Positions 1-64,000 of a DNA stretch of 64,000 nt are shown here, in pieces. The first letter of the stretch is position 1, and every line of letters starts with the position of its first letter. The stretch lies in contig JACSVZ010000011.1 of the NCBI GenBank assembly GCA_014706295.1, forward strand, positions 12,058,163 to 12,122,162. The letters run 5' to 3'. This stretch comes from Lycocorax pyrrhopterus obiensis (taxonomy: Eukaryota; Chordata; Aves; Passeriformes; Paradisaeidae). The position numbers and the translations under genes are program-made. The notes beneath the pieces are model-generated. The model was not told the origin of the DNA. It saw nothing but the letters and a program-made list of their open reading frames with translations, and searched no databases.

Positions 1-20
1 TCTGTGGAAACACGAGAGAA
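1..20 (-). other. Splice acceptor of the next RIPK2-like exon at the window edge
   Basis: Read on the minus strand, the first 20 bases end in a pyrimidine-rich run and CACAG (AG at positions 3-2), leaving a single exon base at position 1. This is where the exon carrying the activation segment should begin. Intron 3 therefore spans 2-141 and is short (140 bp). Confidence 0.6.
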
Positions 21-3000
21 AGTAATTTTAGTAACAATATAACAAGTCTTGGTATCAAATGTCGATTATTAAGATCAATATATGCAACAGTAGGACAATC
101 ACTGGATTTTATGTTAATGGACTAAAAGTAGAAGCTCCTACCTTAGCTCTGTACTGCACATCCAAAAGCACATTGGAAGGTTTCAGGCTGCAGTGGCAGA
201 GAGCAGGTTCCAGGCTGTGAAGATGATGCAGCCCTTCAGCCACATCCAACAGGATCCTTATGAGTAAGGGAAAGGGAAGTTCTGGGTACAGTTGATGCTA
301 AGTAACACAAAATACAGGTTTGAGTAGTGTGAAATTGTTACTATTCACATTTTCATTTGACAACAAATAGAACTACAGTGCAGAAACTGAAGAAAGGATT
401 GTGACTACTGTCCGTAATTTACATGCTGATTGTTCTTTGTTGGCTGATCTTGTAATTAATTTTATCACCTCCAAGATGACATCTTTTATCTACCTCATGG
501 ATGAGGGAGTGGAGGGATCCATTGTTCATCCATTCAGTCACTATCCCCACAAGTCCATGGTACTGGTAAACCCCAAGGAAAGGCAGGAGATGTTCAGACT
601 CATAGTGTCTGACACTTGCTATGTCCTGAAGCAGCAAATTCCACTCCCTGTAAAAAAAACAAGTTAGAGGCAGGTTAGACTGAAGGGAGCTTCAGAAAGA
701 GATGAGAGTGTAGGATGTGGAAATGAGAGAGAACCATATGGTTGAGCACAAGTTAGTATTATTTTACCAATAACCCAATATCATATAATCTTCCAATCAA
801 TTCCAAGAACATGAAGCAGTCGTAGTGTAGTGTATTTTTCCCATATAAAGTAAATTTAATTTTTCTAATATAAAATGAAAGATGTCTGGATGCTTTAATA
901 TGAACATAAGAGCACAGTTTGAAGCAGGATTGAAGTGTGAAGGCAGGAAAAAGCTGGAGTATATGAAGTGGTAGATTAAGAATAAAACAAGGATTTTTCC
1001 TCTACTGTTCCCAAGAACTTGTAATCTTTTGCTATTAGTGACATCCACATTTACAAGGAAATGATGTGTTTCCATGCTTTCCATGCACATCTCACTGCTA
1101 TGTAACCCTGGCCATTACCTTCCCTGCTCCCATTTCCCCTGCTCTCATCTGTACATGCTGGTTTAGATTAAATTCAACTGAGGTCTCTTCACAGACCTCT
1201 AGAAAGACAACACCTTAGCATACTGCAGTTACTCATCAGGGTTTGTAGACGTTATTATAGTAGATTAATTATTGACTTCAGGATTAAGCTCTACTTTATA
1301 AAAAATTGTAAACAACCATAGAGCTTGTTTCTCAGTAAAATTGCCTCCAGGTTGCCTCTTGGCTAGTCAAGATTTCTAGGAATGGAGATGTGCTTGGGGA
1401 TCAGGTGATCCTGGATATGCCACGATTCGTTCTGGTGCCACCGCTGCAGGTCTGTGCTGCCCACCTGCGTGGTTGGTTGGGCAGGTAAGACACGTACCTG
1501 TCTGTACTGTCCTGGCTGGTCAGCAGCTTCACAGAGATGGGAGTGTTCCAGGAGATATGAAAGGCTTTGAGTGCAAAGCCCGAGCCTGTCCTGGTCAAGG
1601 TAAAGCTTTCCAAATCTTCCTGGGCTACCACAGGTAATGGATTGGCCATTTCTTGATGGCTGGCTTGGGGGGAAAATGTGACAGAAAAGAAAAAAGTTTT
1701 AAGAGAGTTTTTTGTCATAATTACCAAAGCACAGTGAAGTTGCACTACGCCTTACTTCCTAAATAGCAAATGCAACAGCCTTCCTTTCACCACTCTGTGT
1801 CAGACTTTCCTTACAAAGAGAGGAAAAATGCCCTAATTGCAAAGAGGTGTCTGAACCATAATTTGCCACCTGATTCTGCAAGGTGCTAATTAATTGCTCA
1901 TCATTATTTCTATCTGACGCCTTTGAAATAGTAGACCAGTATTTATAATATAAAATGTGATTTTAATGTGATACTGAATTATGTAGACAACAAACTAGCA
2001 TCTTGCAGTTGCATGCCAGGCAAATAATTTCTCCACTTCTGATAAAAAAGGCAATTGTTCAATAACTCATGTCAGCATGTTCTGCATCATTCTTGCATAT
2101 CTTCTTTAATATATCATATGTGAATGCAAAAGGAAAGAAAAAGGTAAAACTCCTGCTATTGTGAACTGTCAGAATTCTGATAAATGGAGTTGTGTCAGTG
2201 TAGCCGCCACTAATTTGGGCTGTACAGTGTCTATCCAGGACCTCTCCAGGGCCAGCTGCACGTCTCCCACACTTTGCATGGCAACACACACGGATTAGGG
2301 ACAACTTCTGCAGAGCATCACCGTGTTACTACGTGAGTAACAGTTCTAATCACATCTGTGAAGCTCCATTAGACTAGAGATAGCCAAAAAGTGAGTGGTA
2401 GAGGAAGACAAGCAATCTAAGATAACAGATGGCATAAAAGAGATAGCATTGGTAAGGATTACTGCAAGATCTGTGGTCAGTGAGTCAGAACTCCTCCAAC
2501 TGGAATACTCCCTTTGAGGTCCAGTAGAGCAGGACTAGAAAAGGAAACATGAGGGAACTGAAGTAACTGTGAAGGACTTTTGAGTGAGAATTGTGTCCTT
2601 TTAGATGTGCTCTACAAAAAGAACTCCAGGGATGCAGAAGGCCTCCAAGTCCACATAACCTTTTCTCCACAAGTAAAACAGAAACAAAAGCCTGGAGATA
2701 AATTTGCCTGTGATCTTGCTTCTGGTTCATGAACATTTTATTGCTGGTGAATCTCAGTCTCTTCCTGCAGGCAGGTTCACAATCTAAGCTCAGTTTTGCC
2801 TCTAACCACAATCAAAATGCAAAAAGCAGCAGCTGATTTACCAGTTCAGCTTTAACCATATTTGATTCTGGTAGGAAAGCACAGAACTTTTTGCTTTTGG
2901 TTAGATTATTGTAGTTTGAAAGCAATAACTGCCCTAGGTGCTTCTCTGAGAATTTCCTTAAAAAAAGAGATGAGGCTGACAAGTTAACAATTTCATAAAA

Positions 3001-3990
3001 TTTGAAAGGGTTCCTCTGAATGAATATAATTTTCTAAATGAGCAATTTATTCCTTAAAGTTGCAAAGATGGACCACACAAATCTACCAATCCTGAATGTG
3101 AAGGAGGTAATCAAAATGCTGGCAGAAGCAAAATTATGTCTCATTTTATTATATACATCAATAAGTAATAATTTAAATAGCAAAAAAATTTACTCAACTC
3201 CAGCTATAGTGCAAGGAAAATCAAACAATGATTTTACCACCTAAACCATTCCTGAAAGCATTTACTTTTATTTAAAATTGAATCAAGTAATAATATAAGC
3301 ATTTTTTAAACTCTTGCTAACTGGCTACTTAGATAAAAGTTAAAGCTAATCATCAGCTCCTATTTTGGATTTGCAGAATCTAATAAAACTAGAGATTTTT
3401 GAAAATCAAAACAGAAACCACTTCAATCTTTATCGTTACAAACCATGTCACGACATGCTAAGCACCATTCTCCCTGTGTCTGAGTTTCTACATCTTTGTA
3501 TTGCAAGGTACCAAGGCATTCTTTCAGTAATTCTGCTCTTTTGAATTCTTTTTCTCCCACATCCTTTTAAAATCTCATTATCAAACTCCAAAATCAATAT
3601 TCCAGGGGTGAGCTTTGCAAGGAAATGGTTTGCATTATTTTTTAGTAAGACGCTAAAAGTCTTGGATAACTTTGCCGTCCTCCCCCAGCTGTGCAGGCAA
3701 GGGCATGAAGAAGACTGCTATAAAGCCATTTATTTCAAGTTTCTAATTACAAGGTAATTTTAAAAAATTAATTCATAGCAAAGATGTTTCCTTACTATGA
3801 GAGAAACTATGTTAATATACAGATGTCTCAGGGAAAGAAACTGGAAATAAAAATCAACTTACCTCTGGAAATACAAACATAAAAGTATGGAATGATGGAG
3901 TGAAACTGCCGTAGATACCAAGTGTGAGTCGGCTTTGGACCCAATTCAAACACAGCTCGAGTTTTCCTGCCAGTGAGTCAGCTTGGTTGT
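1..3990 (-). CDS. RIPK2-like receptor-interacting protein kinase, 5' part of gene (partial; probable pseudokinase)
   Basis: Minus-strand gene entering from the left edge. Coding exons 1498-1649, 494-647 and 142-297 join in frame, all with AG/GT borders, to give the first 154 residues; the next exon starts at base 1. The product aligns along its length with the RIPK2 kinase domain: an LPVV start replacing LPTI, TGSG in the glycine loop, ISVK with the ATP-binding lysine (K41), GIVTEWMNNGSL matching GIVTEYMPNGSL, and LKPSNVLLD in the catalytic loop. RIPK2 is the cytosolic adaptor kinase acting downstream of NOD1/NOD2. Two catalytic positions differ: the HRD aspartate is Ser139 (HCS), and the alpha-C glutamate appears to be Asp59. 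The reading frame and splice sites are intact, so this is not an obvious pseudogene. RIPK3 shares the LKPSNVLLD string, so the family (RIPK) is secure but the exact orthologue is not. DFG motif and C-terminal domain are not visible. Confidence 0.82.
142..297 (-). CDS. RIPK2-like gene, third coding exon (catalytic loop with HRD changed to HCS)
   Basis: The 156-bp exon in phase 0 has acceptor TTACTTAG at 298 and donor AAG/GTAGGA at 142/141. It encodes residues 103-154: PFPLLIRILLDVAEGLHHLH is helix E, followed by ALCHCSLKPSNVLLD. In active kinases this loop reads HRDLKxxN (HHDLKTQN in RIPK2). Here His137 is followed by Cys138 and Ser139 where the proton-accepting aspartate belongs, while Lys141 and Asn144 are kept. 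The sequence around the change is otherwise well preserved, which argues for a relaxed or altered function rather than random decay. Confidence 0.87.
494..647 (-). CDS. RIPK2-like gene, second coding exon (alpha-C helix to hinge)
   Basis: The 154-bp exon lies between an acceptor with a strong T tract (TTTTTTTTACAG) at 648 and the donor GAG/GTAGAT at 494/493. It supplies the last base of codon 51 and residues 52-102. LLPFLGVYQYHGLVGIVTEW corresponds to RIPK2 strand beta-4, beta-5 and the hinge, and NNGSLHSLIHE to helix D. Joining to the previous exon restores codon AG+G (Arg51). The exon length is not a multiple of three, so skipping it would shift the frame. The alpha-C glutamate position appears to hold Asp59, allowing one gap in the alignment. 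Confidence 0.85.
1498..1663 (-). CDS. RIPK2-like gene, first coding exon (start codon, glycine loop, ATP lysine)
   Basis: The start codon is taken at 1649-1647, in good context (G at -3, G at +4), directly before the kinase domain as in RIPK2. It encodes residues 1-50 plus two bases of codon 51, beginning MANPLPVVAQEDLES and ending near LLTSQDSTD. TGSG at residues 22-25 is a shortened glycine loop, as in RIPK2. ISVK carries the ATP-binding lysine. The donor is ACAG/GTACGTG at 1498/1497. An acceptor (pyrimidine tract then AAG) lies at 1664-1666, so 1650-1663 would be 5'UTR. The frame stays open upstream of the ATG through the acceptor, so extra upstream coding sequence cannot be fully excluded. 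Confidence 0.82.
1664..3862 (-). other. Probable intron between the 5'UTR exon and first coding exon of the RIPK2-like gene
   Basis: No coding exon or recognisable repeat was found here. The assignment rests on the donor at 3863/3862 and the acceptor at 1664. Sequence is AT-rich with short poly-A/T runs typical of introns. Confidence 0.35.
3863..3990 (-). promoter_or_regulatory. Inferred non-coding first exon and promoter of the RIPK2-like gene
   Basis: On the minus strand a consensus donor CCAGAG/GTAAGT sits at 3863/3862 and would splice to the acceptor at 1664. Just upstream the minus strand reads GCCAATAAAAG (4010-4000), combining a CCAAT box and a weak TATA-like A/T run. GCTGACTCACT follows at 3982-3972, an AP-1/NF-E2-like TGACTCA. 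Transcription would start near 3970-3980. The exon and its start are inference from motif spacing only; no transcript evidence is available. Confidence 0.4.
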
Positions 3991-4389
3991 TGATCTCTGC
4001 TTTTATTGGCTGCCTGCAAACATTTAACATTTCCTGGTCAGATACACAAACTGTAACTCTTTAGTGACTGCAGATGAGAGTGATTGCAGAAGGAGAGGCT
4101 GGACAGCTGCTTCTTCTACAAGGAATACCAAGAGGGAAAAGTATATAACAGTGTAAAATACCACATTGGATACAGCCCAGGTATGGAATTACATGGAGCT
4201 GCGGACAGACTGCACAGCTGATACTGATCTCTGCAGTGGGTCAAGCTGACAGCACATGTTAAAAACCCCGTAGACTTTTTAAGCCAAGTTGATCTTAAAC
4301 CAGGAAATAAATGCTGGGTTTCTGGTAGGAGGGTGGGCAAGCATAGAGTAATGTCGGGTTACAGAGAAGCCAGGTTCCATTGGCTGTCA

Positions 4390-5035
4390 AACAGCCCTGC
4401 TGAAGAGGATGTAGGGGTTAGGGTGAAAGTCAAGCTGGTCATGAGCCAGGAGCATGCTCACATCACAAGAGGAGAAAATGACATGCTGGGCTGCATTAGA
4501 AATGCAGTCAGGAAAGTGAGATAAGCCGTGGTGCCTCAGTACCCAGAAATGGTGAGGCTGCTGCTGAAATACTGGAGTCAGCTTTAGGGCCCTCAGTTCA
4601 AAGAAAATGTTGACAAACTGGAGAGGACACAATACACAGCTACCAAGATGGGGCCTTGGGGCACATACCTTACAATGGGAGGCTGAGAGGACCAGCCTTG
4701 CTTCGGCAGGTGCAGCAGGCTGAGGAGGTGTCACTTAGAATCCTACAGCTATTTGAAGGTCAGTTATGAAGATAGAGACAAATTCTTCTCCATAGTGGCA
4801 GATAACCACCAGTGGCAGAGGCAGGTGTCTCTGCTTCAGAGGTTCAAGCCAGATGCTAGAAAAAAACCTCACCAGGTACATAATGCAGTTCTTTAGTGGG
4901 CCACTCAGGTTGTAGAGCCTCCATCATTTAAAGATTCTCTAGACTTAGCTAAACAAAACCATGGCTGACTTGACCCAGCACTGCCAGCAGTCCTGCCTTG
5001 AGCAGGAGGCTGGGCTAGAAAATGACAAAAATTCA
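4390..5035 (+). mobile_element. CR1 LINE fragment, 3' part, sense orientation
   Basis: This matches the familiar 3' portion of CR1 ORF2 and its tail. In order it has a GAGCCAGGAGCATGCTC segment, GGGCTGCATTAGAAATGCAG, the TGGAGAGGACACAATACACAG stretch, and AATTCTTCTCCATAGTGGCAG, the degraded ATTCTTCCC..GTG region. It ends in the CTTGAGCAGGAGGCTGGGCTA region. It is strongly diverged with many indels and no usable reading frame, so this is an old copy. CR1 is the dominant LINE of bird and other sauropsid genomes. Ends are approximate. Confidence 0.75.
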
Positions 5036-8000
5036 GTTTATCTTTAATTTTGTGAAAACCCTACAGGGCTTAATTGTGTTCCTGCTAGGCCCTTGGCATG
5101 CACATTCCCACTGAAGGTTGATGGGACTGCTGGATGCAAGGTGGAAACTTAGAGCAGTTGTTTCAGTTGATCACATTTTATGCAAATATGTCTATTTATA
5201 GAGTCTGACTTAAAATTAGTGTCAGTCAATGAGGTTCTGTCCACAGACTTCCGTTGGTTTTGGATCAAATCCTGACCTGCCCCCCTTCCAGGGAGGGAAG
5301 GAGCAGTGAGGCAGTTAGCTAATCCTCCTGAGATCACAGGAAAGTCCCTTAAATCATCAAATCATGTGGCTGGGGCTGTGTGGCCTGAGAGGAAGCACAC
5401 TACGAGTGGGAAGTTCACAGTGTGCTGTTTGCTGACCGCTGTAACTCTCTGACCAGCACCAGCTTTCTCTGCCCAGCACACCCCTCCTAAAGGGAAATTT
5501 AGTATGAGGGAGCAGAAGTAGCAAAGGTGAGAAAAGTGGGCTGTAACAGTCCTAGAGAAGGCTGGAAGCATGTCAAGCTGTGTTGCTGGAACCACAGGAT
5601 CCTCCCCTTGGCTTTGATTTATCAACACCACATTCATTTTTGTCCGTATTCTACACTTCTGTAGGAAGTACATTAAAAATGTTTTCCTCTTTATAAGGTA
5701 TCGGCCTATCTGGCTCAAACTGTGCTGCAGGAGAATCAAGAGCTGTTCAAAATCCATACAGCTAATTAAAGAAAGTTCTTCAGGGGAGGTTTGTAGAAAA
5801 ATTTGAAGGACTTAATTTTACAGAAATTCTTTGACACTTAAAGTAGTTTTAAGTACTTGAATATCACGTGCTGGGGAAACAGAGTACTAGAACAGTCCTG
5901 CATTTGTTTACTCCTTTTGACTATTGTTTTCAGCTTAAAAAACCCCTTAGTATAAAACCAGAAAGCCTAATTTTAATCCATATGTGAAGAAAGCAGAAAT
6001 TTACAGGCCAATTTGCAGTGCAGGTCTGAGCTAATTAAACATCATTATTACTAAACATGTTAATTTAAAAAAAAAAATCTGTATTTTACCTACATATAAT
6101 TTATCCAGAGAGATTTAAAGCTTCTCACATAATATGAAAGCTTGTAAATAATGGGCAAGGAAAAACCTCTATAGGCTCCCAGAAGGCCTGTCTTGTGCAG
6201 AAATCAGACAGTTAAGAAAACAGAAGTTTTGTTTGACTGTAAATTGTTGAGTTTGTTTGGATTTTGGTTTTCATTGTAATTATGTAAAATACTTGGAATA
6301 AGGCCTTGCAGCACAGAATAATGGGTAAGACAGGCATTGAATCGTTCTCATCTCCTGTGCACAGCATTCATTCACTGCCATACAGACAGCTAAATACAGA
6401 GATGCTAGAGAAGGATGGACACTCCTGCCATAAACAGCAGCTGCCTGATGCCCAGAGGCTGTGTGCTGTTCTCAAGGACAGGGAGAGACCGAGTTCTGTT
6501 AGAAACACCACTGAGTGCACTACCAACCATATGGAAGGGGAAACAACAATGAACACAAAGGTAATCTGAAGAGCAGCACTTAAAATGATCATTATGTGAG
6601 TGCCTGCAGGATTCTTTGTAGTGAGTGAATCCAGCCATCAAAACAAAAGGATTGGCAGACAGCATCTGACTATAACTGCAGGAAGAATTCTGAGACAGTA
6701 GGTTATTTCTCATATGTACATTCATGCTAAATGACAGCACAAGTCTTTCAGCAGAGTCATGGATCTAAAAAAACCCAGAGATCAGTTTTTATTCCATTCA
6801 GAAGACAAACAAAACTGACCCTCAGATTGTCAAAGAATGAGCAGTTAAAAACCATCATATTTATTTATTTACTTGTCAAAGTATCCAAATAAGGTCTTTT
6901 AAAGCCTAACCATAACAATGAAAGAAGAACTAGAATTTTTCTTTTTTTAATCCAAACTTATTTTTGTGGCTCACTCGCAAGCTAAGACAGTTCATAGGGA
7001 GCATAGATGTGTTCTTAACAACACCTTAGCATCCTGAAATCAAGAATAATAATGATACCTAAAGAATAACAGTTTAAGACACAAGTGGTTTATAAGTCTT
7101 CCCCTCATAACAGTCACACAGAGTGGACCCAGTTACAATCAAATTTAGAACAAAATGGGGGTTTTACAAGCAGCAGCATTAAAGGACCACGGCATAAGAC
7201 AAAGCATGAATAGAGCCAGTGTGTACAATGAAAGAATGACACAGGATCAGAAGATTGAAGCATTAAGATGACCCAAATACCAAAGCCTCTGATGCATATT
7301 CAGTAAACACTGCGCCTGGATATTTTGGAAGAGTTCCCAGCATCATTTCTCAATCTGGCTATTCCAGTTGAGCATCTGGGCAGGATAACTTTTGGCAAAG
7401 AGGTAGGTTCTAAGGTGCCATTTTCTTTGGCATCTTGTCTATTTCAGGAGGTCTTACAAGAAGATAATGTTAAAATGCTGTAGGTTTTAGATTTGCAGGA
7501 TTCAAATGCTATGTAGTTCAGCTTTATAAAAGCTGGGCTGTAGTGCATGAGTGCAGCCAATGATTTAATCATCTTGCTCTGGAAAATAGGACTCCAAACA
7601 GGCACAATACTCACTCACTGTAATGGGATACTTTAAGATACAAAAAATTATGTTGTCCATTTTCCATTTCATGGATTTGCAGCTGATCTAAGCCTTCCTT
7701 TTTATTTTCATTTTGTTTTGTTAAAACAAAAATTTCTTCAAATGCCCATGCCATGCTATTTTGGGAAATATTCACAACATTTATTTCGTCATTAATGAGA
7801 TGACTAAACAAAGGTTATCACAGCTTCTGGCCTTAGGCAATTTCCATAAAGTGAGTAGTGCCAAGCACCTCTGCTAATTAAATTCTACCAAAGAAATTTA
7901 TTGATTCTTTACCCAATTATTTATGCAATGAAATCTTAAACAGGTATGACACAATAATTCATGTAAATCAGAACAAGATTAAGAACTCACAGACTGCAGA

Positions 8001-9895
8001 GAACTTAGGGGATCATACTTGCTACAAGTGCCCTAGTCCTCATCCCAAGCAGTTGTGATCTGTTTTGGAACACAATGTACTAAATAGTGTTAAGACAGGG
8101 TGGAGGAATGCTAAACCTCCAGGTCTGTCAATTATGTACCTGCAGATAAGTAGCTCTAGTAAGCTAGTGGTGAAATGTCAGAGGCCTACATTGTGTGACC
8201 TTGCTGTGAATGTGTGGCAGAGGTGAGGCATAATAAGCAGCTTTCAAAGCTTCACACATACCAAGCAAAACCCGAGCTCTTCCAGGCAAAGACATGGTGA
8301 ACATTCCCTCCTTGCTCCCCCAAGGATGCCTGTCCCAGGGTGAGGAGTAGTGCAGCCATATTCACCAACCCCCAAAAGAAGTCTTTCCTCTAGAACAGCA
8401 TAACATGAATATATTTTCCAATGCCATGCCTGTCTCCACTGGAGAGTGGGCAAAGTTTTAATTGGCCTGATTCTAAGTGTCACCTTTTCTCTACCTGGTA
8501 GTTCTGGAGTGTGAAAATACGCATCTGGGCACAAATAGTCAATAACAATTTTTTTAAAAGTCTGATCTTGACCAAATGCTGTTTTTCAGTTGCAGGGCTG
8601 CTTTGGGTTCATTTGAAGATTTTTTTGTTTAGTTGGGTTTTTTTCAAAGTTGCAACAACCTGTACATTAAAAGCATCTGAAAGATACAGATTGCTACTGA
8701 TTTCCTTTAAGTGTTGGTATAATCAAGCCTGCTTGGAGGCCACTTGCATGTAGTGCCATGGAGAAAGACTTCTGAATTGCTGCAGTAGATGTCAGTGGAC
8801 TTTCAGTCATCTAGGAAAACACTCTGCTTATGGTGAAATATATTCTTTGAATTTGGTCATTAGCATACTGAACTGGAATTAGGTCCAACACTGCCAGAGA
8901 TGAGAACTTCCTTCTCTTCTGTGGAAAGCAGCCAACTAACACAGAAGACGTAAAAAGTGGAGAATTTACCCTGGTTTCCCATCACCAGTCATATAACACT
9001 TTGCAGACTGAAAGAGCCTTTGTCAACCTTAAACATTTTAGCTGGGCTAGAATCTAGCATGAGTGATGTGAAGAGACAGCACCTAAAATCATGAAAGGAG
9101 GTATTTTTATGCAAAAAAAATCTGCTTATGGAACTTCAATCCTGTTCAAAAATTATTAATAAAGTAGTTTTAACAGATCTTGCAGTAATCAAGGGGCTAA
9201 GTTTCAGCTTTCATTTGAAGGTTGCCAAATCAAAACCATCTGAAACTCTATTCATTACAGACCCAAAACTTTGGAAGACAATGAAAAGAACACAAGACAT
9301 TGTTTATTACACAGTCTCATCAAAAGCATATTCATTTGAATGGCTGAGTGTTTGAATGTTTGAGTTGGTAACATTGCAAACAAGCTCCTCAGAGGAGGCT
9401 AAACATTGCAGTTCTTTGACTTTTGCTTGGCATTTACTTCCAGTAAATTTTTTAATGGCTTAAAATGGTCTGTGGAGATCTCTATCATTTCTCCTGTGAA
9501 AGTGCTGAGAGAACAGGGACGCACAGCAAGAGAGACGTAGGCAGTGTCCAAGCAGGCTGGAGAGCCCCAGTGCTGTCTGTGCTGTGATGCCTGTGTGCTA
9601 GATTTCTTTGGAAGTCAGCATTTCATCTGTAGCAAAGATGCTGAAGCCAAAATGCAGTAATAGTCCTATAGCTTAAGGAAGTGTTGCAGCATAACCCTTT
9701 GGGATTGATATTTTGACTCTTTTGACTTGTCAGTGATCAATCCATTTTAATACAGGCAAATGAACTTCACTGAAAAGTAAACAGCTCTAATAATGAACTT
9801 TTTTGACTTATGCTTTTTAAAGCTGAAAATAGCGGTGTGGCATGAGTGAGAACAGCCTCTACTGGGCAGACTTTGTTCTATTGTGTTCTTTCCAG
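5036..9895. other. Intergenic, nothing recognised
   Basis: About 4.9 kb of AT-rich sequence. Only short chance open frames occur, none with homology I recognise or convincing flanking splice sites. A short segment near 8000-8050 could be a badly decayed repeat, but I cannot assign it. Confidence 0.5.
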
Positions 9896-10035
9896 GAAGT
9901 GGCGACAAAAAGAAATGACCTCTTGCAAATTCCCCCATTGTACTGTGAGAGACCAAAAAAGCCCCGAGGCTTATCCTTGTCCTCAAGTGACATATACTCC
10001 CATTTCCTCTCAGCTGCAGTGGTGCAGGAAAGCAG
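9896..10035 (+). other. Unassigned exon-like open segment
   Basis: A 140-bp segment is flanked by a pyrimidine-rich acceptor (TGTTCTTTCCAG) and a donor AGCAG/GTATCA. It is open in phase 0 (EVATKRNDLLQIPPLYCERP and onward for 46 codons). A second plus frame and the opposite strand are also open here, so openness is weak evidence. No homology is recognised and no partner exons were found. Confidence 0.2.
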
Positions 10036-10419
10036 GTATCAAAACAGACAGCTCTATGGCAGACATTGAAAAGGAAACACTTAGAAGTTGTGCAAAAGCT
10101 GATAACCCCTAACACTGGCAAGCCTGGGGAAAAGCCATGGTTTTTCCAGCTTGCACAGATGCCAGCTGTGGGCTCAGGTCCATGATTGTGAGAAGCAGCT
10201 GGCATTAGCTGTATTTGCACATGTCCAGAACATTTTCCTCTTAAAGCAAAATACAGCAGCAGACGTTGGACAGTGTGTACACCAAACTCAGAGACTCTCT
10301 GGACTAATAGTCAGTGGTTGTGCTGCCACTCAGAAGCAGCTCAAGAGGATGAAGGAAGGCACAAACAGGAGTCACATGAATGTCAAAGGGGAATGTCCAG
10401 TGCCACAGCCCAGAGGGTG

Positions 10420-11010
10420 TGGGGGTAACCCCAGGCACCAGTACATGCTGGCAGCAACCAGGTGGAAAGCAGCTCTGCAGGAGAGAACTTTGGAGTCCTT
10501 AGAAGGCAAGCAGCTGAGTGTGAGCAGCAAGGAGCCTTTGTGGCAGATGATGACAAGCATCCTGAGCTGTGTAAGGAAAAATGCTGGCAGTAAATGAAGA
10601 GAGATCTTGCTCAGCGCTGGTGAGACCACACCTGGAGTTGCAGACCCAGTGCTGCACTTCCCAGTGCAAGAAGGACATGGAGTGAGTCTAGCAAAGGGTC
10701 GGGAAATTGATCAGATAACTGGATTATCTAACATGGGAGGGGAGACTGAGAATAAAGATTGCTTAGCTTCATGATATGGCTCAGAGGGATCTTTCTCATG
10801 TACATTAACACCTGATGGGAGGAAGCAAAGATGGAGCAAGACTCGATGTTGCCCAGTGAATGCACAAAAAGCGGTAAGAAGAAATTGAAATACTGGAAAC
10901 TGTTTAAACATAGGAAAGCACCATAGCAGTGATTGAACAGTTAAACAGGTTGTACAGAGAGGTGGAAGTCTCCATCTTTACAGGTGTTTAAAACCCAGCT
11001 GGACATGGTC
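10420..11010 (+). mobile_element. CR1 LINE fragment, 3' part, sense orientation
   Basis: A CR1-type 3' ORF2 region. It contains the CCCCAGGCACCAGTACATGC segment, then AAAGCAGCTCTGCAGGAGAG and CATCCTGAGCTGTGTAAGG. The hallmark GGTGAGACCACACCTGGAGT and GTGCTGCACTTCCCAGT run follows, and it continues to AAAACCCAGCTGGACATGGTC near the end. It is diverged and frame-broken. A decayed AT-rich stretch around 10700-10900 interrupts similarity. Ends are approximate. Confidence 0.8.
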
Positions 11011-14000
11011 CTATAAGCACAGCTTGATTGAATTTCTTAGTTTTTTTTTTTAAAATACCTTTCTGCAAACAGCTGTGAAATGTTGCTCTAAGAAAGAGTG
11101 TGACATCAAATACTTGCGATTTTTCAACATTGCTTTTAGCATTGAATAATTATGAAAAACCTCCACTGGACCTGATAACCCCATTTGACCTGAGTTCTTA
11201 CATATGGATCCATCAGATAACCAAAATTAAGCTTATCTAACAGCTTTTAAATATTTTTTCCTGCCCCATGACATTATGAGGAAATTGGGGTCAGAGGCTC
11301 ATGAATTTCATCACTACCTTTTCTTGCTTGCCTGCAGAAAACAATTGCTTGATTTTCTTGTCCTATATCTCCAACAGGGTCAAAAATTATTTGACTTGTG
11401 CTGTACCTGGTCTTACTTAGCAATGGAACTGGCTACTTTGCTATGCTACTGTAACTGTAAAACTCAGTTCCTGACACTTTCAAAGTGTGCAGTAGATTCT
11501 CTCCGCAGTGAAATAAAAGGGAATAAATCTATCAGAAGTGCTGATGATAATAATAGACAGAAATATTAAGTCCTGACACACCAACAAAGCAGCTCACAGA
11601 AGAAACATAGCTAAGGGTTTGAGCTTAAATGCAGTTCCTGAGCCAGTGGGGAGAGCACATGGGTGGAGGTCCCAGATGAGGCTAATGAGGACAGTGGGGG
11701 ATTCTTGGTTCTCTCAGGGCCCTGACAGAAGATAAATCCCAGTAGTCACACCTTATCTTCCCTTAAAGGTAGGCTCTTTGGAAGTACTGTGTTTGTATTA
11801 AAGGGTTTAATGTAGATTTACTAGGCTGTAATGAATTTTTAATCTGTAATTGTTCAGTAAGCTTTGGTAGGATCTGTTTCTGAATGTCTAACACTAATCT
11901 TGAGAAGAATACTTTTAATAGCATTGTATGCCGTAATGCTGCTTTCTTGCAGTTCTCATTATTAATTGGCTAAAGCTACAGAATTTAATACTGTTATCTC
12001 TTCTGAAAAAGTCTCTAATTTTAGTGCTCTAAATTCTTCTCCCTTCTCTTTTTGTGATAAGCCTAAAAATACGTATTTTGACATGCTAGTGAGTAAGTTT
12101 TGTTTCTTTTAGCACAGGGAGTGTTTCACAGACAATGGAAGTTTCATGTGTGTAATTTCCTTCTAGAGAAAACAGTTATGATTTATTTAGAGGAACTTCA
12201 TCATGAGGAAAGTGTCAGAGAAAACAAGTTTCTCAAAATAGTTTCTAATAGGCTGTGTATGAGCTAGCTTCTTCCCAAAGTAGGAGTTAACTCATTGCAG
12301 TCTCCGGGAGACCAGGAGATGAAGTTTCTGTTCTTGTGCATGACAGTAGGTCTGGTCAGTGTGTAAAATCACAAAAGCCTAGGAACAGGTTTGGCATGAG
12401 AATGGTGTCTAGAAAACTCTTCATGTGACTGTTTACCAAATCTGTCTTCAGGCCTCAGTGCTCCTTGGCAGATGGAGAAGGATTGAAGAATTCCTCTGCT
12501 CAGGAGCCTTTCTGTGCAGGCACACAGCGGCCACCCACAGGAGCCTCCTGGCCACCACTCACCTGTGGTGCTGCAAGTTAAACCCTCCCTGTACAGGATG
12601 AGCATAATGAAATGAAAAAAAGTACTTAAAGTCAAATAAAGATGCTAAAAATTAAACTAACCTTGCCATGTGGATATACTCTATTGAAGTTTTGACACAT
12701 TACATCCCATTTGCTGCTCTGTTTTGTCTTCAAGAAACTACTGTGCATACTTTGAAAAATCAGTGTAGATGCTGAATCTCAGAGACAACAGTGCTTTAGT
12801 TTCATGAGATCACGTGTCAGTTTGAGAATTTAAAAGCTTAGCTTATCTTATCTTTCAAGCCACTGAGTTCACAATGCTGTATCCACAAGAATAAAAGGTG
12901 TTAAATGAATTTTATTTTACCTCCTTGCAACTTGATATTGTTTAGTTTTGTCCAGCTGCCACATTGCTACTACTTCTCTCTCATCCTTTGGGTATTGGGA
13001 AAACATGGTCATGTTTCTTTTCTGGTATTTCATAAGTGGGGTTTTTGGATAAATTTTTGTAGCCTAACTTGCAAAACATCCACTTTCATTCTGAGCATGT
13101 GGGACCTAATTTTAGTTTCACTTTAGAGGGAAAGCTCTCCCTTTCAGCATACGGGAACATAACTGCTTTTCCTTTTTACCAGTTCTGCTTACAAGTTGAA
13201 TCTCAAGATACTTAGCAGTGTTGCATATGTAAGGAGGAAAATAAGGACTATTGCAGTTTAAAAAAACAGTTTGGAAAACTTTTGGTTTGTTTTAGGCCCT
13301 GGAGCAGTTCATATGTTGAGAACAGTGTCTCCCTTTCTGGGCTGTATTGTGTAGCTGCTGTTTTCTCTTGCTTTCCACAAATTTGCTTTCTTTTTTTTGG
13401 TTTTACCTCATTGCTTGGGAAGATTATAAACTGTAGCTGAAACAAGGCTGATCTGCATTTACAGTGCTTAGCACAGAAAAGTTCTGATCAGAGATCAGAG
13501 TCACTGTAGCAGTGCTGAACAAGTAGGCTAAAAGAGAAATGACAGAGATATGCAAAGTGGAAGGCATTACCAAAAATAATGGTAACAACAGTGAGATTTG
13601 TAGGGGAGTGGGAGTGACATGGTAAACAAGAATATGGTATTTTCAAATATTATCCAAGGAGATATTTAAGCAGGAAAGCATATATGAACTGGATTTTGAG
13701 CTCATAGCAGAGTTGGTCGGTAAGGAAGGGAGTAGAAATCTTCACTTCTAAGGTCAGAAGAGGTAATTTTTTAAGGCTGTAGGAGGCAGAAAGGGTAGAG
13801 GGCTCCAGCAGGCATCTGGGAGGGTGCTGGGTGTGGGCAAAGGGCTGCACAGCAGCAGGAGCCTTAAGGGACTGCAAGCTGAAGATCAGTGTAGGCATGA
13901 AGGGTTGTGAAGTGAATGTGTCCCTCCCTTCTCTGAGTGTTACAACAGGCTTCCAGTGCTCTCTCCAGGTTCCTGTCAGACACAGCCTCTGCCTGTGTGT

Positions 14001-17000
14001 TACACAAATCTCACAAGTGCAGTGCACTTTCCAGTGTAAGGATGGAAATTATCCCAGTGTGCCCACAGCAGAGGTGCTGATCGTCCTGAGGACTCTGCTG
14101 TGCCTTGAACTGAAAGGACTACATCCAGGCTGGTTAAAATACTCTCTGTGTGCTGGAGGGTTGGATAGGACTGCTAGAGAGGGCAGCTTCAACCTCAGTG
14201 GCTGTGATGGACACTGAGGATGAAAAGGGTGCATTACTTTGTGTGATCCAGAGTGTAAAACTAAAAAAAAATGTCAAGACGAGAAGAGCAGGCCTGTCCC
14301 ATTTTAGCCATGGCAATGGTTTATTCTTAGGTGGTGGTGGTAAAATTATTTTTGATTCAGAAATCAGTACTAAAACCTCTGTACAGATCAATTATTGTGT
14401 ATTGATGGCAAAAGCAGGAATCTGATTGCCTCTGTAAGCTGAGGATGAAAAACCACATTAATCCTGAAGTAACCATAGAGACTATTAAATAACATCAGCC
14501 GTAAGTAACATTTTTTATTTGACTATGAATCCTTTGCAACCAAAAGTTCTCAAAAAAGCTGCTGAAGAGATCTTGAATCTCCAGATACTTCGTTTTGCCA
14601 AATCTTAGAGTACTGGTGATAATACATTTGTTGCCTAAGAAAGATTTAGCGGGTTTTTTTGTTGTTGTTTCAAAAAGTCAAGCAGCTAACACTTAGGGAG
14701 TTCTTGGAGGAAAGGTACAAGCTGAAAAGCCATTGTTTTACCTATTACTCTTGGAAGAGGGATGGTATCACAGTTGCTGCTGTGAACACCACACTGACTC
14801 CAGTGAAGGAGACCGTTCCATGGATCTAGCAAGCTTAGCAGGCACATTTGAAACTCATTTAGAAGACAGCATTCAGGAATGCTAAGTGAATATACATACT
14901 TACTGGGACAGAGTATGTATTTGCTTGGTATCCTTAAAATAATCTATTTATCCCAGATTTCTGGGTTATTTTTACACTTAGCCCCAAGGAATGTTACAAA
15001 TGCAGTGCCAATATGGCAGAAGTACAAAGCATTCTAAACATATAAATCCAGATTATTACTTGGCTTAACCATGAAATACGTTGCAAGCATTAAATGTTTT
15101 GTAAAACTTCCAGAATTTTGTGAAACCAGAAGGGTGTTGGTGCCAAGATTTACAAAAGGTGGATCCTGACTGCCAGGATTCAAAGAGAAAATAAAGTAGC
15201 AACTACAAAGAAATTTAGTTGATGTAAGTTGTGAACAAAATCATAGGAAAGCGAGGAAAGGATTCAGCTGAGAAGTAATCAGAACATGTATTCACAGAGT
15301 AGCTGCATAGGTAAACATTATTAAAAGTTTAACTATGCCACGACATTTCAAATAAAAGGTTTTACAAAAGTAGAGAGGCCCTTTACAAACATTGGGCAGA
15401 CATGAAGTGGAGGATGAGCTAGTTTGCAGGAAAACCTAAGAAAGCAGTTGTTGGGGAGAAGTGCCATTTATTGGATTTGTCACTAATAGGGCTACGCAGT
15501 GGTTTGTAGAAGACAATATCCCTGTCCTCTAATCTGAGAGTGAATGTGAAAGCTGACATAATTTTGTGACTGATGCAAAAAAAGTGGTAGAATATTAAAA
15601 AGCAATACAGAAGAGAACTAGGCTGTTTGCTTGCTGGGCTCGTTCTGGCAAAATGCGTTTTTTGAAGAGGTAGGGCTGAAGCTACTGCATCATGTAGCAA
15701 AAAAAAAGTGAGCTTGTGTAGACAAAAGGACTTATCCTGGAAGTCAGTACCTCCAAAACTGAAATGAAGTGAGATAGAAACAGGGTGGTGATGTTTGTGT
15801 AGAGAGCACCAGCAAGGTGGAAGTCCACACGCAGCTCCAGCACATCTCTGAAAAGAATGTCAAAAAACTGAATAAAGCAAAGAATGCTTTGCCAGAAAAC
15901 TTCAGGTTCAGCAAAAACACCTCGCAGCAAGACACTGGAGAATTTTATGTTTCATTTATCAAAAAGAGAACAAAAATTAGCTTGTTTAGGGGGTTTAAAC
16001 TCTTCCATGAGAAAGGAAAATGGGACTTCTACAGAAAAAGTAGAACACAGTAATGAGCAAATGCCTGCGACAGAAACAGGCATTTCTCTATTGTGAAATA
16101 GAGACACACCTTTTTAACACTGTGTGATTGATTATAGGAATCTGCTTCGTTTTATTGCTTGTGGCTGGAGGGTTTGAGTGAAAGCTGGCTGCTTGCTGCA
16201 GCCCGGTGTCACCACACAGGGTCAGTGTGAGATCACACAGCTTTGCTCTGTGCCGGCTCTGACTTTTTGAACAGAGGGCAGTAATGCTGGGCCAGCGCAG
16301 GGGCCAGACACAAATTCCTCACCATGGAATATATGGTCCCTCGGAGCTCTGAGTGGAAAGAGAAGATTTAGGCGTGGGAGGGAAGGAGAAGGAACATTTT
16401 CCGTGTCGCCTCTGCTGACTTAGCAGAATTTGTGCTTGCTCAGTACTTCATGAAGATGCTTTAGGACATTTGTATTCTAACATGATCACACGTCATGTGT
16501 CACAAGCTGAAAACAAGCATCCTGTTTTTCCAGTTTGTATTGCTTTTCCTTGCCACATGGATGGTGTGGAGCATAATGTACAGGCATTATGCTTTTTATA
16601 GTTGGTTGATATTCTTCTGATCCAGCACAGGAAAATGTCATCCTGTGGTTAAAGAGGGGGGCTTTTATTATGTCCCCTGAAACTGATGCCTCTGCCATAG
16701 ATTTTGGGTGTGACTGTGGGCACAGCACCCAGTGGTTTGTGCTTCAGGATCCTTCCCAGTAAAATTAACAGAAATATTTTTATGAGGGTAGTTCAGGGCT
16801 TGTTTAATGCTAACACTATCCTCGATAAGCAGTGAAAACATTCAAGGTAAGCTGTGGTATCTTCATGCCAGTAACTTCAAAAATAATCTTCTGGGGCTTG
16901 AAGCCTTCCTCTTTATTAGGAAAAAGAGGAATGTTCTTAACTTGAGGCAAGTATGCTTGTTTTTGAAAAAAAAAATTAGTTTTGACTTATCTGAAAGAGT

Positions 17001-17160
17001 ATTAACAGCAGGTTTAATTTAGCTATGAAATAGCATCAGCTGTGCAGCAGAGGTCACTGCTGCATTACTTGAATAAATTCTACCATGTGCCTGATAGGCC
17101 TGACCAAAAGGATTTCTAGTTCGCAATAAATATTTAGATTTCAATGAAATTAATATTTAC
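11011..17160. other. Intergenic, mostly unrecognised sequence
   Basis: About 6 kb with no recognisable gene. It holds one copy of a dispersed repeat at 11621-11729 and a cluster of overlapping short plus-strand open frames at 15817-16096, which I could not identify. The rest is AT-rich with homopolymer runs. Confidence 0.5.
11621..11729 (+). repeat. Unclassified dispersed repeat, copy A
   Basis: It begins GAGCTTAAATGCAGTTCCTG and ends CCCTGACAGAAG. It resembles the segment at 21496-21605 over about 110 bp in the same orientation: shared start, then AGCCAGTGG/GGCCAGTGG, TCCCAGAT/TCCAGAT, and CTCTCAGGGCCCTGAC/CTCTCAGGATCCTGAC. The match is clearly above chance by eye but has indels. It does not look like CR1, and the family is not recognised. 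Confidence 0.55.
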
Positions 17161-17332
17161 CTGAAATTTTTATTTCTTTGAAACAGAGAATAAGCACCAG
17201 GTGAGCTATATATACAGAACTTGTACTCGCAGGATTCTGCAGCTATTTGAAAAACCCTGGACAGTTCACAGACTGATAAGGAATTCTCAGACAGATATAA
17301 CACAGGCAGATATTTTCGCATCACGTCTTTCA
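17161..17332 (-). other. Unassigned exon-like open segment with both splice sites
   Basis: On the minus strand a 172-bp segment lies between an acceptor (CTCTGTGTGTTAACAG) and a donor TTTCAG/GTAAAT. It is open from two bases of a split codon through 56 codons to two bases of another. The peptide includes KDVMRKYLPVLYLSENSLSV and then CELSRVFQIAAESCEYKF. Composition is protein-like but no family is recognised and no neighbouring exons were found. It could be a real exon of an unrecognised gene or a chance open stretch. Confidence 0.3.
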
Positions 17333-20080
17333 CTGTTAACACACAGAGAATTGACATGAATCAGCTTTAGAGAAGTCAGACCAGGTTTGTGTCTGTCTGT
17401 ACCCTAAAACAGAGCACCCAGAGGGTTCAGGCTCCCAGATCCATGGTGGAAATCTCCAGGCACGTGCCCTGTGGGGCTGGTGTGCCCAAGGTGGTCTGCT
17501 TGGCCTGCTGAGGAAACAGGGGAGTCATGCTCATGTGCCATAAATTTGCAGTTCATTTATTCCTTATGCATTGTACCTTAATAAGACTTATTTAAGTATA
17601 CTTCCCCATTGATCACCTTATAGATCCCTTCAACACTTCAGCACCATTCTGAACTGAGGTAGGATAGAAGAGTCTTAAACTGTGGTGTCAAATCTGATGT
17701 TAACTCAATAGCATCAGGCACCCGAACACTTTTTTCAGGATGCTTGTCTTGATGAGAAGTAATTCCACCCAATATTTTACCCTGCACAGACTAAAGCACC
17801 TGGAAGAAAGACAAAGAAATGCAGTATTATGCCAGTACTTTCATTTTCCTCATTTAAGCAGAAAGAATTATTGGTAACTTTAAATTCAAGTATGTAAATA
17901 AACATTTTTAGGCAATCCTAAAAACAGTGAGCCTGTTGCACTTTAGTAATTTTTTTAGTGTTATCAGGACTTATTTATCAATTTAATCATGTATTTAGAG
18001 GGTGTTTGGAAATGTGATGAACTTCCTCAACAGAGAAATGTAATGAATGGCCTTTGTCCATTAAAAGGAACAATAATTAAGCACAGCACCAGATCTCTCT
18101 GTTTCCAAGCATAATCCTATAAGAACATAGCACAGGTAGGAGGAAAAAGAGTTTTGTTACCCTCCTTTGTCCCCAGTGCAAAAAACAATTTACAACCAGA
18201 ATTAGGGTTGTGGCAAACCCAAGTGACAAAGCCTCACTGAAATGAAAGGGGTTGTGTAGATTGAAGGGTTTCACCTCTGACCAAGAGCTGGCAGCACCAG
18301 TGTCCAAGCCATTTCTGAGCAGTGTTTGCACAGAGATTATTTCCAATCACAGCTGAGCCAGGTTAGTATTAAAGTAAATTTCTGCGCTTCATTACACAGT
18401 TCTGTACATTCTGGCTCTGGGAGGTTATTTAAGTAAGTGTGTCCCTAATCTCCCTGAGGAGGGTTGTAGAATTCAGGAGGTGCATTGTGAGATCAAGACT
18501 TGACCTTTTGAGAGAGGCAAGACCAAATCTACTGTGGGCCTTTCTGCATCCCATGCTCAGTCCTCCAAGCAAGACTTTCTTCATGTGACTGATTCTATTT
18601 AACTACTGGTTAATAGAATCGTATCTTTGGGCCATATTTTTCAACAGGAAGTTCTGGATTATTGGATCCTTATCTCTTCAATACAAGTCACAAGCTTTCC
18701 CTTCTCTTTGAGTTAACAGTTTGCAGCTCTGTTTCGTATGGTGAGTCCTCAGGGTCTCTGAAAAGCCAGTCCAAGTTATTTATCAAATGAGCTACCAGCA
18801 CAAATGGGGAAAAGTATAAACATAAACCTCTAACAAATGTGGATCTGCCCATACCAGTGGTAGTTCTGTAACGGATACAGAGGATAAACCTCCAGTCACT
18901 ATGGATCTTGCTGGATTCAGTTCTAGCTGAACATTGTTAAAGCAGGATAGAATATGGATTCCATCATCAGTTTATACATGGAGCTTGTATAACTCTTTCC
19001 TGGCATTTCACCAGATTTTAGAAAGTAGATTTTTGCATACTATGATCACACATAAGTGTTGGCATGAGATAAAAATTCCTACAGTTAATAAATAAAACCA
19101 AAATGTCACAGGAAATCATAACATAAGCACTGTTCCAGAGTGATTTTGGCACTTGTCCCTGGCCTTAAAAGTCCTTCATATTGTTCCATTATAGTCTGTT
19201 CTGTTCCTAATTATTTAAGAAACTAAGCACCTTGGATAAATTCCCACCTGATGCTATCAGGCAAGGGCTGTGGAGACCTTTACATAACTGTCCTTCAGCT
19301 GTGAGAGACAGCAAACCATGCGCAGCACAGGCTGGAGAGCAGAGTAAGAGTTTTAATCAAGAATGGGAATAAGTGCAAGAATGTGTTGGTGATTCAAACG
19401 AGTTGCACTAGAGATGTGCTGCAATCATGCTTCCAGTTAGCCAGGAATGTCTGGAGCAGAAGTGTTCAGCTGTCTGCAGTACTGACACTGCAAAGCAACA
19501 GAGATGAGCTTTTCTAGAAGCATCCAAGGGACTTGCGTGCTTTCCGAAACCTTACCCAGAAACTTCTGTGTGTAGGAAGCACTTGAGCTATAAAAGATGA
19601 TTACTGATATAAAAACAAACAAACAAACCAAAACATTGCTGTAATATTTCAGTTAGCTCTTAAGTAAAGCAAAAAATGTGAGATATTTCCTGAGCTAATA
19701 GTTCTTGCCAAAGGCTACAATCAGCACTCAGTCGAGAGTGGTACTTCATCCTCATGATCCCTGACCATGCTGAAATAGTTTTAAAACTTCCTGCTCCCTT
19801 GACTGTGGTGTTTTCCTGCTTGTCCCTTCCTTCTGATCATTCCCCTTGGTGCATCTTTAGAAGCTCTTCCAAACCCTTTCTCCAGTTTTCTCTGTGTGGG
19901 AGGCCCAAACGCTTTTCTGCTCTATTTTTTGCTGTGGTTCATATACAAAATTATCCACTATCACCTGTTGAGGACTGAGAAAGCTACCTTTTAATTTTTG
20001 TCTTCTATCCAGAAGAGAGCCTAGCTAAAAGTTATGTTTGTGAATAATTTAACCATGTGTGAAATTAAGCATGGCTGAAC
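17333..20080. other. Intergenic, nothing recognised
   Basis: AT-rich sequence without a supported gene. It contains a short AAAC simple repeat at 19611-19634. Confidence 0.5.
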
Positions 20081-20240
20081 AGAGTAGTTGAGGTTGAAAG
20101 GGCCCTCTGGAGACCATCTAGTCCAACACCCTATTTAAAGCAGGGTCAGCTGGAGCAGGTTACACAGGGCCATGAGCAGTTAGGCTTTAAATATATGCAA
20201 GAATGGTCTACAAAACCTACTCCAGTGTTCAGCCACCTTT
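20081..20240 (-). mobile_element. CR1 LINE 3' end, antisense orientation
   Basis: It contains the hallmark antisense CR1 string GAGGTTGAAAGGGCCCTCTG, then GAGACCATCTAGTCCAACACC, followed by AAAGCAGGGTCAGCTGGAGC and AGGTTACACAGGGCC. On the plus strand this is the reverse complement of the CR1 3' untranslated region, so the element lies on the minus strand. It is a short 5'-truncated copy, moderately diverged. Confidence 0.9.
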
Positions 20241-21495
20241 ACCATAAAAGCAGGGCTGAATTTTCTATTTGGGTCCCTGTGGAGGTCATTGTCCTGCTTG
20301 TCAAAGAGGTCGCTTTGGGTTTAGACTTGATCTCTAGGTTCTCACTCATTCTTGCTGCAGGACAAATACAATAGCTAAGTCTTCACCAAGACTCATTCTC
20401 CAAATGAATTCTCATACTGAGATATTTTCATCCTTTTTCCTGATAAAAGTAAGCTGGACAATCCAGAAGGGTTTATGGAAGGGTTTCTTTTAAAGTCTTC
20501 TCAGCCTACTACATTGTCTTATTGCTTTTTACGGTTCTCTCTCCTGGCTCCTTACTCTTTTCTGTCAGTTCTGAACCCATGTCTGCTTCAGTAAAAGTGC
20601 AAAGTGCAGAGTGAAGAGCCAAATCAAGAAGCTGTGATTTCACAGCATTGTCATATCTGGTCTCCACAGAGCTCTGCAGCAGCCTTTTATATTATAAAAT
20701 TCATTGTCATGCCTCTGCCCCTTCCTCTCTGGAATGAGCAATCCTAATTCTTTCAGTCATTGCCAGTGTCACACTATTCTCAGTTTCTCCTCTCTGTGGA
20801 CTATACTGTATTTTCTGTATATTTATTATGTAGAAACAGCATGTGGCTTGGTTCTTGAAACTGGGAATAAATCACTGATTTTTCTCATGTTTTCTGGGTA
20901 GACTGGACAGGATCTGAAGGCAACTTCGAGAAACCATAAGAAATTATAGTATGAGAGTACTTAGGGTGAAGTTTGGGAGACCATTTCATCATCCTTTGTT
21001 CTGCACTAAGCACACTGACTATTCTAGATTATCGCTGATGATAGCGAGAGCAGAAATGACCTTTTCATTCCTACTGGAAGCTTGTGGTGTTTCACTTTGA
21101 AACCAGCATATACTTAAGTCTTTGTGGTATCCTGTGCATGTCATACTGGGTGGAAAAAGCTTGCACTGGCATGTGAGTGAGATCATTTGTGTATTTAAAT
21201 GCCAAACTCATGTCATGAGCTATAAGCACTAATAACAAAGTACATCCATGGGCAGATTTATTTAAATTTCTTTGGACAGGTTTAATGTTGGTTTGCCTGT
21301 TGTCTACAAGGTGCTACATGCTTTACGTGACTAAAAGGACTTTTTAAGCCCAACTAGCGAATCTATGGCATCTAGAATACATATCCCTGCTCTGTTTCTG
21401 GACCAAAGTCTCAAGCAGAAAGGTGGAGAGAGCAGGGCAGGAGCAGTGAGGACTAGGCTGTGAATAGCTCGGGCAAGGGCTGAGAGCAAGGTCTG

Positions 21496-21605
21496 GAGCT
21501 TAAATGTAGTTCCTGGGCCAGTGGACAGACAGCGCCTGGATGGACTCTCCAGATTATGTTGATGAGGGAAATTAGGACCTGTTGGTGCTCTCAGGATCCT
21601 GACCC
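21496..21605 (+). repeat. Unclassified dispersed repeat, copy B
   Basis: It begins GAGCTTAAATGTAGTTCCTG and ends CTCTCAGGATCCTGACCC. It is the counterpart of the segment at 11621-11729 in the same orientation, about 9.9 kb away. Similarity may extend upstream, where ATAGCTCGGGC and ATAGCTAAGGG precede the two copies. Confidence 0.55.
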
Positions 21606-22884
21606 ATTGCAGCAGGTAGAAAAAATTGCACAAAAAAAGGTTTTGATTTTGTAAATGGAAGTCATGTGTTTAGCAACGGCCTAAAGGAATGTGGGTGCAG
21701 CATTAGCTGAGAGAGCAGAACCAAATCTGGTCCATGGTGCCAGAAAAGTTTTGTACAAGGGGGATTTGTAATTTGGAATGTTCCAAGTACACATGGTTTT
21801 GGAATGCTTTGGAACAAGAAAAAGAAGTTGTTTTTCTGTGTGGTGGTTTTGTGTTTTGCAGGGTTTCTTTTCTTCCCTCTGGTTACCTAACACTGTTGGG
21901 TAGGTGAACTTAAATTACTTTTTTCACTATCTCAATTTCTGCAGGAAGGTTTTTTCATCTACATTTCCCTTTTTTCCTACATATCTACATTATTATGTCT
22001 TCAGCTTAACTCCACAATACTTTTACTTGGACACTGGTCTTTGAAAACAAAAAGGACATTGACTGTTATTTAGCACACTGTACTAATCTGGGTGTACTTT
22101 AGCTTCCACTACAATAAGTATTTTTTGGATAGCAAATAAGATTCCTAACTAAACAATGAGGAGGATGTAGAAGGATAAGGATCCAATATGAGCTGAGACA
22201 GGAATGGCAGCTATTTAAATGTTTGTGTGTCGTGGGAAAACCATCCCTTGATCTAATGAATTTTATTTCTCAAAATATCTGCGCATACTCTTCTCATTGA
22301 GACTTCTTCAATATAAAACAATCCATGATTTCATGAGTTACTGGAGGGTACAAACACATCTCCATGGAGTACTGTGCTCAGGTTAGTAGACTAGAAGTTA
22401 AAGAAGCTGGCTACCACATTCCCCAAAACAAGAGGCAGAGATAATTTCGAAACTACTCTGTGAAGAAAAGCCACTTAAGCTTATTTGAACACAAAGTAAC
22501 TCAGCCATTCTCAAGCTAGTTTGTTTTCAATTTCTATTAAAACATGTGCCTGGCAGCAGTACTGTTCTATGAATTATGGTTAAAAAATCCAGTGGAAAGA
22601 AGTTATCTACTTGCAGCCCCTCCTGCCTGTAACATTGGCATTGGGATATAAATGATATAATGAAACATTTTTTTCTTCTTTAATGAGATAAAGTGAATGT
22701 GTAAATCTTGACTGACTAATCTTTTTATTAATAGTCCTTGGACTCTCTAGGAATATGGACTTTCTTATTGTCTTCCATTTCCTTTCTGAAGGTAAGCAGA
22801 GATCTAAGCTCTCTGAGGATATTCTGGTGGACCTGGAGGAGTGTTCTCCTTGTGGGTGCCTTGTGCAGCCAAGAGCAGAGAATT

Positions 22885-22984
22885 GCAAGCCCCTGTTACA
22901 CTGTGTGTCTTCACAAATAGTACAGATTTAGAATGCAAACCCGTGTTACACTCTGTGTCTTCACAAAGAGTCCAAATTTTCATT
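22885..22984 (+). repeat. Tandem duplication, two units of 50 bp
   Basis: Units at 22885-22934 and 22935-22984 both read GCAAnCCCnTGTTACACT, then nTGTGTCTTCACAAA, with a handful of substitutions and identical spacing. The small number of differences suggests a fairly recent local duplication. Confidence 0.85.
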
Positions 22985-24544
22985 CTGGCAGCTGATAGAT
23001 GCAGGGTACAAACCCATTAACAAAGACTAAGCTAGGAAAGGCTGGGTAAAGTTCCTATATGCTGAATGATCTTTCAGTCAGAAAGGTTTTGCTTTTTTTT
23101 TTCCCCAAGTCAGTTAAATTAAATGCAAATAATACAGTAAGAAATTGCATATACTTTGCTGTTATGAATGGAAGCAGATTATGAGGTTGGAAGGAGAAAC
23201 CTTCACAGCAAATTGGAGTAGAAGTCATTTTTAACAATGGATATACAGCCTATTTAAGGCTTCAGAAGAGCAAAAGATAGTTTAAATGGGAAGAAAATTC
23301 TCAGAAGGAACAGAAATTCATCTGGGGCATTTTGGAACATTTGAGTTTGACAGTCAATGCCTATGAGACTTGCCTGGGACTCCAGGCTATGGAAGTTGCT
23401 GTCCGCAGTGAGCTTCCCTTGGCACCTGGGCACTGCTGCTGCTACCCCTAATTTTTGCCCTGTGTGTGTATCAACTGGAAGAAAGGAAATTATTGGGGGT
23501 GCCAGTGATGGAGCCTTAGGAATTCATAGTGCCAGAAGAGTTTTAGAGGGTCAGACAAGGTGATAGGGAACAGCTCATCTCCACATGAGGCTTGAGGCAT
23601 TTTCTGTCTCTTGAGAATAATTGAGATCTTAGTGTTCGGTAGCTTTGTCATGTGCTCTCTGCAGCTGCTTTGCCCAGAGGACATGTCAGTGGAAAACCCG
23701 TGGGAATTTAATTCTGTATGTTTTATTACAGGAAGCTATACAGCCAAACTCAGTCTCCTCTTGCCCAGAGAATGATACAATGCTCTGCTGTGCCAAGCAG
23801 GCCAGTTATCTGCTTTTCTGTTGTCTGCTTTTCTGTTAGGAGAGTGATGTGATGAGGTAATGAATGCTAACCTGCTCCTGCAATTCAGGGAACTGTCTTA
23901 CCTGTCCCAAAATCCAGACTTCAGAACTTCAGTGTCAAGTTTATGTTTGAAGTTTTTTAAACCCAAAATTACAGATATTACATTGTTCAGAGCACTGGCA
24001 GGAGAGCAGAGAGGACTGACTAGAGATCTTATTTCATGTGGAGGAAAATTGACTTTATGTTTGACTTACATGGGATAAGCTGATCTATATGCATATTGTC
24101 ATAACCAGATTTTTCCGTTAGATCCAGAACTGTTCTGGAGACAGTTAAATCTATTTGAGCTGAATAAAATATTAGAAATCCTGAGTTGCTCCTGAACCCA
24201 CCTCCAGCATGCTCTGGTCTCTGCCACAGTTATTCCTTCAACAACTTGTGTTGCTCCTGAAAACTATGTTGTCTGGGCTGCTTTCAAGGGACAGCAATCA
24301 ATACTCAATTCTACATTGCTAAACCCCAAATTTTTTATTTATCTCACACTAGGAAATTTTCAGGGACTGTTACTTGAGAAGATCTTATACAACGTATCTT
24401 CCCTTTCTTTCGTTCTTCCTTTTAGCTTCATTTAGAATACTGAGGCACGATTCAGACTGAAGTGAATAAATGAATTTTTGCTAATTTTGTTGGCCCTACT
24501 GTTAGGGCCCGAGAGCCCAAGTTAGATGCCAGTCTTTTCAAATG

Positions 24545-24559
24545 CATATATATATATAC

Positions 24560-24590
<31 letters not shown>

Positions 24591-24591
24591 C
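24545..24591. repeat. Compound microsatellite (AT)n-(GT)n
   Basis: Alternating AT with one AC interruption (24545-24570) runs directly into about ten GT units (24571-24590). This is a simple repeat likely to be length-polymorphic. Confidence 0.95.
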
Positions 24592-27500
24592 ATTTATAAT
24601 AACTACAAAAACTTAGGCAGTACATTAATAACCATGGAGGTGGAAATCATTTATCCGTACAGCACACAACAAAATGAGGAAAGGTTAGCCACCTTCTCCT
24701 GAACGTGCTTATTTTTGGTATGGAAAAATGAGTTTCAGAGTATTAGGTAGTCTTACTAAAGTTATTTATTTCTTTTCCTTCCTGAGCAGACTGATAAGAA
24801 TCTTGAAGGGGCTTACTTTTATAACTGTGAGAGCCTGAGGGCAGGCTCTAATGGTCCTGGGCAGCCTCACCCGGGGTCTCCATCCAACTCTCCCAGGAAC
24901 CCATTCAAGCTCAGTCCTGGGCCTCTGGTCCCTGCCTGAGCTGTGGATGTGCTATTTTCTGTGCCTGTCACTGGTGCTTGCTGCTCCTGACCTGGGGACT
25001 GATTTTTTTCATCCTGACCTGGTCACTCTGGCCCTGTTCATCAGTCAATGGCCTGCACCTGACCTTGGTTATCCTCGCTGCAGCTGAGCTGCATATTGAA
25101 TTCTGGGCTTGACCTCTGAGTGGCCTCATTACCATGAGTCTTTCTCATGATCTCAGCTCTCAGATGGCCCTGGCTCTCCTCCCTTGAGCTGCTCAGAGGT
25201 GCCTTCAGGAAAAGTTGCAAAACCTTTTTTACAACTACCTAGTGATTTTCACGAACATTCTTGATATTTTATTGTTCTCACTCAGCTTGGAGTCAATGAA
25301 GTACTAATCACAAGATATAAAGCTAAGTAAAACCCCAGCTTGTGCTATGATGACTGATACTGGCATTGGAGCCACAGAACAAAGTGAATTGCTGTTCACT
25401 GCCTTAGAGAAGGTGCAAACAAGGTATTTGCTCCTGATTCTAATTGACTGTCACAAGAAACTGTGTGTTGATACAGCTGAAGGCAGAGAGTGAGCAGGAT
25501 GAGAAACCACTGACAGGAAAGGTGAGCAAATAGCATGTCTTAGTTTTTTCTGTTGCTGATGGTTTGCATTATCAAGTCATGTTCTGAGAATCCTTTTCTT
25601 AATTTCAGCATGGCTTTGGGGGTCACAGTGGAACACAGTTTATAGAAATGATTTTTGGGCTGAGATTTTAAGGTTGTTCACAGTGAGTATAAACACATAC
25701 AATGAGATTAAATTCGCTGCAGGAGCACAAGGAGGTTGTTGCTTCCTCTCAGTGCCAAGGCTTCTTCATTTTAACTGCAATGCTGACTTGATTTTTAAAT
25801 ATAAACACTAATTAAAAGCAAATTACTTTAATGTTTCTTTTTTTTTTAATTAGCATTATAGTACAAGATCAAATATAAGTCAAATAAATATAGGTTAAAT
25901 AGCTTTTGAAACTCATCTGGAATTGTATAGTAGTGACATCACCTGTGACAGCATAATTGGATCTGAATCTTCTGCTGACTGATCTTCTCTATAAATAAGT
26001 TTTTATTTTAGATCACAGGAGCTGAAATCAAGCCTTAGAAAGCAGTGCTGGAGCTGCAGTAACATTTAGCTATCAGTTGCACTAAGTGCAGTACTATTAA
26101 TGTAGGTGAGACAAACACTGCTTTTCTATGTGAACGCTCCAGTTAATCTTTAAAGCAATGTTAGGCAGCTGCTGTGAACAAAGTTTTGATTTTATAATTG
26201 TTATCATTCTGCCAAAAACCTGGAAGTGTCAAGTGTTAGTGACTTGAAACTCTTGCCTGTGTTTTTGACTGAGAATGCCTTATGACAGCACTCGAATTTG
26301 CTTTTAGGCTATTTTTAAAACTATTTATTCAGTGATTCTCAACGTACTGATTATACTGGAATCCATAATATCTGCCAATGTGTAATCTCTGAAACTAGCT
26401 GAGGATTTTCCCAATTAGGTGACTTGAAATCACATCTTTAGTAATGTCTGCATGCACTTACTAATGACAAAAAGCAAAAGATTTCTGAGAAGTGAAATGT
26501 GAGATAATAAAAAGATGCTGTAGTGTAAAACATGCTGATCTTTCTAGTATTGCCTTAGTGTCTGAGGTAAACTAGTTAGTTATCTTTGAAGTGGTGTGTG
26601 CATGTACATATTTGGGAATCATAACAGCATTACTAGTATGCATAAACAATATTGGTATCACCTAAAAATGAACACTCCTGATACTGGACTGGAATGTTAT
26701 GAAGTGTCTGTCCTGTAGTAGAGAAAAGCAGACGTGGTAAAAATGGAAGAATCTTTTTTTTCTGGAACATTACTGTTGTCTCTGTATATTTTTGAATGGT
26801 AAATTTAATTGCTTTTCTTGCTTGCACTTATGCTGTATGGACTGGAGTTGAGAGTGTTATTCAGGCTGTAGTTATGGAGCCAGGTCCTGCATTGGTATTT
26901 TCTTGGGAAAATGGTGGTGAAGTATGAGCACAGGACTTGTTCTGTCTGCTGTAACTGATGCTATACTATTTCTATTATTTCAAAAGCAAATTCTCCTACT
27001 TAGTGCCTGTCATCCAGGAAGTACCCCATACTCTCTCATCACACCATCTATTGTTTTGGGGGTTTTTTCAGCTCTTTTGCCTGCAGTGGAATGGTTTCTG
27101 ATCAAGCTGGGCTCAGTAAACTATCATCACAATATTTGTGTATCTGTAATGCAAACAGTACTGGAGTGAGAGCCAGCATCTTGTTGAATGTTGCTGTATT
27201 TTGCTAGTTCCTCAGGCTGTAATGATAAAATCTGAATTTGACCATGATACTGTATCTGAGTGTCTCTTGTAACTGGACTTAAAATGCCTTCACTGGTTCT
27301 TTTTGGTCACCGATGTCTCTCAGTAGCTCAGATTGACCTTCCACAAGGTGACCTTCCACTTCAAGTATCCTAATGGAATCTCTTCACTACTTACTTAAAG
27401 AAAACCAGATGCATTATATATCTCACTTTATGAGGTGCTGACTTTGATTTTTCAGTGTCTTAAAGTCTGGAATCAGGATGGACACCTGCATCCCCAGGTA

Positions 27501-30500
27501 CAGACCCTCTGAATGCAGTCACACTCTGTGATCTCATCCTGCTCAGCTTTTATGCTTGTGAAGCTGTTTTTCTATGAAATTGCCTCTAAATCAGGCTTGG
27601 TCGGTCCTGTTGTGAAGCTGTATGAGATGAAAGCTTTAGGAGGTATGGCTGCAGGCCACTCAACACACGTGTAAATCTTCTGAGTGTGTCAGCTGGAGTT
27701 CACAAGGGCCATGCTGGCTTTAGAGGCATGACAATGAAACACCACTGGAAGAGAGGCAGTATTTTTACGGAAGGTAATGTATCTTATTGATGCAATACTA
27801 ATGTAACTGTATATAACTTTAAAAGCCCTCAAGAAACCATGAATATATAATTCTGGAATATGCTTAGTTTCTTTTGTGGTATCAATATGCCAAGGGCTGA
27901 GATTTTCAGATTACTCATCCAGAGGCATGAGTAATTTTTGAAAAAGGCCTCTAATTATGTGGTAAAAAAAATCAGATGTTCTTCATTATATGTCTGTAGA
28001 AATTATCTGTTTAAACTGTTTGTATTAGCTCTTGAAGTTGTAAAAGGGGTTGTGATCTTGTTTTTTTCCAGTGCTGTACAAACATGCTTTGAAAAATATT
28101 CCCTGCCCATGCAATAGAACTGCGATCAGAGAACAGGAAATTCAGAGAATTCAAGTGACTTATAAAATGTCATTCAAGTCTGGAAATAACCATCTAGGTT
28201 GTTTTTATCTATGAGGTAATGCTTTTGTTAACTAGCAGTGTAAACTCTTCCTTTCACATAGATTCAATAGTCTTCTGTTACTTCTCTGCCTCTTTCCCAC
28301 TTGTTGTAGAAAGACATCAGAAGTAATTCTTCATGCTAGAGTGATTGTGTCAAGACATTGGACTTGTAAATCTTTCTACCCATTGCTTTTAAAATCACAT
28401 TCAGAACTTAAATTAACACTTTTAGTATCTAGATATAGCTGAAAAGTGCTTTGGAGGACAGGACAGACAGAAGTAAAGCTCCTTCTGCTACTGTAAGGTG
28501 ACTGTGGTTGTGACTTGGCAGTGTTTGAGTGCTGGACAGTGAGTAGAAAATATTCAGGGAGTTATAACGAGCTGTGTAACTCAGCTAACCCCTGACAAGG
28601 GCAAAAGCCTTTTTATCCCTCTCATTACTCACTGCTGATCTCGCTGAGGATGCACAGGTCAGTAAGAGACCATGGCCCTGGGCAGACCAGGTGCCCATGT
28701 TTTTCTCTAATACTCTTCACTGTCTTGGAAAGCTGGATGCCTTTGCAAAGTAACAGACACTTTCCATTTCTGAATTCTTGGATAGGAGGTTTTCATTCTT
28801 TGATTATGTAGTGAAACTGACCTTGGAAATGAGGGGAATGTGATTGCAAAACTCTGGATGCTGTTGTCTTGATTTGGTTCAGCACTACTTGCAGCTGAGC
28901 TTCTTATCTGAGTTGCCTTACACAAGTTTTTTCTACAAACTGGATTGTAGGAAATAGCTGGTAGTTAATCACTGATTATGAGCTTTCTCTTTGCCCATTC
29001 CTTGTTTGATCTGTGTGTATGAGTGAAGTCCAGGTAAAATCCAGTTTATAATATAACCAGGCCTTTTTGATTTTTTTTTCGGTTGGTTGGTGTCTTTTTT
29101 AGCTAATAAAACACCCTAAGTGGGGCAGTCAGAATAAGGGTAAAGGTAAATGGAGCTTGCTGGCAGACATTTAATGAGTCATGGAGGAGGAAGCCAGAAC
29201 ACAACTGATCAGTATGGTCTTACCAGCATGGGTGAGGGCAGCATCCCAGTTTTGTCAGCGTGAATAGAACCCTGGAGATGAAAGGTTAAAAATGTACCTG
29301 CCAGTCTCAAACTGCCATGTCAGAAGTTGCCTGCCCTTCTTTTGTAAGGGGCTAAAAATGTGCAGATGCTAGAGTGGAGAAATTAGAGTCCATCTGTGCT
29401 GCTCTCAGCAGCAGTTCGGGAGTTTAAAGAGCAGCTGAAGATATTTCGAAAGCAAGAAAGGGATCTCTGAGTGTCTGTTTGCACATAAATGGACGCAGCA
29501 TGTGGTGGACTGAAGCAGACTGTTCAGATCAACTCTGAATTATTTGTGCAGGCTGCTGCTGCGAGCCAGAGGAAGAAAAGACTTGCAGCTATAACTTAAA
29601 GAAGCTGCTACCATAAATACAGCTGCAAGCACGTTGAGGTTTCTACCATCTATTTGGTTTTATTTATTAACTCAATGTTTTGCACAAACCTTTAATACTC
29701 TTGCATCGTGTAGGGCTGTGTGTTTACTCTGGGAGCAGTTGTGCACCTTGTTTTAATTCTCTTGGTTTCTGAGAAGAGTCTGAGGAGGTTATTTCAGGAC
29801 AGGCTAGGAGTACATCCATAAGAAATGGAGATGGACTGGCAGTCCACAGAGGCGTAGGCTGTACTTTTTTAATGGATTAGTGTTACCGTATTTTATCTCT
29901 GTACACGGGCTTATAAAGTTTCTGGGCTTTCCTTTGATAGATGTAAGATGGAGGGAAGCTGGTCTAGCTTAAAGCTCTAGAAAAGACTTATGCTCATTTT
30001 TAATAATAATTTGGTTTTTTCCATGCTTAGAAACTGAAGTGTGTTACTGTGGAAAATGTAAAGTCCTGCTATAATAGCAGCAATCTGATCCTAGTTCGAT
30101 TAATCTTCACTTTACCAGGTTTCTTCCTAAAACTGTGAGATTACTGCCTTGGTGCATGGGAAAACATTGTACCTTTTCCTGTATTACAAAAACATCATGA
30201 CATATCAATTATATGGGAAGGCTAATCCAAATGCCCTTGAAACTAATTGGAATGTTTACCTTTGCTTCAACAGGCCTTTCTGTTTAGTGTGGTGTGATTT
30301 GGCTCAGATCCCTTCTAAAAGCAAAAACCACAAGATGTTCCAAAAGTAAGGTTTTGGTGATGTTGACAGGCACCTTACCCACCAACAGCCTCCCTCCTGT
30401 TAGTGTTTCAGATGAGGAGATTGAAGTGGGTAATTAACATGTATAAGCTGCATTTACAAGCTGAAAAGCTTTATTGTTTTATCCCTTAAAGACTGACTGT

Positions 30501-32687
30501 CTTGCTCAACAGTGAACAAAACCAGGAGGAAGATGATCCTCGTTTTTGTGACAAATTTAAGGAACTAACTGGCTGTGGCTGGGTGCAATTCTGGCAGCTA
30601 CCTTATGGTATCTCAGGTAACAAATTCCCTTTCATCCATCACTGATACTCAGCCAGAATGAACTCCTTTGTGATACCTTATACTAGATTGTTATAGTGAA
30701 ACTCTGTAAGGTTGAAACTCAGGCTTGTTTTCATGTATTGCTCAGACACTTCTTGTATGTTTTGGACTTCTTTCAAAGCAGCTTCATGTTTGTAAGGTTA
30801 CATAAACCAGCAAGAGCTTTTTTGAGTTAGAGAATGGTGGGTATCTGCTGCCTCCCAGCAGGTGATTTGCTCAGCAGACAGGAAGGCGTCTCTGGAGATG
30901 TGGGGTGGTGTCATTCGAATGCAAGACACCATGGTCTGTGTTTCCCAGTTTTAGAGTGACTCTGTGGTGAGCAGTGTCCTGTGGAATAGGATGTGTTGTG
31001 TGGCACTTCTGTCTGCCGGTGGAAACTGGTTGCTGCTGAAGCCAGCGAGTTTCCTCCAAGGAGTTATTGCACCTAGTCAGCTGGAGAGATGGGTTTGTTT
31101 CCCCTCAGGCTCTTTTTCTCTCTCTGCCAGCCGTACCTAGTGAACCTGCCTTCCTGTGCAGGCACATTCTTGTGATGCACCAAACACTCCTTCAGCAACC
31201 TGCTGAAATATCTGCTCTGCCCCAGCGAATATGCCAGTATTATTCCCAAAGTGGCATTGGGCAACTGATTTCCAAAGCCTTTGGCAGAATCTATAGAAAA
31301 CTGGAGTTGATATCAGGCAGAAAAGGTTTGACATGGAGTTTTGCCTGACTCAGTTGTTTCATTTCCCAGCAGAGTCCCAAATGCAAGCTCTCTGCTTCGT
31401 GCCATGTTACTTTTGACAAGCTTATACCTGTACCATGGCGTGAAGCCGTCTGTTGCAAGTTTTAGAAAAGAATGTTGCCTCGTGGATGAAGAAATAAGGA
31501 ACAAGAAAAAAAAATAATTTGGCAAGTTTCAGTGAGAAATTTTTGTAGAGAAAAACCCTTGGAGGCAGCACAGTTGCAGTATATGAGTCATCTGAAACAC
31601 GTAACATGAATTGGGTAGTAAAGTAGTCGTCCCCATCTCAGAAAATTAAGTTAATTATTATTTCTAGATGACTCGAAGGAGTAGAGGAGAGTGGATAGAT
31701 GTTTAACAAGTTGACCTTCCAAAGTTCATGGAAGTAATTTCTCCGTACAGGCTGAAGATAAGATCAGAATCTGTGAGACAAGCATGCCTCCAGAATAAAT
31801 GCAGCGTAAAAAGAGTTTTAACACAAAGTCCAACAAATATGCTGAAACAGACTACTAGTTTTAGCTATTCACATATATACTAGGAAATAAATGCTTGTAT
31901 ATTGGAAAAGAAGCAAATTTTCTGTACAAACAGCAATTCTGTAGGAAAGTGCAACGTCTTGGAGAGATGTGGAACTGAGAAACAGTGTAGCTATAAAGGT
32001 GCAGGAATATCTGTATCACAGACTGTGCCTGTGGAGGCACAGGGATTGTTGGGGGTTTTGGCAAGAATGGTGGAGTGCTCTGAGGTGCTCTCTAGCCTAG
32101 GGATGCTGAAGGGTTTAGCCACTGCAGCAGAAGAGGTGCTCGTTTACAGCAGAACGTGCCTGAGCAGAGCTTGGGTGTGTTCCAGGATGCTGCATGGCTC
32201 AGGGGACTGACAGATGTCTCGGCCCAAAATGAACCCACTGAGAGCTTGCAAATGTGAATTAATTCCTGGGGGGTCATGTGCTATAACTAAAAATGAATCT
32301 GTATTGTAAATAACTATCATAACTCACTCAGTCTATTGAACTAGAAAGCTTTTGCACTTTTTAATGAGAGGCTCAGTACTTGTGATCAGGCACAGAAAGC
32401 TGTGACAGGTTGGTCGCCTGTAGCACAGCAAGAAAGCTGGATAATTTTTGTCGTAGACTAGCTCTGTGGCTGAAGCACAGAGAGATATGGGTTCATTTCT
32501 TGTCTCTGTTATGGCAATTAATAAGCAGACATTTAACCTCTGAACTGTTTCTGTGTCTTTAAATGATTAAGAGTATTTATTTGATAAGCAGTCACACCTA
32601 GGTGTGTGTCAGATGGGACATACTGACACCCTGTTAAGATTAGAGCTGTTCCTTATATTATTTAATTCTCTTATTGTTTTGTAAGAG
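24592..32687. other. Intergenic, nothing recognised
   Basis: About 8 kb of AT-rich sequence. I saw no supported exon, RNA gene or clear transposable element. Only small chance open frames are present. Confidence 0.5.
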
Positions 32688-33004
32688 GATTTCTGTGACT
32701 GATAGGTAAAGCTCTGTAAAGGGAAGGCCTGGTAAGATCATGGCTCCGGCCTGTTACTTAGCCTAAGTGGAAATGGACTGTGGGAGAGTGACTCAGCTAG
32801 AACAGAGGAAGTGAGGCACGCTGCGTGAATGCCTCGTGCCCGCATCGTGGTGTGTGGTGGTTGGTTCAATTTGGTTTGTTGTGCCTTAAAACTATGTAAA
32901 CTAACAACCGACTAATGCCATAAAAACGCCGGGTTTTTGTAAATAAAGTTCGTCCTTTGCACCTGCCTGGGGACTCCTTGCTGCTCCATATCGCTACAGA
33001 TTTC
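32688..33004 (+). mobile_element. Solo LTR of an endogenous retrovirus with 6-bp target duplication
   Basis: The LTR spans 32694-32998 (305 bp), starts TGTGACTG and ends CGCTACA, so it has TG...CA termini. It is bounded by a perfect 6-bp repeat GATTTC at 32688-32693 and 32999-33004. A TATA-like CATAAAAAC at 32919-32927 is followed by AATAAA at 32942-32947, giving sense orientation. Six-base duplications are typical of class II (alpha/beta, ERVK-like) retroviruses. No internal viral genes are present, so it arose by LTR-LTR recombination. The intact target duplication and retained CpGs suggest a comparatively young insertion. It is not a functional virus. Confidence 0.9.
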
Positions 33005-34795
33005 TGCTATTACATGTTCATTTGTGTGCCACTTGGTTATTTGATTGGATGTTTTTCTTTTTTGCTACGCTTCTGTGTATTTGAGGTGAATGGTGCAATC
33101 TGAGTGTGCTCTCAGGATGCAGCTCAGTAATGACACTCCAGATTTATCTAACTAACAGCAGTATGGTGACAGCTGGGCAAGTTTGTTTACACTTTCCCAA
33201 ATGTCAGAACAAGGAGAAAGCCATCAAGGCTTTATACTGAATGCACGTCATTTGCAAAATATGAAAGCACTGCAAAGCTAAGTGGGACTCAAAGTCCTCC
33301 TGCAAGGCTTTATGGGAAACTAAAAAAACATAAAGGAGCACTAAAACTGTGCTCCATTGTAATAGTTTGTATTAATAACACATTAAAAGGTGTAAAATTT
33401 CAGAAAAGAAATGGAGGTATGTATGGCAAGTTTGCATAATTCTATAAATAAGTGCAACTAAAATTATTTTCTAAAGTTACTTTTATCTCATTCTATCTTG
33501 AGACCAATGACTAGCATAATAGTTGACCACGTGGTTGATATTTTTTTTCACAGGCTGGACTGATGAGTTGAATGAAGTGTCAGGTGTACTCAGGTACACA
33601 AAGGTAGTGCATCAAGAGGGGTCAGCACTGCAGTGTGGGTAGCAGACACAGAGAAGCTTTGCTCTCCCAGGCCCAAGAGTCTTGTATATGTTTCCCAGGT
33701 GAAATCAGCACAGGGAGTATTTTGCAAGTCCTGGCCATTACCTTTGTGCTGCTTTGTATCTGTTGTGTCTGTTCCAAGTGAGTGAAGGGTCATTGCACTC
33801 ACTGGTGGTGCCTGCACTTTGTCTCTTTCATATGTGTGTGCATAACAGCTGCTCCTGAGCCAAACCCAGAAGAGACCTTGCATAAGCTCCTCATGAATGC
33901 TTTATTCAGGTGAGAGGGTAAGAGCAGATCAAGATCAGGCCAGGGGATGGAGCACAATAAGAGCTCTTTGAGCTTCTCTACTGTGTTTACCTGAGGCCAC
34001 CTCCCTCCTGAGGTACCAGGTGAGAACATGCTTTTTCCCACACACATGCCCTTCAGTTATTTTGTTGAGGTTTCTTTGTGAATGAGGAGTATCCAGAAAG
34101 TCTCCAAGGCTTGCCACTTTGCTTTTTATCAGGCATGTGGGCAACTGCATTGGTTTGAAGAGCAACCTGTGCAATGCTTCTGTACTGCGCTACTGCTTCA
34201 CACTTTCACACAATTCCTATGTGTTTTCTCATGCTCTGGCACAGGTCCAGGGAAGGAACCTCAGTCAGAGGAGGGACAAGCCTGAACTTGAATCTAAGGT
34301 CAAGATAAATAATCCTGTGGAACTGTCAGCCCAGTGCTAACTGGTAATGAAGCAAATTAAGTGCTAGGAAAGGATGGAGGCCAAGCCAGACGGTTGATGT
34401 GTAAACCTGTGGTTCATCTGTGCTTCAATTGCTGGATTAAATGCTGTTTTTCTCATCTCAGCATATGTGATGAGCATCTGGAGAAGGTAAAACAGGTTGA
34501 TACAGGGTATGGAACAATTTCTATATTGGGAATAAGTCAGAAGTCTAAGAGAAATATAATAGAAATGTATAAATATGATGCTGTGGAGAGGGAACAGTTG
34601 TGTAATCTCCCTTTAGTACAGGTACTAGAGGCCACATGTGAAATTACGAGGAAGTAGATGAAAATAGATGGAAGGATCTAGCAAGAGAACAAACCTCATC
34701 AGACTTCAGCCAGCTGGCTCAGCTGCAAATACCTGAAGGCATGGGAAGACAAAAGACAAGCATCACATCCTTGTCCTGTTCTCTCCTGTGGGTGA

Positions 34796-34880
34796 CTGCT
34801 AATGCCCACTGCTGAGGGTGGGATATGAGGTTGGATGGACCTTTTGGGTCCCTCTGGCCTGACTTGTGCATGTCCCAAGA
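34796..34880 (+). mobile_element. Possible old CR1/L3-type LINE 3' end
   Basis: The run TGCCCACTGCTGAGGGTGGG, then ATATGAGGTTGGATGGACCTTT and GGTCCCTCTGGCCTGAC, resembles the conserved tail shared by CR1 and L3 LINEs (CTGGATGGACCTTTGGTCTGAC). It is short and diverged, so the assignment is tentative. Confidence 0.4.
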
Positions 34881-35551
34881 GGCAGTGCAGGTACAGTGAT
34901 CTCTAGTTACCCAGTGTGACAACTCAGGCACAGTGAACTGCAACACCAGAGACGAAGTCATAAATTTCCTGCGACGTGGCAGAATGGCTCTTATCTGCAG
35001 TTATTGCTGACAGCCCTGAATGTTACCCTTCAGGGTGGCAGGAGTGCAAAAAATGCTTTAGATAATGCCCCGGTCAGAGCTCCCAGGGACAGCTACCAAA
35101 GGTAGCCCACACTTCGGTCTCCTTGGTGCCACATCATTCTGCCCTTCCAAGCACATTTCAGTCTGGGCTGATAAGCAGAGCCAGTCAGGTACTTCTGTCA
35201 GAGCCCTCCTGTGGGGCTTCAGCCTTGAGGTGAAGGGTCACTTAATATTACAATCCCCAGGCTCTTTGGCAGAGGTTTTGCTTGATGATTCAAACTTAGC
35301 GTTTTCATAATCAAGACAAATATTGACCAGGCAACCAGAAACACCTCCTCATTTTCATCTGTGCTTGGGACAACTCCTCTGTGGGAAAAAAACAACACCT
35401 GCAGCTGGCCTGACAGCTGCCAAAAATGTGAGTAGATTATGGATAAGTTATTTCTCTTGATAAAATAATTATTGGCAAGGGTGTAAAACTAATCTAGTCT
35501 CTCATCTCTATTCTAGAAATAGCTGCTTGATAGACAAAAAATAAAGCATGC

Positions 35552-35630
35552 TAAAAAAAACAACAAAAAAAGCCACCACAAAAGAAAACCAAACCAACCA
35601 ACCAACCAAAAACCCAGCAAAACAGTAACA
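35552..35630. repeat. A-rich low-complexity tract with (CCAA)n
   Basis: A run of A with scattered C (35552-35590) leads into about five CCAA units (35590-35609) and further AAAAC sequence. It may be the poly-A remnant of a retro-insertion, but no body of an element is recognised beside it. Confidence 0.7.
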
Positions 35631-38600
35631 ATAGAACATGAACTAAAGTAATTCAAGCAAAAACCACCTGAAACAGGAATTGTAAGTTTTTTGTAGAATA
35701 GCTGGGGATGAGAAACAAAGAAGTTATCTCTAGAGAAATTTCTCCAAAAACAGAGTCAACTTGAACAAGACCTTGGTGAAATTGGATGTTAATCTGGTAC
35801 AAGCTGAGTATGTATATTGACAGTAAATTCTTGCTACAGCAGCACTGCACTCTTGTTTCACTGACCTGTGCTCAGCTTTAAGCTTTGACATGTGCAAAAA
35901 AGGGTATCTGTCAGCTAAATGTGGAATTACACAAATTGCTACATATTTCTGAAACAACTGCTTTGGGGAATTAGTTACTGAATGGCTTTATTCTTGTGCA
36001 GAAATCCTGCCTCTTGCTTACCTGTAAATCCACTGTGCAAAATCTTTTCAGACCTCATAGTGAATATTTTTCATGTTCCTAAGCCACAGAAATGACCCCA
36101 GAATATATGCATGTGTTTCAAAATAGGACATTCTGTTTTACAGGAAGTGACAGCTCATTTTGTGTTCCAGCCTCCTTAAGCTAGTCTAGAAACATCTGTC
36201 AATTGCAGGTGAGAAACCTTGACCCATGAAATAATTTTGTTACACTTTAATGCATTACTGTTACATTGTGACCAAGCGATAAGATTGTCTCTGTAAAACT
36301 GGGTTGTTCACCCAGTTTTATGAGGAATAGTCCCAGGGGACTGGAAATTTCACTCCTGGCACTCAGTGTTGCAGCACATGGAGCTACCGTGAAGGGAAAT
36401 TGCAGTTTAAGAAAATATCACTTCATTTGACCTTTCAGTGTGCATGAAAGGCCTCTTAAGAAGAACGGGCTTGCGTGCAAAAAGCACTTAGAATTTCCCA
36501 GAGACTCCTAAAGTTATAGCAGAAAGGAAATGTTGCAAGTCGGGAATATCAGATTGGCTAACCTGGATCCAAGCAGCTGTTACCTCTGATAGAATCAGGT
36601 GCTTAAGAGGAAGATGAAAATAAACCCTGAGGGTAAGAAGCTGCAGGATAACTCTAGTCCAGCCCTTTTCTAAACCTTCACAGCATAAACTACTGTGCTC
36701 TGCTGGAGAAAAGCTTATTTTTCTTTGACAAAATTGAACATGCTGGCTGGGTAGCTCTGGGTGCCCTTAGCTGTACTTGTTTCAAAGCCTTTCAGGAATG
36801 CTACGAAATCCTTTATCTTGATTAAGTTATTTGTGATAAAGTAAAGAAAACTAAAGCTGGGTTAAAGAGCTGCAGAATGGCTTAAGCTGTGGCAAAGAAA
36901 TGCATCCAAGAAACTCCAAAGGCTTGCTGCAGCCCTGTTTATGAAAGTTTGTGTTACTGAGTTAAACAAGCTCATTGCATCACATGCTCCTTTTCCATCT
37001 TTGTATTACTTGTATTTGAAAACTACAGTTTTTCACTAAGGGAAATTATTTACAGAGAGGATGCTCAGTGCTCACAGTTCAGCTGCACCTACTACTTCAA
37101 GTTTTCTTCTCTGTTGTATATTCCCCTCAAGAAACGATGAACATTAACTTTTGTAGGATATTTTGTGCTTTGGGACATATGCACACGCCACAGTATTATA
37201 CAGCAGTTTATTAAATTAATCAGTTGCTAAATGCCCATGTAGACTAAAAGAACATAACTAAACACTGACTGTAAGATTGTAGAAGCTAAAGCCTGTATCT
37301 TCAAATGATGCAGCTATCCAGAACTCATGTAAATATTTTGAATACATTGACATTTAGATAAGAGGAAAATTCCCTACCAGCTCCATGTGTAGTTTAATCT
37401 TTGACTAGGTCATGGCTGCTGTTTGTTTGATATGAAAGTGCATGTGTTTACTTTTTCCCCGAAACATCGATGTTGAGCTCATGATGGAGGTCTGAGGGCA
37501 GAGCATATGAGCTGAGCTTTCCTCTGCCTGTGGCATTTGGGGAACAAACAGTCTGCAAAGATCCAGTCCTGGGAAACATGCATGGCTGTAGTCCCTGGAG
37601 CCTAAGGACTGCACCTCTTTGCATCCTACTAGTTTTTGAAAGGAAGCACATGTGCTGGGAAGTAGAAAGCACCCTAGATTTGGCTATCATCCAGCCCTCT
37701 GAGGAGGGAAAGGTGATCCTGGCCCGTTTTCTAAGGAAATGCCTGCACAGCCACTTGGCACTCTACTACTTCTGTACACAGATGCTTCACATGTAAACTA
37801 TTCTTGCAAAATATCCACTCTTACCTCACAGTATTGTACTAGGAATGTCTCTTTCAGGGTATGCTTACAGGGATTGTCTTGATCACTGCTAACGCTCTCC
37901 ATTATTGCTCCTTAGCCTGGGTAGAGAGCAGGTGTGGAATGTCCCAGTAAGGCACTGGCACAGTGCACTGCAGTACACACTGGGTGCTGTGCACGGGTCC
38001 TTGCTGCAGAGTAGCCAAGGGTGTGACTATGTGATTGCAGAGAGTAGAGCTTCATGGCCCTCCTGGGTAGTGTGACTGATTCTCATCTCCCCAAGTTTAT
38101 TTCTTAACAGTTGCTTTCTAGACAAAGTGATGGAAATGGCTGATGGCTCTGGCCGGTGAAGAGTGGTGAAAACCTTTGGTTTCATCTCGTTGCTTTAGGA
38201 AGACAACCCTCTTAGAACAGACAGGGAATGATTTCAAGGTGATGTATTGAAAGCAGGGAAAAGCAAAAATCACCATCTTACAACAGTTCCAGCAAAATGT
38301 AAGGTTTTGCTTTTTAGTTTCCTCAAACAACTTTCCAGGTTACTAAGACAAAACCGTTTCGATCATTTATGTGACTGGGAGGTCAATGTGAACAACAAAA
38401 GGGTGCAGTGAACCTTTACTTCTCTTCCCTTGGACCCAGCTGCTTAAACACTGCAAAAAGAGGTATGAACACAGCACAGATATAGCCTTGGCAGGGACAT
38501 GGGCAAGTTGGGACATGGTCTGGGCCAAATCTTTCTTTAGAGGAAGCCATGTGAAAGCACAAACACATGTAGGAAATCACAAGTTTAACTGAGAGCAGAA

Positions 38601-41223
38601 CTGGGTCTCATACTTGTGGAGTTGCCTGAGCTGCTTTTTCTATCAGACCTAGCAACAGTCTGGGATTTCCCAGGCTTTTTTACCTCTGTCATTTAACAGA
38701 GCAAGTCACATATTCCAGACATCCAGCTGCTCTCACTGGTGGTATTGCCACAGTGCTGCTTCTGACTGGGGTGTGCCACAACATTTACAAGGAACATCTT
38801 GCTGATATAGTCTGGGTTGTGGTGTGGGTGACAAATGCGGGTTTTCTTAGTTGAAGCAAAAAGAAACCAGGTGAACTGCTACAGTATTGATGTCAAACCA
38901 TTTATTATCAGTACATATGTGGGTCCTAGTTTTGCTACATAAGCTAACATACAGCTCTAAGTGTAAGCTTTCCTGGGTGATACAGGTGGAGATGCTTTAG
39001 GCAGCAACAAAGCGAAGCTGGGTTTTAGGTACTGCACAGAGACCATATAGAACCAAAATACTTGATCAGATTTTCCAACACTTGGTTTTGTATTCTGTCT
39101 TAGATTAAATGATCTGCAGTGTGTGTATGTGAACAGACCACTTGATATTCTCTTAGGCAGAAAACATGAAGAACTTTAGATTTCTGTTTTACCATAATTG
39201 AGAGAAACACCAAAGCATCAGAGCACTACTGTGGCCATTGGAGGATCACACTGTGTTCCTCTCATTATGGAAAACCAACAGAACATGAAGTTCTAATGAG
39301 TGAAACAATGTAGTATGTCCGGATAATTTAGCAGAGTCTGGTACACCTCAAGGCTGGCTTGAGGGAAGGGCTCTGCCATGAGCTGTCAGCAGCAATGAGT
39401 TCTGACACCAGAGCTTAAGCTCTCCCAAATCAGGAGACAGCAGAATCAGGGCTATCTGACAGGTTTCATGAGTAGGAGATGGGCGGGTAGAACTTACATA
39501 ACCTGAGGTGAAAAGTCAATAAGTAACAAGGAAATTTCTTTCTAAGGGAAGAGGTGCTGCTTCAGGTGCAAAGTATTCCCCAGTACAGTGTTATGGCTTT
39601 GTCCTTAAATCTGTGCACCAACAAAATGGCTTTGTCAGTTCAGGAAAAAATAGAAGTGAATTGCATTAGTTTGTAGGTCAAGGGCTGTCTGCAAGGCCAA
39701 CTACAGATTGCTCAATTACCTCTTCTTCTGGAAAGTTTATGAAAAGTGTTGGGCTGAATTATTTGTTTGCGGTCAAGGTACGCAAGGAGAAACAGTTACT
39801 TTGATGTATATCTTTTCCATGTGCTGTATTTGTTGGGATACCAATAAAAAAGAAGCCTCCAAATTGCTATGTTCAATGGTCTTATTGTACAAGCAAATAA
39901 AGGACAGCAGGTTGTTGTACATGAACGTTTTCCTGTAAAGAATTGTGCTGTGCACAAAACTACGATAGAGCTTGTGGTTTTGGAAAGACATCCTGGCTTT
40001 ATTTGCAAAGGTAATAGAGATTCTAGTTTTATAAATTCTAGTAGGAAATGGACAGGATCTCCTATTTTTTACATACAGGGCAATTTTATTTCTGCAGATT
40101 TGCACACACAGTGTGTATTCCTTATTTTCCTTATTACAAACCTAGCCAAACCATCATATATGGTTTTGTCTTGTATCTATGGTATCGGCAAGTATGGACT
40201 TGAACATCTTTGTTCTACAATGTTTGACACACAATGCTGCAATATATTGAAGACAGATTTGAAAAACTTAGTAACAGGGCAGTCTTAAATCACCTAAGCA
40301 AACAAACGCCTTATTTTCTCTGAAAGCTTAATTTTTCCTTGACTGACATGGACACATTGGTTACATGCCAATAAATATCTAAATAATGCATATAAAAGCC
40401 TTTGCTGTCAAAAAATCAGTATGAGTTATTTAAGAGCTCTGTGCAAATGCTACCTTGGATAAAGGCCCAGGAAACTTGAAAGAGTCCTCATCCCCCTCCC
40501 TTCTCCCACCCTTCAGACTGACAGCATTTACTGAGTCAGATTTTTCAAAGGGCTGACTGGTAGTTAAACTTTGAGTGAAACAATGGCTTCACATTTATTA
40601 AAACAACTTATTCCGGTGGAATTAAAATAGAGTATGATATTAGGTATTCTGCTCTGATGTGGGTCGTGAGAGTACGGAAATCCTTCTCATGATCTGCTTT
40701 TATCTTTCAAATCACAGGAATGAAAGTATGCATCTTAACTGCGTATCAGCAGTCCTGATTTCCTGGAAATTTTGGTTTCCAAACAGATGGCCTCAAAGAT
40801 AAACATGCTGCATTTACTACTTGAACTGAACACTTTGGCATAAAGGTATTTCATTTGTGGAGGGCACTTTAAATTTAGCAAGCCAGATCGATTATTCCCT
40901 GTATTGAGTAAGATACCTTGGATGAAATCCCTGGTAGGTTCTGAGTTTTATAGGAGCAGTTTGACTCATTTTACTGCTACTGTGCAAAAGGCTTATAACG
41001 CTTTATCTCACTGAAGAAAAAGAAATACAAACTGAAATCAGTATTTTCAGATCTACTATATATCTGTGATGTCCTGAGGGTTAAAAATGGAAATGTTTGT
41101 TCAATGCAGGACTTCTGCCATGCATGGCTCCTGTAAGCCTGCTTTTGCTATATTCAGTCAGCTGAACATTACTAAGGAAGTTCACTACATCATTCATTCA
41201 GGAGCTGGGAAGGGAAATATTCC

Positions 41224-41234
41224 TGCTGACTCAT
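41224..41234 (-). promoter_or_regulatory. NF-E2 / antioxidant-response-type element upstream of OSGIN1
   Basis: The plus strand reads TGCTGACTCAT, a perfect match to the NF-E2/CNC-small-Maf consensus TGCTGASTCAY. The minus strand reads ATGAGTCAGCA, fitting the ARE form RTGABNNNGCR. It lies about 76 bp upstream of the TATA box at 41310. OSGIN1 is an established NRF2-induced gene, so position and sequence agree. Binding itself is inferred. Confidence 0.65.
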
Positions 41235-41309
41235 GCTTATTAGTATTCTCCTTGCTCCACCTCCAGTCATTTTGGCTCCTCCTCGCCTCTCTTGCTGCTG
41301 GTTGCCTAC

Positions 41310-41429
41310 TATATTTAAACAGCTGTCTTAGAGCAGAGAGGAGATTCCAGGCTTGTAGTTTGGTTGTCTCTCCTGACTGTACAGTCACTTCCATAAAGAT
41401 CCCACCTCTCATCAGACCTGCTGCTAAAG
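41310..41429 (+). promoter_or_regulatory. OSGIN1: OSGIN1 TATA box and non-coding first exon (inferred)
   Basis: A TATA box TATATTTAAA sits at 41310-41319. Initiation would be expected near 41340. The exon would end at 41429 with a strong donor CTAAAG/GTAAGAAG. The next acceptor in line is TTTGTTTCAG at 45591, which opens the first coding exon. No ATG lies between the predicted start and the donor, so this exon would be purely 5'UTR. The intron would be about 4.2 kb. The exon is inferred from motif order without transcript evidence. Confidence 0.55.
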
Positions 41430-44400
41430 GTAAGAAGGCTCCAAGTAAGCACAGAGAGCTCTGTCTGGTGTACCCTTCTGAGTAGCACAGGGATGTTTTT
41501 AGAAAGGTGTTATTACATACCACAAAGTTGATATTTTCCACATACTTTAATTGTGTTTGGGGGGTAACTGGCCTGACATGTAAGAGTGATGATGCAAGGA
41601 GGGGACAATTTCTGAAACTTGTAGAGAAGTACAAAATGTAAAAGCTGTCAAGATCTCTGCTTTTTTAAAAAAGTACTAATCAATTAAATATTAAACTGGT
41701 GAAACAAATGAGCTGATGAAGAAATTAAGCTGAAGAAAACTATTGTTGCATTTGTTTTAGAATTGTTCTTTAAAACTGAGTGTTGTGGTAGCTCTTTTAA
41801 TCTCCCTCAGTATTTATACCCTGACTGCATTGCTAACTTGAACTTTCCCCACATGCTGTTCACGCCAAATTGGTGATTCTTACTTTAGCAAAATCTCATG
41901 GCTGTTACGGGGACAGCTATCTGCATATGGCTGATGTGACCTGGCTTTCTGTTTCTCTAAGGATCACTTGTTTCTCTAAGGTCCTTGCCTTCTAAACCTA
42001 TCCTTGCTTTTTCATTTGCTCACTTAAAACCTGTTTCAGCCTTGCAGCCTGGAACTAGTAAGAGCCACACTGAGTGAGTTTGTGAGTTATAGTCCCTCTA
42101 GACACGAGGCTGTGTCAGGAAGGTATGCAGAGTCTGGCCCAGAACGAGCTGGGTGCTTTTCAGCCAGAAACAATTATGTAACATCACACAGACACTGAAA
42201 TGCTTTGGAAGCAGCAAGAAGACAAATTGTGAAACTTGCTGCATTCTCCCAAATGAAGAGAAGGAAAGGGACATCCATTTCAAGTAGTAAGCTCAAAGCA
42301 GGAACCAAACTCAGTGTCACTAAGCTGACTAAGTGTGAGTGCCCAGCAGCCTACACTACATAAAAGGAGGGTGAGAAGAGCAGTCAAGTTTATTGCTATC
42401 TCAGGCTTTTTCTTGGTGCTAACTAGTTCAGTATAGATTTGCAATGAACTTCAGTGTCCTGTTGCTCTCCAATAGCCTCTGCAAGAACAGGCTTTCCTCT
42501 GCTCCACTGTATTAGCTGCCCAGGTTTCCAGGTGTAGGAGTCTAAGACTGCAAAAAAAAAAAGTAATTAAAATAATCCACTTTAACATCCAATAATGGGA
42601 AAAGTGAATGTTTGGCTTGAAACTAAAATGCCTGAGATGCTCTGAGCTCATTTTTACCCCCAGAAGTCAAACCTTTAGCCTACAGGATGGGAATAGCTAT
42701 AAACAGGTTCAGCACCTGATTCACTTTCTACTTAAAAAGAAGAATTGATAACTATGAATTATAGATTCGGCAGCTATAGGACGTGAAAGGGACTTCTCCC
42801 ATTCGTAGAGAGATGCTAGGATGGTTTATCTTGCGTTGATAGAATTGTCAGTGTCAGATCTTCAGGAAACAAAGTGTGTTGCACTAAAATGTCATTAAGG
42901 GTTTTGTGAACCCAGGTACTGAATACATTCATGGCTAAAAATGGTCACATATGTGCACAGATCCAGTAATTTCATCAGAATAACAATTGTGCTCCTCCAG
43001 CTATTAAGGTTTGGTTTAATTCCAGAAAATGCTCCTCTTTCATGTGTCAAAAGGAACAGAATGGAGGGGGAGGAGGGTGAAAGGAGGAGGGACCTATCAG
43101 TGAGCTCACGGCTGCAGGCTCTGTGCTTTATCAGGGTGGAGAAGGGTGGCACAGTGCAATGGCCAGGAGCCAAGGCAACCTTCCTCTAAAGTAAACAGGA
43201 CTGCCAGGCTGTCTTCTCCTGTCTTGTGCCTTTTTTGTCCCCTTCAGGCTCGCCCAGAAAAACGCTGGCATACAGCGGCATGACTTCATGCTCACGCCTT
43301 ACAAACGGGCTTGCAGACTCCTTATTTATGTGCTGGCTCTGCTGCTGCCCTGGAACTGCTGCCATGTGCTGTACTGGGTTGGTTCAGCAGTCCTTGCTTC
43401 CAGCGAAAATCCCACAGATGTTGCTGGGTTACCACTGTCTACAGAGCGCATGCAATTTTTCCATGCATGCTGCTGCAGGGAGCTATGGAGCAGAAACCTG
43501 GAAGATTGCTTCCAGAGATCTTGCTTTCCTCTTCCAGACTCCCATTAGTTTCACAGAAATAAGATGTGTACTCTGCGTAAGGAAAAATTAATAAGAACTT
43601 TTCTACTTGTGTAATACAGTCATGGAGAGGGGGTTATTTGCTACCATGGAGAAAAAACTTCTGCTAACCTGCAGCTAGATACTGTGGTTTACTGTTTTGA
43701 GGGGAATACCTTACTGGTCACACCAGTGTCCTGTTGCTTCGGTGTCTCTGGCAGTCCCAGGTGCTAGTGCTGAATTCTACCAATTGCAACTCTGGAGCTT
43801 TGTGGGAAGGAATTATTTGGGGGTAAACTTACACCACAGTCTGAAGGTGGTGCAGGTTTTGGTTAATGCGGCAGAACCTACCCAAAAGGCTGGGGAGGTC
43901 CTAGGGTGGTTGGCCTGTGCTCCCACAGCTTCCAGGGCTGGGATAAACATGCCTTAAGGGGAGTTCATCTTCTGCAGGGAATGCAACTACCTTTGAGTCT
44001 CAGTTAAACTGGGAACATAAGTTTCCTTGAGATCCAACTCTCTTCAAAGCTAGATGCTTCAAATTGCTTAAATTAGAAAGCACGACTATTATGTCTTTTA
44101 AGTGGTTTGTGCCCTGTCAGGCAAAATGCATGAGAGTCTTAGACTAATGCTTAGTTAAGCTGTAACAGGCAACCAGTAAGTGTTACTAAACTGTGATCCA
44201 AAAATGTGGACAAAGCTGCTGGTTTTGAATTCATCTTGTAAGCCTTATGTGATGAGCCCAGTGCTCTTGGAACAGAGCTGTCGAGCCCAGCCGTGGCTGG
44301 ATATTGGTGTATATGAGAACTGTCACATCCTTGCAAGCAAATGCACTCCCAACACTCCTGCTCAAGCCTGGAATTTGTGAATTGTAAACTCACCGGTGGT

Positions 44401-45591
44401 TTCCTGGCTGCCCGTTCAGGCACCAGGGTTCTACGCCCTGCTGGAGTTGCTGTGAAGTAAATGTCAGGCTTAAAGAGAGGCATTACACTTGTAGGATGAC
44501 ATTTGCTGCAATACTTGTGTCAAAGGCAGTGACGTGCCAGGCCTTCTGGAAGTGTGTGGTGCGCTTGCCAAAGATCTTTCTGCACTTGGAAAGGGTGTGG
44601 AGAGCATGCCCTACGGGACAAAGTCATGCCATTCAGTGCATTTTTGCTTAGCTTTCCAAAATGAGAATAAGGTTTTTATAAAAGAGAGTATTTTCTGTAG
44701 AATAACTTAAAAGCTTATGCTGAATTTAAGAAATCTCATGTTTATTGTGGTAAAAATAACTGCTTTAGGTTTAGTGGCAGTAGGGTTGAATTCCATGGAA
44801 AACTAAAGATGATGTTATTTGACATGGTAGGATTCCTGCAGGAATGACAAAAACATTCAGTGTTCATTGAATATCTGCATAATGATTAGATTAGTTTTGT
44901 AGATTCCACTCTAATGACACCTTAGTCTCCAAGATAATGATGATGTATATTTTGTGCAAAGACTTGTTATTTACTTGTTCGGACCTAGAACTCTCCATTT
45001 TCTGGAAAATTAAGAAAGAAGGTTCCAGAACTAAACTAGCACTTCTCATAAAACCCTATAGTGATAGAATGGTACCTATTTGAAAATGCAGCCAGGAGAT
45101 TTCCAGCCTTTGGGCAGAAATCTTGAGTCGGGTTTACTTTACTTATCAGTAAATGCACAAGTTACTTTAAAAAGCGTTTGTGATAATGATGCAATTTTCT
45201 ACAGAGTATGGTCAGAAGTGAAGTTTTTATTAACAAGCTGCAACGCTTCATTTAATGTAGTCAGAGGGTTACTAAAATTGCCAGCTGTCCTGGAGTAACT
45301 GGAATTCATGTCTGAAAAAGAAAGATAACTGCTCTCTCCCCATTTTGTGGTGCATAATCAGAGAATCATCCTTTGATTTTGGGGTCAGGAGGAGAAAAAG
45401 ATAAGGAGGTCTGTCCTGAGTGTGGAAGTGTGACAGTCTGTGACAGAATGTGACAGTCTGCAATGCAGGGGTAATACTTTAGATTAGCCTGAGTTTGTGG
45501 GCTGGAGAAAATCTTGTGGGGTTTTTCTTGTTTGTTTGTTCGTGGTTTTTTTGTCAAAAAATGCAAATAATTCAAAACTTATTTGTTTCAG
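41430..45591 (+). other. Inferred OSGIN1 intron 1
   Basis: About 4.2 kb with no recognised repeat or coding exon. The open frames around 43.2-43.6 kb occur in several frames at once and lack homology. Confidence 0.4.
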
Positions 45592-45697
45592 CAGGTAGAT
45601 TCCAGAGCATAAATGCTTCCGGATGGGAAGATGTATCCATTATTGACCAGACCTTCAAACAAGAGTGGGCTCAAGACACTGCCTGTTGTGGTCATAG
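45592..45697 (+). CDS. OSGIN1: OSGIN1 first coding exon with two in-frame starts
   Basis: The acceptor TTTGTTTCAG ends at 45591 (or CAG at 45594). The 5'UTR contains an in-frame TAA (45610-45612) immediately followed by ATG 45613 in weak context (T at -3, C at +4). The second ATG at 45631 has A at -3 and gives exactly 22 residues before the GNGPSG glycine, the same as human OSGIN1, so it is preferred. The exon ends CTGCCTGTTGTGGTCATAG (PVVVI plus one base), with donor GTAAGC at 45698. Confidence 0.88.
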
Positions 45698-48600
45698 GTA
45701 AGCCTTCTCCTGCCAGCACTGCTGTGTTCTCTCAGCTGTTGTTGCTTTGGACTTGCTATATTTAACTTCTGTTCCACGTGTTCTCACTCAAACCAGAAAT
45801 GCCTGACCACTGTGTCTGCATCCTTTCCCAGACAGCCAAACTTCCTATAATACTAAGAGAAAGACCACTAAGAGTTGTGGGAAATAGGGAACAAGATGTT
45901 TGACAAATTAAAACACAGACCTATTTTTAATGATAAAATTGGTAACCTTTTGACCATCAGTTCATCTGGGCCTGCTTTTTCTCTGTTGGGTATTTAGAAA
46001 GATTTGAAACTTTTTCAGTACAGATGGTTAATCAGCTTGCTGTAATCAATCTGTAGTGCTTGAATTAAAGGTAGGTTTGTGTGAGTTTTTTCACCTTTAT
46101 GTCTGTTTAGAAAGTACTCCAGATGCTGTTAAGTTTTCTTGAAATTTTTCACAGATTTCTTTTAAAACATGAGTGAGCTACACTGATTTTGTACAGATTT
46201 GACAGACTTACAAAAAGCAGTTTTCAACCACTTAAAAAGCCCAGGATATACAGTAACTGTCTTACCTCCCTTGCAAGAGGGAGCTTTGCAATGTGAGGTG
46301 ATTCCTGGAGCAAAGTAACGACGTCAGTGCCTTCCTGTCTGACCAACCAGGAGCTGTGCTGGAGTGCAGGTGTTGGACCCTGTTCATCTGGGCTTGTGTT
46401 TCATGCCTTGCAGAGCTGGCCTCCCTCCTTATCTGGCATCAAATTCAGAGCCTGAGAGAGCTGCTCCAAAGTTAAAGACTGCATAAATCACCCCTAATCC
46501 TTGCTAACAGCAAGTTTGACAAGGGTGCTACTACCAGCAATTTCTTGCATTAGAATGACTTTGTGCTGCTCAGTTGTACAAGTCTCTAGGTGGGAAGGAG
46601 GATATTTTGGTACCTCTGTAGTGCACCTGTACAGGGATCCAGGGCAGAGATGTCACTAAAGCCTCAGAAGAACCAGAGTGAAGATACGCACTCTGAGGAG
46701 GCTGTCGGACCGAGCAGCCCAGCTGTTTCACTGCAGCTGGACAACACTGCACGAAGGCTCCAGCTACTCCCCCAGGCCCTGCTCCAGGAAGGCTGTGTGC
46801 TCCCTCAGCTGTGCTGGCAGCCTCGTGGAAGCAGTTGCATTGTAAAATAGCTTGAGCTCCAGATGTTCTTGTGACCATATCAAACTTGGACGTGATTCAG
46901 AGTAAATCCTCTGTGTGTAGTTGCTGAGTGTTGTGCACTCAGGTGGTGAAGTGTGGCTTAGGTACCTCCTTGTACTTCCTAAAGCAAAATAGTAACCTGA
47001 AATTTGTTATATTTTACTATAGCTGCAGTTTAGTTTGTTTTTAATGTCTGTTGCTGTTGGCTTTGGCTAACTTTCCTGCAAGTGGAATATTCCAAACACT
47101 GACCTGTGGCTGCTGGTCCGTGCTCAGCACAGCAGACTTTGTCCCCAGCTGTGACATGTACCATCGTTCACATAGCTCACTGTTGGCTTTACAGCCCTGA
47201 CCTTCCTGTATCTGGGATCCTCAAGGATCAGCCTTTGCTCCAGTCACCCTTGCAGTACTGGCACTGTGCCAACAGGCTGCTGTCACTTGGGGTCTCCTCC
47301 CCTCCTCATCACTGCACTGTGTCATGGTTGTTGGTCACACAGCAGCAAAGCCTGGGCAGCCAGACAGGCTGACAATTATCTATTTATTACAGACATTGTA
47401 AAATATTAAACGTGCTGGAGAACAGCCGTGTGCGAACTTTCCACAGGCCACTCTCACTGGGCTTTGGAGTCACATATATCTAGTTTTTCCACTGGCTGTT
47501 GGGTGGTCAGCAAAGGCTTTCAGCCATTCAGCAACCTGTTCAAAGTGCGATATTCTGAGGGCTTGTCTTGGCATGGCAGAGAGACTTTTTCCATAACACA
47601 CTGCAGTACCATGGTAGGGCTGGTTCCCATTTGAAAGTGTCCTCAAGACCCGTTAGTCAAAGCTGCTATTGCCAAATATCCCTTAAAAGGTGGAACTTCT
47701 TGCTGAGAAGAGCTGGTTCCCCTTCACTTCAATAGTCCCTCTCTTTTCTGGAGCTTGGATCCTGTGCACAGTGAACTACTCTGCACTGATGTGAAATGTG
47801 CTTCCAGGAGAGCTGAAGCCCCTGGTCAGTACGTGATCCGTTTCTAACCTCTTAGTTTAGAGAAATAACTCCATTCATCACCATGCTAGAGACTTCAAGC
47901 TTCAGGTGAGGGTAACCCCTGACTTATTTAACCCAGTATCTTTTCAGCAAGTTCTAAGGACCTTGCAGTGCAAATAGGAGCAAGCAAGGACAAGATGGGT
48001 AAAATGACTTCCCCAGCTCCATCCAGTAGGTCAGTGGTCAACCTGGAATAGGAAATCCCCTGTGTCCACAGCAGTGTCGTATCTTTTGAATTGGTCTGGA
48101 TATTAGAAACACTTCTCAAAGAACTGCTCTATTTCCAGAAGTATAAATTCTTCTCCATTTTTTTTTTCAGGGAATGGACCTTCAGGAATCTGTCTCTCAT
48201 ATTTGCTGTCAGGTTACACCCCTTACTTCAAAAGACACTCTCTTCATCCTCATCCTATTCTTCAGAGAAAGCTGGAAGAGGCACCAGAAGTCTCTGTTTT
48301 GGACCAGGTTCGTGTAAAGATGAGCAGTATGACATCCCAGTAAAGCATCCTAGGGGTGTATCATAAGTGATTACCTTGTTTGGATTTTCAAAGTACACAC
48401 ACAGAATGAGCCTTAAGCAAAATTTGCTTTGTAATCCAGATCTCCCTGGTATGAAATGGCAGCATTGCTGCTAAGATCCTCGAGGTAGCCCTTGGGCAAG
48501 AACAGGTCTGTGTGCCAGTAAATGAGCTTTCCAGCACACCAAACCCACTGATCAGAGATCCCGGAGTAACAAGCAGTCTGCTGCCTGGCAGTACATGCAC

Positions 48601-50896
48601 TTTGAGCATCTGGTCTTCCTCTCTTTAGGATTTGGAGTATCTGTCTGAAGGCTTGGAGGGACGATCCCACAGCCCTGTGGCTCTTCTCTTTGATACTCTT
48701 CAGCGTCCAGACACAGACTTTGGTGGGACAGCAGAATCTGTACTCACTTGGTGGCATGAGCCCGACAGAGCCATCCCCCACCTGGTCCTTGGCAGAAACC
48801 CTCCTGGAGGCGCCTGGCACGTAAGTGAATTGGAGCTGAGCCGGGGTCTGTGTCTTGTCTAACAGCCAAATGTGTTGACTGGAGAGAGAAAAGCTCCTCT
48901 AAAATGCCAGTCAGCCATATGAGATTTTATATATACAGACAAGAGAAAGTTTAAAAGGAAAACAAGCATGAGAGGCCTTTATATTTCCCATCCCTTGTTC
49001 TTTTTGGAGAACATGGATGCTTTCAACCATGACAGCAGATCAGAGGAAATTACTGATTTCATCATCTGTGCCGTATTGAAACATGGAAAAGTTGCCTTTC
49101 ACTTTTACGTTAAAAAATTGAAGTAATTTTTCTCTGTTTCTTGTTCCAGTCTATAGAGGGCTCTATGGTCACCCTGAGCAGAGGGGAATGGATGGGACTC
49201 CCAGATCTCCCTTTCAAAGAATGGTTAAAGCAAAAGAGAAGGTGAGATATCCATGGTGTGGTCATTTGAAAACATCTGGAGATTTTTAGAGAACCTGGAA
49301 TGGACTTCTTGAATGCAGCTACCCATCTGTTGTGGATGATTTTAGTGAGAGAAAGGACACCCTCCCACACCCCCAAACCAGTCCATTCTACATTCAGTGA
49401 TTCGGATAAAGTTGCAGTGCTGCTTGGAATGTGTCCTTCTCCACACCCACTGGGGAGAACAATCAGTGACCACGAGTTCTGAGTAAAGCTTGAAAGTGTG
49501 GTCACCTGGCTTCTGTGTGTACTGCTGCTGTCCCTGATGACAAATGTAATCAGCTACTGTGTCTCTGAGGTGCTTCTTCTCTTGACACGTGTCACAATTA
49601 ATCTTAAGAAGTCCAGGAGTTAAAAATGGAATGGAAGCAAGATATTAGAGAAAGGCTTAAATAGCCAACCATGTTCCTGGGGTTGGGATTAATGCTAGAG
49701 AAAGCTGCCTCTGTCCAACAGCTTCTGGACCTGACTGTTAGCTTTACGTGTCAGGAATAACTTTGCTGAGCTCGGGGAAACTAGATCAGTCTTCTCTGGT
49801 AGTGCCAAGACAGATGGCTCTAGGATACATTCAGCACAAGAGGGGACAAATTCCAATCTGTTACTGAACTGCTGCTTGACCTTTGTTTCTACTTTATTAC
49901 AGAGGCCTCAGAAACAATAGAGCCACAGCAGAGGACATTGCTCAATATTACCAACACTATGTGATGAAGAAAGGACTGCAGAAGAATTTCAGATGTGGCA
50001 CTGTTGTGACCTCTGTGAGGAAAGTGAGTGCAGAGAGCATCTCCAACCACACCCAGAAAGATCTGCAGGAGGATAGTGACTCACTCTGGAGCTCTAATGA
50101 ACAAAGTACGGAGGTCTTTCAGGTGGATGGATTTTTCAGAACTGTGGAAGGTGATAAAGAGCCCTTCTCCATTCATGCAGAGAATGTGGTCTTGGCTACG
50201 GGAACATACGACAATCCTACCTGGCTCGGGGTCAAGGGAGAAAACCTTTCCTATGTCCACCACCAGCTGTCTGCCCTAGAAGAAGCAGTGAAGAACAACA
50301 GTGTTGGCATCATGTCAGATCCAGTCTTGATTGTAGGTGCTGGTCTGACAGCTGCTGATGCAATTCTCTTTGCTCACCATTGCAATATTCCAGTAATCCA
50401 TGTTTTTCGGAGACGAGTTGGTGATCCAGGCCTTATTTTTAACCAGCTCCCCAAAATGATGTACCCTGAGTACCACAAAGTCCATCAGATGATGAAAGAA
50501 CAGACAGCTGCCTGTGCTGGGCCCTATGAGTGTTACATCAGCCTCCCTGAACATCACGTGCTCTCCTTTGGCAAGGACAAGAAATGCATCTTGCAAGACA
50601 AGAATGGCTGTCAGAAAGCTTATAAAATTTCCATGGCTCTTGTTCTAACTGGCTCAAACCCCAACCTCTCCTTTCTGCCAAATGATGGCATTGACTTGGC
50701 AATGCACAGTGACCAGCCAGTCAATTCAAAGAGGAATCCCATAGATGTTGATCCATTTACCTATGAATGCACTCAGGAGAAAGGGCTCTATGCTCTGGGA
50801 CCTCTAGCAGGAGATAACTTTGTACGCTTTGTGCAGGGAGGGGCTCTGGCTGCTGCCAGCTCTCTGTTAAAGAAAGCCAACAAAAATCCCCCCTAA
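45613..50896 (+). CDS. OSGIN1: OSGIN1, oxidative stress-induced growth inhibitor 1 (complete)
   Basis: Five coding exons (to 45697; 48171-48307; 48629-48820; 49150-49241; 49903-50896) join in frame with GT/AG borders. They give 493 residues from Met 45631, or 499 from Met 45613; human OSGIN1 has 477. The protein is flavin-monooxygenase-like. The first Rossmann motif is IGNGPSG (residues 22-28), a second dinucleotide motif VGAGLTAAD is at 307-315, ATG at 261-263, and the C-terminus has GPLAGDNFVRFVQGG. DLEYLSEGLEGRSHSPVALL and the final KNPP match OSGIN1 better than OSGIN2. Known roles: growth restraint and apoptosis under oxidative stress, NRF2 and p53 induction, partly mitochondrial. No frameshift or early stop was found. 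Promoter and 5'UTR exon are inferred at 41.2-41.4 kb. Confidence 0.96.
48171..48307 (+). CDS. OSGIN1: OSGIN1 second coding exon (FAD-binding Rossmann motif)
   Basis: Acceptor is a long T tract ending TTTCAG at 48170; donor is GACCAG/GTTCGT at 48307/48308. It encodes residues 23-68: NGPSGICLSYLLSGYTPY and then HPHPILQRKLEEAPEVSVLD, nearly identical to human OSGIN1. The split glycine codon (G/GG) completes the GxGxxG motif that binds the ADP part of FAD. Confidence 0.95.
48629..48820 (+). CDS. OSGIN1: OSGIN1 third coding exon
   Basis: Acceptor CTCTTTAG at 48628, donor CAC/GTAAGT at 48820/48821, 192 bp in phase 0, residues 69-132. DLEYLSEGLEGRSHSPVALL and RPDTDFGG are OSGIN1 signatures. IPHLVLGRNPPGGAWH ends the exon and matches the human exon end exactly. 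Confidence 0.97.
49150..49241 (+). CDS. OSGIN1: OSGIN1 fourth coding exon
   Basis: Acceptor CTTGTTCCAG at 49149, donor AGAAG/GTGAGA at 49241/49242. It is 92 bp, residues 133-162 plus two bases of Arg163. SIEGSMVTLSRGEWMGLPDL and WLKQKR correspond to the human SIEGSMVILSQGQWMGLPDL region. Confidence 0.96.
49903..50896 (+). CDS. OSGIN1: OSGIN1 last coding exon (NADPH-type Rossmann motif, C-terminus, stop)
   Basis: Acceptor CTTTATTACAG at 49902; the CDS ends with TAA at 50894-50896. It encodes residues 164-493. It opens GLRNNRATAEDIAQYY and contains NVVLATGTYDNP and DPVLIVGAGLTAADAILFAH. The middle carries NIPVIHVFRRRVGDPGLIFN and QLPKMMYPEYHKVHQMM, and it ends GDNFVRFVQGGALAAASSLL. The variable stretch at residues 204-233 differs from mammals in length and sequence; the rest aligns without gaps. 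A single large terminal exon is typical of this gene. Confidence 0.98.
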
Positions 50897-52305
50897 CAAA
50901 AAAACCCATCCCTATACCACCTGTATCTAGATGGGTTAGTGCTCTCTCCATGGAGCAGCAAATCATCTGATTTGTATATCCTCAAATCTAAAGCCCATTC
51001 CTGGTATTCTCCAAGGTTATATGGAGAGTTAGTAAGTTCTTGATGAGTTATTTGAGAAGATTAAATGACCAAATACAGGGTGGGTTTCACACACAGCAGT
51101 ATCTCCAGTTCCTGGGAATTCAGCTCCTTTTCTCCATAGCTGTGCACAGTTACTGGGACTGAATCTTGTGCCTGGAAAAGCAAGGGGCAAGATAGGAATT
51201 GCTCTTCTATCTAAAACCCTCCAAGTGACCAAAAATTAGATTGAGGAATCAATGTTAATTATTCTCAGATTGCAGTGTCACAATGCCGTGTCTGTTGGTG
51301 TCTTACAGTGTTTTGTCATGAAACAAAGTAAACTGACCTGGTTTTATTTGCTCCTGTGGTTTGGCTGTATGTTCATCTAGGCCAGAAATCACTGACAGGT
51401 GCTGCAGGTACCTCTTTGGCACACAAAGAGGTGCTCTGCAAATAACAAACATTCAAATCTGTATTGTCGCACTGACACCAGCATCAAGTAATGAATGATT
51501 TTTTAAAAAAAATCAAGAGATTCCTGTGGTGGGTTCTTCTCCTTCCTGAGAAGGAATGGTACTGATTTGCATTCCTTGGTTTGCCAAGCAATACTTGGTT
51601 TGCCATCTTGCAGCTTCCTGCTTTCTAAATCCTAAACCTGTGATAGCCAAATCCTTGGCAGCTGCTGTACAGACTGAAGCAGAACTAAAGGGGAGCTACT
51701 GGTCTGTCTTGGAACTGCCCAGGTACTGTGTGGGGCTTCTGGTGCACAGAGTATTTTGGAAAGGTGCGATATGTTATATACTGGGTATATATGCTAAGGT
51801 ATTATGATTTTTTAAAAAAATAATGTTATTTGCATAAGAGGGAAAATTGCACAGTCACTTTTTGGTAGCTTTATGCTATATATATCTCAACTTTTTTATG
51901 TTGTTTTTCTAAAAGATTTTTACTGGCAGAATATTTTGTGACAGTCTTTCAGTCAGTGTTCTGAATGAGCTGGGGTGGATGGCAATGATGCCTTAAGTTG
52001 CAATCAGCATTCTCAACAGACTTACAGAGTCTTTCATATCTCTCACAGGAAAAATTGCAGTCGTGGCTAATTTAATTTGATGTAAAGACAGACTCTGCTC
52101 CCTGTGCTGCACTGAAACTCACTGACATCACAAGTCTCTGAAAAACTGAGTGCGATGAGACAGTGGTTATTTGTAAAAGAATTGGCCTCAAGTTGAGATG
52201 TGGGAGGAGCTTATCTGTGGTGTTACTGTATCACACTTGAGTAATTTTTCTGACCGACTATTCTTGTATGAAACTTTCCAATAAAGTGATTTCAAATTTA
52301 CCTTA
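50897..52305 (+). other. OSGIN1: OSGIN1 3' untranslated region
   Basis: AT-rich non-coding sequence running from the stop codon to a canonical AATAAA at 52280-52285, with cleavage expected 10-30 bases later. Several T-rich and ATTTA-like stretches occur near 51800-51950. No earlier canonical AATAAA with good context was noticed. Confidence 0.6.
52280..52285 (+). terminator. Polyadenylation signal AATAAA of OSGIN1
   Basis: AATAAA within TTTCCAATAAAGTGATTTC, followed by a T/G-rich stretch (TTATGTTTGTTTT). It lies 1.4 kb after the stop codon, a reasonable 3'UTR length for this gene. Confidence 0.6.
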
Positions 52306-52660
52306 TGTTTGTTTTAACTCTGAATCTCTGACCCAGAGAAGACCTAATGAACTTTTCATCACCATCGTCTTCCTGGTGAGTACCAGGGCATGGTTTATGC
52401 CTGCTAAATCCTTCATCCCTCTGTTCCCTAGGAGGACCCTACTATGAATTTTCTCTCTATGTATCTTTGTCTCTCCAGTAGGATGAAGAACCCTTGTGAA
52501 GTGCTTTGGCCATGTCTGTCTCTTACGAGGCCAGGACACAATGCCAAATCAGGCTATTTGCCAGGCTTGTTCTTGCCTGGGGGATCTTACCTCTCTTTCC
52601 TGTTCACCTACTATCTCCTCCTGTCTGCAAAGTAACCCCAGATTATTAGACCAGTAAGTC

Positions 52661-52915
52661 TGTAAGACAGTTTAGATCAGAAGGGACATTTGAAGGTCTC
52701 TGGTCCAACCCCACTAAAACAGGGCACACTTTGAAGTTAGACCTGGTTGCTCAGTGCCTTGTTGGGGAAGGCTTTGAGTATTTCCAGGACAGAGATTGCA
52801 CTATCAACATATGATTGCCCTGTTCAACATTTTACCACCTTTGTTATTGAGAATTGTAGGGCATTTTCTTAACTAGTTGAATGTCCCTATTGCAGCTTAT
52901 CTACTGCCTCTAGGT
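52661..52915 (-). mobile_element. CR1 LINE 3' end, antisense orientation
   Basis: Antisense CR1 hallmarks: TTTAGATCAGAAGGGACATT, then CTCTGGTCCAACCCCACT and AAAACAGGGCACACTTTGAA. The TTGAGTATTTCCAGGACAGAG segment and the CCTGTTCAACATTTTACCACC segment of the 3' region follow. The element lies on the minus strand just downstream of OSGIN1. Diverged and truncated. Confidence 0.85.
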
Positions 52916-55900
52916 TTGGTGATTTTGGCTTTTTTTACTGCACAGCTCTGAGAGGAGTCTGGTTCAATGTGTTAAAACATCAATACTCACTCTTCTCTGC
53001 AGGCTGAGACTGAAGTGCCCTCATTATTTTGTGAACACAAAAGAGTGGAGAGAACGAGTTTCCTGGTCTGTGTCATTGCTCACTGGCCAGAGGGGTGGCA
53101 ATGCCCCCAGGGTTCTCCTTGGCAGCATTACTCTATATGAGCTGGTACTTTCCCCCCTGATTCTGTTATCCTGGCAATATGGGCATTCCTGAGAAGGGAT
53201 AACGTGGTTCTGTGATCTTCTGCAGCTAACCTTTGCTAGAAAAAAGTTCAGTGATCAGTGCTCACCTCTCTAAAAATACCAGTTTTGGCTACATCTTCCT
53301 GTCTCAAAAGCAAATGAAGAGGAGAACAGAAGCCAAAGAGCATTTGAAATAAACAAGGGGCATTGGAGTGTGCTGGGAATAAGCTCATAATATTGGTGTC
53401 AAGTGAAATGTTGCCCTTCCCATCACCGAGATCAAAGTCACAGTGCTCATGCTGATCATTTCTGTATCCCATGTTGCATTGTGCCGAACTGATTTGCCCT
53501 GCATGGGAGAGCTCCTAACTACATCAGCAGCCTGGGCCTCCGTCGGGGGAGCTCGTGTGTCTGTTTAAATAACCTCCTTTCCTGCCCAAGAGGGACAAGC
53601 TAATTGCCTGCCCCGTGCAGGACAGGAAAGGGAAGTGTTTTTCCACAATTGATGCTTAGAAAATATCCTACATTCTGCCCCCCAGGGATGTCAAAGTAGA
53701 GGATCTCAATAGCAGAATTGGTGGTTTAGTCATCAACTGTAGGTCCTCAGGGCAAGGCTGTGTGCTGCTAATCCAAGTTGTCATTCAGTTCTCTGTATCC
53801 AGGGAGGCAACTATGAATTATTGTTCCAAAACAATCAGCTGTGAGAGTCAACAGATACTGGCTTTGTTATGAGTGGAATTCACCCGAGCATTATAACCTT
53901 GACCTGCAGCGTGTGACAGGACCAGGAATAAAATCAGTCTCCTCCTGGGCCCTCTGCACAACCGAGCTCTGCCTGCGGTAGTGATGCAGCTCCGTCAGGT
54001 GACACCATAAATGCTTTCAGCCCCATTTCCATTGCTGCTGGTCAGGCCAGCCCGGAGCTTACCCTGGCAAGCCAGCTGGGTGTTTAACATCGGAGACCAC
54101 TCTGCCTCATTTCTGTCCCCTGCAAGTCATTCGGTGTCCTGTCCCTCCTGCCCAGTGGGACACTTCTGCAGCCACAGTGGCCAGAGCAGGTCCATCAGGG
54201 AAGCGCCAAGCAACTCCCTGCTCGGCTCAATTTGGATAGAGCAGATTGGTTTTTTCCTACAGAGCTCTGGCTGCAGCTAAGAAGTGATGCTCGTCCCTCC
54301 AGAACAAGGGCTCCATGTCAGGGACTCATTTTCCCTTCTCCAGGGCTCCTCAGCCTCCTTTGGTCCCCAGTTGTATCCTTGCAGAACAAGCTCCTGAGAT
54401 CTGCTGGTACTTGCCAGGAACAATGGAAAATTACGCCTTCAGAATCCAAACAAAGATTTGAAGTTTACCAACAAGACGAAAACAGAATTGTGGTTTTCTG
54501 ATTTTATTGTGTTTGTGAGTCCTTGCAGTGAGGGCTGATGTGTTTCAAACTCACCTGCGGGTGTGGCAGAACTGAGTGTACAAGTCTGAACTCAGGTATA
54601 TTTATTATGCAGTTAAAGTACAAACTTACTGCTTCTGCTTTTTGCTTTGGTGAAGGTCTTGTGAGATGTTGGAGCATGTTCGTTGAGAGCTTTTACTTCT
54701 TAAATGAAGGGAAGAGTGGCCTCTTTTTAAAAGGAGACATCTTTTATGTATCACCTGAATTGAAATAATTTCAGTAAAATAGTCTTGGGAACTCCTTTGA
54801 TTGTTCAGCCTTCGCTTTTTTGGCAGCACTTCTGTCTTTGAGCACAGGACTAAATCCAGCCGCATCTTGGCCAGACCGCTCTATTTAAAAGATCTACAGA
54901 GCATTATGATAAATTGCAAGTCCAATGATTGCCTAAGTCTTTGCTTATAAGGGCCCTCAGGGAGCTGTCAGGCTGTTGCAGGCTGTGGTGGTTCAAATTA
55001 ACCCGCTTTATTTGCGAAATACAGATATTTGTGGGCAGGCCAGCAGCCAGCATGTCACTGCTGACTGACAGCTCCTGGGGTCGTGCTAAGCTGCTGGTGA
55101 CTGGGGGCACATGAGTGGATGGTGTGAGGGAGCCTTCTAGCAGAAGGGGATTCAAGGTGGAACCAACCCTGGAGGCTCCAGGGAAAAATATCTGACTTCC
55201 AGGGCTCTTAAGCAAGCCGTGAAGATTGAAGAAAGCTCCTGGCCAGAGAGCAGCTAAGTGGGGAGGAAGAAAAATGAGCACAAATTTTGTTGCTATTGTT
55301 GGCTGACTCCTGCCTTCTGCCAGAGCCTGGAAAGCTGCAGGGATCCTCTGTCCAGGAAGAGTTTCCTTTGACATTCCTGCAGACAAGCCCTTAGGGCCAG
55401 GACAAAACCTGGATATTTTGATGTGCAGCTCAGAGAGATTCTGAGAGATTCTGCTGTGGCATGAGAAGGAAAATATCTCACAGCTTTTCTGCCTCTGTCT
55501 GCATGAATGTGCCCTTCTGCTCCATATGGGCAGCCGTGTTACACAGCTTGGCTTGGGAAGAAGGACCTACAGATATATTGATTTACAGGAGCAGAGCAGG
55601 TAGCCCTCATGAACTTTTTGCAAAGGAAGCAGAATGGATTTTGTTTTCCAGGCCAATTTTTTCTGGTTGCGTTCATTTCTTGGAAGCGCTGTCAACAGCT
55701 CTGCTTGGCTTTACGTCTATGCCACAGCAAGCTGGAAACAAGGGAAAGGAGGGAATCCTGAGCCAGGCAGCACCCATGCACAGGCAGCGTGGCCCTGCTC
55801 TGTAACCAGCATCACTGCCAGCTGGGAAACCTGCTCTGGAAGGTGACAGCACTATTTGCTTAAGATATTTACCCTGCAGGTGAATTTCCTTATCTCGGTC

Positions 55901-56229
55901 TCACTGGAAGTGAAGAGGCTGGGAAAATAACTGCAGGAACCACCTTTCTGGACTGGGATGCAGCTGCAGGGGCTGCGGTCCCCATGGCCAGGCCGGGATG
56001 TCTGAGCACAGCCCAGCTGTCTCTGGGATACACGGAGCCGGGCTGGGCACAGCGTTAGAGCAGGGCCGGCTCAGAGGGGCTCTGCGCAGGGAGAGAGCTG
56101 CTCACGCACACTGGGAGTGAAGGGCCAGTGCAACAGGGCTTGTGGGCGTGGAAAGTTACTGCTGATGGCAAAGTGCAGGTTTGGGGATTTTGTATTGGGT
56201 AAGTTTCTGACACTTCTCCGTGCCTTAAT
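52916..56229. other. Intergenic, nothing recognised
   Basis: About 3.3 kb with higher GC toward 55.9-56.1 kb, though without a clear CpG island. There are many overlapping short open frames but none with family features. The next gene expected from mammalian order (NECAB2, EF-hand protein) was looked for and not seen. Confidence 0.45.
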
Positions 56230-56760
56230 TGTGCCTCCCCGGATAGGGGAGATTTTTTAGTCTCTGCCAGAAATCCAAGAGACGAACGGGACCTTCAGCA
56301 TTCTCAGCTTTTAGATAGTTGTTTATTAAGTCTTATCGGAGAAGCAGAGTCACTGACGTGACTCAGACACAGCACAAAGCAGAGAATGCAAGAGAGAAGC
56401 CAAATTATCAAGATTACACAGTCTTTTAAAGGTAAATCACCCAATGAAAACTTAAAACGAAAGATATTTTTACTTTTCTACCAATGTTCAATAAATCTCT
56501 TTGTCACGTACACAGGAACTGAGGAATTCTTTATTCAATCACCCCAAACTACTTCTACTGCAGAATATGCAGTAATAGAAGAAGAAGAAGAAGAAGAAGA
56601 AGAAGAAGGTCTGGAGAACAACAACAATCCTCCATTTTAAAGTTTTTGCTTTTTATCTATTTACTATATTAACAAACCCAACACCTCTAACTTTTTCACC
56701 CTATGACAATCTTACGTAATATTCTATCAGCTAGTTCACACCAGTGTAAATTCTACTTCT
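56230..56760 (-). mobile_element. Probable endogenous-retrovirus LTR, reverse orientation
   Basis: The left end starts TGTGCCTCCCCGG. On the minus strand the sequence reads AATAAACAACTA as polyadenylation signal, then GCTGAGAATGCTGAAGGTCC and CGTTCGTCTCTTGGATTTCT, and finishes GGGGAGGCACA. This layout (AATAAA, short U5, CA end) is that of an LTR on the minus strand. The right boundary is not defined; GGTGTGAACTAGCTG on the minus strand near 56745 may be close to it. No matching target duplication was found, and no viral genes are recognised next to it. Confidence 0.5.
56578..56609. repeat. (GAA)n microsatellite
   Basis: About ten GAA units in a row inside the probable LTR. Read in frame it gives a run of glutamate in a short open frame, which is an artefact of the repeat. 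Confidence 0.95.
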
Positions 56761-58321
56761 TCCCAGAGGGTAGGCAATTTTCTCCATGGACGAAGGTCAA
56801 AGACAGTGTTGTCCAGGGGAACAGAACCCTTCAAAACAGGGTTTTCCTGGGGTATCAAAACCGAGCAAATGACAAACTGGTGGGATGCTGAGTGCAGATG
56901 CCCCAGTGGCTGCAGTGCCCTGAAAGCACCCTGGGCTATGCCAGGTTCAGCCCATCCCTCACAGGGCATCCTGCTTGGGGACCAGCAGGGACACAGGGCC
57001 TCCCAGGCCTTGTCCAGCTGGGAGAAACAGGGGTATGTGTGAGGGATGAGATATTTATCTCCCCAAGCTGCAATAGAGGCTGCAAAAAAGATGAATGACG
57101 AGTGAAGTTGCACAAGGTTAACGTAGTAGTGTTGTTTCTAAGCAAATCTGAATGGTGGAAAGTTTATGCCATGTGAATCCCTCGTGCTGTGCAGCTGAGT
57201 TTTCTTTTTCTTCTATTTTTTTCTTACCTAATCTGGTTGCTGGGATGCTAGGGGTGGATTTACTGTTTTATCAAACCGCAGCCTGGGAAAATGAGCAGCA
57301 CTGGCAGATGCTGACATGTCATGGCTCAGGGCTGGAGGGATTTCACAGCTGATGCTGCTGAGCAGCTCTGAGGGTGGGATATGCTGTGGGCTCACTCCCA
57401 CGAGGGGATGAGTGACAGCCCTGCTTGGAGCGGGCAGCCCTTGCCAGGGCATCTGTGGGTGTCTGCCTGGGACTGGGGGCAGTGCAGATGGGAGAGATTT
57501 GGCAGGGTCTGACTCTGCAAGTAGAAAATCCAAGGAAAGGGAAACTGGATATATGGGGTATCCACTCCTCAGCAGTTTTCCTGCAGCTGGTTGGGAAGGA
57601 TGGTGTCAGCATGGCCAGGAAGGCTGAGCCAGTCCTGGGCACTGTGATGGGAACAGGATTCCAGGTTCAGATGGTGCAACTGAAACTTTTCCTGAGCCCT
57701 TTCCAGCACCTGTTTGCAAACTCCCTTTGAAGTTGCTGGGGCAGCTTTTCTGGAAGTGCTGCTCTTGTCACAAAATCTCTGCCCAGGAAATTAAGGTGAT
57801 AATAGACAGTAAGACATATGAGCAGAGAGAGGGAAGGGTGGCATTTCATGTGAATTAATTGCAAGTGATGGACACTGCCTGAAGTACCCTACTTGCAAAA
57901 ACATCCTTCATGCCCCATATTGCACCTTCATGAAGCTTGAGCAAGAGATTTGTCAGGAAGGTGAATTACTGGCATTGTTTTTGCTGACTGGAGTACAACT
58001 AGGATGGCTTGGGGCAGCACATTAAAGCGTGCAGGATGCAACCTCTGCAATATATTGACCCAATCAAATGCGTGATAGTAAGAAGCTTTTCTCCTCTGAA
58101 AAGTTTTGAAATCCTTCTTCTGTTTTAGATGGAGGGGAAAGTAAGTCTTTTGGAAAAGTTTCACTAAAAACAGAGGTGGAAAGTAGCATTCGATCAGGGA
58201 CTCACAGCAGAGCCTCAGACACTGCAGCGAACACTGAAACCTCTGGCATTTTATGGTGGATTTCTGGCTCCCTTTTGGGCTAGTGCTCCATCTCAAGGCT
58301 GAGACAAATTTCAGAATTGTG
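56761..58321. other. Intergenic, nothing recognised
   Basis: About 1.5 kb with no supported gene. Many short open frames overlap on both strands, reflecting a low density of stop codons rather than coding sequence. Confidence 0.4.
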
Positions 58322-58672
58322 TTACACCAGAACTGATTTCCTCCTCTGCATAATTCTAGGTTTGGTGAACTGGTGTTTATAAGAAACAAAAGAGGTTCCC
58401 AGGCTATGCTCTGGAGCAACCACTTGTACTGATTTATAGTGAAGATGACTGTCATCCTGAGGTTGATATACGTTCTCATTCCTGAAAACATAAATATTTT
58501 TATAAATGTTTTTCAGGGAGTTGAAGAAGCAAGAGTCTGAGGAAAAGATCGAGTTATATAAACAAATATTATCTGTCTGATGTAACACTCCAAATACCTC
58601 ATCCACTGAGTAATCTGGATGTGACATAACAGGGGAGCTGGATGAGAGCAGGCCAAGTGAAGTGTTCTCATC
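58322..58672 (-). other. Unassigned possible terminal exon
   Basis: On the minus strand a very good acceptor (TTTTCCTTTGTTTCAG) is followed at 58672 by GAT GAG AAC, open for 116 codons to TAA at 58324-58322. The peptide is rich in Ser, Asn, Asp and Tyr and ends in a basic stretch QRRKSVLV. No family is recognised. A second frame is also open after the acceptor to 58513. No AATAAA was seen close behind on this strand, which weakens the case. Confidence 0.25.
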
Positions 58673-59358
58673 CTGAAACAAAGGAAAACAAACCAAAGGG
58701 AGGTAGAATTGCCCATTCCCAGGCTGCCTGTCCCCTGTGACCTTCCTTGTGGTCTGTTACATCCATTTTCACCAAAAATTTCCTCTTCCTTTAAACAACG
58801 TGTGCATACCCCTCTGTCCCACTGGGAAAAGGTTCATTGCAGAGGAAGTGATGCAGCTCTGCTGGAGCAGATTCCCATTTGCAAATGGAGCATGTGACAC
58901 TCTGCCAGTGTTAGGTCAGGAGAACCACGGGAGTTTGAAAGCAATCCCACAGCTAAAACAATAAGGTCTGGCTCTGGTCAAATACCATCACGGATGAACC
59001 ACCTTTCCCCCTTTCCTCATGTGTGTGGTTGAAACAGCCTTTGAATGCTGCACTGATAAGGGGAATGCACAGGATAAAATTCTCACACAGAGAATAGCAG
59101 CATCATTCTTCTAAGGGCTGAATGACTGATCCGCACATTCTCAGTGAGGCTGGAAGGTCCCAATGGCCCCTACTTGGTCAAAGAACTAATACCAAGCATC
59201 TTCCATACAGAAACATGATTTTCATATTCCTCTGATTCCTTAATACTCAGATTTTTCAGGATGATATTTTACTAATTATCTCCTAGTTTGAAGTTTATAT
59301 TATACAGGGAAGGCTCAGGCAGCAGGACAGTCCATTTGTATCACGACTTGAAACTCAC

Positions 59359-59438
59359 CTGGACATGTTGGGTTTTTTTCTTTTCTGACAGCTTGTGCAA
59401 TAACAAATAGAAATTACATTCTCAATAAACAGTCCATC
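59359..59438 (-). other. Unassigned possible internal exon
   Basis: An 80-bp minus-strand segment lies between TTTCCTAG at 59440-59439 and donor CCAG/GTGAGT at 59359/59358. It is open in one frame only (DGLFIENVISICYCTSCQKR and on), with a short hydrophobic then basic run. It ends in phase 2, which does not match the phase-0 frame of the segment at 58672, so the two are not simply consecutive exons. Confidence 0.2.
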
Positions 59439-60859
59439 CTAGGAAACCTGACAGCCAGCCAAGATTGGCTTAGAAATCCTTGCAGTGGCCACAGGCAGGC
59501 ACCCCGTCTGTGAGAAGGATTTAATGTGTCCTAGGGATGGGCAGTGCCTGGTTTAGCAAATAGCGTTATTCAGAATAGGGAACTGAAGGAAAATCTGTAA
59601 CAGGGCAGTAAAGATATGAGGCCAAAAGAGGAAAGTCTGAAGAAAATCAACTATTTGAGGAAACTTCCTTGGATTTAGGCTGGAGCATCTGAGTGGCCCT
59701 GCAGCTGCTGAAGGCTCTTTGGAGGCTGCTTCCATGTACAGCTCTGCTGCTGCTGAGGCAGAAACCAGCTGGGCATGGGCTGCATCTTGCTTGCTCTGCT
59801 TTGGATGAGAAACGCAGCACATTTGTGGAGGAGGAGTAGTGATACTATTACAGGGAGCTGGGAAATGGTCTTGCTTTTAATTAAAGGTGGGCATTTTCTA
59901 GGGTTGCTTAACTGCCCTTCACCAACGCCATATGGCCCTTGGATAAAGCTGATCCCTGCTGTGTTGTTAGTCTGGGAAGGGCCGATGTTTTGGGAAATAC
60001 CTCCTGTAAGGACAGTGCTTCACTGACATGTGAGGGTGGTGTGTTCAAAGAGGCCTTCGTGGAAGGCACAAGTGCCTTTATCTTCTCTGTGTTCAGATGT
60101 TGTGAACATTAGTTACACCAAGGACCCCACGGTGCAGGGCACAGGTGAGCATCCTTGTGCTGGGTTAGGGAGCACAGGATGGTGTTTATGGCAGCCTGCT
60201 AGCCCAGGGAGGGACTGCCGAGCCCCAGCCTCCGGCCAGCTCCCCTCCTTACCTGACAGCCAGTATGAAGATGTCCTGGTGCGAGCTGGTGCTTGTATTT
60301 CAGTGAATATTAAAGGCAATCACTGTTTGTTTGTGTAAGGAACAGCCCCAAATCCAGCCTCCTGGCAGTACCTAATCTGCTGTCAGAGCTGGGCTCTGCC
60401 CATGCTTCTGAGCATTTTGTGGTTGATACTGGGCAAGGCTGTCACTCAAGCACATCGTATTGTAAGGGCTCTTTATGATGTTGGCATGTGAACCACCACA
60501 AGATTGGGCACGGACAGCCCATAGTTCAGGAGGAGGATGAATACAGGATGGCATTATGTTGTCAAAAGCCCATTGCCAAAAGTCTTTGAGAAAACCTTCC
60601 TTGGCCAGCGCACTCAGAACCACATGGGACTATTCTGTTAGCCAGAGCTTTGGTATTTTGCCTTAAAAATGGAGCATCCAATGCTTTTTTGCAGCCTGCC
60701 AGGGGAGATGGGCATTGGTGTCTGTGTTGGGGGGTGTAGGAGGCAGCTCTGCTGTCAGGTATGTTGTGATTGCCAGCGCAGATCTTGCCAGCACGACTGA
60801 ATGTGTCCTAAAATAGGACTGAGGGAGGGGATGGGTCAATAACCCAGCAACACCCGGAC

Positions 60860-61130
60860 AACCATTTTACAGAACTATAGGATCACCACAGAATCCTTGA
60901 ATGGCTTGGATGGGAAGGGGTCTTAAAGATACTCTTTAGGTACTGGAAGGGGCTCTAAGGTCTCCCTGGAGCCTTCCCTTCTCCAGGCTGTACAACCCCA
61001 GCTCTCTCAGTCTGTCTCCATGGCAGAGGCGCTCCAGCCTCTGATCATTGTTGTCTCCTCTGGATAGGCTCCAGCAGGTCCACATCCTTTTTAAGAGCTG
61101 GGGGCCCCAGCTGGCTGCCTGGAGGGACTT
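60860..61130 (-). mobile_element. CR1 LINE 3' part, antisense orientation, with internal deletion
   Basis: It starts with the antisense tail AGAATCCTTGAATGGCTTGG, then ATGGGAAGGGGTCTTAAAGAT. It then jumps to the region reading AAGGTCTCCCTGGAGCCTTC and CCTTCTCCAGGCTGTACAACC. CAGCTCTCTCAGTCTGTCTC and CTCCAGCAGGTCCACATCC follow, ending TGGGGGCCCCAGCTGG. The jump shows an internal deletion or a junction of two fragments. It is less diverged than the other CR1 copies here. Confidence 0.92.
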
Positions 61131-64000
61131 TCCAACCAAGAGTCTCCGGCACCTATCGATAATTTATCTCCCCAACCCCTGAACTTCCTAGCAACAAGAT
61201 TAGTCCCAGCAACACACAGTCAGTGCATTGTGGGCCAGCCCAGCTGGCCTTGCTCAGGGGCCCCACAGGTGCCTGGGTGCTTTTCACCAGTCTTTGTGGC
61301 CTCTCCCAGTCCCACTCTACCTCTCCCCAAGTCAACAGTCCCTGTGTCCTCCAGCCTGGTTCTTTGGGACCAAACATGCCTGCTCCTCTCAGGAGTGGTT
61401 GTTGGGAGACTCATGTCTCTCTGCTGCAATCAAATTCTTTATGTACTTGATGTTTACAATGTGCCATTAAGGTGCCCTGGAATACTCTAAAAGAAACAGC
61501 TCTGGATTTGTTTTACAAGTTTGGTACTAACAGCGAGGAATGCTCCACAGCCACAAAGGGTATCTAGCAGGACAGGAGCACTGAACTGATTTTCTGCTGG
61601 AATGGTTTTCAAATATAGAACGGGCTCCTGGAATCACTTGCCATAAACCTGGAGGCAAAAGTGAAGCAGTAAATCTGCTGTGACTCAGAGTGTGCACCTG
61701 GCAGAGAAACCCTCAGAAACATTACTGGAAGGTGACAGATTTATTCTGGACACAGCAGGTGAGGTGCCTTGAGGGAATCCTTCTAAAATTGCTCAGAAAA
61801 AAAGGGGAACCCAAATGAGGAGCCAAAACAACCTATGGATGCAACCAATAAGCGTTGTTTTCTCTGCCAGGAAGAAAACCAGAGAGAGACTCAGACAGTT
61901 CATCTCATTGCAACTTAAGATTTCTCTATTTCTGAAGCCCTGGACACAAGCTGCTATTTAATAGAGCCACTCCTCACAAATCTAAAGTGACACCTGAAGA
62001 AAACTGCTGGCAGATCTCTCAGCAGGGAGCCTTGTGTCCTGGTGCCAGGCATCCTGCCCAGTGCTCACACTGCCTGGTGTCTGTCAGGAGAAATGGGCTT
62101 CTACCATGTGAGAGCTGGTGCTAAGGAACCCCATGAAGAAATCTCTCCTTTTGAAACTGAGCTTGCTGCAATGAGCTTGGACAACCTGGGTGACCTAGGA
62201 GTCCTTTGCACTTATAAGTTTAGCATGGTTTCATTTAATATCTCTATTTCTGCCATATTCATGGGGGAAAGTGATAAATAGTTTGCTTCGTATTTCTGCT
62301 AAGTGTCTCATACAGTGTCATCTCCTACAAAAATGTATGGTTTATCAAGCACACCTAAATTGGTAAAAGACCTGATAGCTCTTGTATCACTTAAATTTGA
62401 GATTTGCTTTGGATCTCTTTCCCGTGGTCTTCCAGAAGTTGCAAAGTTGAAGTTACCTGGAGTTTAATTGCCACATTGTGTCTTGCCATCTGAAATCACT
62501 GGGTAGCAGACAGAGGAAGGGCAAACCCCTCCAGATATCTCTCACTTGTGCTGAAAGAGGGTTTTCTCAGCAAATCTGTGCCTGGCAGCCCTGAGAAGCT
62601 GCTGTTCTCTGCTGGGCTGAGGGCTTGGCACGCTGGCCTGGCAGCAGGAGCAGCCAGCCCAGGCTTTGCCAGCGATGCTCAGGGCATTTGCACAGAAATG
62701 ACGTGGAGAGCATCTCCATCAGGATAACTTGGACATGGGGTTATGTGATTGTCTGGCCATGGACTGTACAGACAAGTTTTCAGGGAGGTGATTTAGCTGT
62801 CATGTCAATCCCAGAACACTGATCTGGACTTGCACAGGGTGGTAAAGCTGTCAGGACAGGTTTTGCTGGGGAAAAAAGATTCAGGCTTGTGAAGGTGTGT
62901 TCAAACCCCAACTAAAAGGATAAAACCTGTGTGTGTGTGTGACTCAGAATGCAGCTGGAGGTGGGAAGGTCAGAGCTGGGATCTTACATTTTGGTAAAAG
63001 GACGACAGTTAGGATGGGGAGGACCAGTGGGAGCTCAGGGATGTTGGGATGTCGCACGGAGGCTTTGTGCAAGCGGAGCAGCACTGAGACAGGGGTAGCA
63101 AACTAGTTAGAAAGGTGATTTTCAGGGAGCCTGAAGTTTTTCATAAACTTGCACCAATTTTGTGAATAGCTATGGATTTTTAAACTTCCAAAGAGAGAGG
63201 GGAAGACAACTTAAAAAAAAAAAGGTGATGCCTTAATTAAGGTCTCTTTAAAGCAGTATTTAAAGAACATTATGCTGCAAGGACTGGTTGGAAACAGGTT
63301 GCAACCCTCCCTGAGGTGACCCTGTGTCCGTCTCGCAGCAGCACAGCTCCCTCTCCTGACTGCAGAGCTCAGCAGACCCCAGAGGAGGGGTTATTGTGCT
63401 CGCTGGGAGCCAGGCTCATTTCTGCAGCGTAAATGTCCTTTAAAGCACGAAGGGATCCATCCCTGCCTGTGGGGATGGGCTAGATTCAGACATCTTAAAT
63501 CTGTAATTATTTCTGGTTCTCTGTTGAAGTGCATGGCCCAGTGGGACCTTCCCTATCTCTGTCTGTCTTCTCCAACTCTCATTTAAAGACAATTTCTATT
63601 TTCCAGAGTGAGGGCTGCTGCCTAAGGAGGGGGTAGTGGGTAGGAGCATCTGCTGGCAGCACCTCGGTGTGATGAGTTTCTGACCTTGGCCGCAGCGTGT
63701 GGCTGGGCTCAGCTGGGTGCCCGCCCTCCCTGCTGCCGTCCCGTGTCCCAGGGCTCTGCAGGGACATCAGCAGTGCAGGTACCGTGCAAACACACTCTGT
63801 GCCCAAACTGCTGGTACACCCGTGTGTCAATCTGCGATGCTCTGACCTTTTGTCCCCGTGAGATTGTTTTGACATCTTGATTGTCCACCTTCCTCCACTG
63901 TCAACAGCTTAGAGTATCCTCAGATATTTGGTATTTCTGCTTGTACAAGGGTTGACAAGCCCTGTTTTTGTTGCCCAAGCAGCTTTAATTCCCCAGCTTG
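61131..64000. other. Intergenic, nothing recognised
   Basis: The last 2.9 kb hold a short GT run at 62929-62941 and moderately GC-rich sequence near 63.7 kb. Multiple frames on both strands are open around 61.2-61.5 kb without recognisable homology. No gene is supported. Confidence 0.45.

Follow-up and report, generated by a model that had tools for sequence, protein, structure and literature searches.

A RIPK2-like kinase gene of Lycocorax pyrrhopterus obiensis with serine at the catalytic aspartate site, and its relatives among jawed vertebrates

A kinase gene of the bird Lycocorax pyrrhopterus obiensis encodes a catalytic loop in which serine stands at the site of the catalytic aspartate. 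Is this an individual mutation, a gene in decay or an old property of a whole family, and what could a protein of this kind do in the cell? The original prediction took it to be a RIPK2-like pseudokinase with a scaffold-type function and placed it in the setting of bird necroptosis and MLKL. Here we follow the gene, its relatives and its neighborhood, where the window is the whole stretch of 64,000 nucleotides that was analyzed.

Exon structure and the catalytic loop

The RIPK2-like kinase gene is located on the minus strand of the window and has three coding exons there (1649-1498, 647-494, and 297-142), which join in frame with GT-AG borders. The joined exons encode 154 residues (MANPLPVVAQEDLESFTLTRTGSGFALKAFHISWNTPISVKLL...REWNLLLQDIASV...HEHQLYPELPFPLLIRIL...CHCSLKPSNVLLDVQYRAK); these are the N-terminal residues of the kinase only, and the gene runs on to the left of base 1. 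The first coding exon (1498..1649, minus strand) begins with an ATG at 1649 in the start context AAGAAATGG and ends at the donor gtacgt. It encodes the N-lobe with a degenerate glycine loop, TGSGFA, and the beta-3 Lys41, and has F30 and N35 at the positions of RIPK2 Arg36 and Arg41. The second coding exon (494..647, minus strand; acceptor ...ttttacag, donor gtagat) encodes the alpha-C helix, where Asp59 replaces Glu66, and the gatekeeper Thr88. The third coding exon (142..297, minus strand) is open (HQLYPELPFPLLIRIL...ALCHCSLKPSNVLLDVQYRAK), with the acceptor ...ttag before 297 and the donor gtagga after 142. It encodes the catalytic loop HCSLKPSNVLLD with Ser139 where the proton-acceptor Asp is expected, giving the motif HCS instead of HxD.

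The original prediction was correct on these points. Counted from the ATG at 1649, H137, S139, K141, N144, K41, and D59 are all at the positions claimed, the catalytic Asp is lost within an open exon with intact frame and splice sites, the alpha-C Glu is replaced by Asp and the ATP-site Lys is retained. Its boundary between exons 2 and 3 agrees with the orthologues, and an alternative with the exon-2 donor at 468 and the start of exon 3 at 281 was ruled out by orthologues showing HEHQLYPELP. A structure model from 12 sequences was poor (pLDDT 47) and was discarded.

A 150-residue version of the protein, without the exon-junction residues, matched the Pfam Pkinase family with E = 2.6e-15. The orthologue from Corvus cornix, the closest relative among the matches listed, is identical to the window protein at 149 of 154 residues. 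Given this E-value and this identity, the resemblance to a RIPK2-like kinase is not due to chance.

Distribution and origin of the aspartate-less paralogue

A protein search gave 92 relatives among 468 candidates, and a profile search with 12 relatives gave 225 proteins among 7993 scored candidates, of which 120 were listed and 30 were new. The resulting set of 122 proteins, which we call RIPK2B, includes the cartilaginous fishes Heptranchias (a sevengill shark) and Callorhinchus (a chimaera) from the first search, while newts, axolotl, a frog, echidna, lungfish, bichir, bowfin, teleosts, further snakes, and a sawshark are among those newly listed. Its rows are sequence clusters, some of them isoforms of one species (P0083/P0084 and P0086/P0087), so that counts do not represent independent events; rows P0016, P0042, and P0075 come from a source (lgn) without names.

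Of 118 relatives whose loop is aligned, which range from birds to sharks, 117 lack the HRD Asp; the remaining four rows of the set (P0086, P0087, P0108, and P0121) lack coverage of the loop. The residue found instead was Ser in 82, Ala in 10, Asn in 9, His in 5, Arg in 4, Thr in 4, and Gly in 3. The only row with Asp, P0082, is a broken gene model from Chelonia, the aligned residues of which (IRSDHSPYN) are no catalytic loop; its other aligned letters remain in the residue counts below. Judged from these sequences, the loss of the HRD Asp is neither an individual mutation, the alternative that orthologues with HxD would have pointed to, nor specific to birds, as the dead loop is also found in reptiles, amphibians, a monotreme, and fishes. 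A pseudokinase is defined here by loss of the beta-3 Lys, the HRD Asp or the DFG Asp, and both the window protein, through Ser139, and these 117 relatives belong to this class. Eight snake rows (P0073 and P0093-P0099) have DFG, not DYG, yet carry Asn or His for the catalytic Asp.

Canonical RIPK2 was gathered with a human RIPK2 fragment as query, which found 563 proteins; the 120 listed are from mammals, birds, and reptiles, and all contain HHD (119 by pattern and P0224 by eye). Each set was collected by similarity to a member of its own paralogue; the canonical set is without fish or amphibian RIPK2, and neither set holds a lamprey sequence. Eight reptiles in these lists carry both genes, and within these species the kinase domains of RIPK2B and RIPK2 are 31-34% identical.

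In a tree of 39 rows, the 27 RIPK2B rows included (of 122) fell on one side of a branch with support 100/99, and 10 RIPK2 rows were set apart with 89/99. The RIPK2B rows formed cartilaginous (100/96), ray-finned (96/100), and lobe-finned (92/91) subgroups; echidna, frog, and lungfish were placed inside the lobe-finned group without a resolved order. The tree has two fragmentary outgroup rows, a midpoint root and a long-branch warning, and its root is not firm. The partial window protein is outside the tree and was assigned through its identity to Corvus. P0052 from Hypotaenidia okinawae, which is not among the tree rows, is recorded as RIPK3; by its catalytic loop and an identity of 78% to the query it belongs with RIPK2B.

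The DFG motif and a CARD had been proposed as checks, and we carried these out on orthologues, where DYG and a Pfam CARD are present; both DYG and CARD are inferred from there for the Lycocorax gene. The RIPK2-like identity is borne out by the tree grouping, via Corvus, as a RIPK2 paralogue and by the CARD of the orthologues. We are highly confident that the gene is RIPK2B and that RIPK2B is a pseudokinase paralogue of RIPK2. The simplest reading, by parsimony, is that the catalytic Asp would have been lost once, before the split of cartilaginous and bony fishes.

The name RIPK2B was given to a second RIPK2 paralogue retaining the kinase domain and the CARD in non-therian vertebrates (eLife 2025; PMC12119088), and was found in this paper only, within the literature searched. 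We take the Lycocorax gene to be the same gene. The main text of that paper contains no occurrence of pseudokinase, OSGIN or synteny, and no description of RIPK2B as a pseudokinase was found among the literature matches listed, which are main texts of mostly non-subscription sources.

A neighboring gene bears on the origin of the locus. An open frame at 49880..50893 (plus strand) contains the last coding exon of OSGIN1, with the match starting at 49904; the frame also matches Pfam Pyr_redox_3. The frame is 57.6% identical to human OSGIN1 and 49.1% to OSGIN2, and an initial reading as OSGIN2 was set aside on account of these values. An upstream OSGIN1 exon stretch at 48629..48859 (plus strand; the limits are those of the open frame, not exon ends) begins DLEYLSEGLEGRSHSP and was likened by eye to human OSGIN1; alone it gave no Pfam match. 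OSGIN1 lies 47 kb from RIPK2B in the window and is the single paralogous neighbor seen. In human, RIPK2 is close to OSGIN2 at 8q21. The two pairs, RIPK2-OSGIN2 and RIPK2B-OSGIN1, suggest that RIPK2B arose along with OSGIN1/OSGIN2 in the genome duplications of early vertebrates. OSGIN2 has been mapped to 8q21.3 (PMC10082810). An earlier study that compared human, frog, and invertebrates reports that RIPK1-5 have no neighbors in common, and gives two RIPK2 genes for lamprey, anole, and zebrafish (PMC9573974).

No Pfam match at E 0.01 was obtained with 128 chosen ORFs, a search that short exons would escape; it comprised 96 ORFs of at least 55 aa from 50.9 kb onward, i.e., the right end, and 32 ORFs of at least 95 aa starting between 1.7 and 48 kb. 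The latter had no sign of MLYCD within 1700-48600, again with the proviso that short exons would escape; MLYCD flanks human OSGIN1. Rfam gave no match at gathering scores. The GC content climbs from 0.39-0.44 to 0.46-0.49 toward the right end (52001-64000), where a neighboring gene may begin.

Active site, XIAP-docking surface and CARD

In RIPK2B the beta-3 Lys was kept in 108 of 112 rows, the catalytic Lys in 114 of 118, the Asn in 117 of 118, and the DFG Asp in all 119. The first loop glycine, G27, was kept in 0% of rows. The Glu66 site of the alpha-C helix was Asp in 81, Glu in 28 (25%), and Asn in 2, and the DFG Phe was Tyr in 98 of 119 rows and Phe in 13%. The activation-loop residues S174 and S176 were replaced in most rows. 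Six positions of the nucleotide site and the catalytic loop (human 47, 144, 148, 151, 164, and 166) were each kept in at least 93% of rows, a level reached by 49 of 204 conserved kinase columns. The corresponding chance of 1.5e-4 is a guide only, since the six positions were picked after seeing the table and columns are not independent; G27, Glu66, and Phe165 were excluded from this control, and all three would fail it. By the aligned positions, RIPK2B does not retain the whole ATP site, as G27, Glu66, and the DFG Phe are missing in most or all rows. The loss of the catalytic residue is known from sequence, and from it we infer a lack of phosphotransfer. Some kinases without the HRD Asp retain weak activity.

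At the P+1 threonine (human T189), all 45 canonical rows have T, and 118 of 120 RIPK2B rows have Asp (Asp182 in Corvus). This position, which is outside the window, is constant but different in a family that has lost the catalytic Asp.

XIAP binding by human RIPK2 is weakened when R36 is mutated (PMC10485824; also PMC6120666) and is abolished by mutation of R41, K209, E279, S282 or K285 (PMC10485824; R41 also PMC6120666). The RIPK2B rows keep R36, R41, K209, E279, S282, and K285 in 4, 2, 8, 0, 11, and 0%, respectively; the K285 site is E or D in 120 of 120 rows and the K209 site is E in 101 of 119. Among 45 canonical RIPK2 rows, R36, R41, K209, S174, and the DFG motif were unchanged, while S176 was found in 44, E279 and S282 in 43, and K285 in 39. 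The window protein, with HCS and with F and N at the R36 and R41 sites, differs from canonical RIPK2 as defined by HHD and the XIAP-binding residues. R36 and R41 of RIPK2 also sit at the dimer interface. As strong a loss is seen in 105 of 204 conserved kinase columns, which gives a chance of 0.017 for all six XIAP residues; in these alignments the loss of the surface is only modestly beyond general divergence. R36 and K209 are retained in sharks and chimaera (5 of all rows keep R36 and 10 keep K209), and the surface was therefore lost stepwise.

Four relatives scanned with Pfam (Corvus, Heptranchias, echidna, and bichir) all contained a kinase domain and a CARD (PF00619). In filaments of RIPK2, R444, R488, D461, and Y474 are part of the type I interface, to which D495 contributes, and E472, E475, R483, and R488 are part of the type III interface (PMC6168553; PMC13249360). 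R444, D461, Y474, E475, R488, and D492 were unchanged in every RIPK2B row covering them, R483 was V or L in 112 of 116 rows, E472 was variable, and D495 was Leu in 111 of 116. Much of the type I surface of the RIPK2B CARD thus looks preserved, D495 excepted, and type III looks altered. With the type III changes and the Leu at D495, pairing with NOD1 or RIPK2 is therefore not assured. Between Heptranchias and Corvus the CARD is 60% identical and the kinase 46%. Over the 28 pairs of the eight reptiles, mean identity of the kinase was 71.8% for RIPK2B vs. 89.6% for RIPK2, and that of the CARD was 79.6% vs. 89.6%.

Altogether, the comparison gives a conserved family of kinase-fold, linker, and CARD proteins, predicted from sequence, with the HRD Asp absent in all main lineages sampled.

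Function and comparison with known systems

That RIPK2B functions through its CARD is a reasonable expectation, and the scaffold-type function in the original prediction is likely. Our best explanation, which we believe somewhat more than we doubt it, is that RIPK2B is an old Asp-less twin of RIPK2 and a non-catalytic CARD partner tuning or braking NOD1-RIPK2. RIPK2B would transfer no phosphate, may still bind nucleotide and would work by protein contacts, most likely using the conserved type I surface of its CARD to enter assemblies of NOD1/RIPK2 or of other CARD proteins. With most of the residues that dock XIAP BIR2 in RIPK2 replaced, it would be unable to hold XIAP, and its effect on RIPK2 ubiquitination and NF-kB output would be that of a tuner or brake, not of a driver. 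For a negative or tuning role on NOD1-RIPK2 as such, belief and doubt are close to balance, with doubt slightly ahead. More tentatively, RIPK2B may be a built-in brake, an inactive RIPK2 copy whose CARD lets it into NOD1-RIPK2 filaments, which it then deprives of XIAP; the history that goes with it is put forward just as tentatively, i.e., that this brake was born in the vertebrate genome duplications, was kept since before the split of sharks and bony fishes and was lost in therians.

The main rival to a brake, which we consider unlikely, is that RIPK2B is a positive, redundant scaffold that activates NF-kB like kinase-dead RIPK2 does and recruits XIAP differently or uses another E3 ligase. 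The conservation of CARD and kinase fold is in line with this, as is the finding that kinase-dead human RIPK2 (K47R and D146N) restored NOD2 signaling to approximately the wild-type level (PMC6120666), but none of the six XIAP BIR2 residues is kept in more than 11% of RIPK2B rows, and the kinase identity to RIPK2 within a species is low, as given above. It is improbable that RIPK2B is still an enzyme that obtains its acid from the Asp at the P+1 site; the near constancy of this Asp and the retained beta-3 Lys, catalytic Lys, Asn, and DFG Asp would fit, whereas the absence of G27, the mostly Asp alpha-C position and the replaced S174/S176 argue against it.

Two further readings are scarcely credible. 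Decay of the gene, a pseudogene or an individual mutation could be argued from the faster change of RIPK2B than of RIPK2 in both domains in the eight reptiles, and the downstream exons of this bird are outside the window; against this stand the open frame and splice sites, the unchanged key CARD residues and the kinase and CARD proteins of many jawed vertebrates. The other is a relic of RIPK3 or of an MLKL-like necroptosis effector in birds, which are reported to lack RIPK3. The N-terminal 150 residues match RIPK3, RIPK4, and RIPK2 about equally (74.8, 74.6, and 73.1 bits), and one source names the orthologue P0052 RIPK3, but the full-length Corvus protein scores 194 bits with RIPK2 against 135 with RIPK4 and 126 with RIPK3. 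A CARD is present, and no conserved RHIM was seen by a pattern test in the relatives, the region being outside the window; RHIM-like tetrads occur in just 4 of 122, at unrelated places. The necroptosis and MLKL framing of the original prediction is therefore not supported for this RIPK2 paralogue with a CARD, and RIPK2B probably serves bacterial sensing as an adaptor or brake without enzyme activity, and not necroptosis.

Human RIPK2 does not need its kinase activity for signaling in human cells (PMC6120666), and a natural Asp-less twin in jawed vertebrates from sharks to birds puts such kinase-independent signaling to an evolutionary test. From the replacement of the XIAP-docking residues we predict an adaptor or brake absent from the mammals used to study the pathway; if it is a brake, a regulator present in many vertebrates is missing from the NOD pathway of mouse and human. 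NOD1-RIPK2 signaling in birds and reptiles may be wired differently, because NOD2 is reported absent there (PMC12119088).

Compared with known systems, the RIPK2B described in 2025 has the same RIPK2-type kinase and CARD in non-therian vertebrates (PMC12119088). Canonical RIPK2 shares with RIPK2B the domain order, the fold and the type I residues of the CARD except D495, but differs in having HHD in all proteins listed and OSGIN2 as neighbor in place of OSGIN1. HER3 and KSR are pseudokinases with the ATP-site Lys and the DFG Asp and without the HRD Asp, i.e., the same motif residues are kept and lost as in RIPK2B, but they belong to another kinase family, and RIPK2B carries a CARD. MLKL is likewise a catalytically dead, RIPK-related kinase fold, whereas RIPK2B has a CARD and no conserved RHIM-like motif, and the four scanned relatives show only kinase and CARD in Pfam.
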